DNA of 64,000 nt from Oceanobacillus zhaokaii (GTDB taxonomy: Bacteria > Bacillota > Bacilli > Bacillales > Amphibacillaceae): contig NZ_CP024848.1 in assembly GCF_003352005.1 (NCBI RefSeq), positions 3,915,001-3,979,000 on the forward strand. Reading direction: 5' to 3'. Positions 1 to 64,000 of this stretch are shown piece after piece. The stretch's first letter is position 1, and every line of letters begins with the position of its first letter. The notes beneath the pieces are model-generated. The model was given only the letters and a program-made list of their open reading frames with translations. It was not told where the DNA came from and did not search any database. A program made the position numbers and the translations under genes.

Positions 1-458
1 AGCATATTGTTAATCTTGTTTTCCGGAAATTCGTTGTCCTTACGATTCCCTAAAAGCCAGCAGTAGCAGCTCCATCCTCCTGACATTCTCAGCTCGTCAC
101 TACTTGCAATCCATTTATCAGCAACTACTTGGGCAATATCTGATTCTGATAAAGTTACTGCCACTACATAATCGGACAGCATATAAAAATACGCTTCATC
201 CATCCAACGATCAAAATCCGACTCAGTCATAGCTTTTGGATCGGCAATAATGCCTGCAAAATACATTGCATCATAGTTACCTGTAGCATAAAGTTCTTCC
301 GCTAAAGGTTGATTTATTTTTATTTTCTTTGCGATTGGTTTCATAGCACCTGTAGCCACGCCAAAAAGCGGCTCGTGCGCACCATTGGATATGTACATTT
401 TTTTCATTCGTTCTTTGCTGAGCGTTTCGAGCTCCAGCATTACAGTTTCAAAATCCAT
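1..458 (-). CDS. DNA alkylation repair protein (AlkD-like), truncated by window edge
   Basis: The N-terminal ~152 residues of a HEAT-repeat-type DNA alkylation repair protein; the rest lies left of the window. Recognisable stretches are EPLFGVATGAMKP, YDAMYFAGIIADP and YFYMLSDYVVAVTL, typical of Bacillus proteins annotated in the AlkD-like PF08713 family. Such proteins are DNA glycosylases or glycosylase-like proteins for alkylated purines; activity here is inferred. I chose the ATG at 458 because AAAGGA lies 11 nt upstream; the in-frame ATG at 470 has no spacing from that site. It begins 23 bp after the hprK stop on the same strand, so co-transcription is likely. Confidence 0.75.
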   Translation of the reverse strand, partial: MDFETVMLELETLSKERMKKMYISNGAHEPLFGVATGAMKPIAKKIKINQPLAEELYATGNYDAMYFAGIIADPKAMTESDFDRWMDEAYFYMLSDYVVAVTLSESDIAQVVADKWIASSDELRMSGGWSCYCWLLGNRKDNEFPENKINNM

Positions 459-481
459 CGTTTTGCACATCCTTTGTTGAT

Positions 482-1405
482 TTATTTATTAGTTGAATCA
501 CCCGACTCAATTCGCTCAATGAACTCTTCTGCAGCGCTATAGCCCTGTTGCTTCAAGTACCAATTATTTGCCGCTGCTTCGATAAGTCCAGCAACATCAC
601 GTCCTGGTTGAAGCTGGATTTCGATATGCGGAATCGGAACACCCATATATTCTGTATAGCTCGTTTCTAGTTCCAATTCATTGTTCAACGTGTGCTGTTT
701 CCACTCTGTTAGTTCAATATCGAGCGCAATTCTCGTTTCGTCCTGAAACGCTTTTCTCCCATACACCCGCACGACATTTAATAGCCCAATACTTCGTAGC
801 GCTAGAAATTCCTTGTTCATCTGATTATGGGTGCCAAGAATCGTTTTATGGCTGAGCTTCTTCAGAACAACCATATCATCTGCCACGAGCCGATGTCCTC
901 TCCCGATTAAGGTATGTGCTGTTTCACTCTTACCAATTCCTGATTCACCACGCAGTAAGATTCCAATTCCGAATACATTAAGACAAACACCATGCACCGC
1001 GATCTCTGGTGCTAATGACCTTGTCAAATAATTATCTACTTTTGCAATAAAATCGGATGTATCCTCCTTCGTCCGCAGAAGGGGAATGTCTTCTTCATTA
1101 CAAAACTGCTTGAGATACATTAATCCTTCTTGCCCTGTTGTAACAATAAAGCACGGCGGATGGTAATCTACAATATTTCTAATCCGCAGCTGACGCTCAC
1201 TATGACTTAACTGATGCAAATATGTAATTTCCTTAAGACCGAGTATTTGAACACGTTCCATTGGAAAAAAGTCGAAGTAACCAATAAATTCAAGCCCTGG
1301 ACGATGTGTCCGTGAAGTTGTAATCTTCCGGCCAATATGATCTTCTCCTGCTAATACTTCTAATGAAAACTCACGAACTAAATCCTTAACGCCAATAGCT
1401 TTCAA
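482..1405 (-). CDS. hprK: HPr kinase/phosphorylase
   Basis: Bifunctional enzyme that phosphorylates and dephosphorylates HPr (and Crh) on Ser46, the trigger for CcpA carbon catabolite control. From a TTG start it is 307 residues. It has the conserved His138, the P-loop GESGIGKSET at about 153-162 (Lys159, Glu160), the RGHRLVADD block at about 169-177 and a diverged family signature LLNVVRVYGRKAF. I prefer TTG at 1405 over ATG at 1444: a TATAAT box at 1446-1451 abuts that ATG, a GGAAG site precedes the TTG by 11 nt, and only the TTG gives the family's usual residue numbering. It is not next to lgt, where Bacillus hprK normally sits, so it may be a second copy. Confidence 0.88.
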   Translation of the reverse strand: MKAIGVKDLVREFSLEVLAGEDHIGRKITTSRTHRPGLEFIGYFDFFPMERVQILGLKEITYLHQLSHSERQLRIRNIVDYHPPCFIVTTGQEGLMYLKQFCNEEDIPLLRTKEDTSDFIAKVDNYLTRSLAPEIAVHGVCLNVFGIGILLRGESGIGKSETAHTLIGRGHRLVADDMVVLKKLSHKTILGTHNQMNKEFLALRSIGLLNVVRVYGRKAFQDETRIALDIELTEWKQHTLNNELELETSYTEYMGVPIPHIEIQLQPGRDVAGLIEAAANNWYLKQQGYSAAEEFIERIESGDSTNK

Positions 1406-1445
1406 TTCTGGTAGCACTTCCTTCCCAACACTGCTGTTTGTCATT

Positions 1446-1451
1446 ATTATA
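1446..1451 (-). promoter_or_regulatory. Putative -10 box of hprK
   Basis: A perfect TATAAT on the minus strand ends one base before the first in-frame ATG of hprK, so transcription would begin inside the longer reading frame near 1438. A TTCACA about 19 bp upstream could serve as a weak -35. This supports the internal TTG start at 1405. Confidence 0.5.
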
Positions 1452-1530
1452 CAGTAAAAAGAAATAGCTTTGTGAAAAAATACACTTATTGAGAAGGAAT
1501 TTACTGATAGTGAAAATAGGGAATTTCCAT

Positions 1531-1866
1531 TTAAACCTTCTTAACAAATTCAGACTTCAATTGCATCGCACCAAATCCATCGATCTTACAATCAATATCA
1601 TGGTCGCCATCAACTAAACGAATATTTTTTACCTTCGTTCCTACTTTTAGTGGAGTAGAACTCCCTTTTACTTTTAAATCCTTGATTAATGTCACAGTAT
1701 CACCGTCGTGCAGCACGTTTCCATTGGCATCTTTTACAATCTTTTCATCCTCGACTACCTCTGGATCCGCTGTCCATTCAAGTGCACACTCTGGACAAAT
1801 GAGAAGAATTCCATCTTCATATGTATATTCTGAATTGCAATTAGGGCAATTTGGTAAATTAGTCAT
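1531..1866 (-). CDS. PhnA/YjdM-type zinc-ribbon protein
   Basis: A 111-residue protein of the PhnA (YjdM) family. The N-terminus [19 protein letters not shown]...CPECALEW carries two CxxC pairs forming a zinc ribbon, followed by the PhnA barrel region with [25 protein letters not shown]. Despite the name, a role in alkylphosphonate use is not established; function is unclear. The start at 1866 has GGAGG 8 nt upstream; a longer frame reaching 1941 lacks such a site. It stands alone 86 bp upstream of the first hprK ATG on the same strand. Confidence 0.85.
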
Positions 1867-2053
1867 GATTAAATACCTCCATCTATTATTGGAAACAGAG
1901 GGCAAAAGCCTCCTGTCCTTGTGTTCCACTTCATAGTTCATATACTGTCATAGTTTCTTATATTGTCAACTGCCCAGAAAATATCCCCAGACAGCGTCAA
2001 TCAAGTTTGTATGAATCGCCGTAATGAGGGATTTCCTCTTACTTTCTCCCCTA

Positions 2054-2206
2054 TTAAATAATGTCAGCTAAATAGGATTTAACCGTGTCAGGCAAGAGTT
2101 GAAATAGTAATCCTTTATATTTAATATCGAGTAGACCAGCAATGAAAATAGTAATTATCATTAATGCTAAAAAAGGTTTCTTATTCGTTTTTAAAATCGT
2201 CTTCAA
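2054..2206 (-). CDS. Small putative membrane peptide (50 aa, TTG start)
   Basis: An open frame of 50 codons starting with TTG, preceded by GGAGGAG at good spacing (about 6-7 nt). The peptide has a basic N-terminus (KTILKTNKKP), one hydrophobic segment (FLALMIITIFIAGLLDI, about 12-28) and an amphipathic tail ending ADII. That layout suggests a single-pass membrane peptide. I do not recognise a family. The strong ribosome site and coding-like composition are the evidence; there is no ATG, which explains why a length-filtered search misses it. Confidence 0.5.
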   Translation of the reverse strand: MKTILKTNKKPFLALMIITIFIAGLLDIKYKGLLFQLLPDTVKSYLADII

Positions 2207-2425
2207 TAGGTTCTCCTCCACTGAAAATAGCGTAATTTTATTAAGTTAATAATATATTGATTCGAACTGTATATTGTAATTCTTACATACTTTTCACGCA
2301 CAATCCACTCCCTCTAACATGCAGTGGAAATAATTGTATATTTCAAAGTACTCACTTATACTTAGCTTAGGTAACGTTTTACTACTTTACTAAAATTATC
2401 ATTCATTACAAAGGAGGGGGATAAA

Positions 2426-2797
2426 TTGAAACTCGGTGCATTTTCTGTAAGTTTAACGGTAAAAGATATTAATGTATCAAGATCATTTTATGAAAACCTC
2501 GGATTTGAGGCTTTCGGTGGGGATATTACCCAAAATTGGCTTATTATGAAGAATGAAAATTGTATTATCGGTTTATTCCAAGGGATGTTCGATAAGAATA
2601 TTTTAACTTTCAATCCGGGATGGAATGAAAATGCTGAGAACTTAGATTCATTTACCGATATTCGAGAACTGCAAAAGCAGCTGAAAACAAAAGGAATTAC
2701 AATGCAGGCGGAAGCAGATGAATCCAGTGAAGGACCAGCACATTTTATCATTGAAGACCCAGATGGTAATCAAATTCTTGTAGATCAGCACAGGTAA
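2426..2797 (+). CDS. VOC (glyoxalase/bleomycin-resistance fold) family protein
   Basis: A 123-residue single-domain vicinal-oxygen-chelate protein. The opening LGAFSVSLTVKDINVSRSFYENLGFEAFGG and the ending GPAHFIIEDPDGNQILVDQHR are the two halves of the family pattern; the Glu in IEDPDGN is a typical metal-ligand position, while a first His ligand near the N-terminus is not seen. Substrate unknown; candidates include a dioxygenase-like or antibiotic-binding role. It has a strong AAAGGAGGGGG site and is monocistronic, convergent with the DoxX gene. Confidence 0.82.
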   Translation: MKLGAFSVSLTVKDINVSRSFYENLGFEAFGGDITQNWLIMKNENCIIGLFQGMFDKNILTFNPGWNENAENLDSFTDIRELQKQLKTKGITMQAEADESSEGPAHFIIEDPDGNQILVDQHR

Positions 2798-2858
2798 TAT
2801 CGATACTTGTAACCCCTTACGAACTTAAAACCCATACATCTACTTGCGCTTAGGCAAG

Positions 2859-2917
2859 TATAGTGCCTTACACCGCTTATCTGCAATAGTTATCTTATAA
2901 AGTGGTAAGGCACTATA
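2859..2917. terminator. Inverted repeat between convergent genes
   Basis: Perfect 13-bp arms TATAGTGCCTTAC (2859-2871) and its complement (2905-2917) with a 33-nt loop, between the convergent VOC and DoxX genes. It could be a bidirectional terminator, although the loop is long and the U-tract poor. A smaller stem ACTTGC/GCAAGT sits at 2842-2859. Confidence 0.4.
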
Positions 2918-2953
2918 GCTTATTTAAATTGCTTGTCAATTAGACTCTTCACA

Positions 2954-3340
2954 TTAATGTACATTTGGCTTGCTTTCCAATAACCCTTTGAAGCTTTCAC
3001 GATAAAACCACGCCAATACTCCTTCTAATAACGTGACTAATATTGCTAATGGAAGTATCTCAGAGTCTACAAAAATATGGAATGCTAATATATTGATGAC
3101 AATACTTGCTAGTACGACTAAAGCGAGCGGAACAAACCTGCGAATTAATAATAAGAATCCTGCTATAATCTCTACTCCTTTTTCAATTGCCAATAAATAA
3201 CCATCTCCTAGAAACTCCATTGCAGCTGGACTTGTTGGAGCAAATGCGTCAAACCCAAGTAACATGACATAACCATTCAATCCTGCACCTAAAAAAATGA
3301 TACCTAACAGTATTTCAGCAATTCGAATAAACACCTTCAT
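2954..3340 (-). CDS. DoxX-family membrane protein
   Basis: A 128-residue integral membrane protein with four predicted helices (about 5-25, 45-66, 70-92, 95-115). IAEILLGIIFLGAGLNGY and EKGVEIIAGFLLLIRRFVPLAL match the DoxX-like pattern in which small four-helix proteins are often tied to redox or thiol-stress responses; the exact role is unknown. The start has a GGGGG-rich ribosome site. A cre-like sequence (12 of 14 consensus positions, 3418-3431) lies about 80 bp upstream, weak evidence for carbon control. Confidence 0.72.
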   Translation of the reverse strand: MKVFIRIAEILLGIIFLGAGLNGYVMLLGFDAFAPTSPAAMEFLGDGYLLAIEKGVEIIAGFLLLIRRFVPLALVVLASIVINILAFHIFVDSEILPLAILVTLLEGVLAWFYRESFKGLLESKPNVH

Positions 3341-3497
3341 ATCAATTTCCCCCTAAAAAGTTATAATTTACATGTTTACTAAAGGAATTAATAACTTACG
3401 AAGGTACAAATAGCAAATCTTAGCGCTTACCTCAATATGTTTATTGATTATTGTTCATAGAGTTAATCGTTTGTAGTGTTAATAGTAGATTTCCAAC

Positions 3498-4376
3498 TTA
3501 TTTCTCTCCAGATATTTCAATCAAACTAACCTGGCTTTGATTAAAAAAGCGGATCGGCGCAGCAGTAGTACCAAGTCCACTATCAATATAAAGAAACTGG
3601 TTTTCACCAAATTCATATGTTCCTTTCTCCAACTCTGGGAAGAATCCTTGATCAGGTGCTACTAAAGCGCCAATAAGCGGAAGTCTTACTTGTCCTCCGT
3701 GAGTATGTCCACTAAGAACCAGGTCTGCCGGGATATTCTTGTATTTGTCCAAAATGCTTGGTGAATGGGAAAGCAATATCGTATAGCTTTCTTGATTCAC
3801 CTTCTCAAATGCTAGATTAAGATTCTCATGATTCGTTGTAACATCGTTAGCCCCTGCTAAATAAATCGTTGCACTGCCTATTGTAATTTCAGTACTTGTG
3901 TTGTTTAAGATCGTTACATTTCTCTGTTCAAGACCTTCTATAAATGCTTCGGTAAGGTCATTTCCCCACTCATGATTACCAGAAACAAAAAATACATAGG
4001 GATTCGATGCTGTTATTCTCTCAACAAGGGAAAAGACATAATCCAAATCATCTGTACCTCTGTCTATCAAGTCACCCGTCAGTACAATAATGTCCGCATT
4101 TGCTTGTTCAACAGTATCAATTACTGTCTCATTGTTCGAACCGAATACCTTGTTATGTAAATCACTGATTTGGAGAATGGTGAGTTTGGAATCAGATGGT
4201 AGTTTATTATTTTGAAATGAAACTCGATTTACTTTAAATACATTGGTATCAAAGTATACTTTCATTGCCACGCCAAGAATAGTTAGAATACCAAAAATGA
4301 ATAAAATCCTTCTGTTCTTTATGTATTTACTAAAATATGATGTCTTTTCTTTCTTTTGTTTGAACTCATTTGACAT
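3498..4376 (-). CDS. Membrane-anchored metallophosphoesterase (YkuE-like)
   Basis: A 292-residue calcineurin-like phosphoesterase with an N-terminal anchor (about 22-40) that puts the catalytic domain outside the membrane. All metal-site blocks are present in order: DLHNKVFG, GDLIDRG, GNHEWG, LSHSP and GHTHGGQ. This matches the YkuE-type family of Mn/Zn phosphodiesterases; the substrate is unknown. I chose ATG 4376 (MSNEFKQKKEK), which has AAGGAG 11 nt upstream, rather than ATG 4448. The intact motifs imply an active enzyme. Confidence 0.85.
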   Translation of the reverse strand: MSNEFKQKKEKTSYFSKYIKNRRILFIFGILTILGVAMKVYFDTNVFKVNRVSFQNNKLPSDSKLTILQISDLHNKVFGSNNETVIDTVEQANADIIVLTGDLIDRGTDDLDYVFSLVERITASNPYVFFVSGNHEWGNDLTEAFIEGLEQRNVTILNNTSTEITIGSATIYLAGANDVTTNHENLNLAFEKVNQESYTILLSHSPSILDKYKNIPADLVLSGHTHGGQVRLPLIGALVAPDQGFFPELEKGTYEFGENQFLYIDSGLGTTAAPIRFFNQSQVSLIEISGEK

Positions 4377-4626
4377 GAAATCTACATCTCCTTCAAAAGT
4401 ACCAACATTTATCTTCACACATACATGTTTCATCTTAATATATCTCATTAAAATGCTATTCTCATTATACAGTAAATTAGAACGAATTTGCCGTTTTGAT
4501 TACTCTTCTAGAATCAAGCGCGAGGTTATATATTATATTGATTAAGAGCTAATTTCGATCCCCAAATCCCATCAAGTGATACAATAAGAAAGAATAGAAT
4601 CAAACATAGACAAGGGGATTGTTGAA

Positions 4627-5049
4627 ATGGAATTGAATAAAGATTGCATGTATTGTATGGAAGATGAGCGACGCGACGACCTAATGATTGAAATAGGCAA
4701 GCTCGATGTTTCTACGGTTTTCCTATTTAAAGAGCAAACCTATGCTGGAAGATGTAATGTCGTATATAAGGATCATGTAAAAGAATTATTTGATCTCGAT
4801 CAAGATGAATTGGCAGCATTTATGAATGACGTTAAAAAGGTAGCAACTGCTGTGGACAAAGCATTCCATCCTGATAAAATCAATTACGGGGCATATGGAG
4901 ATACCTTGCATCATTTACATATGCATGTAGTACCGAAATATGAAGGCAAGGAAAATTGGGGCTCTACATTTGAAATGAATTTAGGCAAAACTTATTTATC
5001 AGATGAAGAATATGAAGAGGTAATTAAGAAGATTAAAGAGAACTTATAA
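4627..5049 (+). CDS. HIT-family nucleotide hydrolase/transferase
   Basis: A 140-residue histidine-triad protein. The catalytic triad motif is HHLHMHVVPK at about residues 97-106; the middle His forms the nucleotidyl intermediate in this family. The N-terminus CMYCMEDE is a CxxC pair often seen in bacterial HIT proteins. Typical substrates are adenosine phosphoramidates or dinucleoside polyphosphates; not determinable here. It has an AAGGGG ribosome site and its own strong terminator, so it is monocistronic. Confidence 0.88.
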   Translation: MELNKDCMYCMEDERRDDLMIEIGKLDVSTVFLFKEQTYAGRCNVVYKDHVKELFDLDQDELAAFMNDVKKVATAVDKAFHPDKINYGAYGDTLHHLHMHVVPKYEGKENWGSTFEMNLGKTYLSDEEYEEVIKKIKENL

Positions 5050-5053
5050 TATA

Positions 5054-5094
5054 AAACTCGGTGGTGAACTTAAAGGTTCATGCCGAGTTTTTTT
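5054..5094 (+). terminator. Intrinsic terminator of the HIT gene
   Basis: Stem AAACTCGG (5054-5061) with CCGAGTTT (5083-5090), with an inner TGAAC/GTTCA pairing, followed by a run of seven T residues. It ends the HIT transcript. Confidence 0.88.
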
Positions 5095-5196
5095 ATAGGA
5101 GTCGGGTACAAATTAGTGAATGATACAGTGTTGTAATAAATAAAACACTAAAATTAACATAATATTGTGATAGTATAAACAAAAAGGAGGAATACA

Positions 5197-6678
5197 ATGT
5201 CCAATGAAATGTATCAATTATTAGCAATTATTATTTACATGGCTGCAATGGTATTTATCGGTTGGTATGCATTTAGACGCACTTCAAACCTGACAGACTA
5301 TATGCTTGGCGGGCGTTCACTAGGACCGGCTGTTACTGCTTTAAGTGCTGGAGCTGCAGACATGTCGGGGTGGCTTCTTATGGGACTTCCAGGTGCAATC
5401 TATTTGAGCGGTCTGGTTGAAGCTTGGATGGCTATCGGTCTGACTGTCGGTGCCTATTTGAACTATGTACTCGTTGCACCACGACTTCGCGTCTATACGC
5501 AAGTATCGAATGATTCCATTACGATACCTAGTTATCTAGAAAATCGTCTGAAAGACAAATCCCGTCTTTTACGTGTTGTCTCAGGGATTATTATTCTTAT
5601 TTTCTTTACATTCTACGTATCTTCAGGAATGGTTGCAGGTGGTAAGTTCTTCCTTAGCTCATTCGGATTAGACTATCACGTTGGGTTATTAATCGTATCA
5701 GCGGTCGTTATTTTCTACACTTTATTCGGCGGTTTCTTAGCAGTTAGCTATACAGATGTTGTCCAAGGTCTTATAATGTTTTTCGCATTATTACTCGTAC
5801 CAATCGTTGGGTTATTTCTTACTGGTGGGTTTTCAGAAACAGCAGCGAGTATTCGTGAAGTTAATCCTCAGCTATTAAACTTCATTTCTGGTGGTTCCTT
5901 CCTTGGCATTATCTCAGCGGTTACGTGGGGGCTTGGCTATTTCGGTCAACCTCATATCATTGTCCGTTTCATGGCAATTGGCTCTGTCAAAGAGGTTAAA
6001 AAGGCACGCCGTATTGGTATAGGATGGATGTTTCTCAGCCTTTTTGGCGCTGTTTCAACAGCACTTATCGGAGTTGCTTATTATCAGCAAAATAACGCCA
6101 AACTTGCTGATCCGGAAACGGTTTTCATTACACTAGGGCAAATTATTTTCCATCCCTTTATCGCGGGAATTATGCTAGCAGCAGTACTTGCAGCTGTTAT
6201 GAGTACGATTTCTTCCCAGCTGATTGTCACATCTTCCGCACTCATTGAAGATTTGTATAAAGCTGTCATTAAGACAGATGCATCAGATAAGCGATATGTA
6301 TTTTTAGGAAGATTGGCAGTCCTTGTCATCTCGATTATAGCGATTGCACTTTCTTGGCCTAATGACGAATCTATTTTGAAAATCGTATCTTTCTCATGGG
6401 CAGGATTCGGTGCTTCATTCGGACCGATCATCTTACTTTCTCTTTACTGGAGGAAGATTACTGCAACAGGTGCTCTTTGGGGAATGATTACAGGTGCGGC
6501 AACTGTTATGATCTGGGGTAATGTCAAGTTATTGACAGATACACTTTATGAAATTGTCCCTGGGTTCATCATTTGCTGGATTGTTACGTACGTCGTAAGT
6601 TTGGCGACATATCGACCAAATGACGAAATTGATAAAGAATTTACTGAAACACTTGAGATTTTAAAAAAGGAAAGCTAG
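5197..6678 (+). CDS. putP: Sodium/proline symporter
   Basis: A 493-residue SSS-family transporter with about 13 helices. Diagnostic PutP features are YMLGGRSLGPAVTALSAGAADMSGWLLMGLPGA near the N-terminus and GYFGQPHIIVRFMA mid-protein. It imports L-proline with Na+, either as a nutrient (PutP) or as an osmoprotectant (OpuE); the sequence alone does not separate these. No proline catabolic gene is adjacent, and other compatible-solute genes are nearby in the window (BCCT at 33.7 kb), so osmotic use is plausible. AAAGGAGG precedes the start. Confidence 0.92.
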   Translation: MSNEMYQLLAIIIYMAAMVFIGWYAFRRTSNLTDYMLGGRSLGPAVTALSAGAADMSGWLLMGLPGAIYLSGLVEAWMAIGLTVGAYLNYVLVAPRLRVYTQVSNDSITIPSYLENRLKDKSRLLRVVSGIIILIFFTFYVSSGMVAGGKFFLSSFGLDYHVGLLIVSAVVIFYTLFGGFLAVSYTDVVQGLIMFFALLLVPIVGLFLTGGFSETAASIREVNPQLLNFISGGSFLGIISAVTWGLGYFGQPHIIVRFMAIGSVKEVKKARRIGIGWMFLSLFGAVSTALIGVAYYQQNNAKLADPETVFITLGQIIFHPFIAGIMLAAVLAAVMSTISSQLIVTSSALIEDLYKAVIKTDASDKRYVFLGRLAVLVISIIAIALSWPNDESILKIVSFSWAGFGASFGPIILLSLYWRKITATGALWGMITGAATVMIWGNVKLLTDTLYEIVPGFIICWIVTYVVSLATYRPNDEIDKEFTETLEILKKES

Positions 6679-6770
6679 TTGAAAGGCAATGCTTGCGAGG
6701 AATATTCGGTTTATTAAGGACAAAACACAATAACCGTAACGATAAAATCCTATCATTAACATATTAACAC

Positions 6771-6804
6771 GCAAAAGGAGCTTATCCATAAAAGCTCCTT
6801 TTGC
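6771..6804. terminator. Bidirectional terminator between putP and the serine hydrolase
   Basis: Perfect 13-bp arms GCAAAAGGAGCTT (6771-6783) and AAGCTCCTTTTGC (6792-6804) with an 8-nt loop, between convergent genes. The U-tract is weak outside the stem. Confidence 0.6.
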
Positions 6805-6902
6805 TAAATTCTTACTGCAATTAGAGTGTCTTTCGCCAAGTCTCCACTATAAAATCTGCTTTAATGCTGCGCCATTGACATTCCACTTTCGTAGACACCT
6901 AT

Positions 6903-7940
6903 TTAATATCTAAGAGATTTGTATATCTCTCCAATAATACCCTCCATTTGATGAACACCCAATTCTGCATTCGTCATGATGACCGCACCTTTCTCTAAAT
7001 ACGGCAAAGCTGACACCATGCATTGAAACCCTATTCCCCAGCCGAGTGAGGTAATTTCTAATTCTTTTTCAGACCCCTCAAGAAACACACCTAATCCAGT
7101 CCAGCTTTTACCTGTTTGTGAAGCTACCATCTCATTTGCTAAGCTTTCTGATATGCCTAGCTTGCTTTTTCCTTTTACAGCATTTATTAGCTCTAGAACT
7201 AATTCAGCTAAATCCATTGAAGTTGTCCATAGACCAGAAGCTGCTGGATAAGGATATATCGGATATTTTCCATCGACTATCTCACCGTTTCTGTTATGAC
7301 CACAAGAAGTATTCAGCCTATCCATTTCCAGACCTGATGTGTTGAAATGGCTGTTTGTCATCCCTAATGGATCAAATATTTGCTCCTTCATAACTTGATG
7401 AAACTTATTTTTAGTAACATCTTCTATCAGTTGCTGAATAATACAAAAACCTGCATCCGAATAGTGGAATTCACTTTCAGGTTCACACTTCACATCAATT
7501 GGAGCTTTACAGTAAGGAGTTTTGCCCTCTAATAATTCAATCATCGAAGGAATCTCTGTTTTCGGTTTCAGTTCAGAAAAACTGCCATCAGGGTCTATAA
7601 TTCCAGATTGATGACTTAGTAAGTTTCTCAGTGTAACTTTTTTAATTTTAGTGAAATCATTTACTGGTACTTTCCAAGCTATAAGACTTTCATTTACATC
7701 GCTATCTAAATTGAAAAGCCCTTCCTGTACTAGCTTAATAGCAAGCATTCCTGATAAGAACTTGCTAATCGAACAAGCACTAAAAATAGAATCTTTATTT
7801 GTTTTTCTATTGCCTTCCACTTCTAATAAGCCGTAATTATCTATTTCAGTAATTAGGCCGCCCTCAATTAAAGCGATACTTAAACCTGGCACATGAAAAT
7901 GTTTCATCCGTTCTTCAATATTGATATTGTTTAATTTCAT
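6903..7940 (-). CDS. Serine hydrolase (class C beta-lactamase-like fold)
   Basis: A 345-residue PF00144-type protein. The nucleophile motif SxxK is S57-I-S-K60, and YSD at about 160-162 stands where YxN is found in true class C enzymes. No signal peptide is visible, so it is probably cytoplasmic, which argues for an esterase or peptidase-like role rather than drug resistance. It has a good GGAAAGGAG site and appears monocistronic. Confidence 0.82.
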   Translation of the reverse strand: MKLNNINIEERMKHFHVPGLSIALIEGGLITEIDNYGLLEVEGNRKTNKDSIFSACSISKFLSGMLAIKLVQEGLFNLDSDVNESLIAWKVPVNDFTKIKKVTLRNLLSHQSGIIDPDGSFSELKPKTEIPSMIELLEGKTPYCKAPIDVKCEPESEFHYSDAGFCIIQQLIEDVTKNKFHQVMKEQIFDPLGMTNSHFNTSGLEMDRLNTSCGHNRNGEIVDGKYPIYPYPAASGLWTTSMDLAELVLELINAVKGKSKLGISESLANEMVASQTGKSWTGLGVFLEGSEKELEITSLGWGIGFQCMVSALPYLEKGAVIMTNAELGVHQMEGIIGEIYKSLRY

Positions 7941-8103
7941 AATTTTCTCCTTTCCGAAATGACAAACTCAGAAAAGTACTTAATTGATGAGAAGAATTGT
8001 TATTGTTAGGAGACAATACATGTTTATACTGACCGCAGATTTATTTGAATAACATCGCATTTAAATGATAACATAATATTCTAAAAAAAATTACATAAAA
8101 ATA

Positions 8104-8125
8104 GACGATCAACTTAATGATCGCC
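8104..8125 (-). terminator. Terminator downstream of the first MFS gene
   Basis: On the minus strand GGCGATCA pairs with TGATCGTC across a 6-nt loop and is followed by TATTTTTA, about 50 nt after the MFS stop. Confidence 0.6.
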
Positions 8126-8174
8126 CTGATACTCTTGCATCCCTTATTTAATAATATCAAGGGAAAATATAAAT

Positions 8175-9371
8175 TCAGACTCCTCTAGCTCTCTTTCTCG
8201 CCGCAGCCTTCTTGCCATGTACTATATAGTAGACAAAGATACAAACAAAGATAATAACAGCCATACTTACATACATTCCGCGGAATCCGATCAATGGCAG
8301 AATAAATCCGAGTACAAACGGACCTATCCCTATACCAGTGTCAAAGAACACAAAATAGGTTGATGTTGCCAAACCGATCCGATGTCTTGGAGCCTCGTTA
8401 ATGGCAACCGTTTGGGCACTTGATTGAAACGTACCGAAACCAATACCGATAATTGCCCCAGCTATGAGTAAAATGATACCAATATTTGCCTGACTTAGCA
8501 GGAACATGCCGACACCAAATAGCAGGAGCGACGGATAGATAACAGCATTTTCTCCCAATCGATCAAACATTTGGCCGGTAATTGGTCTAGATAGCAGAAG
8601 AAATACTGCGTACAGAACGAAGAAAAAGCTCGCTGCATCCACTAAGTTTATTTCTACTGCATAAGAAGTAAAGAACGATAGAATACTGGAATATACAAAC
8701 CCAAGTAAAGCAACAAGGATACCAATCCCAATCGTACTTCTTTCAAAGTAATCGCTTAGACGGAAGCCGCCCATCTCATCACTCGCACTCGGTATAAACG
8801 CTGTTTTTGGAACACGTAAAAAAAGCGTTGCAATTAAAGCAATAACTGCAAATACTGTGGTGGTAATAAAGATTATATTATTTTCAAAGTTTTGGCTAAT
8901 ATAGAGTCCTAAGAAAGGACCAACCGCCATCGCTAGATTCGTACTTGTCGCAAAATATCCCATACCTTCGCCACGTCTTACAGCTGGTATGATGTCCGCA
9001 ACGATTGTCCCAGTTGCAGTTGTACTAATCCCAAAAGCAAAACCATGAATAAACCGAATGATTAGCAGCAGCGCTAGATTATTTACCGGAAAATAAAATA
9101 ACATCATGACCAAGAATAAGATCAAACCGAAAAGCAGTAATTTCTTTTTTCCTACCTTTTCGATCGTCTTCCCAGCAATCGGTCTTACTAGTACCGCTCC
9201 AAGCACAAAGATACTCGATGCAAGGCCTGCTTGGCTCTGCGATGCATGAAATTTCTCAATTGAGTATACGGCTAATGTTACCATTAATATATAAAATGAT
9301 ATAAAAAGTAAAAAATTCGAAGTTGAGACCATAATAAAGTCTTTGGTCCATAATTTAGGTTTCTGTTCCAT
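8175..9371 (-). CDS. Major facilitator superfamily exporter (module 1)
   Basis: A 398-residue, 12-helix MFS transporter. It carries the helix 2-3 loop motif GKTIEKVGKKKLLLFG and the drug:H+ antiporter-1-like pattern GFAFGISTTATGTIVADIIP. The start ATG 9371 (MEQKPKLWTKDF) has GGGAG at good spacing; a longer TTG start swallows that site. It is paralogous to the MFS gene at 49991-51187, which has exactly the same length and a near-identical N-terminus. The upstream MarR gene on the same strand suggests substrate-induced efflux; substrate unknown. Confidence 0.88.
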   Translation of the reverse strand: MEQKPKLWTKDFIMVSTSNFLLFISFYILMVTLAVYSIEKFHASQSQAGLASSIFVLGAVLVRPIAGKTIEKVGKKKLLLFGLILFLVMMLFYFPVNNLALLLIIRFIHGFAFGISTTATGTIVADIIPAVRRGEGMGYFATSTNLAMAVGPFLGLYISQNFENNIIFITTTVFAVIALIATLFLRVPKTAFIPSASDEMGGFRLSDYFERSTIGIGILVALLGFVYSSILSFFTSYAVEINLVDAASFFFVLYAVFLLLSRPITGQMFDRLGENAVIYPSLLLFGVGMFLLSQANIGIILLIAGAIIGIGFGTFQSSAQTVAINEAPRHRIGLATSTYFVFFDTGIGIGPFVLGFILPLIGFRGMYVSMAVIIFVCIFVYYIVHGKKAAARKRARGV

Positions 9372-9536
9372 CTTTTCTCTCCCTTTTAACAATGAATCTT
9401 TTTGTATAGTTTGTTGGTTGCAAGTTGGATAAAGTGCGAAGTAACTATCGACGTTGATTGCAGTAAAACACTGGAGAATCGTGTGTGAATAGCAACCGCG
9501 AATACATTCTGTATAAGTGCAACAAAGGCAATTTCC

Positions 9537-9947
9537 CTAAAGTCTTTCTTTTAATAATTGAATCGTCCGAAACGCTGTATCTATATCTGCTGACGGTATG
9601 TCCGCAATTAATGATTGTTCGAACTCACTTACAATAAGGATAGCTTTCTCATATACTTCTAATCCTTTTTTAGTCAGCTGAATCATCCGCTCTCGCTTGT
9701 CATTGCTTGGCACTTCTTCAATTAGCTGTTGCTCTGCCAGCCGATTTACCGTGCGCGAAATCGTCGGCTTTTCCACATCAAGATGATTACTTATTTCCAC
9801 AAGTGTGACTGGTCCTATTTGTTTTAAACAATAAACAATACTCCATTGGGAATAATATAATCCAATCTCTACTAGTTTTTCATTGAGTTTTTTCGTAAAT
9901 GATCTTGAAAACTGTAGATTTCTTTGAAAAAACAAAGACTGCTCCAA
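9537..9947 (-). CDS. MarR-family transcriptional regulator (module 1)
   Basis: A 136-residue winged-helix regulator. The DNA-binding core is VTLVEISNHLDVEKPTISRTVNRLAEQQLI and the wing NDKRERMIQLTKKG. I place the start at TTG 9947, 7 nt after GGAGGG; the frame runs upstream to 10025, but that part reads through a perfect 22-bp palindrome and has no ribosome site. The paralogue at 49565 shows the same GGAGGG plus TTG arrangement. It probably represses itself and the MFS gene 165 bp downstream. Confidence 0.88.
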   Translation of the reverse strand: MEQSLFFQRNLQFSRSFTKKLNEKLVEIGLYYSQWSIVYCLKQIGPVTLVEISNHLDVEKPTISRTVNRLAEQQLIEEVPSNDKRERMIQLTKKGLEVYEKAILIVSEFEQSLIADIPSADIDTAFRTIQLLKERL

Positions 9948-9967
9948 TTCGTATCCCTCCGAAAAAA

Positions 9968-9989
9968 TATAGTTACCTAGGTAACTATA
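9968..9989. promoter_or_regulatory. Perfect 22-bp palindrome, likely MarR operator
   Basis: TATAGTTACCT followed directly by its exact reverse complement, 7 nt upstream of the GGAGGG of the MarR gene. Position and symmetry fit an autoregulatory operator for a homodimeric MarR protein. A related imperfect copy precedes the second MarR gene (49505-49548). Confidence 0.75.
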
Positions 9990-10135
9990 CACCCTTCTCA
10001 GGTAAATGTCTATGGTTCGGCTCATTTGCTATGAGAATGAACAGAGAGGAACAGTGATTGATGGCTAAAATACAATTGTATTCCGCCACTTATTTGAAGA
10101 AGGAAATGTGCAAATGTGTATCATTTCAAGTGAAA

Positions 10136-10177
10136 AAGGTAAAAGATGACCAATCTAATGCGGTCACCTCTTACCTT
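10136..10177 (-). terminator. Terminator downstream of the 10212-11171 gene
   Basis: Arms of 16 bp (10136-10151 with 10162-10177) with two wobble pairs; on the minus strand the stem is followed by CTTTTTC. Confidence 0.75.
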
Positions 10178-10211
10178 ATTTGCCAATGAACAGACTAGTC
10201 ATTTTAGCGTT

Positions 10212-11171
10212 TCAACTAACGTCAGATTTCTTTCTCTCCAGCCAATAGCTTCCCGTTTTCTTCTTCCTCCTCATCAAGAAAGCAGCATAAATCAGCAGTA
10301 GAGTGAGCACAATTGTAATTCCGTATATAATTAGCACGTTAAAATAGAAGAAGGTATCACTTACGTTAAAACCATCCATATGAATTCGATATGGATACTC
10401 TTCCGGATAGCTGATTTCAACAGAGGATTCGTTATTGTAATAAATACTCGGTGAAACTTCTTTTGTCAGATTTATCACATCGCCATCCTGATCTTCAAAT
10501 TCCAGTGCAAGGTAATAATAACTGCGCTCATACCGTCCATAATTATCATCAGCTTCTCTGTCGGTAATCAAAGCTGTTGTTTCTATTTGCTTTCCACTAT
10601 GCGCTTGGATTGTACTGATAATGTTCTTCCCCATCGAAATATAGGAAAGTAAAAGTCCGCTACAAAGAGCACCGATAAACACGATGGACAACAACCGACC
10701 AAGCCAATTACCTTGACGATCTAACCACCTTCCAACTGCCGGTATATGAATCAGTTGATAAAGAATAAAAAATATCGGATAGACGAGGGAGACACCCATC
10801 ATAATTAGATGCACATAAATCTGAGAGCGTATATCCTCGTTGCTGAATGCCCGACCAGTAATGCTTCCTTCGACCTTGTCACCGACATTCAACTCTTCAA
10901 ATTCATTTCTCGAGATTTCCGCATATGTCCTAGGCCTATTTTTATGGATGACATTTGTGTCCGCTCCGTCCTCAAATATCGCATAGTAATTCACTTTTCC
11001 AAACAAATCACGATCTGCGACTTTACCGTGCACCATTTGCTCCACTTGCTCGTTTCTCTGTTGCTGAACCAACGAATAAAGTTGTTTCGATTCATCAATA
11101 AACCCATTCACAAACATAATAAACACATATATTCCGATTAAATAGAGAACGATGCGTTTGATTACTTCCAT
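10212..11171 (-). CDS. Membrane protein of unknown function
   Basis: A 319-residue protein I do not recognise. It shows one N-terminal helix (about 4-22), a soluble segment of about 95 residues with YYAIFEDGADTNVIHKNRPRTY, two central helices (about 118-138 and 160-185), a second soluble segment (YYYLALEFEDQDGDVINLTKEV, with the look of a DUF3592-type beta domain), and a C-terminal helix followed by a basic RRKKK tail. I took ATG 11171 because AAGGAAGAG lies just upstream; in-frame ATGs at 11189 and 11240 are less well placed. It is transcribed alone. Confidence 0.65.
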   Translation of the reverse strand: MEVIKRIVLYLIGIYVFIMFVNGFIDESKQLYSLVQQQRNEQVEQMVHGKVADRDLFGKVNYYAIFEDGADTNVIHKNRPRTYAEISRNEFEELNVGDKVEGSITGRAFSNEDIRSQIYVHLIMMGVSLVYPIFFILYQLIHIPAVGRWLDRQGNWLGRLLSIVFIGALCSGLLLSYISMGKNIISTIQAHSGKQIETTALITDREADDNYGRYERSYYYLALEFEDQDGDVINLTKEVSPSIYYNNESSVEISYPEEYPYRIHMDGFNVSDTFFYFNVLIIYGITIVLTLLLIYAAFLMRRKKKTGSYWLERKKSDVS

Positions 11172-11268
11172 AAGCTTCTCTTCCTTCATGCAAAATGCCT
11201 TGGTATTAAATCTAGTTGAATTTAATTGGAAAGTGGTCAAAAAATTACTTTATTACGAGGCTACACCT

Positions 11269-11305
11269 AAAAAAAAGCATAAACGCCAAATCGGCGGTTA
11301 TGCTT
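11269..11305 (-). terminator. Intrinsic terminator of mqo
   Basis: Arms 11275-11287 and 11293-11305 (12 of 13 pairs) with a 5-nt loop, followed on the minus strand by eight T. The stem begins at the mqo stop codon. Confidence 0.9.
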
Positions 11306-12833
11306 CTAGTAATGTAACTGCACTTTCCTTCTGACTTGCTTGTTTCCCATCCTCTTCTAATCCAAGCGCATTTGCCGTTGAAGCATGGATTTCACGGATA
11401 AGCTTTGGATTTTCCAGTAGCAACATGCCATAAGAAGGGACCATTTCTTTGATTTTTGGTTCCCATTTATCAATATATTCCGGGAAGCATTTCTCCAGTA
11501 CTTCAAGCATGATGGAAACCGCAGTAGAAGCCCCTGGTGAAGCACCAAGCAATGCAGCGATTGAACCATCGCCTGCAGTAACGACCTCTGTGCCGAATTG
11601 AAGTGTTCCCTTTCCTAAAGCCTCGGTATCCTTGATTACTTGCACACGTTGACCGGCGACGATTACATCCCAGTCTTCACTCTTTGCCGTTGGAATAAAC
11701 TCACGCAATTCCTCCATACGCTTTTCATTCGACAGCATCACTTGCTGGATCAAGTACTTCGTCAATTTCATTTCTTTTGCACCCGCAGATAGCATTGTGA
11801 GGACATTATTCGGCTTCACTGAACGGATTAAATCGAAATAGGAACCTGTTTTCAGGAACTTCGGTGAAAATCCTGCAAATGGTCCAAACAGCACCGTTTT
11901 TTTGCCATCAATATACCGTGTGTCCAAATGCGGAACAGACATCGGAGGTGCACCAACCTTCGCCTTCCCGTACACTTTTGCATGATGCTGTTCGACAACT
12001 TCTGGTTTATCCGATACTAAAAACAGCCCACTTACAGGGAAGCCGCCAATATGTTTCGACTCTGGAATATCCGTTTTTTGAAGCAGAGGCAAACTTCCGC
12101 CGCCAGCACCAATAAAGACAAAATCAGCTGTATGGTATTCCAGCTTTCCTCCATCAATATCATGTACCTTTACTTCCCATGAACCATCCTGAGCGCGTTT
12201 CATATCCCTAACAAGATGTCTATAGTTGACCTCAACATCTTTATTGATTAGATAATCGAATAACATACTTGTTAATGCACCAAAATTGACATCCGTTCCA
12301 GAATCAACCTTTGTTGCTGCTATCGATTCATTTGTTGTACGTTCCTTCATAATAAGGGGCATCCATTCCATCAGCCTTTCCGGATTATCGGAAAACTCCA
12401 TCCCAGCAAATAAAGGATTATTCGAAAGCGCTTCAAACCGTTTCTTTAAAAACGCTACATCTTTTTCTCCATGTACTAAACTCATGTGCGGCAATGGCAT
12501 AATAAAGTCTTGAGGATTTTGGATTAATTTATTTTTTACTAGATAAGACCAAAACTGCTTTGAAATCTGAAACTGTTCATTGATTTTCAATGCCTTGCTA
12601 ATATCGACTGATCCATCTGGCATCTCTGGTGTGTAGTTTAGCTCACAAAGTGCGGAATGCCCTGTGCCCGCATTATTCCAGCCGTTCGAGCTCTCCTCCC
12701 CAGGTTTGGAGAGTTTCTCAAATACTTTGATTTCCCATTCTGGTACTAGCTCTTTCAGTAAGGAGCCCAATGTTGCACTCATGACACCGGCACCAATCAA
12801 GATAACGTTTGTTTTCTTCGGTTGTCTACTCAT
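11298..12833 (-). CDS. mqo: Malate:quinone oxidoreductase
   Basis: A 511-residue peripheral-membrane FAD enzyme that oxidises L-malate to oxaloacetate and passes electrons to the quinone pool, an alternative to NAD malate dehydrogenase in the TCA cycle. The FAD-binding motif [21 protein letters not shown] is at residues 9-29, followed by [31 protein letters not shown], which is diagnostic for Mqo. Full length for the family. A cre-like site lies 54-67 nt upstream of the start, so glucose repression via CcpA is likely; it is divergent from the phosphomannose-isomerase-like gene. Confidence 0.95.
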
Positions 12834-12886
12834 TAATATCTCTTCCCTATCCCTTAATATTTACAGAAAAGATGTATCACCCTCAT

Positions 12887-12900
12887 TTTAAGCGTTTACA
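12887..12900 (-). promoter_or_regulatory. Putative cre site upstream of mqo
   Basis: On the minus strand TGTAAACGCTTAAA matches 13 of 14 positions of the B. subtilis cre consensus TGWAANCGNTNWCA. It lies in the mqo promoter region. Confidence 0.6.
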
Positions 12901-13007
12901 TCATTACTTAAAACATCGCACCTTTTCTGAATAAATAATAATATCCTAATATATATTATATCATTAATATTTGGAGTTTGTTAAATAAACAAAAAAACAC
13001 TTGAAAA

Positions 13008-13021
13008 ATTAAACGCTTACA
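13008..13021 (+). promoter_or_regulatory. Putative cre site in the mqo / isomerase intergenic region
   Basis: ATTAAACGCTTACA matches 12 of 14 cre positions. Together with the site at 12887 it gives two cre-like sequences in the 394-bp divergent region. Confidence 0.45.
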
Positions 13022-13227
13022 AATATAATAATAGTTGATTAATAGTTTGTTTGTTTGATTGACAAATAAATTAGTCTCACAGAAAATCTAAGTAAAACAT
13101 CTACAACTATATTTATCTCGTATAGTTAATCGGATTATTTGATTAACTATAATGTAACCGTTTCACTATTTGATTGTCAATTCATAACTGGGGGGATAAT
13201 TTTGGGGTAAACGAGGTAAAAATTCAT

Positions 13228-14319
13228 GTGGATTCACCTATTAAACTATCTGCAACTAGAGCTTGGCGAACATACTTAGGCGGGAAATTAATCGACACGC
13301 TGCATCGGGCAGAGCAGCCAGAAGATAGTCACTTCCCAGAAGAGTGGATTATGTCGACCGTTTCCGCTCGAAATGCTGGAAGAGAGCATATTCTTAATGA
13401 AGGGCTAAGTAAGGTAGACAAGCCAAATCAAGATTGCTATTTAAAAGATTTGATAGAGAAAAATCCTAAAGATTTTTTAGGAAAGGACCATATAGAGAAA
13501 TACGGTAAACATACAGGGGTGCTTGTAAAAGTAATTGACTCGGCAGAACGGTTAACTGTTCAGGTACATCCGGACCGGGAAAAAGCGAAAGAATTATTTG
13601 ATTCTAGCTTTGGCAAGACAGAGTGCTGGCATATAATTGGGGGCAGAGAAATTGATCGGGAAATGCCACATGTCTATCTTGGCTTTAAGCCGGGTGTTAC
13701 GAAAGAACAGTGGATAAAGCTTTTTGAACAGCAAGATACCAAAGGAATGCTCGATTGTCTTCATAAATATGAAGTAAACCAAGGAGATACGTTTTTAATT
13801 GAGGGCGGTACCCCTCATGCAATTGGGCCTGGTTGTCTGCTAGTGGAAATTCAAGAGCCGACTGACTATACGATACGCATAGAAAAGACCTCACCATCCG
13901 GCTTTGAAATAGATGACCACATGTGTCATCAAGGGCTTGGATTCGAGGGAATGTTTAATTGCTTTAACTATGCTAGTTATTCGCGGGAAGAAACGCTTGA
14001 GAAATGGAAGATTCCAACTACTGTTATAAAAGAATCTCAATCCTCTAAGGAACAGGAATTAATTGGATATAAGGATACGCTTTATTTTCGAATGACGCTT
14101 GTTCAAGTAGAAAATGAACTAGAAATTACGGGAGACGGAATATATTCCGGGTTATACATCTTGTCTGGGCAGGCAGACATTGTTGCAGGGAAAGAGAAAC
14201 TGTCATGTAAAGAGGGGGAACAGTTTTTCATACCAGCGAAAGTTGCAAATTATAAAATACAAAATGTCGGGGATAAAGCTGTTCGAGCTTTAAGACTGTT
14301 TGGTCCTAAAGTAAGATAA
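13228..14319 (+). CDS. Class I mannose-6-phosphate isomerase-like protein
   Basis: About 363 residues, cupin-type phosphomannose isomerase family; interconverts mannose-6-P and fructose-6-P or acts on a related sugar phosphate. Visible zinc-site blocks are VQVHPDREKAKELF and EGGTPHAIGPGCLLVEIQEPTDYTI; the C-terminus is a second cupin half. The start is uncertain: I favour GTG 13228 (GAGG 11 nt upstream, and RAWRTYLGGKL then sits near the N-terminus as in relatives); a TTG at 13174 is in frame but has no ribosome site. It is followed 33 bp later by an SSS transporter, so this is probably a sugar-uptake and isomerisation operon. Confidence 0.8.
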   Translation: MDSPIKLSATRAWRTYLGGKLIDTLHRAEQPEDSHFPEEWIMSTVSARNAGREHILNEGLSKVDKPNQDCYLKDLIEKNPKDFLGKDHIEKYGKHTGVLVKVIDSAERLTVQVHPDREKAKELFDSSFGKTECWHIIGGREIDREMPHVYLGFKPGVTKEQWIKLFEQQDTKGMLDCLHKYEVNQGDTFLIEGGTPHAIGPGCLLVEIQEPTDYTIRIEKTSPSGFEIDDHMCHQGLGFEGMFNCFNYASYSREETLEKWKIPTTVIKESQSSKEQELIGYKDTLYFRMTLVQVENELEITGDGIYSGLYILSGQADIVAGKEKLSCKEGEQFFIPAKVANYKIQNVGDKAVRALRLFGPKVR

Positions 14320-14352
14320 ATATTGGAATGGGGAAAGGAAAGGTGAAAATCA

Positions 14353-15882
14353 ATGCAAACGCTTGATTGGGTAGTTGTAGGGCTTTTCTTCTTAGTCATG
14401 ATCGGAATCGGGATTTATAGTTATACTAAAAACCATAGCTCTGATGACTTCTTTGTTGGTGGAGGAAAGGTGCCTTGGTGGCTTTCTGGAGTATCTCACC
14501 ACGTATCGGGTCACAGTGGGGTAGTGTTCGTAGCATACGCAGGGATTGCTTATACTTATGGGATTACGATTTATTTCTGGTGGGCAGTTGCAATTGGGCT
14601 CGCTTTATTAGTAACGGCGAAATGGGTTGCGCCGAGATGGCCAAGACTACGTGAAAAGTTAGGGATCCAATCACCTACTGAATATATGGCACTTCGTTTT
14701 GGACTGCCAGCACAACAAGTAACAGCATGGACTGGAGTTCTTATTAAACTTCTTGATATTGGTGCAAAATGGGCTTCAATGGGTATTTTGTTAAGCGGTT
14801 TCACAGGCTTGCCAATTTGGACTGGAATTATCTTATCTGGTGCCGTATCACTTATTTACGTTGCAATTGGCGGACTATGGGCAGACTTGGTGACCGACTT
14901 TGTTCAATTTATCGTGCAATTAATTGCTGGTATCGTTATTTTTGTTGGGGTATTCAGCTATCTCGGTGGACCAAGCTCTTTAATTACAATGTGGGGCGAT
15001 TTGCCTGATGGACATGCTAGTCCATTCAATGGCTCTTATACACCACTATGGATCTTCCTGTTTATCATTGTTAAATTCTTTGATTATAGTGGAGGTAACT
15101 GGAACTTAGCAGCACGATTCATTTCGACTCCAAATGGGGAGGATGCAAAAAAAGCAGCTAGGCTATCAGCGGTATTATACTTTGTATGGCCATTATTAAT
15201 CTTCTTACCAATGGTTGCAGCACCGTTAATCTTCCCTGATTTAACAGATCCTGCACAGCAATTGTACCCAATGCTGACTACAACATTCATGCCAGCAGGT
15301 TTAGTTGGACTTGTGCTAGCGGCATTGTTTGCAAGTACAATGGGTATGACGGTGTCGGATATTAACGCATTAACAGCTGTAGTACAAAGGGATATCTTAC
15401 CTACAATGAACAAGAAATTTAAGGAAATTAAAAATGATACAGGAAAACAATCCTTGCTTATCGCAAGATTATTAACGATTTTATTTACCATTTTAACGAT
15501 TACTGTCGGATTAAACCAAGAAAGATTCGGTGGGGTTATCGGCCTGATTATTACATGGTTCTCTGCACTAGTTGGGCCAATGGCAGTACCATTAATCTTT
15601 GGTCAATTCTCTAGATTTAAGTACAGTAATGGACCAGTAGCAATCTATTCAATCTTAAGTGGGGTAGTTGGATTCGCAATCACTCAATTAACGAATATAA
15701 TACCAGCTGATATTGCAACAGCCTTCCCGCTATTAGTCACATTAATAGTCTTCTTCTTAGGCGGATATATTAATAAGAAGAGAGGACTTGAAGTATCTGC
15801 GGAAGTGGATGAATTGCTGGAATATTTAGCAACCGGCAAAAATGATACAATTAAAGAAGAGAATAAAACAGTGAATATGTAA
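14353..15882 (+). CDS. Sodium:solute symporter (SSS family), probably for a sugar
   Basis: A 509-residue transporter with about 13-14 helices. DDFFVGGGKVPWWLSGVSHHVSGHSG is the N-terminal SSS signature, and GGNWNLAARFISTPNGEDAKKAAR resembles SglT/YidK-like sugar symporters more than PutP. A charged C-terminal tail follows the last helix. Placed 33 bp after the isomerase-like gene with a GGAAAGG site, and ended by a terminator. A sugar substrate such as mannose is an inference from the neighbour only. Confidence 0.85.
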   Translation: MQTLDWVVVGLFFLVMIGIGIYSYTKNHSSDDFFVGGGKVPWWLSGVSHHVSGHSGVVFVAYAGIAYTYGITIYFWWAVAIGLALLVTAKWVAPRWPRLREKLGIQSPTEYMALRFGLPAQQVTAWTGVLIKLLDIGAKWASMGILLSGFTGLPIWTGIILSGAVSLIYVAIGGLWADLVTDFVQFIVQLIAGIVIFVGVFSYLGGPSSLITMWGDLPDGHASPFNGSYTPLWIFLFIIVKFFDYSGGNWNLAARFISTPNGEDAKKAARLSAVLYFVWPLLIFLPMVAAPLIFPDLTDPAQQLYPMLTTTFMPAGLVGLVLAALFASTMGMTVSDINALTAVVQRDILPTMNKKFKEIKNDTGKQSLLIARLLTILFTILTITVGLNQERFGGVIGLIITWFSALVGPMAVPLIFGQFSRFKYSNGPVAIYSILSGVVGFAITQLTNIIPADIATAFPLLVTLIVFFLGGYINKKRGLEVSAEVDELLEYLATGKNDTIKEENKTVNM

Positions 15883-15895
15883 TAGCGTTAGCTGG

Positions 15896-15932
15896 ATCAG
15901 CGGGGAATATAAATCCCTGCTGATTCTTTTTT
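15896..15932 (+). terminator. Intrinsic terminator after the SSS transporter
   Basis: Arms 15896-15906 and 15914-15924 (one wobble pair) with a 7-nt loop and a T-rich tail. Confidence 0.85.
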
Positions 15933-15968
15933 AGTACAGTATGAATAATATATAAGGAGAGATTAGAA

Positions 15969-16517
15969 ATGAAACATGCATTAATCATTGGCGGAACAGG
16001 TATGTTATCGAGAGTATCACTTTGGTTATTAGATAATGGCTATCACGTATCGATCATTGCACGAAATTCTGGACGTATGGAAAGGCTGATAGAAAAGACA
16101 AATTTTAAAAGCCATATAACACCTATATTTGTTGATTACACCAATAGTAAGGATTTGCAGGAGAAAGTAAGGCATGCGATTAAGCAGAATGGCAGCATTC
16201 ATCTTGTCGTCGCATGGATACATTCGATTGCTGAAGATGCACTGACAACAATAACTGAAGAGGTTTCGAAACAAAGGAATGAATGGAACTTATTCCATGT
16301 TTTAGGAAGCAGTTCAAATTTAGAAACAATAAAGCTAAAAGTTGCTGTACCAAATAATTGTATTTATCACCAGGTGCAACTGGGATTTGTAATTGAAGGA
16401 ACTCACTCAAGGTGGTTAACAAATCAAGAAATCTCGGATGGAGTTATTGAAGCGATGAAAACTAGAGAGCAAGTTTTTACGGTTGGTGAATTGGAACCAT
16501 GGGATAGGCGTCCTTAA
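15969..16517 (+). CDS. Short Rossmann-fold (SDR-like) protein
   Basis: A 182-residue protein starting KHALIIGGTGMLSRVSLWLLDNGYHVSIIARNSGRM, a clear NAD(P)-binding beta-alpha-beta with GGTGMLS as the glycine-rich loop. It is shorter than classical SDRs (about 250) and lacks an obvious YxxxK catalytic pair, so it may be an atypical reductase or a nucleotide-binding protein. AAGGAGAG ribosome site; transcribed after the terminator of the upstream operon, so from its own promoter. Confidence 0.72.
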   Translation: MKHALIIGGTGMLSRVSLWLLDNGYHVSIIARNSGRMERLIEKTNFKSHITPIFVDYTNSKDLQEKVRHAIKQNGSIHLVVAWIHSIAEDALTTITEEVSKQRNEWNLFHVLGSSSNLETIKLKVAVPNNCIYHQVQLGFVIEGTHSRWLTNQEISDGVIEAMKTREQVFTVGELEPWDRRP

Positions 16518-16717
16518 CATGTGGAATAATCTAGTAGATAAAGGAAAAACTCATTAGGAGCTACAGTTCTAGAGCTAAAACGCAGGCAGTCTCTCCTGTC
16601 ACAGGAATCTAAACAGGAAATATTTGATGCTTTCTTATTCTATGAGAAAGAATTCTGGCTATACTTGTTAGAAATCGTTATGATAGAGTGTAGAAAACAA
16701 TGAAATGAGGAATTACG

Positions 16718-17056
16718 ATGAATGAATTTCCCAAAAAAACGTGTTCGATTGAACGGCTAGTCACAATCCCAGAGGACATACAAAAAGTATCGAACGGGAT
16801 AAAGTCAGCTACACGAAGAAATGGAGTTTATGCATATCCAGGTGAAATTATGGTGCTCGATGGCAAAGAATTTGTAATTGATGCATTGTATAGACAGACA
16901 CTTGGCGAATTAACCGACGAACACGCACAGCAAGAAGGTTATTCAGATCTAGAAGCATACAAACAATCGATGACCTCCATGCATGCACATGCAAAAATGC
17001 CTTGGCTTCCCGAAATGAAGGTTTGGGTGCATGAATACAGTCCAGTCGATAAATGA
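16718..17056 (+). CDS. ASCH-domain protein
   Basis: A 112-residue PUA-like ASCH protein. The family pattern is IKSATRRNGVYAYPGEIMVLDGKEFVIDALYRQTLGELTDEHAQQEGYSDLEAY, ending MPWLPEMKVWVHEY. ASCH domains bind RNA or modified nucleosides, and some hydrolyse N4-acetylcytidine; this one's activity is unknown. GAGG lies about 9 nt before the start. Confidence 0.82.
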   Translation: MNEFPKKTCSIERLVTIPEDIQKVSNGIKSATRRNGVYAYPGEIMVLDGKEFVIDALYRQTLGELTDEHAQQEGYSDLEAYKQSMTSMHAHAKMPWLPEMKVWVHEYSPVDK

Positions 17057-17121
17057 TGGTATAACAATATTTATCTCTCTTTAATAATCGACCAATACTC
17101 CTGCTGCTTAATTATAATCTA

Positions 17122-17184
17122 CTCACTTCCTTTCTGTCATAGAGGCGGAACAATCTCTAATATAGAAAGAAGTGAGTTTTTTTT
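17122..17184 (+). terminator. Intrinsic terminator of the ASCH gene
   Basis: Arms CTCACTTCCTTTCT (17122-17135) and AGAAAGAAGTGAG (17164-17176) with one bulge, followed by eight T. Confidence 0.75.
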
Positions 17185-17197
17185 GGCCTTACCAGTT

Positions 17198-17992
17198 TTA
17201 ATAACAATCCCAGTTGTATAAAACCTTTGAGAAATCTCGGTTCTTTAAATCCTCCGATGAAATAAAGAAATTAGCCACCCCAGTATCTCCCCACATAATA
17301 TTCATATCATCATCTGAATCAACTTGCAGCAAGAGTAGATCATGGTTTGGGTAATCTCCATTTGTTCTTGGATCTTCTTGTGTAAAAAATGGATATCCTC
17401 CCAGCTTGCAGCCTTGCCCGCTCGATATCTCATGATATGCATCCATTATCTCATCATGTTCAGCATAATCCTCATCTGTTCCACTTTCCAATAATTTATC
17501 TACTTCCGTTATTATATTAAAACGATAATCACTGGAAGACATCAACTCCTCTGAAACATCAAACGAAATTGCACATTCTTTTTCTACTGGGAAGTAGTTT
17601 TCGTTTCCGAATTCAGGAAAATCTGTCATCCATTTTGATTGGTCCGTTTCAATCGTTTCGTGATAAATAACGCGGAATGTATCCTGATTTGTCCCATCAT
17701 CAAAGTTCAAGCCATACACATCATCATCCGCTACAAAAAACTGTAATATCCCTTCCGTTGGATAGTCAGGAATCGTCTCCTCCATCTCACTAAAATTAAT
17801 TTGTGCTAACAAACGGAGTGGCTCTCCATTTAGTGTGGCAGGATATGCATCCGCTTTTAACCAATAGGCCTTTCCGCTAAATTTGCTTTGCAGTGGTGTC
17901 GTACTTTCTGGTTTCCCTTTAATGATTAGACATGGCTTTTTCGTTTCTGCTAATGCGTTTGCATGTTGCTGTAATTGCAGGGGTAATTCCAT
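17198..17992 (-). CDS. YwqG-like (DUF1963) protein
   Basis: A 264-residue soluble protein of the YwqG family. Diagnostic stretches are KFSGKAYWLKADAYP, LRLLAQINFSEM, GILQFFVADDDVYGL, LGGYPFFTQEDPR and the closing VANFFISSEDLKNRDFSKVLYNWDCY. These proteins are sometimes near polymorphic-toxin or stress genes, but no function is established. Start has TAGGAGAG at good spacing. Monocistronic. Confidence 0.88.
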   Translation of the reverse strand: MELPLQLQQHANALAETKKPCLIIKGKPESTTPLQSKFSGKAYWLKADAYPATLNGEPLRLLAQINFSEMEETIPDYPTEGILQFFVADDDVYGLNFDDGTNQDTFRVIYHETIETDQSKWMTDFPEFGNENYFPVEKECAISFDVSEELMSSSDYRFNIITEVDKLLESGTDEDYAEHDEIMDAYHEISSGQGCKLGGYPFFTQEDPRTNGDYPNHDLLLLQVDSDDDMNIMWGDTGVANFFISSEDLKNRDFSKVLYNWDCY

Positions 17993-18069
17993 CGTTTCAC
18001 TCTCCTAATAATTCAGTTAGTTTTATATTATATTAGAAATTGATAGATGTATAGCGTGGATTTTGGGTG

Positions 18070-18113
18070 AAAAAAATATCCAGCATTGCCCCAAATAGGA
18101 CAATGCTGGATAT
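18070..18113 (-). terminator. Intrinsic terminator of the amino acid permease
   Basis: Perfect 13-bp arms (18076-18088 and 18101-18113) followed on the minus strand by seven T, directly after the permease stop. Confidence 0.92.
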
Positions 18114-18126
18114 ATGCTCGGGAAGT

Positions 18127-19536
18127 TTATCGGGTTGTTCGTGATGAAGATTGAGCTAAGTTTTCCTTCAAATCTGCTACATCTGATTTCTTTTGAACAA
18201 ATACGAAATAGGATCCAACAGTTAAAATCGCAACTAGCAGAGTTAGTATTGCCTGTATTCTTAAGGATTCAATGAAGAACATGGCGACATAGATTCCCGC
18301 GATGAAGAAAATGGTTGCGTACGTAAGGTATGGGAATAGCCACATCTTTATTTGAAGTGCCTCAGGATTTTTAAGCTCTAGCTGTCTTCGCATTCGTAAA
18401 TGGGAGAAAGCAATTACGAGATAAACTAACAGTGCAACAGCCCCAGATGAATTTACAAGGAATATAAATAGTTTGTCTGGCGATATATAACTGAAGATGA
18501 CTGCAACGTACGAGAATATTGTACTAAATAAAATTGCACGAACAGGAACACCCTTTTTACTCAGTTTCATAAAAGCCTTAGGTGCTTCACCCTTCTTTGC
18601 CATTCCGAACAACATTCGGGAATTAGCATATAAAGCTGAATTTAAACAAGAAAGAACGGCTGTTAAAACAACAAAATTCATTATCTGTGCTGCTGCAGGT
18701 ATGCCAATATAATCGAGAACCGCAACAAATGGACTTACAAGTATGTTAGCAGAGTTCCATGGTAATAGAGTAACCACAATAGCAATGGAACCAATATAGA
18801 AGACTAGAATCCTCCAAACAACACTATTTGTTGCAATTCGAACCGATTTTGCTGGGTGCTCTGATTCTCCCGCAGCGATTGCAACAATTTCAGTACCCAT
18901 AAATGAAAAGATAACAACGGTTATACCTATTAACACGGAGCCGAATCCAGTTGGCATGAATCCACCATTACCTATTAGGTTGGACGTTCCAGGTGCAGCA
19001 ATCCCAGGATACCATCCAAAGATTACACAAAGTCCAATAACGAGGAATAACCCAATGCTTACTACCTTAATAAGTGAAAACCAATACTCAAATTCTCCAA
19101 AGGATTTAACAGAGAAAAGATTTGTAATTGTTAGCAATACAGTTAATATCAAGGCCATTAGCCAAAGCGGAAAACCTGGAATCCAATATTGCATGATGGC
19201 AGCACCGGCAATGGCTTCAATTGCAATAACAACAACCCAGAAAAACCAATATAACCAGCCAATTGTATAACCAGCCCAAGGTCCAATTGCCTCACTTGCA
19301 TATGTAGAAAAAGAACCACTTGTTGGATTCGCAGCAGCCATTTCACCAAGCATTCTCATAACTAGCACGACAATAAGCCCCGCAAATGCGTAAGAAATAA
19401 TTGCTCCTGGGCCAGAGGAATTAATAACTGCCCCGCTTCCGATAAATAGACCTGCCCCAATAACCCCTGCAATCGAGATCATACTAATATGACGTATTTT
19501 TAAATCTGATTTCAAATGCCCTTGTTGATTACTCAT
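18127..19536 (-). CDS. APC amino acid permease (GabP-like)
   Basis: A 469-residue, 12-helix transporter of the amino acid/polyamine/organocation superfamily. The start LKIRHISMISIAGVIGAGLFIGSGAVINSSGPGAIISYAFAG is the classical APC helix-1 motif, closest in style to GabP/AnsP-type proton symporters. Its position beside the PucR regulator, the MmsA-type dehydrogenase and the aminotransferase suggests it imports the cluster's substrate, beta-alanine or GABA. A 13/14 cre match lies 37 nt upstream of the start codon. Confidence 0.88.
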   Translation of the reverse strand: MSNQQGHLKSDLKIRHISMISIAGVIGAGLFIGSGAVINSSGPGAIISYAFAGLIVVLVMRMLGEMAAANPTSGSFSTYASEAIGPWAGYTIGWLYWFFWVVVIAIEAIAGAAIMQYWIPGFPLWLMALILTVLLTITNLFSVKSFGEFEYWFSLIKVVSIGLFLVIGLCVIFGWYPGIAAPGTSNLIGNGGFMPTGFGSVLIGITVVIFSFMGTEIVAIAAGESEHPAKSVRIATNSVVWRILVFYIGSIAIVVTLLPWNSANILVSPFVAVLDYIGIPAAAQIMNFVVLTAVLSCLNSALYANSRMLFGMAKKGEAPKAFMKLSKKGVPVRAILFSTIFSYVAVIFSYISPDKLFIFLVNSSGAVALLVYLVIAFSHLRMRRQLELKNPEALQIKMWLFPYLTYATIFFIAGIYVAMFFIESLRIQAILTLLVAILTVGSYFVFVQKKSDVADLKENLAQSSSRTTR

Positions 19537-19572
19537 CTAAACTCCTCCTAAAATGTATAGTAATCTTTTTTA

Positions 19573-19586
19573 AGATAGCGCTTTCA
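19573..19586 (-). promoter_or_regulatory. Putative cre site upstream of the permease
   Basis: On the minus strand TGAAAGCGCTATCT matches 13 of 14 positions of TGWAANCGNTNWCA, 37 nt before the permease ATG, well placed for CcpA repression. Confidence 0.65.
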
Positions 19587-19681
19587 AAACATAATTACGT
19601 TTGATGTATTTAAAGTAATCATACATAATTTGACTCACGAATTTTCTAGACAATTTGTAAGGATAATAGAAATAATTTTTT

Positions 19682-19695
19682 ACAAAATGTAAAGT
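19682..19695 (+). promoter_or_regulatory. Candidate PucR-regulator site near the permease
   Basis: ACAAAATGTAAAGT shares ATGTAAAGT with the palindrome ACTTTATGTAAAGT in the pucR/mmsA intergenic region. A shared operator is inferred from this resemblance alone. Confidence 0.3.
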
Positions 19696-19771
19696 TAGTA
19701 ATCAAATGATAGAACTCAAAAAAGAGAATCTATTGAGATCAGTATATTTACAATAATAGAGATTTAGGAAT

Positions 19772-21409
19772 TTACCCTTCCATGTTATTTTTGTCATTCA
19801 GTAGTTCATATGCTTTGATTGCAACTTCAAGTGCAAGACGATTCGATGGCTCCATAAAATTCTTTCCTAGCAGCATTTCCAATCTATCAATACGATGATA
19901 CAATGTTTGCCTAACAATGAATAAGCGATCTGAAGCATCTTTTTTCGACCCACCACATTCAAGATAAACAGTAAGTGTTTCGAACAGATTGCTGGCTGTC
20001 TTTTGGTCATAGTCGAATACCGGAGATAAGTATTCATTAACATATGCGTCAAGATAATTGTTATCCTTAAGCGCGAGGAGAATCTTATATATTCCTAGGT
20101 CCTCGTAAAAATAAGTTTTCGTTATATGAGACTTGTGCAGTTTCAAGGCTTGACTTGCTTCATGATAACCTGCTCTGATGTCCAAAATATCCTCGTATAC
20201 TATGCTAGCACCGAAAGTGCACCTTCTTCCATCGATAAAACTATTATCATTCATCTTATTAATGTATTGTGTGATTTCTATGAATCGATTCGTATCTTGT
20301 TTCAAATCTTCTGTGGCAAGAAAAAATGCAATCACAACGATTTGATTTTTCTTAACTGAAATAGCTGGGAAAAAACCATTCCGTTTGAAAATCGACCTTA
20401 TAAGTATCGACCTTTGGACCTTTAATTCTTCCCACTCCTCATCAATGAATTCTGATTGAATATAATCTAATTGAATTAGAAAAACTCGGAAATGCATATT
20501 TCGACTAGGGGCAGGCAAATAAGTTTGTATGTCATCTTGTTCATATTCCTGTCCATTTAATAATTTTTGTATAAGCTTGCTCTCCATGTTTTGCTTTCGT
20601 TCTTCAATTGTTCGGTTTCGCAATAATATTTGTACGATAGCAATGGCTGCGCGATCTAAAACTAGGAATAAGAAGTCTTCATATAAAGGGTGCTCCATTT
20701 GTAAACATAAATGGCCCCATGTCTGACCTAGCCCGCGAACAGGCATCATTGCAAATGTATCATCCCCAATAATAAGCGTTTTTGGTTCTAAATTGTCGAT
20801 TGAGGAGGCTTCAATTCCTTCCCTGATGGACGCTGCCTTGTCCTTACTTTTCGCTGGAAAATAATATAGCTTGCCATCTGTGCCAATGAAAAAGATACTT
20901 TGTCGGAACATCTCGTGTAATTCCTGAAGGATTTTTAAAACACCATTGTGTTTAAGTGATAAGGAAATAAACTTTCTTGATAATGCATCCAGTTTCGAAA
21001 GCATCTGATGATGTTGATTAATGATAAACGTATGAAGGTCTTGGGTGATATCGACAAATTTAACAATCTCATTAAATACGATGATTGGAAATTGTGATTC
21101 ATTTGCTAATGCTGCGATATCACTGTGAATCTCTTTGAAGTTAGGTCCTAACTCTATACAAATACCTGCTGCATTTTTTTCTATAAGCCTTTTAATATAT
21201 CTGTGCTGAGATTTAACATCTGATTGTAAACCAATCCCTGTTGTAAGGATTAACTCCCCCCCATTGATCAATGTGTCAAATTCTTGTGTCTCAAGTACAT
21301 GAGACCATTTCACTTGCCGATTCAAACCAGTTGAACCTGCAATTATTGTTGCGCACCTAAATGATTCACGTGAGAGAACGTCTTTTACTGTCAGATTTAG
21401 ATTACTCAT
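19772..21409 (-). CDS. PucR-family transcriptional activator
   Basis: A 545-residue regulator. The N-terminus (about 5-125) is the purine-catabolism-regulatory-like domain, with LTVKDVLSRESFRCATIIAGSTGLNRQVKW and GGELILTTGIGL; the C-terminus (about 475-535) is the PucR helix-turn-helix, with ETLTVYLECGGSKKDASDRLFIVRQTLYHRIDRLEMLLG. Between them is a GGDEF-like/CdaR-type segment. It is divergent from mmsA and upstream of the permease on the same strand, so it is the probable local activator responding to the amino acid substrate. Confidence 0.9.
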   Translation of the reverse strand: MSNLNLTVKDVLSRESFRCATIIAGSTGLNRQVKWSHVLETQEFDTLINGGELILTTGIGLQSDVKSQHRYIKRLIEKNAAGICIELGPNFKEIHSDIAALANESQFPIIVFNEIVKFVDITQDLHTFIINQHHQMLSKLDALSRKFISLSLKHNGVLKILQELHEMFRQSIFFIGTDGKLYYFPAKSKDKAASIREGIEASSIDNLEPKTLIIGDDTFAMMPVRGLGQTWGHLCLQMEHPLYEDFLFLVLDRAAIAIVQILLRNRTIEERKQNMESKLIQKLLNGQEYEQDDIQTYLPAPSRNMHFRVFLIQLDYIQSEFIDEEWEELKVQRSILIRSIFKRNGFFPAISVKKNQIVVIAFFLATEDLKQDTNRFIEITQYINKMNDNSFIDGRRCTFGASIVYEDILDIRAGYHEASQALKLHKSHITKTYFYEDLGIYKILLALKDNNYLDAYVNEYLSPVFDYDQKTASNLFETLTVYLECGGSKKDASDRLFIVRQTLYHRIDRLEMLLGKNFMEPSNRLALEVAIKAYELLNDKNNMEG

Positions 21410-21454
21410 TTTGTAACCCCTTCCAAAACGTTAAAAATATAAACCAATCATTTA

Positions 21455-21468
21455 ACTTTATGTAAAGT
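21455..21468. promoter_or_regulatory. Palindrome in the pucR/mmsA divergent promoter
   Basis: ACTTTA-TG-TAAAGT is a perfect 6-2-6 palindrome roughly a third of the way across the 149-bp divergent intergenic region, a candidate site for the PucR-type regulator. Confidence 0.4.
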
Positions 21469-21558
21469 GTAAATTATCCAAATTATCAGTAGTATATATT
21501 TTGAAGTGTAGCGCAAACAGCATAATTTAGCAAGAAATGATGAATAGGAGGAGTTAAC

Positions 21559-23022
21559 ATGAGTACTACAATCACAGAAAAAAAAGCGTTAACAAATTTT
21601 ATTAATGGACAATGGGTAAAATCAACAACAGATAAATATGAGAAAATACCAAACCCGGCTACTGGAGAAATACTCGCAGAGGTTCCAATTTCAACACAAG
21701 AGGATTTAGAAAAAGCGGTAGAAGCAGCAAAAAATGCATTTGCAAAGTGGAAGAAAGTTGCAGTTCCACAGCGCTCCCGTATTTTATTTAAATATCAGCA
21801 GTTATTAGTTGAAAACTGGGAGGAGCTCGCAAAGCTTATTACGATGGAAAATGGAAAAAGTTATAACGAGGCATATGGAGAAGTACTTCGTGGGATTGAG
21901 TGTGTTGAATTTGCAGCAGGAACTCCAACGTTAATGATGGGTCAACAGCTTCCAGATATCGCAACGAATATTGAATCCGGTATGTACCGTTATCCAATCG
22001 GGGTAATTGGAGGAATAACACCTTTCAACTTCCCGATGATGGTGCCTTGCTGGATGTTCCCTCTAGCAATTGCAAGTGGAAATACATTCATTCTGAAACC
22101 GTCCGAAAGAACACCACTTCTAGCTAATCGTCTGGCCGAGTTGCTAAATGAAGCGGGACTTCCAGATGGTGTTTTCAATATTGTGCACGGTGCACATGAT
22201 ATTGTGAACGGAATTCTCAGCCACCCAGATATTCCAGCAGTTTCATTTGTTGGTTCACAGCCAGTTGCAGAATACGTTTATAAAACAGGAACGTCTTATG
22301 GTAAAAGAGTTCAAGCGCTAGCAGGAGCTAAGAACCATACAATTGTTATGCCAGATGCAGATATGGATTTAACCGTCACAAATATTATGAATGCTGCATT
22401 CGGATCTGCAGGTGAAAGGTGTATGGCCTGTGCAGTTGTCGTTGCAGTTGGTGAAGTTGCAGATCAATTGGTTGAAAGATTAGTAGATGCGTCCAATCAA
22501 ATAAAAATCGGCAACGGGTTGGAAGAAGGAATCTTCTTAGGTCCTGTTATCAGAGATTCGCATTTAGATAAAACGCTTGGCTATATCGAATTAGGGATCG
22601 AAGAAGGAGCGAAGCTTTTGCGTGATGGACGTCATGATGAATCAACCTCAGATGGTGGTTATTTTGTTGGACCGACCATTTTTGATAATGTAACAACTGA
22701 CATGAAAATTTGGAAAGAAGAAATCTTTGCGCCGGTTTTATCCGTTGTAAGAGTTGATACATTGGATGAAGCAATTGAACTTGCAAATCAATCGGAATTT
22801 GCGAATGGGGCTTGCCTATTTACGGATAGTGCAAAAGCAATCCGTCAATTTAGAGAAGAAATCGACGCTGGTATGTTAGGTGTTAATCTTGGAGTTCCTG
22901 CTCCAATGGCATTCTTCCCATTTTCTGGTTACAAGAAGTCCTTCTATGGTGATCTTCATGCCAATGGTCGAGATGGAATTGAATTTTACACTAGAAAGAA
23001 AATGTTAACTGCACGTCACTAA
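21559..23022 (+). CDS. mmsA: CoA-acylating (methyl)malonate-semialdehyde dehydrogenase
   Basis: A 487-residue aldehyde dehydrogenase of the MmsA/IolA type, converting malonate semialdehyde to acetyl-CoA or methylmalonate semialdehyde to propionyl-CoA with NAD+ and CoA, releasing CO2. The catalytic Cys is in [32 protein letters not shown], where ordinary ALDHs have a general-base Glu, is the family mark. Full length. GGAGGAG ribosome site; followed 37 bp later by an aminotransferase. No inositol genes are near, so a beta-alanine or valine-type pathway is more likely than iol. Confidence 0.92.
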
Positions 23023-23059
23023 TTATTGGATTAACTAACAATCGGAGGGAGAAAAAGAC

Positions 23060-24430
23060 ATGACAATAGTGGAGAGCAACACAAAGTCACTGGTTGAAAA
23101 AGATCGAGAAAACGTTTGGCATCATATATCAGCTTACAATGAGAAAAATCCACCAAAAATCTGGGAAAGCGGTGAAGGAGCTTGGATCACAGACCATGAG
23201 GGAAATCGTTACCTTGATGGAATGTCTGGGCTTTGGGCTGTTAATGTTGGTTACGGGCGCGAGGAATTAGCAAGAGCAGCATATGAACAAATGAAGAAGA
23301 TGCCATATGTTTCGATGACACAAAGTCATGAACCTGCGATTTTGCTTGCTGAGAAATTAAATGAGATGCTTGGTGATGAGTACAAGATCTTTTATTCGAA
23401 TAGTGGTTCTGATGCAAACGAGGTCGCATTCAAATTGGCGCGTCAATATCATCAGCAAAACGGGGAAGCATCCCGCTATAAATTTATTTCCCGTTATCGT
23501 GCCTATCACGGGAATTCAATGGGGGCATTAGCAGCTACAGGTCAAGCACTGCGCAAATACAAGTATGAGCCGCTAGCACCTGGATTTTTACATGTCGCCC
23601 CTCCAGATAATTATCGTCGTCCCGAGGGTCAATCTATTGAAGAATATAACATTCTGCGCGCGCAGGAGTTTGAAGAGAAAATCATCTGGGAGCAGAAAGA
23701 GACAATTGCAGGAATTATAATGGAGCCAATCATCACGGGTGGCGGCATTCTTGTTCCACATCCAGTTTATCTTGAAAAGGTTCAGGAAATTTGCAATCGA
23801 CATGGTGTGCTGCTCATTATTGATGAGGTTATTTGTGGATTCGGCCGAACTGGAAAGGCATTTGGCCACCAGCACTTTAATCTGAGACCGGATATTATTA
23901 CTATGGCAAAAGGATTAACAAGTGCTTACCTTCCACTGTCTGTCACTGCCATTCGTAAAGATATTTATGAAAAATTTGATACAGGCGAAGAAAATAGCCA
24001 TTTCCGCCATGTCAATACATTCGGCGGGAACCCAGCAGCTTGTGCTGTCGCATTGAAGAATATTGAAATTATGGAGAATGAAAATCTATTTGACCGCTCA
24101 GCAGAACTCGGAGAACGGCTGCAAAAAGAGCTGGCAATATTAAAAGATCATCCGTTTGTCGGTGATATTCGGGGACTTGGTTTCTTATTAGGGATTGAAA
24201 TTGTGGAAGACAAGGAAACGAGACAACCGGCTAAAGATGAGCGTATTGCTAAAATAATTGGTGATTGTAAGGCGAATGGATTAATTGTCGGCAGAAATGG
24301 TGATACGGTTGCCGGGTTTAATAATATTATTGCACTAAGCCCGCCATTATCTTGTACGGATGATGATTTAGACTTTATTATTAAGGTTTTGAAAACAGTA
24401 TTTGCAGAGATTGCACGGACAGAGGGATAG
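23060..24430 (+). CDS. Class III omega-amino-acid:pyruvate aminotransferase
   Basis: A 456-residue PLP enzyme. The cofactor Lys is in DIITMAKGLTSAYLPLS, preceded by the Asp of LLIIDEVICGFGRTGK; FYSNSGSDANEVAFKLARQYH is the phosphate-binding region. Sequence style matches beta-alanine/GABA/putrescine:pyruvate transaminases. Coupled with mmsA it would turn beta-alanine into malonate semialdehyde and then acetyl-CoA; GABA use would need a succinate-semialdehyde dehydrogenase not seen here. GGAGGG site; same operon as mmsA. Confidence 0.9.
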   Translation: MTIVESNTKSLVEKDRENVWHHISAYNEKNPPKIWESGEGAWITDHEGNRYLDGMSGLWAVNVGYGREELARAAYEQMKKMPYVSMTQSHEPAILLAEKLNEMLGDEYKIFYSNSGSDANEVAFKLARQYHQQNGEASRYKFISRYRAYHGNSMGALAATGQALRKYKYEPLAPGFLHVAPPDNYRRPEGQSIEEYNILRAQEFEEKIIWEQKETIAGIIMEPIITGGGILVPHPVYLEKVQEICNRHGVLLIIDEVICGFGRTGKAFGHQHFNLRPDIITMAKGLTSAYLPLSVTAIRKDIYEKFDTGEENSHFRHVNTFGGNPAACAVALKNIEIMENENLFDRSAELGERLQKELAILKDHPFVGDIRGLGFLLGIEIVEDKETRQPAKDERIAKIIGDCKANGLIVGRNGDTVAGFNNIIALSPPLSCTDDDLDFIIKVLKTVFAEIARTEG

Positions 24431-24513
24431 GTACCTCGTCCCTAATCATGCAGTATTTAAGTGTGAAATAAAGAAAATCCGGATTGCTGCACAAAAAAAG
24501 ATATGTAAACATA

Positions 24514-24555
24514 GAAATGACCCCATTTAATTTCATAGTTAAATGAGGTCATTTC
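24514..24555. terminator. Terminator between the aminotransferase and beta-lactamase genes
   Basis: 17-bp arms (24514-24530, 24539-24555) with one mismatch and an 8-nt loop. It lies between convergent genes; the U-tract is modest, so it may act in either direction. The rest of this 284-bp gap shows nothing else. Confidence 0.65.
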
Positions 24556-24714
24556 TTGTTAGTTCGAAAAAGTTTAGGGAAAGAAATCCTAAGCCACCTG
24601 CACCACAAACAGCAACTACCAAATTTTTGTAGAATTTTCTGACACTAAAAATTCATAAAATAGACAGAGGAACAGGCAACTTGTCCCTCGTCCATGCAAT
24701 TTTAAGGACAATTG

Positions 24715-25644
24715 TTATTTATAATTGACCTTAAGGGCCTTGAGTACTACCTTTGTTGCCTGTTCGACCAGCTTATCATCATATGTAGCATCCTTTGCAT
24801 CACGTTTAGAAAGTATTGCTAGAACGATAGGATCTCCTTTCGGTGGCCAAATGATAGCAATATCATTTCGCGTACCATATGATCCAGCTCCCGTTTTATC
24901 TGCCACTTCCCAACCTTCTGGTACTCCAGCACGAATTAATGTATCTCCAGTAGTATTTCTCTTCATCCAATCGATTAAAAGCTCACGCTTTTCTGTCGGG
25001 AGTACATCTCCAAGTGTAAAAGTCTGAAGGCTAGTGGCGAGTGCTCTCGGTGTACTAGTATCATGGGTCTCCCCTGGGTGAACCTCGTTTAACTCGGGTT
25101 CCATTCTTACAGGATTGGTAACATCATCACCAATTTCATGCAGTGCTTTTTTAAATCCACTAGGACCACCCAGTTGTTCTAGGATAAGATTTCCCGCAGT
25201 ATTGTCACTATATCTTAGTGAAGCATCGGAGAGTTCTTTAAGGGTCATTCCCGTATCAACATGCTTTTCCGTAATTGGATTATAATTAACTAGATCATCT
25301 TGGGTATAAGTAATCCTTTGATTAAGGTCCTCTACTGAATTCTGCTGTAAAAGTGCCCCTACTGCCAGCGCCTTATGAGTAGATGTATACGCAAATCGCT
25401 CATCTGGCCGATAGGTTACTCTTTGGTTGGTACCAGTCTCTAATGCAAAGACACCAAGTGTTGCATCAAACTCATCCTCAAGTTTGGCAAAATCATTGTT
25501 AATTGTTTTTGGATTCTTTTGTTTAGGCTCGGCAGACTGAACATTATCCTCTGAACATCCTGCAAGTACCATGCATGAGAGAATCAGCAAGGATGCAATG
25601 TTTTTGAATTTTAAGGGACGATAAATTGTGTTCTCTTTTTTCAT
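24715..25644 (-). CDS. bla: Class A beta-lactamase, lipoprotein
   Basis: A 309-residue penicillinase-type enzyme with every class A landmark: S88-T-H-K91, S146-D-N148, the omega-loop Glu in EPELN (182-186) and KTGAGSYG near 250. A signal peptide ends in a lipobox L-A-G-C30, so it should be lipid-anchored on the outer face of the membrane, as in several Bacillus penicillinases. No BlaI/BlaR1 genes are adjacent, so expression may be constitutive or controlled from elsewhere. It is complete and appears functional. Confidence 0.93.
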   Translation of the reverse strand: MKKENTIYRPLKFKNIASLLILSCMVLAGCSEDNVQSAEPKQKNPKTINNDFAKLEDEFDATLGVFALETGTNQRVTYRPDERFAYTSTHKALAVGALLQQNSVEDLNQRITYTQDDLVNYNPITEKHVDTGMTLKELSDASLRYSDNTAGNLILEQLGGPSGFKKALHEIGDDVTNPVRMEPELNEVHPGETHDTSTPRALATSLQTFTLGDVLPTEKRELLIDWMKRNTTGDTLIRAGVPEGWEVADKTGAGSYGTRNDIAIIWPPKGDPIVLAILSKRDAKDATYDDKLVEQATKVVLKALKVNYK

Positions 25645-25872
25645 TCTAATTCAACCTCTTTCTTAGAAAAATTAGTTGCACTTATGTAGTACTTTCTTGA
25701 CTGCTAAAAAATAACGCATATATGTTAGTTATACACAAATAAAAGACTGCGAGAAAGGTACATCATTCCTAGTGCTGGCAACTTTTTTCGAAAGAAGTCG
25801 CCTATGTACATAAGGTGCTTTAAAAAATTAAGTGACACTGCTTAATCATCGTCATCACCTTCGTCGTCATCT

Positions 25873-25986
25873 TCAACAGCTAAGGCTTTTTAACTTTTTA
25901 GCGACCTCTGTTTCATTTCCTGGAGGATTGACGCTTTTGATTTGAATAATTTCTTTTAAAATTGATTTGGCTTGTTCCTGATTCAT
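25873..25986 (-). pseudogene. Decayed N-terminus of an M20 family peptidase
   Basis: A 37-codon frame with an excellent AGAGGTGATC ribosome site. Its product MNQEQAKSILKEIIQ...IKSVNPPGNETEVAKKLK is the standard N-terminus of ArgE/DapE/M20 deacetylases, which are about 400 residues long. It stops at TGA right after KKLKSLSC and no catalytic region follows. In another frame the downstream bases encode a strongly acidic tail (VEDDDEGDDDD) ending at 25842, which is not M20-like. Best read as a deletion remnant. Confidence 0.75.
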
Positions 25987-26109
25987 ATGATCACCTCTAA
26001 TTTCCTCTACCATCTTTTTCCCATGTTAATCGTGTAACCAATGTTTGTATAAATACTGCAGGGGAATTATAAGGAATTATAATAAAACAAAAAAGGATGA
26101 AGGACGTTG

Positions 26110-26709
26110 ATGACATGGGAAGTGCTAAATATCATAGGTACCCTTGCCTTTGCTATTAGTGGTGCTATTATTGCGATGGAAGAGGATTATGACATATTAG
26201 GTGTCCAAGTGCTAGGATTCACAACTGCATTCGGGGGCAGTACAATTCGTAATTTGTTAATTGGCATACCAATTGAAACCATTTGGACGCAAGGGGATTT
26301 ATTCATGGCTGTTTTTCTGACAAATATCTTTGTATTTCTAATACCAAAACGGTGGCTGCAATATTGGAGTAAGTGGGGCATTCTTTTTGATGCAATGGGT
26401 TTGGCATCATTTGCGATACAAGGAGCTCTTAGTGCTGTTCACACCGGTGCTACGTTAAGCGCGGTGCTTGTTGCAGCGACATTGACTGGCTCAGGCGGAG
26501 GAATGATTCGGGATGTTCTTGCAGGGAGAAGACCGATGATTCTCCACGAGGATATTTATGCGATTTGGGCAACACTAGGCGGATTAATCATTGGTCTTGG
26601 TTTCATCCAGGGTCCTTGGGCGACAGGTGCTCTATTTATTGCAATTGTTACAATGAGGATGTTATCTGAGCATTTTAAATGGAAATTACCTCGGCGTTCA
26701 ATCTCTTGA
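26110..26709 (+). CDS. TRIC/YvgT-type (UPF0126) membrane protein
   Basis: A 199-residue protein with about seven helices in two glycine-rich repeats. The repeats are marked by GTLAFAISGAIIAMEEDYDILGVQVLGFTTAFGGSTIRNLLIG and FAIQGALSAVHTGATLSAVLVAATLTGSGGGMIRDVLAGR. This is the bacterial TRIC-like family; relatives are reported as cation channels, while some annotations suggest glycine transport. I chose ATG 26110 (AAGGA 5-6 nt upstream), although TTG 26107 directly precedes it. Confidence 0.85.
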   Translation: MTWEVLNIIGTLAFAISGAIIAMEEDYDILGVQVLGFTTAFGGSTIRNLLIGIPIETIWTQGDLFMAVFLTNIFVFLIPKRWLQYWSKWGILFDAMGLASFAIQGALSAVHTGATLSAVLVAATLTGSGGGMIRDVLAGRRPMILHEDIYAIWATLGGLIIGLGFIQGPWATGALFIAIVTMRMLSEHFKWKLPRRSIS

Positions 26710-27117
26710 TGACATTGCGAAAGTAATATTCCAGTGATAAATTTATTTTTCCTTAAACAAGCAGGTCTTTCTTTGTAAGGATATACCTAGAGCAAGTATT
26801 AGTAATCACCATTACCGCTGACAATATTGTATATAATCCCATTAAGTGAAATAAAGAAATCTCACCCTTAATTCAAAAAATTACTTAGCATATATAGATG
26901 AGATTCCAGGAAAGCCTATCATTGATTCACAACGAATTTTTGAAAGGCTTTTCTTGACAGCTAAGAAGGTGTTCAATAATTAAAATGGTAGAATCTTAAA
27001 GTGTTAAGGGTATTATTACATTGGCCTTTTAGTCCATTTTCCTCTAATAGTTTTTATGTTAAACATAAAGGGTAGATATAAATTGTCAGAATGGCTGTCG
27101 AAATTGGAGGATTTAAG
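26710..27117. other. 408-bp intergenic region without a recognisable gene
   Basis: AT-rich. A 44-codon open stretch ending in KKVFNN at about 26985 has no start codon or ribosome site and resembles nothing I know. Imperfect repeats of AGGAAAGCCT and AGGCTTTTCT occur at 26909-26958. The ABC operon promoter presumably lies near 27050-27100. Confidence 0.4.
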
Positions 27118-27807
27118 ATGATGACTTTATCAAATATCAACAAGTCCTATAAGTCTGCTGCTGGTAAGGAATCGGTTCTTGGTGGACTGGATTTTCATAT
27201 TGGCGAAGGAGAATATGTAGCAATTATGGGTTCTTCCGGTACGGGTAAAAGTACCTTGATGAATATATTGGGTACGTTAGAGCGGCCAGATGATGGAGAG
27301 TACATGTTTCGAGGTAAGGCGATACATAAGATGAGTAATCGGAAGCTGACGTTGATGCGCAATAAGGAGATTGGGTTTGTTTTTCAAAATTATCAGTTAA
27401 TACCTAATCTATCAATCTATCAGAATGTGATGCTGCCGCTGGAGTACCGTCGAAAATGGTTTATGAATAAGCGCGACCGTGTTCGGAAGGCACTCGCGAT
27501 GGTTGGGCTTGAGGGAAAGCTGAGGCAAAAACCATATCAGCTTTCGGGCGGGCAGAAGCAGCGTGTTGCAATTGCGCGTGCAATTGTAAATGAGCCGTCA
27601 CTGCTATTAGCAGATGAGCCTACAGGGAGCTTGGATGAGAAAACGACAGAATCGATATTAGAGATATTTGATGATTTGCATCAGCGTGGTGTGACGATTA
27701 TTATGATAACGCATGACTTGGAAGTGGCGAAAAGAGCGGAGCGGACCGTGTATTTAAAAGGCGGGTTGTTGAAGGAGCATACATATGAAACTAGTCAAAG
27801 CCTTTAA
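27118..27807 (+). CDS. ABC transporter ATP-binding protein (LolD/MacB-like)
   Basis: A 229-residue nucleotide-binding subunit. Walker [10 protein letters not shown] is at 38-46, the signature [15 protein letters not shown], Walker [13 protein letters not shown] and the H-loop ITHDL follow in order. ADEPTGSLD is typical of the MacB/LolD/FtsE group. ATG 27118 follows GGAGG at 8 nt; the upstream ATG 27091 has none. Its end overlaps the permease start by 23 bp, a sign of tight coupling. Confidence 0.92.
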
Positions 27808-29137
27808 AATGGCAACTCTTGGGATATGGAGCAATAAATTCCGAGTAATTTTATCTATCTTCGGTGTGATTATTGGCGTGTTTGCTGTAATTGTGCTTTC
27901 CTCGATTGCTCTTGGGGTGAAGGATACGGTAATGAAGCAAATGGGCGGTCTTGGTGCGGAGCAAATCATGGTCATGCCTGGGCGTGTTTTAAAGGATAAT
28001 GGGGGCGCCCATAATTTTCTGAACGGGGTTTCCAGTGTGCCTAGCACATTGACAAATAAGGATGCCGAGGAAATTGATAAGTTGGAATCCGTTGAATCCG
28101 TTACTCCACTGCTTGAAACCGTAGGAAGAGTGCAGTATGAGAATCAGAATAAGGACGCGACCACCGTTGAGGGAATGCTTGTTGGAACAAGTGATTCCTA
28201 TCAGGAAGTTGTACATACGAGCCTTGAAGATGGGCGATTTTTTACAAATGATGAGGGAGTAAATAAAGATAGAGTTGTTGTGCTGGGGAGTGGGATCCAC
28301 TCCTCGCTGCTGAATCAGAAACAGAATCAAATGGAAGCTGAGACGAAAAAGCGTGCGGAGCCGGAGGAGAAAAAGTGGTGGCAAAAGCTTTTGGACAAGG
28401 TCACGGGTACAACTGTGAATGCTGAAGAGGCACCGGCACTTAAGGAAAGTCTGGTTGGCAAAGAAGTGATCATCCAGGAAGAGGCCTTCACCGTCGTTGG
28501 TGTGCTCCAATCGGAAGCAACACTAGGAATGACATCCGATAATAGCATCTTGATGCCAGTACAAACTGCACTCGATGTAACAAGTACAGAAAATTTAACG
28601 AGCATCTATGTCAAAGCGGGTTCGATTGCCAACCTCGATCAGGTGGAAAAAGAGGTGCATGGTGCTGTCAGACAGAATCATGAGGAGGCTGATTTCAGCA
28701 CGGTCAAGCAAACGGAAATGCTTGAAGCAATTGAAACCGTAACAAAAATCCTGCAAGTCATGCTTATCGGCATCACTGCAACTGCACTATTCATCAGTGG
28801 CGCTGGCATCATGAACGTGATGGTGATGTCTGTTCGGGAACGAACGCGAGAGATCGGGATACGCAAAGCACTAGGTGCATCCACCACAGAGATTTTATTG
28901 CAATTTTTCTTTGAAACAATTTTACTATGCCTTGCAGGAGGCATCATTGGCCTGCTCTTAGGCTACGGATTTGTCGAATGGTGGAACGGAATAATTACGA
29001 TCTTCCCGCTCGTGCTGCCAATATGGGTCGTTCAGCTCGCACTCGGCTCGTCCATCTTAATCGGCTGTATTTGCGGTGTATATCCAGCAATTAAAGCAGC
29101 GAGATTGCAGCCGAGTCGGGCGTTGCGGTTTGAGTAG
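27785..29137 (+). CDS. MacB-type ABC transporter permease
   Basis: A 450-residue FtsX/MacB-fold subunit: helix 1 at about 18-42, a large extracytoplasmic domain (about 45-315), then three helices (about 322-345, 375-398, 410-432). IMNVMVMSVRERTREIGIRKALGAS is the coupling helix motif of this group. The outer domain has a charged insertion, KKWWQKLLDKVTGTTVNAEE. No HlyD-like adaptor and no two-component system are adjacent, so the cargo (peptide, antibiotic or lipoprotein) cannot be inferred. Confidence 0.88.
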   Translation: MKLVKAFKMATLGIWSNKFRVILSIFGVIIGVFAVIVLSSIALGVKDTVMKQMGGLGAEQIMVMPGRVLKDNGGAHNFLNGVSSVPSTLTNKDAEEIDKLESVESVTPLLETVGRVQYENQNKDATTVEGMLVGTSDSYQEVVHTSLEDGRFFTNDEGVNKDRVVVLGSGIHSSLLNQKQNQMEAETKKRAEPEEKKWWQKLLDKVTGTTVNAEEAPALKESLVGKEVIIQEEAFTVVGVLQSEATLGMTSDNSILMPVQTALDVTSTENLTSIYVKAGSIANLDQVEKEVHGAVRQNHEEADFSTVKQTEMLEAIETVTKILQVMLIGITATALFISGAGIMNVMVMSVRERTREIGIRKALGASTTEILLQFFFETILLCLAGGIIGLLLGYGFVEWWNGIITIFPLVLPIWVVQLALGSSILIGCICGVYPAIKAARLQPSRALRFE

Positions 29138-29249
29138 CTGGTGGGATGTCATGCAGTTGGCATCTTCCTGGCTGCTAAGAGTATAGCTATGAATTAATTA
29201 TCTAGTAAATGCCTTGATTGAGGCAGATTACTGATTAGAAGTACCTATG

Positions 29250-29300
29250 ATAATAGGGAGGATAAAACAGCATAAATCCTGCTTTTATCCTCCCTATTAT
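29250..29300. terminator. Strong bidirectional terminator between the ABC operon and queT
   Basis: Perfect 18-bp arms (29250-29267 and 29283-29300) around a 15-nt loop, in a convergent intergenic region, with A/T tracts on both sides. Confidence 0.9.
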
Positions 29301-29314
29301 TATACTTTCCATAT

Positions 29315-29824
29315 TTATTTTGCCAAATCAATCTTTTTATTCACTATATAAATCATGATACCACCGATAGACATAGATAATAGTTCACCAAGCCCGACCG
29401 TTAAATAAGTCATCCAAAATGGCAAACCAAATACAAGATGTAATTGTCCAGCAACAGTAAACATAGACAAAGCAAAAATAATCGCTGTCACAGCCATCTT
29501 CAGCTTTAGATTTTTCATGTTTTTTGTTAAAGCTCTTGAAAGAATCAGAACAAGAAGGGTTGCAATCCCACCGACTGGGACATCGAGAAACCACATTGGT
29601 GACATGAAGTTGACGATAACTACCCCAAGTGTTACCGCTACGATATAGCGCTTATGGAAGATTGCAAGGTAATTAAACATTTCCGACAGCCTAAGCTGGA
29701 TCGCTCCAAAGCTAATAACGGATAAGATGAGGGTTACTGCAACATACAGCGCAGCAACGAGACCTACCTTTGTCAGGTCTTGAGCAGAAGTGTGTGACGT
29801 TTCCTGATACGTCTGTGTATTCAT
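29315..29824 (-). CDS. queT: Queuosine-precursor ECF transporter substrate-binding subunit
   Basis: A 169-residue integral membrane S-component with about five to six helices. VGLVAALYVAVTLILSVISFGAIQLRLSEMFNYLAIFHKRYI, with the AIQLRLSE block, is characteristic of QueT. It works with a shared ECF energizing module (EcfA/A'/T) encoded elsewhere to import preQ1/preQ0-type precursors for tRNA queuosine. The start is ATG 29824, 8 nt after AAAGGAG. That same ribosome site is base-paired in the riboswitch-like leader, so translation is probably preQ1-controlled. Confidence 0.9.
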   Translation of the reverse strand: MNTQTYQETSHTSAQDLTKVGLVAALYVAVTLILSVISFGAIQLRLSEMFNYLAIFHKRYIVAVTLGVVIVNFMSPMWFLDVPVGGIATLLVLILSRALTKNMKNLKLKMAVTAIIFALSMFTVAGQLHLVFGLPFWMTYLTVGLGELLSMSIGGIMIYIVNKKIDLAK

Positions 29825-29830
29825 TTCCAT

Positions 29831-29917
29831 TTCTCCTTTGTAAAATAGCACGTCGCTATTTTAGTAATAACTATGGCCAAAGGATGAGAGCATATTCGCC
29901 CTGACTAAGTGCCATAG
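29831..29917 (-). ncRNA. preQ1-II-like riboswitch leader of queT
   Basis: On the minus strand, in order: CTATGGC (29917-29911), then CTTAG, a small insert hairpin (AGGGC/GCTCT), TCCTTT (29884-29879), GGCCATAG (29878-29871) closing the first stem, an ATTAC linker, a perfect hairpin AAAATAGC/GCTATTTT (29862-29842), then ACAAAGGAGAA. TCCTTT is complementary to AAAGGA of the ribosome site, so the fold is an H-type pseudoknot that hides it. This is the arrangement I know for preQ1-II: stem, CUUAG, anti-SD, stem closure, AUUAC, hairpin, CAAAGGAG. The CTTAG, ATTAC and CAAAGGAG elements are all where expected. Confidence 0.8.
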
Positions 29918-29975
29918 TGCAAGCATTAAAGCTAACTAGAGTAGTATAACAGAGGGGGTGAAAAATGAATAGGGC

Positions 29976-30731
29976 TTATTTCATGGTCCACCCTCCATCA
30001 ATAGGTATAACCGTACCATGGATATAATCCGCTGCTTCGCTTGCAATAAACAGCGTGAGACTTGCAACTTCCGAAGGGCTGGCCCATCTTCCTGCAGGTG
30101 TTTCCTCCGCCACCCATTTAGCCATCTTCGCGTCTCCCTCAAAATCCGCCTTATTCATCAGCGTTTCAATTGCCCCGGGAGCTAGTGCGTTCGCACGGAT
30201 TCCTTCTCGAACATAATCATAATCAAGCTGCTTCGTATAGCCTATAATCGCATGCTTTGAAGCGGTATATGCTGCTCCCCCGCCACCAGCGACAAAACCT
30301 GCAATTGAAGCCATGTTCACGATGACGCCCTTTTTCCGATTCAGCATATGGACCAAGACTGCATTCGTTACATGGTATGTCCCTTTTAAATTCGTATCAA
30401 TTACACGATCCCACAATGCCTCATTTGTTTCCAATGTCTTTGCATAGCCATCGAGTACACCCGCTGTATTAAGAAGGATATCAACTTGCCCATATTGCTC
30501 AATGGCTCTGTGAACAGCTGTTTCAACATCACGCTTCTCACGTACACTTCCAAGTGCATAATCAAATTTGTCACCATATGTATTTTTTAACCTGACGAGA
30601 CCATCTTCCTTTAAATCTATTGCAAACACAGTTGCACCTTGCTTTAAAAAAGCTTCAGCCTGTGCATATCCTATTCCAGAATTTGCGCCTGTTACAAACA
30701 CAATTTTTTCTTCAAACTCATTAAAATGCAT
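29976..30731 (-). CDS. SDR family oxidoreductase (FabG-like)
   Basis: A 251-residue classical short-chain dehydrogenase. NAD(P)-binding TGANSGIG is near residue 15, the NTAG motif at about 88, and the catalytic Ser-Tyr-Lys set in MASIAGFVAGGGGAAYTASKH. The C-terminal VIPIDGGWTMK is typical of the 3-oxoacyl-ACP reductase-like group. Substrate unknown. ATG 30731 is chosen because AAGGTGAG lies 4-5 nt upstream. It follows the DUF2829 gene on the same strand, but a terminator-like hairpin sits between them. Confidence 0.88.
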   Translation of the reverse strand: MHFNEFEEKIVFVTGANSGIGYAQAEAFLKQGATVFAIDLKEDGLVRLKNTYGDKFDYALGSVREKRDVETAVHRAIEQYGQVDILLNTAGVLDGYAKTLETNEALWDRVIDTNLKGTYHVTNAVLVHMLNRKKGVIVNMASIAGFVAGGGGAAYTASKHAIIGYTKQLDYDYVREGIRANALAPGAIETLMNKADFEGDAKMAKWVAEETPAGRWASPSEVASLTLFIASEAADYIHGTVIPIDGGWTMK

Positions 30732-30754
30732 ATTTCTCACCTTCAATCAGAAAA

Positions 30755-30773
30755 GCCCATGCGACACATGGGC
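30755..30773 (-). terminator. Hairpin between the DUF2829 gene and the SDR gene
   Basis: Perfect 7-bp arms GCCCATG/CATGGGC with a 5-nt loop, followed on the minus strand by TTTTC. It lies only about 20 bp before the SDR start codon, so it may be a partial terminator or attenuator. Confidence 0.6.
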
Positions 30774-30782
30774 AGCCTTCTA

Positions 30783-31004
30783 TTATTCAACAATTTTCCA
30801 ATCATCTGCCAGCAAGTCACAAACCGTTGGCGTAAACATCGTGTAGCCTTCTCCCTCAACATTAATCAAGAAATAAGGGTTCAATTTCTCACCTTCAACC
30901 GTAGTCTCACCAACTAATTTTACATATAGCTCAGCTCCTGGCCATCCTTCACGAATAATCTTCTCTCCAGCTTTCAAACGAGGTAAAATATCTTCAAATT
31001 TCAC
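30783..31004 (-). CDS. DUF2829 (Tad2-like) small protein
   Basis: A 73-residue protein, FEDILPRLKAGEKIIREGW...YVKL...NPYFLINVEGEGYTMFTPTVCDLLADDWKIVE. The LKAGxKIxRxGW start and DLLADDWxIV end define DUF2829. Phage members (Tad2) bind and sequester the cyclic-ADP-ribose signal of Thoeris immunity; chromosomal members have no assigned role. No phage genes surround it, so it may be a domesticated copy or a protein with another ligand. Confidence 0.8.
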   Translation of the reverse strand: MKFEDILPRLKAGEKIIREGWPGAELYVKLVGETTVEGEKLNPYFLINVEGEGYTMFTPTVCDLLADDWKIVE

Positions 31005-31178
31005 ATTAGTTCATCCTTTATCTATTGATATGAAAAAGTATAAGGGAATACTTTGGGAATTACAATGGATGTGCAACCGTTAGCTGGTTGTTTGCTTAAA
31101 ACCAAAAAGGGGAGCTATAAGAAAACAATAAGCAGATGAACTACCAGCCTAATGTGAGGATCATTTACGCTGAAGAAA

Positions 31179-31221
31179 AGGACAATTTTCCGGAAGATGC
31201 ATTAACCTGAAAAATTGTCCT
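31179..31221 (-). terminator. Terminator downstream of the VOC gene
   Basis: AGGACAATTTT (31179-31189) pairs with AAAATTGTCCT (31211-31221); on the minus strand it is followed by TTTTCTTC. Confidence 0.7.
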
Positions 31222-31266
31222 ATGATGAATATTTTTATTACTGCGCTGACTCACTTTTACAGAATT

Positions 31267-31662
31267 CTATTTGGCGTTCTCGTCGGGCTGATGAATTCCA
31301 AATATATTTCCCTCGGTATCATGATAGTATCCCTGCCATGCCATACCTGGCAGTGCATATTTTGGCATGGCAACCTTACCGCCATTGTTAATAATCTGTT
31401 TCTCCGCTGCATCATAATCTTCAACACCAATTGTACAAGCAAAAGCATTCAAAGCCTGGTTAACTTCCGGCGGGGCACTTTGGCGCTGCATTAAAGCTCC
31501 ATTGATTCCGAGTTCACTTTCATCGCCAGTCACTGCTCCAGCGTAAGGCATTCCTGCATATTCACTCCAGTCTTGAAATGTCCATCCAAATACCTCACCA
31601 TAAAACTTCTGAGCTCTTTCCATATCATCTACATGAATTTCGAAATGAATTAATCTTCCCAT
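31267..31662 (-). CDS. VOC family protein (CFP32-like glyoxalase)
   Basis: A 131-residue VOC protein: MGRLIHFEIHVDDMERAQKFYGEVFGWTFQDW at the start, with His at position 6 as a probable metal ligand, and MAWQGYYHDTEGNIFGIHQPDE at the end. Resembles the widespread putative glyoxalase/extradiol-type family of unknown substrate. Unrelated in detail to the VOC gene at 2426. GGAGG ribosome site; monocistronic. Confidence 0.85.
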   Translation of the reverse strand: MGRLIHFEIHVDDMERAQKFYGEVFGWTFQDWSEYAGMPYAGAVTGDESELGINGALMQRQSAPPEVNQALNAFACTIGVEDYDAAEKQIINNGGKVAMPKYALPGMAWQGYYHDTEGNIFGIHQPDENAK

Positions 31663-31825
31663 GCATGATTTCCTCCTAAATTTTAATCGTATTTTTCTTC
31701 TATTATTCTATAATTATTGTCTACCCATTGTCTTGTTACACTCTCTTATTATAATAAATATAGGAATTTAATCAATTAAAATAGTAAATAATATTGTAAA
31801 TATTCATTCATTATATCACCTATAC

Positions 31826-31857
31826 AAAAAAATTAGACCCACTCCAAAGAGCGAGTC
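31826..31857 (-). terminator. Intrinsic terminator of the manganese catalase gene
   Basis: GACTCGCTC pairs with GAGTGGGTC (with wobble pairs) on the minus strand, followed by seven T. Confidence 0.75.
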
Positions 31858-31862
31858 ATTAA

Positions 31863-32723
31863 TTATCTATTCATGTCACTTATTCCTGGAGCGTGTTCAT
31901 TTGGCATCTCAGGCATAACTGGAACTGGATAACCTGCTGGTGGAGGAGTAACCTGAAGTTCCCCACCATTCCTGCTTGGGGATTCCCCCGAGAAAATCTC
32001 TGCCATTGAAGTATCATCCAGCCTAAAATTAAACTGGGCATTGTGGAAGCCCATTTCTACATACTTCCGGCATTCAGGGTATTTATTTATATCATAGTTC
32101 GGAACGGGGAACAATTTGCCCCAGTCTACTCCAAGTGTTTCAAGCGCTTTGGCAAATGCATTTTGATGCGCATTGTCGCGAACGATTAGAAATGCAAGTG
32201 TTTCCCTAAACGTTTTATTTGAACTCATTTCATATATTCTTGACTTTTGCAGTACCCCAGTTGATTCCAATGTAAGGTTATCCAACAAGTCTCCTATCAA
32301 ATTCCCATGACTGTACACCCAAGACCCATTCCACGGATTTCCTGCTGCATCTACTGGAAGAGAAGCTTGTGCACCAACAATATAATGATGGGGATTGGCA
32401 TTGTCTTGCTTCACTGGGCTTGACAATGGTGCCCCACTTGGACTATCCGAACCTACCCCTTGCTCCCCGGATTCATTCAGCAAATGGTTGATAGTCGTCT
32501 GCACAAGTTCAACATGCGCAATCTCTTCTAAAAAAATCCCCCGGAGCAAATCTCTGTATTTCTTCTCCGTTCCGCGGAAATTTGAACTCTGGAAAAAATA
32601 CTGCATCATCGTACGCATTTCCCCAAAATGTCCGCCAAGGATTTCCTGCATTACTTTTGCTGCAGCTGGATCAGGTTTATCAGGAACAATAATATTAATT
32701 AAATCTTCTCTGTAAAAATACAT
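31863..32723 (-). CDS. Manganese catalase (YdbD-like)
   Basis: A 286-residue non-haem dimanganese catalase that disproportionates hydrogen peroxide. The four-helix ligand set is visible: E35 in GEMRTMMQYF, E67 and H70 in LEEIAHVE, Glu in LTLESTGVLQK (near 150) and His in RDNAHQNAF (near 180). The proline-rich C-terminus (VTPPPAGYPVPVMPEMP) is typical of Bacillus members, some of which are spore-coat proteins. Spore association is possible but not shown by the sequence. Monocistronic. Confidence 0.92.
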   Translation of the reverse strand: MYFYREDLINIIVPDKPDPAAAKVMQEILGGHFGEMRTMMQYFFQSSNFRGTEKKYRDLLRGIFLEEIAHVELVQTTINHLLNESGEQGVGSDSPSGAPLSSPVKQDNANPHHYIVGAQASLPVDAAGNPWNGSWVYSHGNLIGDLLDNLTLESTGVLQKSRIYEMSSNKTFRETLAFLIVRDNAHQNAFAKALETLGVDWGKLFPVPNYDINKYPECRKYVEMGFHNAQFNFRLDDTSMAEIFSGESPSRNGGELQVTPPPAGYPVPVMPEMPNEHAPGISDMNR

Positions 32724-32956
32724 GTTGTTACCTCTCCTTCACTTTTTTAGGCACACGGCCATTTCCTATAATTTGGCTTGTTGAGAGATAGAATATACTT
32801 ACTTTTTTAATAGGGACTTATCATGAATAAAAAATACAGCACTTTTAATAACATTTTTTTTCAAAAATAAGACATTCTAATAAAGATTTAAGCTTCCGGC
32901 TACATTTGATGTCTTTTAGCTATTTTTTATACCTACGATCGAAGGGAGATTTTCTT

Positions 32957-33631
32957 GTGAAATTGTATCAAGTAAGAAAGGGACAATTTGTTTATTACAA
33001 CAACCAGTTACATAAGGTCTATGGGATAAAAGCAATGTATAAACAATCCATTCATCTTATAAGACTAAGGGATTTAACACAGCATTTAGCCAAATCAGCA
33101 GAAGTGGAAAGATATAAACCAAAGGAACTTGACAGCTTTAATTTCAATCAAAAAGCATATACGCTCAGGAATAGAAAAGCTGAAGAAGGAGATTATATTT
33201 TAATTCACAATCCGAGGCCAGATTCGTTGGATACTTATTTTCTAAATGAAATCGAAATGGTAGAAAAAGCAGATAATAAAGGGATCATCACAACTAACTC
33301 TCACGGTGTCAAGCACAATGAGTATCTTTTAATGGAACCGGGTCGTGATAAGGACAGTTACCCAATTGATTTTAAAGACATTCAAACTGTTGACTCAGCA
33401 AACTTAGATGATATGGAACTTCAAAATTTAAGTGATTTAAACAGTGAGTTGTTACCATCCATAGGAGACATATATAAGAAGAATGACAATAATAAAATTT
33501 TAGAAACAATGGTTATTGCAATTAGTGCCCAAGCGGTTTATCTGGGAGGCGGCTTAGAAGTATCGCCGGTAGAGCTGATGAATGATGACAATTGGGAATT
33601 TCTTTATAACCTTCAAGACTACGAAGAGTAA
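32957..33631 (+). CDS. Conserved-looking protein of unknown function
   Basis: A 224-residue soluble, acidic protein that I do not recognise. I take GTG 32957, since GGGAG lies 9 nt upstream; the frame extends to 32906 without a ribosome site. The N-terminus KLYQVRKGQFVYYNNQLHKVYGIK looks like a small beta-barrel (SH3-like or KOW-like) segment, followed by YKPKELDSFNFNQKAYTLRNRKAEEGDYILIHNPRPDS. No membrane segments. It is 91 bp upstream of the BCCT gene on the same strand. Confidence 0.6.
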   Translation: MKLYQVRKGQFVYYNNQLHKVYGIKAMYKQSIHLIRLRDLTQHLAKSAEVERYKPKELDSFNFNQKAYTLRNRKAEEGDYILIHNPRPDSLDTYFLNEIEMVEKADNKGIITTNSHGVKHNEYLLMEPGRDKDSYPIDFKDIQTVDSANLDDMELQNLSDLNSELLPSIGDIYKKNDNNKILETMVIAISAQAVYLGGGLEVSPVELMNDDNWEFLYNLQDYEE

Positions 33632-33657
33632 GTTTATCTTTATATTAATTCAATTTT

Positions 33658-33683
33658 ATAAGAAAGCTTTTAAACTTTCTTAT
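33658..33683 (+). terminator. Weak hairpin before the BCCT gene
   Basis: Perfect 9-bp arms ATAAGAAAG/CTTTCTTAT with an 8-nt loop but no T-tract; may be a weak terminator or a leader hairpin. Confidence 0.35.
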
Positions 33684-33722
33684 CTACCACAAAAAATGCT
33701 TTTACCTTACTAGGAGGTTTCT

Positions 33723-35249
33723 ATGAACAGCAAAAGCAGAAAAGGAAATAGTGTTTTTATTGTTTCATTATTACTTACCCTCACTTTTATAATTTGGGGG
33801 GTATTTTTTACAGATAATCTCGCTTATGTTACCAATATCGTCTATAACGGGTCAATTGATTACCTCGGATGGCTATATCTCGGTGCAACGCTATTCTTTG
33901 TGATATTTTCTATTTATTTACTGTTTTCCAAATACGGTGATATTCGGCTCGGTAAAAAAACAGACCGGCCAGATTTCAATACCGTTTCTTGGTTTGCAAT
34001 GTTGTTTGGTGCCGGGATGGGGATAGGAATTGTATATTGGGGTGTTGCCGAACCAGTTACCCATTACACAAACCCTCCTTACGGGGAACCTTATACGATT
34101 GAAGCAGCCAATACTGCAATGAAATTCACCTTCTTCCATTGGGGCTTGGACCCATGGGCAATCTATACGGTTATTGGGTTAGCCCTTGCCTTTTTTCAAT
34201 ATAACAAAAGGCTTCCTGCAGCCATTAGTTCCGCATTCTATCCAATACTTGGCGATAAAATTTACGGACCAATAGGAAAAACGATTGATATACTGTCTGT
34301 TTTTGCAACAGTTTTTGGCATTGCAACATCTCTGGGTCTTGGTGCGATGCAGGTTACCGCGGGAATGCATGACATATTCGGTATTCCTAATACGCTATTC
34401 ATCCAGCTGATTGTTATTGCAGTCGCAACGGTCATTTTTATCATCTCCATTAATACAGGGTTAGAGCGAGGAATCCAATACTTATCGAATACAGCGATGA
34501 TTTTATCTTTTGCTATTATGCTGTTGATTTTAATTATTGGGCCAACCTTGACTATAATTAAAGTCTTTTTTAATACAACGGGTCTCTATATTAGTGATTT
34601 TATCCCTATGAGCTTAAGGCTAATCCCCTTTGGTGAAGGGGAAGAATGGATTGCATCATGGACCCTATTTTATTGGGCATGGTGGATTGCCTGGGCTCCA
34701 TTTGTCGGAATGTTTATTGCCCGGGTTTCAAAAGGAAGGACAGTAAGGGAGTTTGTGATAGGCGTATTGATTGTCCCTACTCTCGGAACATGTTTATGGA
34801 TGTCCATTTTCGGCGGATCTGCCTTAGAACTTGTTCAACAAGCGGGGAATGAAAACCTGGCCGCCTATATTTCCGAAAATGTATCATTGTCTATTTTTAC
34901 ATTTTTCGATTACCTCCCGTTAAATTCATTGCTAAGTATTTTGGGATTTGCTGTCGTGGCCATTTATTATATAACCGTTGCCGACACAGCAACCTTTGTA
35001 CTTGGTATGTTAAGTGAAGGTGGAACATTAAACCCTTCAAATAAAATTAAAGTAACATGGGGTGTCATTCAATCAGGCTTAGCTGCAGTTTTGCTATTAG
35101 CTGGTGGCTTAGAAGTATTGCAAACGGCTTCCATCGCTGCTGCTCTCCCTTTCACTATCATACTAATTGTTATGACCTTCTCATTACTGAAAGGATTAAA
35201 TAGTGAAGTTGAAGTACAAAAAGGGAATAAAAGAATTAGGAACTCTTAA
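33723..35249 (+). CDS. BCCT-family glycine betaine/choline transporter (OpuD-like)
   Basis: A 508-residue, 12-helix Na+-coupled transporter for osmoprotectants. WFAMLFGAGMGIGIVYWGVAEPVTHY is the glycine-rich helix 3 region and TLFYWAWWIAWAPFVGMFIARVSKGRTVREF the aromatic betaine-site helix 8, both diagnostic of BetP/OpuD proteins. It lets the cell accumulate betaine under salt stress, in line with a halotolerant lifestyle. TAGGAGG ribosome site; ends at a strong terminator. Confidence 0.93.
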   Translation: MNSKSRKGNSVFIVSLLLTLTFIIWGVFFTDNLAYVTNIVYNGSIDYLGWLYLGATLFFVIFSIYLLFSKYGDIRLGKKTDRPDFNTVSWFAMLFGAGMGIGIVYWGVAEPVTHYTNPPYGEPYTIEAANTAMKFTFFHWGLDPWAIYTVIGLALAFFQYNKRLPAAISSAFYPILGDKIYGPIGKTIDILSVFATVFGIATSLGLGAMQVTAGMHDIFGIPNTLFIQLIVIAVATVIFIISINTGLERGIQYLSNTAMILSFAIMLLILIIGPTLTIIKVFFNTTGLYISDFIPMSLRLIPFGEGEEWIASWTLFYWAWWIAWAPFVGMFIARVSKGRTVREFVIGVLIVPTLGTCLWMSIFGGSALELVQQAGNENLAAYISENVSLSIFTFFDYLPLNSLLSILGFAVVAIYYITVADTATFVLGMLSEGGTLNPSNKIKVTWGVIQSGLAAVLLLAGGLEVLQTASIAAALPFTIILIVMTFSLLKGLNSEVEVQKGNKRIRNS

Positions 35250-35261
35250 AAGAAATGAAAT

Positions 35262-35303
35262 AAAAAACTCCTTGATTTTCTTCAGTGATCAGGGAGTTTT
35301 TTT
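35262..35303 (+). terminator. Intrinsic terminator of the BCCT gene
   Basis: AAAAAACTCCTTGAT pairs with ATCAGGGAGTTTTTT (one bulge), followed by T residues. Confidence 0.88.
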
Positions 35304-35384
35304 AAAAAGGAATTCATTTGGCAAGAAAACACCCTTTGCTCCACGAATCCCCGCTATACCAGTAAATTTCTGCTGTGGCACCTG

Positions 35385-35912
35385 TCACTCACAGTCATCA
35401 TCCTTGTTTTCGTCTGATTTTTTCAAGTCATCACGCTGGAAGTCACTGTGCTTTCCATAGCGTATCAAATCATAGACGATCCTTCCGTTGCTGGGCTGCC
35501 CATTTGGTTGGTACATAGGAATGGCATCAAATAGAAGAAAGTAAAAGGCGTAAAAGATAAACTGGTTCCAAAACGATTGATTTTGCAGTACGCCATTTGC
35601 TAGTAAAGCATTGAGGGTCAGTGCAACCGCTAAATTGGTCAGCATGGGGGCACTGTAAACAAATACATGCGCCCATTTGGTATTTATTTCAAGCGAATCG
35701 TAATGAGACCAGCTGAACATAAAGTAAAATTTCCGCACATCAATTATCCAGAATTTACAAAGGCTCGGTCCTGTTCCAATCGTAATGGTAATGCCCTTCG
35801 CACCTAATAATTTCCCTGCAATAAAATACCCCAATTCCCTGATAAGGGATACGGCAGGCAGAATGATAAACACGGATAAAGTCAGTCTCAGGAAATCACT
35901 GACGCCAAACAT
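35385..35912 (-). CDS. M50-like membrane protein lacking the zinc-protease motif
   Basis: A 175-residue protein with about four helices. It aligns in pattern with small Bacillus M50 (site-2 protease-like) proteins: the expected HExxH is replaced by R25-E-L-G-Y29 within IRELGYFIAGKLLGAKGITITIGTGP, so both zinc-binding histidines are lost. The usual C-terminal Asp/Gly motif is also altered (FDAIPMYQPNGQPSNGRIVYDLIRYG). It should be catalytically inactive and may bind substrate or a partner. The tail is acidic (SDENKDDDCE). A short decayed copy of its middle part is at 56201-56255. Confidence 0.75.
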   Translation of the reverse strand: MFGVSDFLRLTLSVFIILPAVSLIRELGYFIAGKLLGAKGITITIGTGPSLCKFWIIDVRKFYFMFSWSHYDSLEINTKWAHVFVYSAPMLTNLAVALTLNALLANGVLQNQSFWNQFIFYAFYFLLFDAIPMYQPNGQPSNGRIVYDLIRYGKHSDFQRDDLKKSDENKDDDCE

Positions 35913-36117
35913 TCTAACCCACCTTCCTTAAGATAAATCATTCTGCGTTTCACAACCGCAGCATATTATCCTAATTACCCGGAAAACGGCTGAATTAACC
36001 ATATAAGAGTGGCGTGAAACCAGCTTAGCAACAGCGAAAATGCTGTGAAGTCAAGTGCATTGATTTATAGAGTGTTATAGACAAAGAAATTGGCAAGCAC
36101 TTATAGAAAGGGAAATA

Positions 36118-36155
36118 AAAATAATGCTGCTTCACGAAATGAGCAGCATTATTTT
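36118..36155 (-). terminator. Intrinsic terminator of selO
   Basis: Perfect 14-bp arms (36118-36131, 36142-36155) with a 10-nt loop and T-rich sequence on the minus strand. The rest of the 301-bp gap 35913-36213 shows nothing else. Confidence 0.85.
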
Positions 36156-36213
36156 GGACTAATCGTAAACCATGACAATCTATTAACGTTCCTAATTTCT
36201 CTAAATAATTTTA

Positions 36214-37677
36214 TCACGTACCGCAAAAGGTTTGGTAAGGGATTGCAGACACAGGCAATGCAGCGTATGCTTCCTGTTCAGCAGTGTATGCGTAAGGATT
36301 AGAAAGAACACCCAAAAGCTGTTCCATCACGCTGTAGTCTCCTTGCTCCACTGCAGCTTCCAATGCTGCTTCGACTCGGTGGTTTCGTGGGATTATAGCA
36401 GGATTGCTATTGCGCATCAACTGATTTGAAGAGGCTTTCGATTCCTGCTGTCTTCCCAATCTTGCTTGCCAGAGCTCATGCCACTTCGAGAACTCCGAAG
36501 TTCCAAACAGAGTCATTTCTTCAGGTCTATTAAGGGTTAATGAGCGGAACGTATTGGTATAATCCGCACGATACTTCTCCATCATACTGAGAAGATCATT
36601 GATAAGGGTCTTATCCTGTATTTCTTCGTTAAATATGCCAAGTTTGGCTCTCATTCCTGTGAGCCATTTCGATTGATACAGTTCATTGAAACCTGAAATC
36701 TCATGCTGAGCCAGCTTGACAGCCTGCTGCAGGTTATCATCCAATAATAGCAAAAGCGATTCAGCAAATCTCGCAAGATTCCATCCAGCAATATATGGCT
36801 GATTCCCATAGGCATAACGTCCCTCGACATCAATGGAGCTGAATACTGTGCCAGGGTCATAGGTATCCATGAAGGCACAAGGACCATAATCGATGGTTTC
36901 TCCGCTAATGGTCATGTTGTCTGTGTTCATTACTCCATGAATAAAGCCAACCAATTGCCATTTTGCAATGAGTTCTGCCTGACGCTTAATCACTACCTGA
37001 AGCAGCGAAAGATATCGGCTCTCATCTGCCTCAATCTCTGGAAAATGGCGCTTTATTGTATAGTCAGCAAGGATCTTGAGGTCTCCAGCAGTGCCCCATT
37101 GTGCTACGTATTGAAAGGTACCAACACGCAGATGGCTTGCGGCCACACGGGTCAAAATAGCACCCGGCAGCTCGGTTTCGCGGATTATTGATTCACCAGT
37201 TGTTACTACCGCTAAACTGCGAGTGGTTGGAACACCGAGCGCATCCATTGCTTCACTGACGATGTATTCACGCAGCATTGGTCCAAGTGCTGCTCGCCCA
37301 TCGCCCCCGCGGGAGAATGGTGTTCTGCCTGAACCTTTAAGCTGAATATCGGTCCTCTTACCTTTGGGGGTGATTTGCTCGCCTAGCAGCACAGCTCGTC
37401 CGTCCCCTAACATGTTAAAATTCCCAAATTGATGCCCCGCATATGCTTGAGCAAGAGGCAAAGCACCCTCGGGAATCTTGTTTCCTGCAAGCACCTTTAC
37501 ACCCTCTTCACTTTGTAACGCTTGAACATTCAAACCCAGGGATTTTGCCAACCGATTATTAAAAATGACCAGCTTCGGTGAACGTACAGGAGTTGGATTA
37601 ATGTTGGAAAAGAATGATTCCGGCAGGCGGGAATAACTGTTGTCTATGTTCCATCCTGTTTCTTTACTCTTTGTCAT
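36214..37677 (-). CDS. selO: SelO-family protein adenylyltransferase (YdiU/UPF0061)
   Basis: A 487-residue pseudokinase-fold enzyme that transfers AMP to Ser, Thr or Tyr of target proteins; family members act in redox stress. Diagnostic blocks are [66 protein letters not shown] and [21 protein letters not shown]. It ends PYQTFCGT, the usual terminus, so it is complete. Cys rather than selenocysteine near the end is normal for bacteria. Monocistronic. Confidence 0.92.
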
Positions 37678-37912
37678 AGTTTCTCCTTTGCTCCTTTAAC
37701 TTTTTCCTTAAATGAAAAACAAAAATTATCGTATGTTTATATTATTTCCGATATCTGCATTCCAAAACTCAGGTGCAGCCTCTTTTTAATGCCTACTTTT
37801 GCCAATTTATTATACCGTTTCTGCTAATGGATAGGGTATTTATGTAAAATGATATTCCGATTAAAGGCACAACATCAATGATTGAGGGTGGAATTTTATT
37901 GACGCTCCTATT

Positions 37913-37944
37913 AAAAAAAGACTAGCAACGAATGTATGCTAGCC
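37913..37944 (-). terminator. Terminator downstream of the 37957-39315 gene
   Basis: GGCTAGCA pairs with TGCTAGTC on the minus strand, followed by seven T. Confidence 0.75.
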
Positions 37945-37956
37945 TTTGCAAATTAT

Positions 37957-39315
37957 TTAAATATTACCGATTTTCCCCGCAAGCTTATGCTCCTGGATGA
38001 AATTCTTTAATATATCCCTTAAATTCGGACCTTCCATTTCATCTAAATCATAATATACACGTGTCGTTGGTTTATTAATTGAAATAACACGTGTTAAATC
38101 AATTGGTGTTCCAATAATCACTGCATCACAATCAGCGTTATTAATTGTTTCTTCCAGATCCTTCAATTGCTGGTCACCATACCCCATCGCTGGAAGGACG
38201 TTTTCAATATGCTGGTATTTGCTGAATGTACCGGTTAGTGTACCTACTGCAAATGGACGCGGGTCAATAATCTCTGCTGCTCCCAAACGCTCCGCTGCAA
38301 CGGTACCAGCGCCAAGTTTCATCTCCCCATGTGTAAGTGTCGGTCCATCTTCAACGACTAGCACGCGTTTTCCTTTAATAAGCTCCGGATTATCAACTGA
38401 AATTTTTGATTCAGCTTTAATAATCGTGCTCGCAGGACTTGCAGATTTAATATTATTTTCAACTATTTGAACGCTTTCCTCTGGTGCACTGTCCACTTTA
38501 TTAATAATCGCCACATCTGTTGTTCTTAAGCATACTTCGCCAGGATAGTATTTCAGCTCATGACCTGGACGATGCGGATCCAAGACTGTAACAGCTAAAT
38601 CAGGCTCGTAAAAGGAGAAGTCATTGTTTCCACCGTCCCATAAAATAACGTCACAGCCATCTGGATCATTTTCAGCAGCTGCTAATATGTCTGCATAATC
38701 AACACCAGCATACACAATATTACCTCGTGAAACATGTGGTTCATATTCTTCCATTTCCTCAATCGTACAATGATGTTCCTTTAAATCCTCAACTGTCGCA
38801 AAACGCTGCACACGTTGCGCATTTAAATCACCATAAGGCATTGGATGTCTTACTGCAATTACTTTTACATCGTGCGCTAGCAATGTTTCTATAATTTTAC
38901 GCGATGTTTGGCTTTTCCCTGTCCCAGTTCTTACTGCACAAACGGAAATAACAGGCTTATTGCTTTTTAACATCGTACTGTTTGGGCCGAGTAATTTGAA
39001 GTCAGCCCCCGCAGCGTTCACGATTGCGCCTATTCCCATCACATCTTCGTAGCTAATATCACTAAATGCAAAGACACATTCTTCAACATGCAGCGTTTTA
39101 ATCAACTCTGGTAATTGATCCTGTGAATAAATCGGAATCCCCTCTGGATATTGTTCACCCGCTAATTCACTTGGATACCTGCGTCCATCGATATCCGGAA
39201 TTTGTGCCGCTGTAAAAGCAACCACATTATATTTTTCATTATCCCGATAATACGTATTAAAGTTATGAAAATCTCTTCCAGCCGCACCTATAATGATAAT
39301 ATTCTTTCTTTCCAT
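37957..39315 (-). CDS. Cyclic 2,3-diphosphoglycerate synthetase-like GTPase-fold protein
   Basis: A 452-residue cytoplasmic protein of the COG2403 type. The N-terminus NIIIIGAAGRDFHNFNTYYRDNEKYNVVAFTAAQIPDI is a Rossmann-like domain; a P-loop VCAVRTGTGKSQTSRKI lies in the middle and DVILWDGGNNDFSFY follows. Archaeal relatives make cyclic 2,3-diphosphoglycerate, a thermo- and osmoprotectant; the role of bacterial homologues is unknown. ATG 39315 has TAGGAGAG just upstream; the longer frame to 39381 would add a spurious hydrophobic leader. Confidence 0.8.
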   Translation of the reverse strand: MERKNIIIIGAAGRDFHNFNTYYRDNEKYNVVAFTAAQIPDIDGRRYPSELAGEQYPEGIPIYSQDQLPELIKTLHVEECVFAFSDISYEDVMGIGAIVNAAGADFKLLGPNSTMLKSNKPVISVCAVRTGTGKSQTSRKIIETLLAHDVKVIAVRHPMPYGDLNAQRVQRFATVEDLKEHHCTIEEMEEYEPHVSRGNIVYAGVDYADILAAAENDPDGCDVILWDGGNNDFSFYEPDLAVTVLDPHRPGHELKYYPGEVCLRTTDVAIINKVDSAPEESVQIVENNIKSASPASTIIKAESKISVDNPELIKGKRVLVVEDGPTLTHGEMKLGAGTVAAERLGAAEIIDPRPFAVGTLTGTFSKYQHIENVLPAMGYGDQQLKDLEETINNADCDAVIIGTPIDLTRVISINKPTTRVYYDLDEMEGPNLRDILKNFIQEHKLAGKIGNI

Positions 39316-39413
39316 AGCATTCTCTCCTATAATGAAAACAATTAATATTATAATTATAACTTTTATTGTATAAATATACAATAAACTTTTTATAAAAGTT
39401 TGAAATTAATATA

Positions 39414-39442
39414 AAAAAATCCCGTTTAATACGAGATTTTTT
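39414..39442 (-). terminator. Terminator of the 39457-39834 gene
   Basis: AAAAAATCCCGT pairs with ACGAGATTTTTT (one wobble) around a 5-nt loop; U-tracts on both sides. Confidence 0.75.
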
Positions 39443-39456
39443 GCTCTGATGGTATA

Positions 39457-39834
39457 TTATAAACTAACTACCTTACCTAATTCATTCTGGTTCATTTGAT
39501 TTGACTTACTTTCAGGGAAATTTGGCCAGGAAATCAATACTTTCTCATCATTTATCTCCCTGCTCAAATTAGTAATATAAGCTCTTATTCTTCTATTTTC
39601 ATGTTCTATTAAAGAAATTGGTTCGGTAACGGAGGCGATGGCCGCATGCCAGGAATCGCCAATTTTCAGTGAAATATAGTACATTCCCGGATCGGGTATA
39701 TTAATTGAAGGATTTATGTTCACATTTACACTATAATAATTTAAAAACTTGCTTTTTATATCGTCTCTAGTAATATAGCCTGGGGTTTGATAATTGAATT
39801 CAGATAAAGAACCTCTTGCCTTTTTAACTTTCAT
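39457..39834 (-). CDS. Hypothetical protein (125 aa)
   Basis: A 125-residue soluble protein of no recognised family. The middle part INPSINIPDPGMYYISLKIGDSWHAAIASVTEPISLIEHENRRIRAYI looks like a compact beta domain. The N-terminus is basic (KVKKARGSL). It has its own terminator. The upstream region has three TGTAAA-like repeats at 39936-39961, but they are far from the best -10 (39896-39901). Confidence 0.55.
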   Translation of the reverse strand: MKVKKARGSLSEFNYQTPGYITRDDIKSKFLNYYSVNVNINPSINIPDPGMYYISLKIGDSWHAAIASVTEPISLIEHENRRIRAYITNLSREINDEKVLISWPNFPESKSNQMNQNELGKVVSL

Positions 39835-40111
39835 TTTAGGTCACTCCATTTTGCTTATAAGGCAATATTGTTTGTGAATTAATTCACTTAATTATATTAT
39901 ACATGGAAACGCTTCGAAAATAAAGAGAGAAGCACCGTAAATACTGTAAAGTTATTGTAAATATTAATAAAGCACACACACTTACTCTAGTTTCTAACCT
40001 GATTAAAACCAAATAACTTACCATTCTTTAAAAGCTTATTCCCCATAAATAATAGATTCAAACCTTTCGGGTAAACTAACAGAAACTGACCCATAGTTTA
40101 GGAGGGATTAT

Positions 40112-40378
40112 ATGTTGCTGACGGGGAACATTATTTCTGGGGAGTTTAATGAACATATGAACGAATTTTCCTTACAGAAAGTAAAACATTTTACCACAGA
40201 ATCAATCATTAAAGAAAGCCAGTTAAAAAGTCTATATGATTATTTGAAAAAACACCGAGATGACATAGACGGTCAAATCATTACTTTATATGATCAAATG
40301 CTTATCCGGTTGAGCCAAGAGGAAATTAACCTCTTTATAAATGATCTTGAAAAAGTTCAGTCTATGTACCGCTTATGA
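40112..40378 (+). CDS. Hypothetical small helical protein (88 aa)
   Basis: An 88-residue protein, mostly helical and charged (EFSLQKVKHFTTESIIKESQLKSLYDYLKKHRDDIDGQ...RLSQEEINLFINDLEKVQSMYRL). Strong AGGAGGG ribosome site and its own terminator support a real gene. No membrane segment or known motif; I cannot assign a function. Confidence 0.65.
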   Translation: MLLTGNIISGEFNEHMNEFSLQKVKHFTTESIIKESQLKSLYDYLKKHRDDIDGQIITLYDQMLIRLSQEEINLFINDLEKVQSMYRL

Positions 40379-40399
40379 AGCAATAAATAAATTAATCCC

Positions 40400-40439
40400 A
40401 AAAAGTCGATTCCTAAGTGCAGAGGAATTCGACTTTTTT
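40400..40439 (+). terminator. Intrinsic terminator of the 88-aa gene
   Basis: 15-16-nt arms AAAAAGTCGATTCCT and AGGAATTCGACTTTTT with one bulge and a T-tract. Confidence 0.88.
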
Positions 40440-40629
40440 AGGTTGATTATCAAAATGCTGTCGGTACCCTACATGCAAATTATCGTTTAAAACAGGTACG
40501 AAATAGCGTCTAATACGAGAGATAAGGAATAGAAGAAAGTATAGCTATTATTTATAATATTTTTGCCCTATCAAAATAACTGTATTTGAATAGAATGGGA
40601 TAGACATTTATTTGAAGGGAGTTTAATAC

Positions 40630-41490
40630 ATGGATGAAATGAATAATATGCAGCCGACAAGGCTTTGCCAAGAGTTTGCAGCTATTTTGGGTGCAACCCC
40701 ATCTGTCATAAATGGGGTTTGTACAGCAACAAGATCTAGGGATAACCTTCACCCAACGGTGTTGGGACGTAGGGCAGAGTCATTTATGTTCGTCCCACAG
40801 GCCTTTTCTTTTGAGCAAGAGGAAAGTCATGGTGAGGCTCTTTGTTTAGGTGAGACTGTGATTCTCCAGGATGAAGTCAATCCGTTTGTTTCCATATTAA
40901 GAAAGAATGGAATTATTGTAACAGCTATTCATAATCACTGGTTATTTGATGATCCTCGCCTAATGTATATCCACTGGGAATCCATTGATAAACCGCTGGA
41001 TTTTGCAAGAAAAACAAGGGAAGCTCTTAAAGTATTAACAACTCGCAATGTTAGAGGATATAGCAGGGATAGAGGACGGAATCGCCCGAATCCAAATGCT
41101 GAAGGACTTTGTGAACAGTTTCATCAAATCCTAGGAGGGGATCATACATTTGAAAATGGAGTTTGCATGATAATGAGATCTAGATTGAATTTGAAACCCC
41201 GTATTCTAGGCAGACCAACCCGGTCATTTCTTGCAGTACCTCAAATGTTTACTTTTGAATCATTAACTCCAGATGGAAGAGCATTATGCAGCGGCGAGTC
41301 GGTCATTTTGGAAGAAGAGTTTAATCCTTTAGCTAGTAAATTACGCGGGCATGGAATTATAATAACAGCTTTCCACAACCATTGGCTCTTTGACAGTCCA
41401 AGACTCATGTATATTCATTTTGTAAAAATTGATAATCCAGTACAGTTTGCAAGAGATGTACGTGATTCTTTTAAAGTTCTAGAAGGATAA
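40630..41490 (+). CDS. Tandem DUF1259 protein
   Basis: A 286-residue protein made of two copies of one domain, about residues 10-135 and 155-284. Both copies carry LCQEFAAILGA/LCEQFHQILGG at the start, LGRRAESFMFVPQ/LGRPTRSFLAVPQ, and the invariant HNHWLFDDPRLMYIHWE/HNHWLFDSPRLMYIHFV near the end, joined by an Arg/Asn/Pro-rich linker. This is the DUF1259 (LppY/LpqO) family; biochemistry is unknown, though the His-rich core suggests metal binding. No signal peptide is present, unlike secreted mycobacterial members. Confidence 0.85.
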   Translation: MDEMNNMQPTRLCQEFAAILGATPSVINGVCTATRSRDNLHPTVLGRRAESFMFVPQAFSFEQEESHGEALCLGETVILQDEVNPFVSILRKNGIIVTAIHNHWLFDDPRLMYIHWESIDKPLDFARKTREALKVLTTRNVRGYSRDRGRNRPNPNAEGLCEQFHQILGGDHTFENGVCMIMRSRLNLKPRILGRPTRSFLAVPQMFTFESLTPDGRALCSGESVILEEEFNPLASKLRGHGIIITAFHNHWLFDSPRLMYIHFVKIDNPVQFARDVRDSFKVLEG

Positions 41491-41905
41491 GTTAAAGTGT
41501 TTTAGACTCAATGATTGAGACTGCCTTATTATTGCAGATTATGGATTTTAACATTGCTATTGATTATTATTCGAATTTTTGTTAAATTTAAATAACAATA
41601 TAACAATAAACTGCTAAATCTAATTGACTTAGCTGAAGAAGTGGAGCTAACCTTAGATAGAAACCAGTTTAAGGTTGGAATATGCATTCCTGCCCTTATT
41701 CTGGTTTCTTGCTTTTATTAACGATGAATTTTAACTTCACACATTTTGAAAGCGCATTCAAATTCAGTTCATTTCTCTACTAATTTTATATTAAAACATG
41801 CTGACGTAATACTGCAGAGAATGAGCGTCAATCATTTGGAGGTGATATTACAAACCCGATGAGCTTGGTTAAATTTTTGTTTGCTAGTAAATTATAGGAG
41901 GGATT
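41491..41905. other. 415-bp intergenic region
   Basis: Holds a long imperfect hairpin (41660-41708). A 12-codon frame MSLVKFLFASKL at 41858-41896 lies just upstream of the symporter; its SD (GGAGGTGAT) is too distant for confidence. Nothing else was found. Confidence 0.4.
41660..41715 (+). terminator. Likely terminator of the DUF1259 gene
   Basis: GAAACCAG (41660-41667) pairs with CTGGTTTC (41701-41708), with further internal pairing (AAG/CTT, GGAA/TTCC), followed by TGCTTTTA. It is 170 nt after the stop. Confidence 0.5.
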
Positions 41906-43165
41906 ATGATGCATTCTTTATGGAGATGGTATCGTGACAAGTCATTTATACTAAAAATTACGGTTGGCTTCTTATTGGGGATTATCGCTGGACTGGCGTT
42001 TGGCCCCTCTGCACAGTTTGTGTCGCCTCTAGGTGATCTTTTTCTTCGACTTTTACAGATGATTATTGTTCCACTTATTCTTTTTACACTAATCGGTGCA
42101 GTAAACTCCTCCAATCCAAAGCAATTTGGCCGTGTTGGAGTAAAAATTTTTATCTACTATATGCTGACAACTGCAATTGCAATGTTAGTAGGAATCGTAG
42201 TCGGTGGCTGGTTCAATCCTGGGGTTGGACTAGAATTAACTGGGGAACATATTGACGTTCCCGAAGCACCATCCTTTATTGATACGATGCTGGCAATTGT
42301 TCCGACAAACATTTTTCAATCACTAGTTAATGGGGATATTTTAAGTATTGTATTTGTAGCATTAACTGCTGGGTTTGTCATTGTTTCGATGCGACATTCA
42401 GAAGAAAAAAGAATTAATAATTTTGGTAATCTATTATATGATTTTTCGCAAGCAGGGAGCGAAGTAACATTCCGAATTCTTAATGGAATCCTGCAATATG
42501 CTCCAATTGGTATATTTGCAATCGCTGCTTCAAAAATCGGCGAGCAAGGATTTGATGTACTTTATTCACTTGCGAGTTATGTAGGCGCTTCTTATGTGGG
42601 TGTAATCATTCAATTTGTCTTTGTCTACTTAGTGTTTTTATTATTATTACGCGTTCAAATTAAACGGTTTTTCAAAGGTGTTTGGGATGCATTAATCACT
42701 GCCTTCACTACATCGAGCAGTTTAGCAACACTGCCAGTGGCAATCAAAGCTGCTGAGAAGGCCGGCATTAGGGAAAGTGTTTCAAAATTCACCTTACCGT
42801 TAGGGGCAGCTGTGAATTCGGATGGATCGGCAATCCATTACGGAGTTGGAGCGATTTTTGCTGCCAATGTTGTTGGCATGGAGCTAAGTTTCGCTGCCAT
42901 GGTAGCAATAGTTCTTGCCGGTACCATTGCTTCTATTGGTACAGCTGGAGTCCCGGGTGCTGGATTGATTGGACTCTCGATTGTACTTACGGAAGTAGGG
43001 CTACCAATTGAAATTGTCGCATTAACAGCAGGAGTGAATGTAATCACCGATATGATCTTTACTACTTGTAATGTAACAGGCGACTTAGTAGGAGCTGCAG
43101 TTGTTGATAAGAGTGAAGAAAAATATGAGCTGGCGATTAATTCAGAGGAGGCAAATGTAGGATAA
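41906..43165 (+). CDS. Dicarboxylate/amino acid:cation symporter (DAACS)
   Basis: A 419-residue GltP/GltT/DctA-type carrier with eight helices and two re-entrant hairpins. The serine-rich hairpin is AFTTSSSLATLPVAIKAAEKAG, helix 7 is LPLGAAVNSDGSAIHYGVGAIFAANVVG, and the C-terminal substrate region is FTTCNVTGDLVGAAVVD. NSDGSA in place of NMDGTA, and NVTGD where GltP proteins have NVxGD, leave the substrate open between glutamate/aspartate and other acids. The start is ATGATG: 41909 has slightly better spacing from AGGAGGG. Confidence 0.9.
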   Translation: MMHSLWRWYRDKSFILKITVGFLLGIIAGLAFGPSAQFVSPLGDLFLRLLQMIIVPLILFTLIGAVNSSNPKQFGRVGVKIFIYYMLTTAIAMLVGIVVGGWFNPGVGLELTGEHIDVPEAPSFIDTMLAIVPTNIFQSLVNGDILSIVFVALTAGFVIVSMRHSEEKRINNFGNLLYDFSQAGSEVTFRILNGILQYAPIGIFAIAASKIGEQGFDVLYSLASYVGASYVGVIIQFVFVYLVFLLLLRVQIKRFFKGVWDALITAFTTSSSLATLPVAIKAAEKAGIRESVSKFTLPLGAAVNSDGSAIHYGVGAIFAANVVGMELSFAAMVAIVLAGTIASIGTAGVPGAGLIGLSIVLTEVGLPIEIVALTAGVNVITDMIFTTCNVTGDLVGAAVVDKSEEKYELAINSEEANVG

Positions 43166-43193
43166 TTAAAAATTCTATAATTGAGCACATCAA

Positions 43194-43228
43194 AAAAACC
43201 GAACAGTGCCTGGCACTGTCCGGTTTTT
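43194..43228. terminator. Bidirectional terminator between the symporter and the pullulanase
   Basis: 17-bp arms AAAAACCGAACAGTGCC and GGCACTGTCCGGTTTTT (one wobble) with a single-base loop centre and T/A tracts on both sides. Confidence 0.92.
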
Positions 43229-43248
43229 AAACTTTTCCTGAAGCGTTT

Positions 43249-46200
43249 TTACCGTTTTTTCCCCTTTCCGGGTTTTTTCTTTCCGCCTTCTTTCACAATC
43301 ACCGTAGTTAAAGCATCGATCGTAATCCCCTCTTGAGTCAATTCAAATCCAGATGGGTCCCTCACCTCTTTAATCCCTGATTCATCACTGTCCACTATTA
43401 TTTTTCCATCGCTTAAGTTATAGTCAGTAAGCGTCAGTGTACGTTCTTTATCGTCAGCATTGATGAATACATAGTATGCTTCATCTCCCTGAGGAGCTTC
43501 GGCACGATAGCCAATAATCAAATCCTGCTCCTGTATTTCTGGAGCTTCAATTAGAGTAACGTTAGTATTCACTTCTTCCCTTGTATCCAATGTAAATGCA
43601 TCGGTGGAACGACGCAGTTCAATGAGTCCCTCTGTATAGTCTTTTGTCTCTGTTTGAACGGGATAGTCTTTTGCATTTGTTGCCTTTTCCCAATCAAACT
43701 TATTCACTGCATCGGTTGAATCATAAGAGTCATGGATAAAATATGGATACTCAAATGGATTACCCTCTAAATCGGCCATGAACGTTGATTTGTATGGCGG
43801 ATTAGCTACAGGCTCCTTGTAATCCTCGTGCCTGAATTGTTTCGTACGCCCATATTCCTGACCGGAATGCAGGAAGGCTGTTCCCTGTGATGTCAACACA
43901 ATTGTATTCCCGAGACGAATGCGTTTATGAATTTCTTCTTCATGGACTTTCGGATCCTTCTTTATCGACTGTGCGATAACGTCATGAAGGGTCAAGTTGT
44001 CATGTGCTGCAATATAAGATAAGACATCGCCAGGATCATCTGCCAGGAAATTATGCGGATTAGCTGTAACATTATCGAAAATCTGCTCAATATTCCTTGC
44101 TCCACCAGTTAGAAAACGAGGTTCTCCTTCCGAACCGAAACCAGACTTCAGTTCATTTCTTATCTCATCGGAAAATGATGCAACGCTATCCGTATGCTGC
44201 ATCCAGTCCTGATCTGCCGGCATCACATCTCCGCCATTTTCATCGCCTGCATACGTTCGCCACCCTTCTCCAACCATGATGATGTTTGGATTCAGTTCTT
44301 TTGCTTTGTCATACGCGATTTGAATCGTTTCAGCATCATGGTCTCCCATCATGTCAAAGCGGAATCCATCTACTTTAAACTCATCGACCCAGTATGTGAT
44401 CGAGTCAACAAGAACTTTTCTTGCCATTCCATGTGTCGTACCTAGACGCCCACCGCCAAAACTCTCCCTTGGTGTACCGTCTGCATCCATGAAATGATAG
44501 TAATTTGGCTCCAGATTTTCAAAAATATCCACTTTCGCTGTATGGTTGTATACGACATCAAGGACGACACCCATATCACGCTTATGGATTTCTTTAATTA
44601 AGAATTTAAATTCCTTTATCCGCTCCTCGGCGTCATCCGGATCTTCCGAATACATGCCTGTTAATGAAAAATAACTATGCGGGTCATAACCCCAGTTATA
44701 ATTGTTGTCACTGGATGAATAATCGATCAGTCGTTCACGATCAAATTCATTTACATTGTAATAGTTCATTACCGGAAGCAGCTGAATATGGGTAACCCCT
44801 AATTCTTCCAGATAATCTAACTTCTCAATGAATGCCGCGAACGTTCCAAAGTCGGATTTCAAGTCATCTGCAATACTTGGATCTGATGTAAAGTCACGGA
44901 CATGCGCCTCATAAATGATAGCATCCTCCCGTTCTTCAAATCCTTCAATATCCGCGTAACGGAGTGTCGGACCAATTTTCGATGGATCGACAATGGCTGC
45001 TTTTCCAACTGGAATTTCATCTGCTACATCTACATTCCATGTTGCCATTGATTTTGCATAGGGATCCAGGGCGAGCACTTTTTTCCCATCCCGCTCAATT
45101 TCATAATGATAATAATATCCTGTAAGATTAGGAACACCGGTATTGCCTTTATTCAGTGTAACCTCCCAGACTCCACGATCATCTTTCGACATTGGAATAG
45201 GTGCGCCAACAACTTTATCCTGATCTTTTTTATCGTATAAAATGACCGAAACATTATCCGCACTTGGCGACCAAACCTTTAACGTCGCGGATTTGTTTTT
45301 GTTCAAAGTTGCTCCCAGGTCATCACCATCATAACGGAACAGCTCATCGGTAAGCTTATAGCTCTTATTCACCTGTACCGACTGATTCATAAAAGTTGCA
45401 AGATACGGTGCAAGTTCCACATCAAAAGAGCCTTTCAAATGAACGGTCTTGGCATCTTCATTCTTTGTAACTGAGCTTATTTTCACTTCATTGCCGTCTT
45501 TGTCCTTCAAATCAATCCCTTCGCAAAGTTCCTGCTCAGAGAAATCAGCTGTTGATGTAAAAGTCAGGTCAATTTGGTCGAGTGCAACCAGTTCGCCATA
45601 TTTGATTCCTTCTTCAAAAACATAATACGGATTCGTATAGACCGTTTCATCTCCCTCTTTTAGGAAAATTTGGTTATGTGTTTCAAACTCGGAGAAGGAC
45701 ATATTTCCAGTTTGATTGCCACCGCCTTTTCTCTCCACCAGCAGAAATCCGATTTCTTCGGCATGTCCAGCGAGATCAACATCCACATAGCCACCATATT
45801 TTCCTACTTGCTTATTTGAAAACGCATGGGCACCCATTGGCCAGTTTGCGCTAGGCTCCGCTACATCCCCCCATGTCCATACTCCCCATGGTTCATAGAC
45901 TCCGTCCTCACTTAAATAATTAATCCGCAGTTTATTCGGATCGAGGTCAGCTGGTTCATATAGCGATACGTGTCCGTCTTCGGATAGCCAGATCTCATTC
46001 ATTTCAGGTGAGAGGATATCAACAGAAATATCCGGTGTCACATTGGAACCATTAGAATTATTTATAAGCATCCCGACTGTCTTTGCAGCTTCTGTTAGCT
46101 TGATATCGACATAGGCACCATAATCGGTTAGAGGATTATCCGTAAATGGTGAAGCTCCATTAGGCCAGCTCCCTTTTTGTTCCGATGGGGTTTCCACATC

Positions 46201-48804
46201 CCCCCAGAACCATAGTCCAAGTCCTGTAAAATCATTGTCTGGTCGTTCATAATGAACCCTAAGTGTGTCCTCTGGGATTTCTTCACCCTCTTGATTTCCT
46301 CCCCCAATTATTGTCCCATTTGCTGCAGTCAGCAACGCAGTTCCGCCGGCAGCCAGTGATGGAAGCGTGATAGTTATCGTTTGATCACTATCTGCTCGAT
46401 ACACGTTGCCCGAGTAATGGTCCGTCAAAACGGTTTCTTTGGAGTCGACGGCTAATGTTACTTCTTTTTCATCGCTTGAGACATTCAAGCCTACATAAAC
46501 GGAATCTTCCTTATGCGTCCGTTCAACCAGCAGAAATTGCTCAGCATCCGATCCTGCAATATCATCTCGTGAACCACGGGAAAGCGTCTCAGAAAATTCT
46601 TCCCGGAAATCCAATACCTTTTCATAATGCGCTAAGATGGCATTATCTTTGGCAAGTTCAAAGTCCATGTTGTACCGGTTATCCTGAATTGGGTAGTTAT
46701 TAGCCCCGCTCAAGCCAAGCTCTTCACCATAATAGATTACTGGCTGACCCTTTGCCGTGAGCTGCAGCGTGGCTGCTGCCTTTAACTTTCCTTCATCCTT
46801 GCCAACAGAATATAAAAATCCATCTTCATCATGACTGCCAAGGAATTGCCCAAGTGTTGCTGTATTGGATAAACCGCTGTTTCTGCTTTCTAGCAGTTGA
46901 TTCGCATCTTCTACATTGCCATTAACAAATTCCATTGCTATATTCTTGAATTCAAAATCGAGCAGTGAATCCATTTCCCCAGTCTGCAGGAAATCAAAGT
47001 CTCCATACTGACTTGCTCCCCAAGCTTCGCCAATCATTTTGAAAGAAGGATCTTCAGAGGTCACTGCGTTCTTAAATGCTTTCCATGTGGTGTGGTCGAC
47101 ATGCTTAACCGTATCGACACGGAAATAGGAAATCGCATTGCCCTTTTCCGTTCGTGACTTTTCAATCCAGTCTTTTTGCCAATCAACTACCTGTTCACGA
47201 ACTTCTGGATTTTCTGTTATAAAATCTGGAAGACCAGCAAGTTCCCCAGTCACCTCATCACTTCCAACATCACTTCCCTGTCTTAGAAGAGGATTGTACA
47301 CCGATCGCTCTTCATCTGTTGGATAGCCTGAAGGTTGTTCAGCTTCAGGTATTTCACCATCGACTTCCTTTAATCCATACCCGGCATGATTAAGGACAAC
47401 ATCGACCATAATTTTCATATCGCGGGCTGCCGCTTCATCAATTAGCTCATGCAAGTCTTCGATATCCCCAAAATGCGGATTCAAGTTCTCGAAGTCACTT
47501 CCCCAGTATCCGTGGTATCCATAAAAAGGCTGATCTGGATGGGCATCCTGGGAATTGTATCGGACATCATATTTTATATTTTCTACAATGGGACTAATCC
47601 AAATCGTATTGACTCCAAGGTTATCGAGATAATCTAGCTTTTTGGTGATCCCTTCTAAATCTCCACCGTGGTATGCTCCCGGCTTGCTCATATCATAATT
47701 TAAACTATAAGGATCATTATTCGATTCATCCCCGTCAAAAAATCTGTCGGTTAAAAGAAAGTAAATAACTGCTTCGTCCCAGTCAAAGTCTTCTCCCTCA
47801 GCAAACTCACGTGTCTTTACTTCAACCGTTGTTGTCCCGTGATGTGCGTTTCCGTATTCATCGACGATGGTTAGCGGGATTTCCTTTACGCCGGCAGGTA
47901 CATCTTCTTTGACTGCGATTGTCACTTTATTTAGTTCAGGATCAATTTTTAATTTTTCTGGTCCACCTAGTGATGATGTATCAGCAAAAATTTCCCGAAT
48001 GCCAGCACCTGCCTCATTTTCGATATTCAGTGTAAGAACTGCATTTTCGTTATAATTAATGCTCTCAGGAGCTACCGTCGCAGATACAGTCATATCCACA
48101 AGCAGATTCTCTATAACAGACTCGTCATAATACGGATCGGTTACATCTTCCGTTTGGCCGTCTTTCGTAATCAAAAATGAATAATTATAGGTGCCTTCTG
48201 GAAAATCCGCATACACATATTCATAGCGTTCATTTGCTTCATCATACGCCATCTCAAATGTATCGCCTGCAACCTTTAGTTCCACCTTTTCTAATCTATC
48301 CATCGCATCATTCAGATACAAATCAGAATCACGATAATAGAAAGCTGCGTTCCCATTGTTAATCTGTGCCTTTGGAATTTCAGGAACGATCTGAATATCC
48401 TCATTCCCCTGCCGGACAGATGATTTGGTGACTTTTTCCTGCTGATTAATCTGGATGAACCGATCAATATGCTGCCCATTTGGTTCACGATCTCCCCAAT
48501 CTTTCTTTCGAACAATAAATCCTATTTCCTTTGTGGTTGGGGCTACCTCAATAAAAGCAGTAGCTAGTCCATTATCAAACTGCGTAAAGTCAATATTATC
48601 GTCCTGGACTCCCGTATTCCAAACCCAAACATCCCAGCCATCATAATTCCTATCCTCCCGTTCATATGTCAGACGAACAGTGCGGTTTTCGGCACTCGAA
48701 TCTGCATGTAACTTCTGAATTGGAACAAACGGCAGTGTGACACTTAATAGCATCATGAAGATCATGGTTAGTGCAGTAAAACGACGGCCTACATTTTTGC
48801 GCAT
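43249..48804 (-). CDS. Secreted bifunctional amylopullulanase (alpha-amylase + type I pullulanase)
   Basis: 1851 residues with a signal peptide (cut after A34) and two GH13 catalytic domains. Order: CBM41-like (about 42-150), Ig-like region, amylase domain with DVVLNH (467), FRVDTVKH (561), MIGEAW (590) and GSHDED (652); two CBM41-like domains (about 880-1100, WFWGDV and WTWGDV); then CBM48 and a type I pullulanase with YNWGYDP (1368), DVVYNHT (1415), DGFRFDMMGDHD (1477), MVGEGW (1508) and AAHDNLTLHD (1595). It would cut alpha-1,4 and alpha-1,6 links of starch or glycogen outside the cell. Resembles alkaline Bacillus amylopullulanases. A basic GKKKPGKGKKR tail may bind the wall. cre-like sites lie upstream. 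Confidence 0.93.
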   Translation of the reverse strand: MRKNVGRRFTALTMIFMMLLSVTLPFVPIQKLHADSSAENRTVRLTYEREDRNYDGWDVWVWNTGVQDDNIDFTQFDNGLATAFIEVAPTTKEIGFIVRKKDWGDREPNGQHIDRFIQINQQEKVTKSSVRQGNEDIQIVPEIPKAQINNGNAAFYYRDSDLYLNDAMDRLEKVELKVAGDTFEMAYDEANERYEYVYADFPEGTYNYSFLITKDGQTEDVTDPYYDESVIENLLVDMTVSATVAPESINYNENAVLTLNIENEAGAGIREIFADTSSLGGPEKLKIDPELNKVTIAVKEDVPAGVKEIPLTIVDEYGNAHHGTTTVEVKTREFAEGEDFDWDEAVIYFLLTDRFFDGDESNNDPYSLNYDMSKPGAYHGGDLEGITKKLDYLDNLGVNTIWISPIVENIKYDVRYNSQDAHPDQPFYGYHGYWGSDFENLNPHFGDIEDLHELIDEAAARDMKIMVDVVLNHAGYGLKEVDGEIPEAEQPSGYPTDEERSVYNPLLRQGSDVGSDEVTGELAGLPDFITENPEVREQVVDWQKDWIEKSRTEKGNAISYFRVDTVKHVDHTTWKAFKNAVTSEDPSFKMIGEAWGASQYGDFDFLQTGEMDSLLDFEFKNIAMEFVNGNVEDANQLLESRNSGLSNTATLGQFLGSHDEDGFLYSVGKDEGKLKAAATLQLTAKGQPVIYYGEELGLSGANNYPIQDNRYNMDFELAKDNAILAHYEKVLDFREEFSETLSRGSRDDIAGSDAEQFLLVERTHKEDSVYVGLNVSSDEKEVTLAVDSKETVLTDHYSGNVYRADSDQTITITLPSLAAGGTALLTAANGTIIGGGNQEGEEIPEDTLRVHYERPDNDFTGLGLWFWGDVETPSEQKGSWPNGASPFTDNPLTDYGAYVDIKLTEAAKTVGMLINNSNGSNVTPDISVDILSPEMNEIWLSEDGHVSLYEPADLDPNKLRINYLSEDGVYEPWGVWTWGDVAEPSANWPMGAHAFSNKQVGKYGGYVDVDLAGHAEEIGFLLVERKGGGNQTGNMSFSEFETHNQIFLKEGDETVYTNPYYVFEEGIKYGELVALDQIDLTFTSTADFSEQELCEGIDLKDKDGNEVKISSVTKNEDAKTVHLKGSFDVELAPYLATFMNQSVQVNKSYKLTDELFRYDGDDLGATLNKNKSATLKVWSPSADNVSVILYDKKDQDKVVGAPIPMSKDDRGVWEVTLNKGNTGVPNLTGYYYHYEIERDGKKVLALDPYAKSMATWNVDVADEIPVGKAAIVDPSKIGPTLRYADIEGFEEREDAIIYEAHVRDFTSDPSIADDLKSDFGTFAAFIEKLDYLEELGVTHIQLLPVMNYYNVNEFDRERLIDYSSSDNNYNWGYDPHSYFSLTGMYSEDPDDAEERIKEFKFLIKEIHKRDMGVVLDVVYNHTAKVDIFENLEPNYYHFMDADGTPRESFGGGRLGTTHGMARKVLVDSITYWVDEFKVDGFRFDMMGDHDAETIQIAYDKAKELNPNIIMVGEGWRTYAGDENGGDVMPADQDWMQHTDSVASFSDEIRNELKSGFGSEGEPRFLTGGARNIEQIFDNVTANPHNFLADDPGDVLSYIAAHDNLTLHDVIAQSIKKDPKVHEEEIHKRIRLGNTIVLTSQGTAFLHSGQEYGRTKQFRHEDYKEPVANPPYKSTFMADLEGNPFEYPYFIHDSYDSTDAVNKFDWEKATNAKDYPVQTETKDYTEGLIELRRSTDAFTLDTREEVNTNVTLIEAPEIQEQDLIIGYRAEAPQGDEAYYVFINADDKERTLTLTDYNLSDGKIIVDSDESGIKEVRDPSGFELTQEGITIDALTTVIVKEGGKKKPGKGKKR

Positions 48805-48857
48805 GGCATGAACTCTCCCTTCCTATTTGACTTGCTTCGGTTGCATAAAAGCACGCA

Positions 48858-48871
48858 CGAAAACGTTTGCA
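48858..48871. promoter_or_regulatory. Putative cre site upstream of the amylopullulanase
   Basis: CGAAAACGTTTGCA, a near-palindrome matching 12 of 14 cre positions on either strand, 54 nt upstream of the start. Fits CcpA repression of a starch-degrading enzyme. Confidence 0.5.
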
Positions 48872-48922
48872 TAAATAGGCGAAAAAAGTTGATCAATAGC
48901 TTTCTCATGGAGTTCCAAACGA

Positions 48923-48936
48923 TGCGAGCGCTTTCT
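48923..48936 (-). promoter_or_regulatory. Second putative cre site upstream of the amylopullulanase
   Basis: On the minus strand AGAAAGCGCTCGCA matches 12 of 14 cre positions, about 120 nt upstream of the start. Confidence 0.4.
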
Positions 48937-49040
48937 TTTATTATTGCATAAGAATTTACCATTATCAATATGATTTCGTGCATCTGCTCAAATAGGACTA
49001 TTCATTTGTTAATCAGCTTCGTTTGCTACTTAAAAAATCC

Positions 49041-49495
49041 TTATTCTACAGTCAGACGATTGCAGGTTAAGGATTTTAATATGATTGCTGTTACTCTAGT
49101 CTCTCTTTTAAAAATTGGATCCATGATCCATGCTTTTGCTGCGTGGGAAGTATAGCCATCCTTCTTCCATACAATGCCAATTTGCCAATGATCTTCTTGA
49201 TCAATAATCGGCAATACTTTTATCCCTTTATGATCCACATTAATTCAGTCAAATTACTTTGAGGAAGGATACTTATACCCATGTTGCAAGAAACCATTTC
49301 GAAAATGAATTTCCACTGGGACGTCTCAGAAATAATGTTTGGTTTGAAAACCTAATCTTTCACATTCTTTCATAATAAAGCGGCGAACGGCAAAGCCTTC
49401 ATGAAAGATGATAAATTTTTCGTCCTTTAACTCTCCCCATGACACCGTTTCTTTTTACGCCAAAGGTACAACATACTCATCTTGAAATCTGGATA
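49041..49495 (-). pseudogene. Decayed LysR-type regulator, C-terminal half
   Basis: Pieces of the LysR effector domain are spread over frames: FQDEYVVPLA then a stop, KETVSWGELKDEKFIIFHEGFAVRRFIMKECERLGFQTKH, then after a shift QWKFIFEMVSCNMGISILPQSN, then IDQEDHWQIGIVWKKDGYTSHAAKAWI. In LysR proteins these are consecutive (HEGF, QW...EMVxxNxGIxILP, WKKDGYxSHAAxxW). No N-terminal helix-turn-helix is present; the MarR promoter starts where it should be. At least two disruptions show it is dead. Confidence 0.8.
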
Positions 49496-49504
49496 AAATA
49501 ATGA

Positions 49505-49548
49505 TATAGTTACCTTTGTTAACCATTTAATTACTAAGGATAACTATA
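49505..49548 (+). promoter_or_regulatory. Imperfect inverted repeat, likely operator of the second MarR gene
   Basis: TATAGTTACCTT (49505-49516) faces AAGGATAACTATA (49536-49548). The right part TTACTAAGGATAACTATA closely resembles the 22-bp palindrome before the first MarR gene, and like it lies directly before a GGAGGG ribosome site. Confidence 0.6.
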
Positions 49549-49564
49549 TTTGGAGGGATTTCGC

Positions 49565-49990
49565 TTGGAAGGTTATATCCAACGCTTTTTAACTTTATAC
49601 AGACCGATGATTACGAGGTTAAATGAGCTTCTGGACTCATACGACATCACATATTCACTATGGATTGTCATGTACCATTTGAAGCATCGCGGTGCTTCTA
49701 CATTGGTCGAAATTGCATCTCATTATGAGGTGGAAAAACCAACTATTACAAGACGTGTTCAGAAAGTAATGGAACTTGGACTCGTTGAGCAAATTTCAGG
49801 TAAAGATAAACGGGAGAAAATCATTCAATTAACGGATTTAGGCTTCAGCATCTATGACAATGTACGGAAAGACATCACAGCGCTTGAATTCCGGATTATG
49901 GATAATATTCCAGAGCATGAGCGTAAAATTGCTTATGAAATTTTCCCGAAAATATATAATAATCTCAAGCAAGAAAGGGATCTTCTATAA
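49565..49990 (+). CDS. MarR-family transcriptional regulator (module 2)
   Basis: A 141-residue winged-helix regulator: STLVEIASHYEVEKPTITRRVQKVMELGLVEQ is the recognition region and KDKREKIIQLTDLGFSIYD the wing. The start is TTG 49565, 8 nt after GGAGGG; the TTG at 49550 is inside the ribosome site. It is paralogous to the MarR gene at 9537-9947, with the same leader layout. The MFS gene starts immediately after its stop codon, so they form one operon. Confidence 0.88.
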   Translation: MEGYIQRFLTLYRPMITRLNELLDSYDITYSLWIVMYHLKHRGASTLVEIASHYEVEKPTITRRVQKVMELGLVEQISGKDKREKIIQLTDLGFSIYDNVRKDITALEFRIMDNIPEHERKIAYEIFPKIYNNLKQERDLL

Positions 49991-51187
49991 ATGAATCAAA
50001 CAAAATTATGGACGAAGGATTTTATTATTGTCTCACTTATTAATTTCCTTCTTACATTAGTTTTCTACTTACTCGTTGTAACTATCGCAGCATTCGCGAT
50101 TGGTGAATATGGTGCAACGGTTAGTCAATCTGGGCTTGTCAGTGGAATTTTCATCATCGGTGCACTGATCGGCCGCTTCGTCTGCGGCAGTATTATCGAG
50201 ATAATCGGACGCAAGAGGCTATTAATTATGGGCGCGGTTTTATTTATTTTAATGACAGCATTATACTTCGTGCATCTTAGCATCGGTTTATTAATTGTAT
50301 TGCGTCTGCTTCACGGAATCACACATGGAATGGCAAGTACAGCTGCCGGTACAGTTGTTGCACAAATAATTCCTGGACCTCGTAAAGCAGAAGGGATCAG
50401 CTATTATAGTATGAGTACAACGCTCGCTACAGCGCTTGGACCATTTATCGGTTTATTTATGCTGCACCATACAACCTTCCCAGTTATCTTTATGTTATGC
50501 CTTATTCTCGCTGTTATTAGCTTTATTATCAGTATCATATTAAAAGTGCCTGCAGTTATTAACGATACACCTGTACAACAGAAAGAAGAAAAACCAGGCA
50601 TCTCGATTAAAAGCTTTATCGAACCAAAAGCAGTACCAATTGGAATAATCATCTTACTTCTAGGCTTTGGTTATTCAAGTGTATTAACTTACATTAATTT
50701 TTACGCTACAGAAATTAATCTCGTAACAGCCGCAAGCTTCTTCTTCCTTGTATATTCCATTATAGCGCTTGTTTCACGTCCATTCTCTGGACCATTAATG
50801 GATAAGAAAGGCGCCAATTTGATTATGTATCCAGCATTCATTTTATATGCGATAAGCATGTTTATGTTAAGTACAGCAAGCAGTAGCTGGGTGCTTCTTC
50901 TTGCCGGTGCTATTATGGGACTGGGTTATGGCAACATGCAATCCGCCACACAAGCAATCGCTATTAAAGAAGCAACACCTGCACGAATGGGACTCGCAAC
51001 GTCCACATACTTTATCTTTTACGATGCAGGACTTGGACTGTCACCATATATACTTGGCTACATTACGCCATATACAGGTTATGGGAATATGTATGCCATT
51101 ATGGCCGCTGTCATTCTTGTCACTGGCGTCCTTTATTTCTTCCTTCATGGCTTAAGAGAAACAAAGCGTCAGAGATTAGCCCATTAA
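49991..51187 (+). CDS. Major facilitator superfamily exporter (module 2)
   Basis: A 398-residue, 12-helix MFS protein, same length as the module 1 transporter and starting NQTKLWTKDFIIVSLINFLL. Loop motif CGSIIEIIGRKRLLIMG and HGMASTAAGTVVAQIIPGPRKAEGISYYSMSTTLATALGPFIG are shared in pattern with it. ATG directly follows the MarR stop (TAA then ATG), so translational coupling is likely. Substrate unknown; drug or metabolite efflux is inferred from the MarR partner. Confidence 0.9.
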   Translation: MNQTKLWTKDFIIVSLINFLLTLVFYLLVVTIAAFAIGEYGATVSQSGLVSGIFIIGALIGRFVCGSIIEIIGRKRLLIMGAVLFILMTALYFVHLSIGLLIVLRLLHGITHGMASTAAGTVVAQIIPGPRKAEGISYYSMSTTLATALGPFIGLFMLHHTTFPVIFMLCLILAVISFIISIILKVPAVINDTPVQQKEEKPGISIKSFIEPKAVPIGIIILLLGFGYSSVLTYINFYATEINLVTAASFFFLVYSIIALVSRPFSGPLMDKKGANLIMYPAFILYAISMFMLSTASSSWVLLLAGAIMGLGYGNMQSATQAIAIKEATPARMGLATSTYFIFYDAGLGLSPYILGYITPYTGYGNMYAIMAAVILVTGVLYFFLHGLRETKRQRLAH

Positions 51188-51190
51188 AAG

Positions 51191-51240
51191 ACACCCTTCT
51201 GTAATTTGAGAACTCTTCAAATTATAGAAGGGTGTTTATT
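51191..51240 (+). terminator. Intrinsic terminator of MarR/MFS module 2
   Basis: 19-bp arms 51191-51209 and 51217-51235 (one mismatch) with a 7-nt loop and a following TTTATT. Confidence 0.85.
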
Positions 51241-51320
51241 CCTGATTTTGAAGACATTTATTACCGCTGCCCTAGTCAGACTCAGGGAACTAAATAGTTT
51301 ATCTTTAAGAATATCCACTA

Positions 51321-51962
51321 CTAATTCATCAATCCTTGCTGAAAAGCATAGCTTGTCAGCTGCACCCGATTATCTAAATGAAGTTTACTTAAGATGTTTT
51401 TTAGATGACTTTTTACCGTATGTTCCGAAATAAACAGGGTATCCGAGATTTCTCTATTTGACAAACCTTTCGCTACCAATTGCAGCACTTCTAATTCTCG
51501 GTTGGATAAAGGGGTATTCTTTTTCGTGATTGCTTTACTTTGAGGGAATTCCTTTAAGATTTGAAAGGCAATTTCTTTGGACATAGGGACTTCATCTAAA
51601 GCAAAGGCTCTTAAATGATCACACCATACATCCGACTGAATATTTTTTAATAAATAGCCTTGAGCCCCTTTCTTTAATGCATCAAATAAATCTGTGATAT
51701 CATCAGATACCGTAATCATCACAATTTTTACGTAAGGGAATTTGAGTTTAATTCTTTTCGTAGCCTCTAGTCCGTCCATTACTGGCATTTGAATGTCCAT
51801 CAGAATAATATCCGGCATTAATTCTTCCGTAAGTTTAATCGCTTCTTCTCCATTCTTCCCTTCACCAATAATCAGAAAGTCTTCGTGTTCTTCCAGGATT
51901 TCTCGAATTCCTTCTCTTGCATGAACGTGATCATCAACAATTAGTATCCGAAATGGTTGCAT
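51321..51962 (-). CDS. NarL/FixJ-type response regulator
   Basis: A 213-residue two-component regulator. The receiver domain (about 4-120) has the acidic pair D10-D11, phosphoacceptor D56 in LMDIQMP and Lys in GYLLKN; the C-terminal LuxR-type helix-turn-helix (about 150-205) contains LSNRELEVLQLVAKGLSNREISDTLFISEHTVKSHLKNILSKL. It starts on the base after the kinase stop, so the two are one operon. Divergent from copC-copD, which may be a target. Confidence 0.92.
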   Translation of the reverse strand: MQPFRILIVDDHVHAREGIREILEEHEDFLIIGEGKNGEEAIKLTEELMPDIILMDIQMPVMDGLEATKRIKLKFPYVKIVMITVSDDITDLFDALKKGAQGYLLKNIQSDVWCDHLRAFALDEVPMSKEIAFQILKEFPQSKAITKKNTPLSNRELEVLQLVAKGLSNREISDTLFISEHTVKSHLKNILSKLHLDNRVQLTSYAFQQGLMN

Positions 51963-52790
51963 CTACTTGCTCTCCTTCTTTAATTCAATAATGTTTTCAT
52001 TATCTGCTTTCTTTATGGAAAATTCCCATTCCATATCTCTGGCTCTATCTTTAATGATTTGCAGTCCATAGCCTTTGCTCGATTGGAGTGTTTCATTTAA
52101 GAATCCTATTCCTTGATCCTTAACTTGGCAAATCCATCCATTATCTATTTCCTCTGAAAAAATCCATACTCGATTTGTCTTTGCATGTTTAATGACATTC
52201 ACAACCGCTTCTTTTATACAGGCAAATAACTCTACTTTCTCTTTCGACGATAACGTGTTCTCCCTGATTCCCCAATCTAACTGAACATCCATTAAATGAT
52301 GATTCTTAAGCTCTGTTACATACTGATAGATCGTTTCCGTCCAGCTAAATGTATCTTCATGGGGTAAGTATTTTAAGTTTGTAATAGCTTGACGAGTATC
52401 TTCGTGAACATGCTGTAATGTTTGCTTAATTCTTTGAAAATCCGCATCATGCTCGAGATGATTCTTCCTTCCGAACTTATTCATTTTTACGGATAATAGA
52501 AATAAAGATTGGGCGATTCCGTCATGGAGTTCCCTTGCTAACTTTTCTCTCTCTATAAGTGCAGCTTTCCTAGTCTTTTCCAGCCTCAGCTCTTCTTGGA
52601 TTCTTTCTAAGATTGAAAATAAGTGCCGCAAAAATACGAGTGTAACGATAAAGACAAGTATCGGAGAAAGGAAATTCCCCATCTCCATTGAAATATATGA
52701 AAGGAGAAGTTCATGCCGAATATATTCCCATATGGCGATCGTAATCGTTGGGAGAAATAAGATGAGCCATTTGATTTGTTTATACTTCAA
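51963..52790 (-). CDS. NarL-type sensor histidine kinase
   Basis: A 275-residue HisKA_3-type kinase. Two N-terminal membrane helices (about 8-27 and 37-58) with hardly any extracytoplasmic loop, a coiled segment (about 60-88), the phospho-acceptor H89 in RELHDGIAQSL, and a C-terminal ATPase with KEAVVNVIKHAKTNRV (N-box) and DQGIGFLNETLQSSKGYGLQIIKDR. The lack of a sensor domain suggests it senses through the membrane, like LiaS/DesK-like kinases. Partner of the adjoining regulator. Confidence 0.9.
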   Translation of the reverse strand: MKYKQIKWLILFLPTITIAIWEYIRHELLLSYISMEMGNFLSPILVFIVTLVFLRHLFSILERIQEELRLEKTRKAALIEREKLARELHDGIAQSLFLLSVKMNKFGRKNHLEHDADFQRIKQTLQHVHEDTRQAITNLKYLPHEDTFSWTETIYQYVTELKNHHLMDVQLDWGIRENTLSSKEKVELFACIKEAVVNVIKHAKTNRVWIFSEEIDNGWICQVKDQGIGFLNETLQSSKGYGLQIIKDRARDMEWEFSIKKADNENIIELKKESK

Positions 52791-52891
52791 ATCTTCACCG
52801 CTTTTCTAAAGTAAAATGTGTCTATATTTTATCATCTATCCAAAGGGTTTTAGCTAATTTGCTTTTAAATCACTCTTTAGAGGTATTATGT

Positions 52892-52903
52892 AATGTCTAC
52901 ATT
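52892..52903. promoter_or_regulatory. Palindrome upstream of copC
   Basis: AATGT-CT-ACATT is a perfect 5-2-5 palindrome about 70 bp before the copC start, in the divergent region between the kinase and copC. Candidate regulator site; which regulator is unknown. Confidence 0.35.
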
Positions 52904-52969
52904 ATATTTATAATATCTAAAGGTGACTCTATCATATTTGTTGCCAAGACATGTAAGGGAGGAATTATT

Positions 52970-53548
52970 TTGAAACGTATATTTACCGCAGCAGTAGCAG
53001 CCTTACTAACAATGTTTATTTCTACTAATGTATTTGCTCATTCGCATTTAGGTGGATCAAAGCCAGCAGATGGTGACGTTGTAACGGAGCCATTAAATGA
53101 AATTGTTCTAGAATTTGACGGTCAAATTGAAGAAGGCAGCTTTATAGACTTAACAACAACTGAGGGACAAGCTGTTGAAATACAAGAATTTATTATTGGG
53201 GATGGCACATTAACAGGTACTTTAGCTGAACCACTTGCAAATGATGAATACCTAGCAAATTGGAGTATTATTAGTGCGGACGGTCACCCATTAGAAGGTG
53301 AATTCTCATTTACAGTCAATGCAGCAGTTCCTGACTCTGTGGAAGAAGAAGCTGAAGAACCAGGAGAAACAGAAACGGTTGAGGATGAAAAAACAACAGA
53401 ATCAGCTGAGCAATCAACTGAAGAAGAAACATCAGCTTCAGCGAGTGAAGTGGAGGAAGATCCATCCTCTATGACAGTCACTCTAATTGTTCTATTAGTT
53501 GTCATTGCAGCAGTTGGTTTCTTCTTACTTTCTAAAAGAAAGAAATAA
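52970..53548 (+). CDS. copC: CopC-domain copper-binding protein, membrane anchored
   Basis: A 192-residue exported protein. The signal peptide ends FA-H24, leaving an N-terminal His in HSHLGGSKPADGDVV, which is the copper ligand of CopC proteins; a second His is in SADGHPLEGEFSFTV. After the CopC domain (24-120) come a Glu/Thr/Ser-rich stalk and a C-terminal helix with a KRKK stop. The start is TTG 52970, 7 nt after GGAGG; the longer frame from 52859 has no ribosome site. It pairs with copD next door. Confidence 0.9.
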   Translation: MKRIFTAAVAALLTMFISTNVFAHSHLGGSKPADGDVVTEPLNEIVLEFDGQIEEGSFIDLTTTEGQAVEIQEFIIGDGTLTGTLAEPLANDEYLANWSIISADGHPLEGEFSFTVNAAVPDSVEEEAEEPGETETVEDEKTTESAEQSTEEETSASASEVEEDPSSMTVTLIVLLVVIAAVGFFLLSKRKK

Positions 53549-53551
53549 TAA

Positions 53552-54643
53552 ATGGACATATTAGTAATGATTAGTCAGGCACTTTTATATGTATGCTTTG
53601 CGGTCTTAGCAGGAAGTTTTATCCTTCTGCTTGTCCCAAGCAACTTTCGGCCTGATATCAAAATTCCAAAGTATTTCTTATTTATTAGTGCCATCACTCT
53701 GCCAGTTTTCGCATTTTTTCCCGTACTTGATATTATATTATTTATTGCTCCACGCTTAGGTTTAATTGAATCATTCAACATTGTTCTGACAACCTATACT
53801 GTTGGGACCGCATGGGTTTTTACCCTTATTGGTTCTGTTTTGTTAGTACTATTAATCACCTTGGCGAGGCCTAATGAAAAGGGCACCTTTGCTTTTTTAG
53901 GGATATTACTGACATTTGGGTTGATTTTAACAGTTGCTTGGTCAAGCCATGCGGGCGTAATGGATCCAATCACAGGGATTATTAGCGACTTTTTCCATTT
54001 AACAGCGGTTAGTATTTGGGTTGGTATTCTGCTTATTATTGGCTGGTGTGCGACCAATCATAATAATTGGCTTCCATTTTTAAATTGGTTTAGGATAGTC
54101 GCGATCAGTTGTTTAATAATAACTGCTCTCAGTGGTCTATTCTTAATGAATGTATTAGTGGATGGCTATACCGATTCTTGGATGGTTTCTTATGGGCAAG
54201 GGCTATTAATAAAACATTTATTCCTGCTGCCACTTATTTTTTATGCATTGGTGAATAGTTTAATTGTAAAATATAAAATATCAAAAAACGCTAAATTCAA
54301 TCCGATTCCTTTGATTCGTGTTGAAGGTTTGATTTTACTAGCTATTTTTACAATTACAGCTATTTTTTCACAACAATCTCCACCTCACGGAAATTATTTA
54401 ACGAATGTTGCAGTGTCACCTTTATTCCGTCTATTTCACGATGGCATTATCGATCCTGGCAGTACAATTGGCTTTGTTGTGAACGTAAATATAGTAATTT
54501 TCTTTTTCCTGGCCATTGTATTTATAGGATTAATGACATTATCGATTTACAAAAAAGCATCGATTATTATTACTTTTCTTTTTAGTTGTTTATTTGTGAT
54601 GAGTATATACTTCATGTTTATGATATCGGTAGTAATTCGCTAA
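53552..54643 (+). CDS. copD: CopD-family copper uptake membrane protein
   Basis: A 363-residue protein with about eight to nine helices. The CopD core is SDFFHLTAVSIWVGILLIIGW with the preceding WSSHAGVMDP, and GQGLLIKHLFLLPLIFYALVNSLIV. In B. subtilis the CopC and CopD parts are fused as YcnJ, a copper importer; here they are separate genes 3 bp apart. A copper importing or handling role at the membrane is inferred. Confidence 0.88.
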   Translation: MDILVMISQALLYVCFAVLAGSFILLLVPSNFRPDIKIPKYFLFISAITLPVFAFFPVLDIILFIAPRLGLIESFNIVLTTYTVGTAWVFTLIGSVLLVLLITLARPNEKGTFAFLGILLTFGLILTVAWSSHAGVMDPITGIISDFFHLTAVSIWVGILLIIGWCATNHNNWLPFLNWFRIVAISCLIITALSGLFLMNVLVDGYTDSWMVSYGQGLLIKHLFLLPLIFYALVNSLIVKYKISKNAKFNPIPLIRVEGLILLAIFTITAIFSQQSPPHGNYLTNVAVSPLFRLFHDGIIDPGSTIGFVVNVNIVIFFFLAIVFIGLMTLSIYKKASIIITFLFSCLFVMSIYFMFMISVVIR

Positions 54644-54654
54644 AATTATATTAA

Positions 54655-54698
54655 GATCATGTTTTGAACAATCTTTTTTCAAAACATGATCTTTTTTT
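54655..54698 (+). terminator. Intrinsic terminator of copC-copD
   Basis: Perfect 13-bp arms GATCATGTTTTGA/TCAAAACATGATC followed by seven T. Confidence 0.92.
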
Positions 54699-54735
54699 GC
54701 TGCCATTTATCAAATATTGCAGGTCTGGACAGCCC

Positions 54736-55170
54736 CTAGCCTTCTTGGGCAGTTTCACTATACTTTTTAAAATTATCAAGTATCGCTTGCCACCCTGCCT
54801 GCTGCATCTCAATCGAATTCGTGTCTTCAGCTTCGAAGGTCTCTACTACCTTTGTGTCGCTTTCTTGACCAATAAATGTAATTTCAACCTTTCTTCCGTC
54901 CCCTAGCTTATAAGAAATAAGCTCATCTAGCTTCACTTCATCATAAACGCCAGCAAAATCAAATCCAAAACTGCCGTCTTTCGCTTCCATTCGCGTAAGG
55001 AATTTGCCGCCCACTCTTAAATCATTCTCAGCATTCGGTGCATGCCAGTCGTCAGAGGCTTTGTACCATTGTGTGATGTGCTGTGGCTTCGTCCAATAAT
55101 GCCACACTTTTTCAACTGGTGCATGAATAATTGTCTCTACCGTTATTGTTTCTCTCTTACCTGTTTCCAT
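54736..55170 (-). CDS. SRPBCC/AHSA1-family protein
   Basis: A 144-residue START-like (Bet v 1 fold) protein: ITVETIIHAPVEKVWHYWTKPQHITQWYKASDDWHAPNAENDLRVGGKF at the start and EMQQAGWQAILDNFKKYSE at the end, which is the AHSA1/SRPBCC-type pattern of YndB-like proteins. It probably binds a small hydrophobic ligand; the ligand is unknown. ATG 55170 has GAGGTG 6 nt upstream; ATG 55179 precedes it in frame without proper spacing. Confidence 0.88.
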   Translation of the reverse strand: METGKRETITVETIIHAPVEKVWHYWTKPQHITQWYKASDDWHAPNAENDLRVGGKFLTRMEAKDGSFGFDFAGVYDEVKLDELISYKLGDGRKVEITFIGQESDTKVVETFEAEDTNSIEMQQAGWQAILDNFKKYSETAQEG

Positions 55171-55562
55171 TGTTAGCACCTCGCTATATTTTTAATTAAG
55201 TTAATAATATATGTAATCGATTTAATGTTCAACTTAGACTTATGGGGAATTTCAAGGTTGCTTTGAATTAGAAGGCCCATATTATTGAACTTGTCTGCTT
55301 AAGAAACAATTTTGCGTTATTGATATGGAAAACTGCCACAAAAAACCCTGCCGATTCTTTGTGAATCGACAGGGTTTTTTCGCAATAATTTATAAGATAA
55401 ACATAGTCATCATGGTATCTGGAAAAAGATTTTTATTAACTAGCTCTAATATGAAAACCAGCTATTTTAGGGAAATGTTTTTCCCGATTGATAAAGCGAT
55501 ACTAAACTACGAAATCGCTGAATAGGTTAACTTGATAGTTATCCTAGATTTATGTCCTTATG
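55171..55562. other. 392-bp intergenic region
   Basis: Contains one strong hairpin terminator at 55340-55380 and otherwise AT-rich sequence without a credible gene. Confidence 0.4.
55340..55380. terminator. Strong terminator with no adjacent gene end
   Basis: 18-bp arms with one wobble pair and T/A tracts on both sides. The nearest gene that could use it is the YxjI-like gene on the minus strand, whose stop is about 180 nt away; otherwise it could end a small RNA. Confidence 0.85.
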
Positions 55563-56060
55563 TTAATCCGGTACTACTAAGGAAGCAGATTCCTGATCCG
55601 ATTTCACACAATCAACGGCGACTACGAGCGCAATCATGAGAGTCTCCATCTCTTCATTCAATACTTGAACCTTGTAGCTATCGCCCCAGGTGAACCACTC
55701 CTTGCTCACTTCCCCAACGACTTCACCATGCTGGTACACCTGAAAGTTCATGTCCCACCAGTTGCCACGCACCTCAATACCTGCCGCATCAATCGTATAG
55801 CGTGCTTTAAAGAAAGAAAGCTCCTTCTTAATCGTTAACACCTCTCGATTATTCACCTCAACTAAAAACTTCGGTAAAAAGCTGAACATCTTCTTCGTAA
55901 TCAGTGCTACTTCTTCCCCTGCTCTATTCCTAATGGAGAAAGACTTCGGAATTCGCATAAAACTGCCTTCTACGTAATAAACATCCTGCTCCTGCTGATC
56001 CTTTACCGTAAACTTGCCACTTAAACTGAATACCTTCTGCTTTATGTAAAGCTGCTTCAT
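55563..56060 (-). CDS. LURP-one-related protein (YxjI-like)
   Basis: A 165-residue protein of the tubby-like/LURP-one fold: KQLYIKQKVFSLSGKFTVKDQQEQDVYYVEGSFMRIPKSFSIRNRAGEEVALITKKMFSFLPKFLVEV is the family's N-terminal half and KEWFTWGDSYKVQVLNEE its C-terminal half. Related to phospholipid-scramblase-like proteins and B. subtilis YxjI; function unknown. No membrane segment apart from the family's buried C-terminal helix (LMIALVVAVDCV). Confidence 0.88.
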   Translation of the reverse strand: MKQLYIKQKVFSLSGKFTVKDQQEQDVYYVEGSFMRIPKSFSIRNRAGEEVALITKKMFSFLPKFLVEVNNREVLTIKKELSFFKARYTIDAAGIEVRGNWWDMNFQVYQHGEVVGEVSKEWFTWGDSYKVQVLNEEMETLMIALVVAVDCVKSDQESASLVVPD

Positions 56061-56200
56061 ACTATACCTCCTTTGATATTGTATTGCTTAAATGCCAGCT
56101 TCTTTAGAAAAGATAATAATAGAAGTGAGGTTATATGTAGAAAAGAGAATAATATATTTATAGATATATTCAACGTATGATATCGGAATACCTTTTAAAC

Positions 56201-56255
56201 GAAAAAAGTAAGAGCCGTAAAAGACAAACTGGTTCCTAGAACGTTTGATTTTGGA
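56201..56255 (-). pseudogene. Short remnant of the M50-like gene
   Basis: About 55 bp that align closely with 35535-35589 inside the M50-like gene (shared AAAGTAA, CGTAAAAGA, AAACTGGTTCC and TTGATTTTG, in order). On the minus strand it reads QNQTF, then after a one-base insertion NQFVFYGSYFF, matching QNQSFWNQFIFYAFYFL of the intact protein. No flanking coding sequence survives. Confidence 0.6.
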
Positions 56256-56275
56256 TTGGACGAAAACATTGGTAT

Positions 56276-56308
56276 AAAAAAGAAGCTCTGTAGATTTCTC
56301 TACAGAGC
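56276..56308 (-). terminator. Intrinsic terminator of the phosphatase gene
   Basis: Perfect 10-bp arms GCTCTGTAGA/TCTACAGAGC with a 4-nt loop, then a T-run on the minus strand. Confidence 0.9.
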
Positions 56309-56356
56309 CTTTCCAAAAAGGAGAATCAGATATCTACACTTCTATAATGTTCTACT

Positions 56357-58699
56357 CTAATCAATTATAATTTCTTCTCCATTAGAATGGTAAAACTTAA
56401 TTTCAGAGAGATCGACGCCATTCGGAATCGTCCATGATTTCACACCTTCAGCTCCTCTAATTTCATTAATTTTGTTCGTTTGAAGGCGGACCTCTTGAAC
56501 CTCTTCTCCACTGAAATCAATTATGGCATCATGTTCAGATGGACTGATTGTAACAATTTTATTTTTTAATCCTGCTCCTTTTAATATAACCGATGTTTTT
56601 ACAAAAATTCCTTCAATATTTTCTGTTGTTTCATCGATATTTACGGAGGAATATGGATTGTCAATCATTAATTTTTTCGACTTAGAGTTTTTAAGATTAT
56701 AAGTTTTATTTTCTTCATCTTTTATTATTCCAAAAGCATCAACCACAAATGGTTCACCATTATTAATGTTTTGATCAATTTCATACGTGATTCCTGTCAA
56801 CTTGTTTCCATCCACATTAAATTCAACAAAGTTTTGCACTTGACTTCTTACAGGACGAGAATCATTGCCTGGATCTGGTCCGTATTTAGCAGCACTATGC
56901 TCATCCGCTACTTCAAATAAATCATAGTATGATGGATCAATTTCTTTGTTTTTGTAGTACACTTTTGGACCAGCAGTATTTGGATTGACATAAATTGCTC
57001 CATCCGGATTCACGGAATACTCGACATCAATTCCATTATAGTTTTCCGTTACTTTATCAGCCTCTACCGCATTACCGTGTTGTATCGGTTTTGTACGGGA
57101 ATAGATATGGTCATGTCCCTGTAATACTAAGTCTACACCTAGATCATATAGCATTGGAGGAATTTTCTCCCTGACACCATTTTCCCCCATGATATCGTTA
57201 TCCGTTGCATGGTTTGAAGTAGTATATGGCCCTTTATGAATATTTGCAATGATCCAATTAATATTTTCATTCTCCTGAGCAGCTTTTATGTCTGCTTGTA
57301 ACCATTCAATTTGTTCTGGTGAAAAGTTTCGGTATTCCTCTGAATCTTCATTTGTATTTAAGATAATAAAATGAGCATTTTCATAGTCATATGAATAATA
57401 TGCACCTGTTTCTGTTGAAGAACCTTCTGGAGTCTTCACATTAAAATGTTCTATGAATGAGTTCTTATCTTCATCATGATTACCTGCTGAAGAAGCAAAC
57501 GTTGTATTCATCAACGTTTCTTTTGAATGATCAAGTACCCATCCCCATTGGTCTTCGATTGCACCTGTGTCTACGATATCACCGTTTTGAAGAATAAACT
57601 CTGAATTCTCTACAGTTTCAATTGCTTTTGCAAATGTTTCGGAAGAGAGAATCGCTTCTTCTTCTGTCTTCGCTTGTGTATCTGTTAAGTTAATAAATGT
57701 AAATTCATCATCACCCTCTGCGGTTACAAACGAACCTACATCACTCCAAAGATCTAATGAAGCATCACCAACTCTGTACATATATTCTGTACTTGGTTCT
57801 AAACCTGTAGCTTCTGCCTTATGTACCACATATTCAGGAGCATTCGTTGATCGTTGATAATCTCCAGTAAACTTCATTGCATTTTTAAAGTTTGGCTTTC
57901 CAGAAGTTTTCTCAATTACTTGCAAGTCACTGCCTGCAGAGGCTTGTGATGTATACCAAGTAAATCCTTTTGAAGTCTTCGTATCACCATAGAAGGAAAC
58001 GACTACTCTAGAAACTTCACCAACCGGAACATCGGGATTTGGTATTGGCGTGGTTGTCCAATCAATAATTTCCGGTACTTCTGTTACTGCCTTGAGTGAC
58101 ATTTCAAACCAAAGATCTGAGCTGTCTCCCCCATCCTGATGAACTTCCGCTGAGATAATATTTGTTCCTTCTTTTAGCACATCTGTTGGGATATAAAATG
58201 TTTCTTCCTTAACTTTAAATTTCCCTGGTGTATCATAATTAACTTCTACATCTTCTTCGATTCCTTTTCTAAATGCTTCTTCTCCATTAATGTAAACTAC
58301 TGCTGCATCGTCTACATGAATGTAAACTTCCAGACCTTCATAGCCTTCTAGTGATGAAGCATCTACTTCTGTTTTAAAGTAAGTGGTCATATGCTTGTTA
58401 TTTTCATCATCACCGAAACCTACTTCTGTACCTAACGGGATATTAGGATTTGTTTCTGAAACAGCGTCACCATAACCTAATGGTGCTTTACCTGTTTTCC
58501 AGCTTGAATAATCATAATCATTATTTAGCCATTCTGTACCAAGGTCTGTTCCTTGATCTGAATAGCTCCATTCAGCATCATATGGCAAAATAACACTATC
58601 TTTTAATTCTGCAGCTACTGTAAGCGGAATGGTGCTCACCATTAAGCATAAAACGACAAGCAGTGCTGCTAATTTTTTAAATCCTCTAAGAAAATTCAT
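56357..58699 (-). CDS. Secreted purple-acid-phosphatase-like metallophosphoesterase
   Basis: 780 residues. A signal peptide (about 1-29, ending TVAA) is followed by a galactose-binding-like region (35-205; YDYSSWKTGKAPLGYGD), a purple-acid-phosphatase N-terminal Fn3-like domain (about 222-325), the catalytic domain (about 330-600) with NLTDTQ, NGDIVDTG, SAGNHD, NIHKGPY and VLQGHDHIYSR, and a beta-rich C-terminus without a clear anchor. It likely releases phosphate from organic phosphoesters outside the cell. The promoter has PhoP-type boxes, which supports a phosphate-starvation role. Confidence 0.88.
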   Translation of the reverse strand: MNFLRGFKKLAALLVVLCLMVSTIPLTVAAELKDSVILPYDAEWSYSDQGTDLGTEWLNNDYDYSSWKTGKAPLGYGDAVSETNPNIPLGTEVGFGDDENNKHMTTYFKTEVDASSLEGYEGLEVYIHVDDAAVVYINGEEAFRKGIEEDVEVNYDTPGKFKVKEETFYIPTDVLKEGTNIISAEVHQDGGDSSDLWFEMSLKAVTEVPEIIDWTTTPIPNPDVPVGEVSRVVVSFYGDTKTSKGFTWYTSQASAGSDLQVIEKTSGKPNFKNAMKFTGDYQRSTNAPEYVVHKAEATGLEPSTEYMYRVGDASLDLWSDVGSFVTAEGDDEFTFINLTDTQAKTEEEAILSSETFAKAIETVENSEFILQNGDIVDTGAIEDQWGWVLDHSKETLMNTTFASSAGNHDEDKNSFIEHFNVKTPEGSSTETGAYYSYDYENAHFIILNTNEDSEEYRNFSPEQIEWLQADIKAAQENENINWIIANIHKGPYTTSNHATDNDIMGENGVREKIPPMLYDLGVDLVLQGHDHIYSRTKPIQHGNAVEADKVTENYNGIDVEYSVNPDGAIYVNPNTAGPKVYYKNKEIDPSYYDLFEVADEHSAAKYGPDPGNDSRPVRSQVQNFVEFNVDGNKLTGITYEIDQNINNGEPFVVDAFGIIKDEENKTYNLKNSKSKKLMIDNPYSSVNIDETTENIEGIFVKTSVILKGAGLKNKIVTISPSEHDAIIDFSGEEVQEVRLQTNKINEIRGAEGVKSWTIPNGVDLSEIKFYHSNGEEIIID

Positions 58700-58736
58700 A
58701 TTATCCTCCCTATTTTGATTTGTTTAGACAGTTTTA

Positions 58737-58789
58737 ATTATATAGGAGAATAATGTAAACTATTTTAAGTAATTGTAAATTATTGTAAA
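58737..58789 (-). promoter_or_regulatory. PhoP-box promoter of the phosphatase gene
   Basis: On the minus strand TTTACA at 58789-58784 and 58779-58774, a degenerate TTAAAA at 58768-58763 and TTTACA at 58759-58754 recur every 10-11 bp, followed 11 bp later by a TATAAT -10 (58742-58737). This is the arrangement of PhoP boxes that replace the -35 in Bacillus Pho promoters. Confidence 0.8.
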
Positions 58790-59134
58790 GTTTACTATAT
58801 AATAGGAGCCGTTTGTAAATTGATAAATCCCTCCATTCCCCTTGGTTGAATATAGTAAAAAAAGGTTTTAACAGAGCATGGTAATCACTCTTTATCCGAT
58901 TAGATTATAATAGAAAAAGCGCAGAATCCTTTTATTATCTAGGTATCTGCGCTTTTATACTATGTTTAGCTATTACTTATGATAAGGATCAACGTGGTAA
59001 TTTAAGAGGCAAAAAAATCGCATAGGAATTCTCAAGCTACTTTTTTGTCATCGAAGATGTTCTACTTAATGGTTATGGGGTCTGCATTTTCATTACTGGT
59101 ATATACGGTTTTATTATTCCTGCTAAGCAGGCCA
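58790..59134. other. Intergenic region with one terminator
   Basis: Only the hairpin at 58914-58957 is recognisable. A hydrophobic 27-codon frame at 59057-59140 has a poor ribosome site and overlaps the collagen gene antisense; not accepted. Confidence 0.35.
58914..58957. terminator. Terminator downstream of the collagen-like gene
   Basis: AAAAGCGCAGA pairs with TCTGCGCTTTT with a 20-nt loop; TTTTTC follows on the minus strand. About 180 nt after the collagen-like stop. Confidence 0.7.
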
Positions 59135-60157
59135 CTATAAACCAACTTGAACAACTTGAATTACTGGTGTTGTATAATGAAAACCTTCTGGAATTTCAGC
59201 AACGAGCTTTACGACATCATCCTGCTGTAGGAAAAATAATTGAGTGGAGTGTAGATTTGCAGATGTAGTGGTCTTAGTTATAGAGGATGAGATATTAATT
59301 TGATTATTAACAGCGATTTCGAAGTTCGCTGTGTTATCCGATTCAGTCTCTGATATTACATCTACTTTATAGCTAATTTGGTATATCCCAGATTGTAAAA
59401 TCTTTAATCCATCTTGGACTAATTCAACATTTTCCAGAGGTCCCGAAATGGTAAACATCACATTTCCACTTTGATTGCTAACTGATGGTGAATACGCAAA
59501 CCCATAAGCTGCTGCTAATGTCCCCGTACCAGGTGGGCCTGGATTCCCTTTTGGACCTTGCTCTCCCCTCGGGCCTGGGTCTCCTTTTGGGCCTGGTTCT
59601 CCCTTAGGGCCTGGGTCTCCTTTTGATCCTTGTTCTCCCTTAGGGCCTGGTGCTCCTTTTGATCCTTTTTCTCCCTTAGGGCCTGGGTCTCCTTTTGGGC
59701 CCGGTTCTCCTTTTGATCCTTTTTCTCCCTTAGGGCCTGGATCTCCTTTTGGGCCTGGTTCTCCCTTAGGGCCTGATTCTCCTTTTGGGCCTTTTTCTCC
59801 CTTAGGGCCTGGGTCTCCTTTTAGTCCTCGTTCTCCCTTAGGGCCTGGGTCTCCTTTTGATCCTTTTTCTCCCTTAGGGCCTGAATCTCCTTTTGGCCCC
59901 TTTTCTCCCCTAGTACCCGGCTCCCCTTTTGGTCCTTTTTCTCCCTTAGGGCCTGGATCTCCTTTTGATCCTTTTTCTCCCTTAGGGCCTGGGTCTCCTT
60001 TTGATCCTTGTTTTCCCTTAGGGACCCGTTCTCCTTTTGGACCCTGTGGCCCCTTCTTTCCACGAGGTCCACGCGGGCCTTTTGTCGTACATGAGCATTC
60101 ACATGCAATTGTACTGCACGTACAGTAAAATTGGTTGCAATAAGAACAATATGGCAT
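59135..60157 (-). CDS. Collagen-like repeat protein with Cys-rich N-terminus
   Basis: 340 residues. The first 23 contain seven Cys (C4, C7, C12, C14, C19, C21, C23). Then about 185 residues of Gly-X-Y repeats built largely from the 12-mer GSKGDPGPKGEK and variants, encoded by 36-bp repeats; one triplet is broken (Val45 replaces Gly in GERVPKGK). The C-terminal 127 residues (GTLAAAYGFAYSPS...VIQVVQVGL) form a TNF/C1q-like trimerising domain, as in BclA. No Sec signal or LPxTG motif, as in exosporium proteins, so spore-surface location is inferred. Confidence 0.88.
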   Translation of the reverse strand: MPYCSYCNQFYCTCSTIACECSCTTKGPRGPRGKKGPQGPKGERVPKGKQGSKGDPGPKGEKGSKGDPGPKGEKGPKGEPGTRGEKGPKGDSGPKGEKGSKGDPGPKGERGLKGDPGPKGEKGPKGESGPKGEPGPKGDPGPKGEKGSKGEPGPKGDPGPKGEKGSKGAPGPKGEQGSKGDPGPKGEPGPKGDPGPRGEQGPKGNPGPPGTGTLAAAYGFAYSPSVSNQSGNVMFTISGPLENVELVQDGLKILQSGIYQISYKVDVISETESDNTANFEIAVNNQINISSSITKTTTSANLHSTQLFFLQQDDVVKLVAEIPEGFHYTTPVIQVVQVGL

Positions 60158-60311
60158 ATCTATTTCTCCTTTCCGTTTCGTTAGCCAGAGGGAGTGTTCC
60201 TTCGTTTCCCACTCTGTATTTAGTTGAATTTAGCTTATCAAGGCTCTAATAGTTTTAAACTCGAATTCTTTAGCAAGGGCTCAAAGTAAAGACATGATAA
60301 AATACTCTCTT

Positions 60312-62345
60312 TTATTGACGAATCGTAATAGGCACGTTGATTATCGTTCCTCCTGAGCTAGATTGAATAGAGATAGCTCGTGTTTCATTTGGTTGAACGC
60401 TAGATGGCTCAATTCGATACTCCCATTCTCCAAGTGCATTTACTGGTACTTCTGCAAGTATGTTTCCGTTTAGAGTGTTTCCTATATAAATGGTAATAAA
60501 TACTCCAGGACCAGCAACATTTGATGTCCCTGAGATTCGCCATTCAGTATCTCTAGTTCTGAATTCAACTCGATTAACCGTTAAATTGTCAGGTAAAGTG
60601 GTAACTGCCATGGTATCCGATGATTGACCTCCAGGACCAGTTACTGTAAATCGAAAGGTCAGTTCCTCCAATTGTTTTGGAAAATTGAAAGTGGCTATTG
60701 GTGTATCTGCATTTATTATCTCTACAGGAGGACCTGATATTTGTTCCCAGAGAAAAGTTGTCACGTCTCCAGTAATACTACCACTTAATGTTACTAAAGA
60801 ACCTTGTTGAACTTGTTGATCTGGGCCAGCATCGACAATCGGCTCTGGTGCAAATTCAATAACCTCTATGCTTACTGTATCGGAGGATGGTCCACCTTCT
60901 CCTTCTACCGTTAGTTGAAATACGAAAGTTGACGTGGTTTCTGGAGCTATAAAGGAAGGTGCAGCTGTATCTGCATTTACTAAAGTAACTGTAGGACCTG
61001 AAAGTTGAACCCATTGATATGAAGTAATTGGACCAGTTGAAGCTGTCCCATCTAATGTAACAGCAGTACCAAAAATAACTGTTTGATCTGAGCCAGCATT
61101 AGCGGATACAGCATTTGGATCAACAGGGGAACCAACCACAGTTATTGGTATTGTAAGATTTCCTCCCGCAGACGATTGAATCGTTATATTAGCTGGAATA
61201 TTTGTTAGACTGATTTGCAGGCCATCAGATGGAATAGGTAAATCGCCTTGTCCAAAATCAGCTACTGTCAAATCAATTGGATGAAAGGAATCACTAGTAC
61301 TTGCTTCAATCGTTAAAATTTGTGTGTCGTTATTATAGATTGCAGATGCAGATATAAAATCTACTGGAATGGACTCTTTCACACTTGGAGGATTATCGGT
61401 AATATTCGTTATTGTAACGAAGCTGGGTGGACTCTCACCTGAATATGAAACACGAGCAAAATACAGGCCATTTCCACCTTGTAATCTAGTAGTAAATAAA
61501 CCTTCCCCAGACACCTCTATTTGTTGAGGACCAACATCTGAACTAGCAAATACGTCTATTACCCCACCTATCGCACTATCTTGCGTATAAGTAGTTCTTT
61601 CAACATCTACTCCAGAAATAGTCGAAATTTTACCTAATAGAGAAAAATTCCTTGTTTCAATAACGTTATCGGGATTTAATCCTGGTGTTGTAGCACGATC
61701 TGGAGAACCAATTCCAATACCAGGCCCTTCAATTCTAAAAATGTTTTGTGGTTCTCCAAATTGATCTATAAACTCGCTTCCCACAATGGGATGCAGTTTA
61801 TCAGGGTTACCAATATAACCAGCGGGAGCTTGTGGTTCAACATTAGGATCCCATCGTAAAAAGGGATCGATACGGCTGTCTAGTACAAGTTCAAAGTTTC
61901 CAGGCGATATTCCAATATCTTCTGTAAAGTTAATTTCGCCAAAGCCGTCCCCGTCAGGCTCTGCAATGAAGGTATCCACTCCATATGGATGTGTCACCCT
62001 ATACTCTTCATTTGATCGTAAGCCATCAACACGTATCCTTACACGGCCAAAAACAATTTGGTCGCCATCCCTTGGTACCTCATTTGCAAAGGCAGCCTCT
62101 AATGCTAATACAAGCCTTGCCCTTTCCCTTGTTCCCGTTTCCATCTCAGCTTCGGCCGAAAAATAAAAAGCCTCTCCCGGGTAATTATCGGGAAACGAAA
62201 CGGCTTGATTAGGATTTGGAAGATCGGCTGGAGTTAAACCTGAAAACGGATCATTTGGATTTATATTTAATTGCAGTCTTAAACCATTTTCATCTCTATA
62301 CCAAACAGGAAATCCATCAAAATCTCTTATAGGACCTACTTCCAT
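60312..62345 (-). CDS. Large PKD/Ig-like domain protein without a signal peptide
   Basis: 677 residues, all beta-rich, with no signal peptide, membrane helix or anchor. The N-terminal ~410 residues are unrecognised (it begins VGPIRDFDGFPVWYRDENGLRLQL and contains GEINFTEDIGISPGNFELVLD). Two PKD/REJ-like domains follow at about 412-498 (NAGSDQTVIFGTAVTLDGTAS...YQWVQLSGPTV) and 500-588 (DAGPDQQVQQGSLVTLSGS...FLWEQISGPPV), then an Ig-like C-terminus. The next gene on this strand is the collagen-like gene, 154 bp on. A spore or cell-surface role is a guess. Confidence 0.7.
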   Translation of the reverse strand: MEVGPIRDFDGFPVWYRDENGLRLQLNINPNDPFSGLTPADLPNPNQAVSFPDNYPGEAFYFSAEAEMETGTRERARLVLALEAAFANEVPRDGDQIVFGRVRIRVDGLRSNEEYRVTHPYGVDTFIAEPDGDGFGEINFTEDIGISPGNFELVLDSRIDPFLRWDPNVEPQAPAGYIGNPDKLHPIVGSEFIDQFGEPQNIFRIEGPGIGIGSPDRATTPGLNPDNVIETRNFSLLGKISTISGVDVERTTYTQDSAIGGVIDVFASSDVGPQQIEVSGEGLFTTRLQGGNGLYFARVSYSGESPPSFVTITNITDNPPSVKESIPVDFISASAIYNNDTQILTIEASTSDSFHPIDLTVADFGQGDLPIPSDGLQISLTNIPANITIQSSAGGNLTIPITVVGSPVDPNAVSANAGSDQTVIFGTAVTLDGTASTGPITSYQWVQLSGPTVTLVNADTAAPSFIAPETTSTFVFQLTVEGEGGPSSDTVSIEVIEFAPEPIVDAGPDQQVQQGSLVTLSGSITGDVTTFLWEQISGPPVEIINADTPIATFNFPKQLEELTFRFTVTGPGGQSSDTMAVTTLPDNLTVNRVEFRTRDTEWRISGTSNVAGPGVFITIYIGNTLNGNILAEVPVNALGEWEYRIEPSSVQPNETRAISIQSSSGGTIINVPITIRQ

Positions 62346-62607
62346 AAATTAATATTCCTCCTTTTTATGTTATAACTAGTTCAGAAAATTTAGGTGGAAA
62401 ATATATATTATATTACTTCATTGCTTATCCTCCATGTCTCCTTACTACTATTAATGAAATAACAAGGGGAAAAGTTCTAAAAATAAACAGCTGTCCCATG
62501 TATAAATCATCAGATAAGATTACCGTGGTTTTTAAATAAAATAAGGAGGGAAAAATAAACACATATACTTGTATATTGTCTAGAAAAATGAATAAATAAT
62601 AAGATAA
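62346..62607. other. AT-rich intergenic region upstream of the PKD gene
   Basis: Presumed promoter region of the PKD-domain gene. Only very short frames are present; no recognised element was found. Confidence 0.35.
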
Positions 62608-62653
62608 AGGGGGATAGTTAACCTTACCTTTTAAATAAGGAAACTATCCCCCT
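62608..62653 (-). terminator. Second of two tandem terminators after the pyridoxal kinase gene
   Basis: AGGGGGATAGTT and its complement AACTATCCCCCT form 12-bp perfect arms with an inner CCTT/AAGG pairing; TTTATC follows on the minus strand. Confidence 0.7.
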
Positions 62654-62661
62654 ATAAATAA

Positions 62662-62689
62662 ATAAGGAGAGGTTCTTCCCTCTCCTTAT
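62662..62689 (-). terminator. First of two tandem terminators after the pyridoxal kinase gene
   Basis: Perfect 11-bp arms ATAAGGAGAGG/CCTCTCCTTAT with a 6-nt loop, followed by TTATTTAT on the minus strand. Confidence 0.75.
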
Positions 62690-62762
62690 CCCATCTAATT
62701 TAATTTCTTAATTTATTTCTTTTTAAAAGTAAATAATTTGATTTCATTGATATTAGACCTTT

Positions 62763-63611
62763 TTATAATAACATTCCTAAATATTTCTCAAAGTTAACTC
62801 CCTCTACTTCAGGAATTTGTTCGAAGGAAGAATCTTTGATGGCCTCTGTCAAGAATGAGACTGCAAGCTGTACAGATTTTTCCAAGTCTTCTCCGCGCAT
62901 CATGCTTCCCATAATCACGGATGCAAATAAATCACCAGTACCAGAATAGCTTTTACCATTAAACTGCATCTCTCGATAAAAGGTTTTATTTCCGTCCAAA
63001 TACATATTTCCGATAAACTGCTTATCTGAATCTGCTGATGGAGGATTCACTCCAGTGATGATTACTTTCGCACCCGTTTCTTGCTGCAAACTATTCCCAG
63101 CTTCTTCGATCGCTTTTATATAATCCGATTCATTTGAGTAGCGATGGACTTTTTCATAAGACAATTCGGTTAACAAACAGCACTCCGTAACATTTGGTGT
63201 AATCACCTTTGCGCGCTTCACTAATTCTCTCATTTGCACCAGCAATTCATCGGTAAAAAGCTTATATACTTCTCCTGTATCGCCCATTACTGGATCAACA
63301 AGTAAAGCCGTTTCGTTTGCATGAAATTTATCTAAGAAATGAAAAATATTATTAATTTGCTCACTGCCAGTAACGAAGCCGGTATAGATTCCATCAAATG
63401 TTACGTGAAGCTTACTCCATTCCTCTGTGAAATAGTTCATCTTAGATGTAAAATCTTCGTAAAAAAAGCTTGGATAACCGGTTTGCGCAGATAGTACAGC
63501 CGTTGGTAAAGGACATGCCTGCACACCCATTACGGATAGAACCGGAATCGCAGCTGTTAATGAACATTTTCCGAAAGATGATAAATCCTGTAATACAGCA
63601 ACTTTTTTCAT
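62763..63611 (-). CDS. pdxK: Pyridoxal/pyridoxamine kinase
   Basis: A 282-residue ribokinase-fold kinase. KVAVLQDLSSFGKCSLTAAIPVLSVMGVQACPLPTAVLSAQTGY is the PdxK/PdxY-type N-terminus (QDLSSFGKCSLT with the substrate pocket), LLVDPVMGDTGEVY the middle and YSGTGDLFASVIMG the anion-hole/catalytic Asp motif. It phosphorylates vitamin B6 vitamers to yield PLP precursors. ATG 63611 has GGAGG 5 nt upstream; ATG 63623 is in frame but overlaps that site. Divergent from an ECF S-component, together likely vitamin B6 salvage. Confidence 0.88.
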   Translation of the reverse strand: MKKVAVLQDLSSFGKCSLTAAIPVLSVMGVQACPLPTAVLSAQTGYPSFFYEDFTSKMNYFTEEWSKLHVTFDGIYTGFVTGSEQINNIFHFLDKFHANETALLVDPVMGDTGEVYKLFTDELLVQMRELVKRAKVITPNVTECCLLTELSYEKVHRYSNESDYIKAIEEAGNSLQQETGAKVIITGVNPPSADSDKQFIGNMYLDGNKTFYREMQFNGKSYSGTGDLFASVIMGSMMRGEDLEKSVQLAVSFLTEAIKDSSFEQIPEVEGVNFEKYLGMLL

Positions 63612-63850
63612 AATAACCTCCATAAGGCCTATCTACCTTTTAGTAAAATCGGCATTCGCCAAGTGTAGTGCCATAATTATAGCACTACTTTTGAATCATC
63701 AATATCTTAATCACAGTCATCATATCTCTCTTCTCAAATCTTCTGCATTCCCTCAAACTGACCCTAACGTTTTTTACTAAATTGACACTTTTGTATATAC
63801 CAATCTTTTGCTAAAGTTATAAGAAAATTCTACTAAGGGGATAAATAGAT

Positions 63851-64000
63851 ATGGAAAATACACAAAGTCATTTAAAGTCACGACAAAAAACATTAGATTT
63901 AATTATAACATCCATGTTAATTGCACTTGTTTTTGTTTCTACTGTCTTTTTGAATATTAGACTGCCAATCGCTGCGAATGGGGGTTTAGTTCATCTAGGG
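63851..64000 (+). CDS. ECF transporter S-component, truncated by window edge
   Basis: The first 50 residues of a membrane protein: a polar start (MENTQSHLKSRQKTL), then a helix DLIITSMLIALVFVSTVFLNIRLPI and the loop AANGGLVHLG. That is the typical opening of ECF-type substrate-binding (S) subunits. AAGGGG precedes the start by about 11 nt. The divergent pyridoxal kinase suggests a vitamin B6 substrate, but the S-component specificity cannot be read from this piece. Confidence 0.72.
   Translation, partial: MENTQSHLKSRQKTLDLIITSMLIALVFVSTVFLNIRLPIAANGGLVHLG

Follow-up and report, generated by a model that had tools for sequence, protein, structure and literature searches.

The leader of queT in Oceanobacillus zhaokaii is very likely a preQ1 class II riboswitch, which would act as a translational OFF switch with preQ1 as the predicted ligand. 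The leader and the gene lie on the minus strand of the window, the whole 64,000-nt stretch of DNA that was analyzed (NZ_CP024848.1, positions 3,915,001 to 3,979,000). The features are given below in window coordinates; A1 and A2 are two alignments of queT leaders.

29976..30746, minus strand: SDR gene (open reading frame as listed), upstream neighbor of queT; NF005118 3-oxoacyl-ACP reductase, 344.9 bits against a cut-off of 270
29943..29951, minus strand: extended -10 promoter-like element TGTTATACT, directly upstream of P1, from a pattern search of the leaders
29919..29936, minus strand: P1 hairpin, in which 29936-29931 pairs with 29924-29919; the window copy has a single U-U mismatch
29911..29918, minus strand: 5' strand of P2, ACTATGGC, from the leader parse and A1 covariation
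29907..29910, minus strand: A above the pocket and CUU (presumed C30 and U31 equivalents); A-C-U is invariant in A1 and A2
29887..29902, minus strand: accessory hairpin AGGGC/GCTCT, 5 bp, in the junction between P2 and the anti-Shine-Dalgarno
29879..29884, minus strand: anti-Shine-Dalgarno (anti-SD) UCCUUU, 5' strand of the pseudoknot P3; its final U is the presumed U41 equivalent
29870..29877, minus strand: 3' strand of P2, GCCATAGT, from the leader parse and A1 covariation
29841..29863, minus strand: P4 hairpin TAAAATAGC/GCTATTTTA, from A1 covariation and folding
29833..29839, minus strand: Shine-Dalgarno (SD) AAAGGAG, 3' strand of P3, invariant in A1 and A2
29315..29824, minus strand: queT, queuosine precursor transporter; PF06177, 122.1 bits against a cut-off of 33.7

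From 5' to 3' on the minus strand, the order is extended -10, P1, P2 5' strand, A-CUU, linker, accessory hairpin, UCCUUU, G, P2 3' strand, UUAUUAC, P4, SD and ATG. Only the single G separates UCCUUU from the 3' strand of P2, and the first U of the junction UUAUUAC doubles as the final base of P2. The likely start of queT is the ATG at 29824, 8 nt beyond the SD. The hairpins P1, P2 and P4 stand in the class II order, and the position of queT (PF06177) downstream of the leader is also that of class II. The fold energy of the leader has a z-score of -3.05, and 1 of 200 shuffles was equally low. All elements named in an earlier sequence-only reading of this DNA (CTATGGC/GCCATAG, CTTAG, TCCTTT, a linker, a hairpin and ACAAAGGAG) were found on the minus strand. 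Its stem CTATGGC/GCCATAG is present, with 8 bp when the flanking A-T is included, but the label "stem 1" should be replaced, as this helix is P2 of the literature. Likewise, its 8-bp hairpin exists but has 9 bp once an extra T-A is counted. P1, found upstream at 29936-29919, was missing from its list of elements. Since P1 lies upstream of the span 29831-29917 given there, that span contains the named elements but is too short, and the RNA extends approximately from 29942 to 29833.

The extended -10 pattern precedes P1 in 51 of the 54 leaders outside Lactobacillales, versus 5 of 23 inside. The element at 29943..29951 was absent from the output of a consensus promoter scan. The conservation suggests that queT may have its own transcription start outside Lactobacillales, and the start of the transcript would probably adjoin P1. 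The opening consensus positions of the Rfam preQ1-II model RF01054 (UauGcuAuAcU) coincide with the -10-like element at 29943-29951 on the minus strand. Thus, the Rfam model may in part represent promoter DNA rather than RNA.

The search with RF01054, which the sequence-only reading had proposed as a check, gave an end-to-end match at 29953-29822 on the minus strand (model positions 1-99 of 99), yet with 28.8 bits against the gathering cut-off of 47. The E-value was 0.0057 for 4227 families and 401 bases, and 0.014 for one family and the whole genome. No Rfam family matched anywhere in the window at the gathering cut-offs. Matches of freshwater-2, SNORD103 and IMES-5 at the leader were regarded as chance (E 3.5-9.6), and neither preQ1-III (RF02680) nor preQ1-I (RF00522) matched the leader up to E 10. 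The RF01054 search was also performed for 76 genomes, namely 75 of relatives and the window's own; the genome of locus L052 was left out, and some genomes of the window's genus entered under two handles. The cut-off of 47 bits was reached in none of the 76. At E up to 1, the queT leader was matched in 46 of the 75 relatives' genomes (20.9 to 46.3 bits; 32 of 52 outside Lactobacillales and 14 of 23 inside) and was without a match in 29. The 41 matches elsewhere than the queT leader in these 75 genomes scored at most 26.9 bits. The window leader is filed here as a class II variant, not as a curated RF01054 member; 47 bits is a curator's threshold and not a biochemical feature.

Two custom models, for which E-values are rough, were also used. 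R2, trained on 22 Lactobacillales leaders only, matched the window leader with 58.3 bits (a rough E of 2.5e-8), with no second match up to E 1 in the 4.1 Mb genome. Among 25 chosen sources, R2 matched each of the 21 that have preQ1-II leaders, but not one of the four preQ1-I loci. R1, built from A1, gave 97.5 bits for the window leader, a score that is partly circular because this leader belongs to the training set.

A QueT similarity scan of genome contigs yielded 76 loci, or 77 leaders with that of the window. The 53 loci not named Lactobacillales come from Oceanobacillus, Lysinibacillus, Sporosarcina, Viridibacillus, Caryophanon, Kurthia, Lentibacillus, Amphibacillus and one MAG named only Bacilli, and 38 of them are from Lysinibacillus or Sporosarcina. 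The other 23 come from Enterococcus, Vagococcus, Companilactobacillus and one Lactobacillales MAG. The QueT proteins of the window and of Oceanobacillus polygoni share 87% identity. With these 53 loci, the host range is broader than the sequence-only reading had guessed. In Oceanobacillus sp. Castelsardo (L004 and L049), the window-type queT is broken by stops within the match, and the leader still parses.

The same layout was parsed in 77 of 77 leaders by a script keyed on CUU, a pyrimidine-rich anti-SD, AAAGGAG and the pairing of P2; the anti-SD UCCUUU was found in all 77. Since the script requires CUU and AAAGGAG and rewards an A before CUU, invariance is better judged from MAFFT alignments. 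A1 consists of 51 leaders (the hairpin-less L069, L077 and L080 were left out), and A2 of 22 Lactobacillales leaders, eight of which lack the hairpin (L094, with a 102-nt insert, was left out). In both alignments, A-C-U, UCCUUUG and AAAGGAG are the same in every sequence (51 of 51 in A1 and 22 of 22 in A2).

Two-sided changes were observed in 17 of 32 pairs of A1; the shuffled mean was 7.6, none of 500 shuffles was as high, and slid controls gave at most 8. The corresponding count in A2 was 17 of 28 pairs (shuffled mean, 10.3; slid controls, at most 10), and 17 of 500 shuffles had at least as many further pair types as the alignment itself. For the individual helices of A1, 100% of the cells of P2 and 99.3% of those of P4 are paired, with two-sided changes in 4 of 8 and 7 of 9 pairs, respectively; P1 has such changes in 3 of 6 pairs and its pairing is weak in A2 (56.4%). 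The complementarity of anti-SD and SD in P3 is invariant in both alignments. Since covariation is impossible without variation, P3 is a predicted pseudoknot, supported by conservation only. These results show that the helices of the leader, with the exception of P3, are conserved by covariation in two separate sets. The low RF01054 score is thus found together with strong covariation and with detection by a model of Lactobacillales leaders only. Each part of the sequence-only reading (a preQ1-II-type element, its place before queT in a Bacillaceae-like genome, and the extra hairpin in the loop) is upheld on sequence evidence.

The presumed positions of the pocket bases in the window leader, taken from the RF01054 alignment and the structure numbering, were compared among the leaders. 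The equivalents of C30, U31, U40, U41, A70 and A71 are invariant in A1 and A2, and the A55 equivalent is invariant in A1 only. Above the pocket, A stands opposite G, the A being present in 77 of 77 leaders and the G in 76. According to the available text of PMC11625349, C30 of class II reads preQ1, U41 reads the other edge of preQ1, A70 and A55 pack alongside, and the SD is buried by P3. The same text, on the class II structures of Lactobacillus rhamnosus (4jf2) and Streptococcus pneumoniae, describes A71, the first SD base, as the floor of the pocket, and a G-A pair as its ceiling in L. rhamnosus, comparable to the A and G of the window.

When cellular preQ1 is sufficient, it would be clamped between P2 and P3, and the bound preQ1 would stabilize the pairing of UCCUUU with the SD AAAGGAG. 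Occlusion of the SD in O. zhaokaii would block ribosomes and leave queT untranslated. When preQ1 is absent, P3 would open and the QueT transporter would be made. A translational switch is favored because the SD itself is a strand of P3 and because a search of the minus strand from 29830 to 29950 revealed no terminator-like site; for the latter reason, control of queT at the level of transcription is disfavored. A leader that hides the SD might also work without a ligand, as an RNA thermometer or a plain translational brake, and both the invariant anti-SD facing the SD and a fold more stable than shuffles would suit it. However, all 51 leaders of A1 have the same non-helix pocket bases (A-C-U and the junction A), for which a simple brake has no use, and the RF01054 match and the linkage to queT point to preQ1. 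We consider this explanation extremely unlikely and retain the preQ1 switch.

In the alignments, the accessory hairpin follows the pocket bases as an insert in the P2-to-P3 junction. Eleven leaders have 3-5 nt from CUU to UCCUUU, 65 have 17-37 nt, and a single leader has 102 nt. Thus, insert lengths are bimodal (3-5 nt, or 17 nt and more), and the long insert occurs in 66 of 77 leaders, namely 51 of 54 outside Lactobacillales, the window counted, and 15 of 23 inside. Folded alone, the window insert was marginal against shuffles (p 0.053). The case for a structured hairpin comes from comparison. In A1, two-sided changes were found in 3 of 4 scored pairs and 87.5% of cells are paired, counts kept as obtained with the hairpin misaligned by MAFFT in several rows, including that of the window. 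In A2, 91.1% of cells are paired and one of 4 pairs shows a two-sided change. The 102-nt insert at this site in Enterococcus sp. BWR-S5 (L094:1323-1501) is more stable than 300 of 300 shuffles.

The hairpin may be a functionless filler, with only the class II core of importance, and this would be compatible with a preQ1 switch. The 11 leaders that lack it and the one that carries 102 nt at the site would agree with a filler, as would the 27 of 66 long inserts that fail to beat shuffles at p 0.05 (39 do so, and those of L058 and L103 are no better than shuffles). However, the two-sided changes among 51 sequences despite the misaligned rows, the high pairing in the Lactobacillales set, though with only one covarying pair there, and the bimodal lengths argue against a filler, which we regard as possible but doubtful. 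The accessory hairpin probably tunes the speed or stability of folding, not the identity of the ligand.

The SDR gene precedes queT, on the same strand, in 76 of 76 relatives' loci, and its product is 51-84% identical to that of the window. The gap between the two genes is 110-250 nt in 73 loci; it is longer in L087 (337 nt), L090 (478 nt) and L069 (884 nt), and the intervening DNA has no open frame of more than 73 codons. None of the 24 preQ1-I-linked queT loci of the window's genus has the SDR, nor has any of the 25 loci with RF01054-type leaders, around each of which about 3 kb was examined. The SDR is a possible functional partner of queT, or the two may form a block passed on together.

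A scan of 398 Bacilli genomes of 145 genera (two draws, apparently identical) was made with RF01054, which yielded the RF01054-type leaders, and with R1, both runs using stricter filters by which weak matches are lost. RF01054 was detected in 26 genomes of 2 genera at E up to 0.001 and exceeded its cut-off in 25, all of one genus (g74), which is presumably Streptococcus. R1 found 14 genomes of 7 genera; several of these matches were training sequences listed under different handles. A single genome, G223, was common to both lists. The RF01054-type (COG4708 motif) leaders share with the window type the order P1-P2-CUU-anti-SD-P2'-junction-P4-SD, an anti-SD opposite the SD, the pocket bases and the downstream queT. 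In contrast, only 2-4 nt separate CUU from the anti-SD in all 22 parsed leaders, and three further leaders, unparsed by the script, have a short stretch by eye. Above the pocket, G-C is found in 18 of the 22, A-T in one and A-A in three, where the window type has A opposite G; the junction is CAUAUUAC instead of UUAUUAC. The window locus has both the accessory hairpin and the upstream SDR, whereas the 25 RF01054-type leaders and loci have neither (three leaders judged by eye). In L147-L149, the RF01054-type anti-SD stretch CACTTT seems, by eye, less complementary to the SD than usual.

A QueT match was present in 26 of 28 genomes of the window's genus: five have the window type, 24 a distant type, and three (G000, G003 and G016) both; in G016 the window-type queT is broken. 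preQ1-I above the cut-off adjoins queT in 24 of 24 distant-type loci (20 of 20 and 4 of 4). The genome of the window itself has such a second queT (G000:C1:380448-380966, L028) with an adjoining preQ1-I of 50.9 bits, and preQ1-I matches before queF (41.1 bits) and before queC (35.8 bits, under the cut-off of 39). Among 53 genomes with the window subtype, Lactobacillales left out, preQ1-I was detected in 48 at E up to 0.001 and above the cut-off in 44. In a QueT tree (76 and 24 rows), preQ1-II-linked and preQ1-I-linked QueTs are split by one fully supported branch, with a bootstrap not fully settled. When 25 RF01054-type QueTs were added, they joined a sample of 24 new-subtype sequences with support of 100/100 against the preQ1-I-linked QueTs, and the new-subtype QueTs alone had support of 87/90. 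Long branches were flagged in both trees.

Since two classes for one ligand look redundant, the second queT under preQ1-I and the preQ1-I matches before queC and queF might mean that the class II-type pocket binds another queuosine precursor (e.g., preQ0 or queuine), the two queT genes answering different molecules. Against this, the bases with pocket roles in preQ1-binding class II RNAs, as given in the available text of PMC11625349, are conserved, and leaders with and without the hairpin occur within one genus (the window and L069, respectively). Another precursor is therefore very unlikely, and preQ1 is the preferred ligand. preQ1-I shares this ligand with class II and is a distinct model of 45 positions. 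preQ1-III, which occurs before queT, has ten identical pocket nucleotides in common with class II according to the available text of PMC11625349, and differs in that its expression platform is far from the pocket.

In its available text, the 2024 review PMC11625349 gives preQ1-II as 72 sequences, from Bacillota only and primarily from Streptococcaceae and Lactococcus, and mentions no hairpin in the P2-P3 junction of class II structures, a comparison limited to the text as distinct from the consensus figure. A 2022 paper (PMC9495176, available in part) speaks of preQ1-II for Lactobacillales only, in ambiguous wording, and queT of Listeria is under preQ1-I in the part available of PMC12519234. 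In literature searches by genus and family name and by RF01054, mostly at the title or abstract level, we recognized no report of preQ1-II outside Lactobacillales; the class may have been mentioned there before, and the published consensus may contain a variable junction. preQ1-II before queT in Lysinibacillus, Sporosarcina and their relatives goes beyond the range given in the available parts of PMC11625349 and PMC9495176. Since all 76 genomes searched score below the cut-off, annotation at the Rfam cut-off misses these leaders.

A more far-reaching proposal, which we regard as unlikely, is that a distinct preQ1-II subtype, with A and G above the pocket, an optional hairpin and the SDR-queT pair, would be a main form of the class outside Streptococcus-type genomes. 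Where preQ1-I controls queC, queF and a second queT, it would then serve as a second sensor with another threshold, speed or precursor preference, and the SDR would be an unrecognized partner in the salvage of queuosine precursors. The natural series of leaders with and without a junction hairpin on one pocket is useful for studies of folding and kinetics. Furthermore, paralogous queT genes in one genome stand under two unrelated preQ1 sensor classes; thus, the reason for having two sensors of one metabolite becomes testable.
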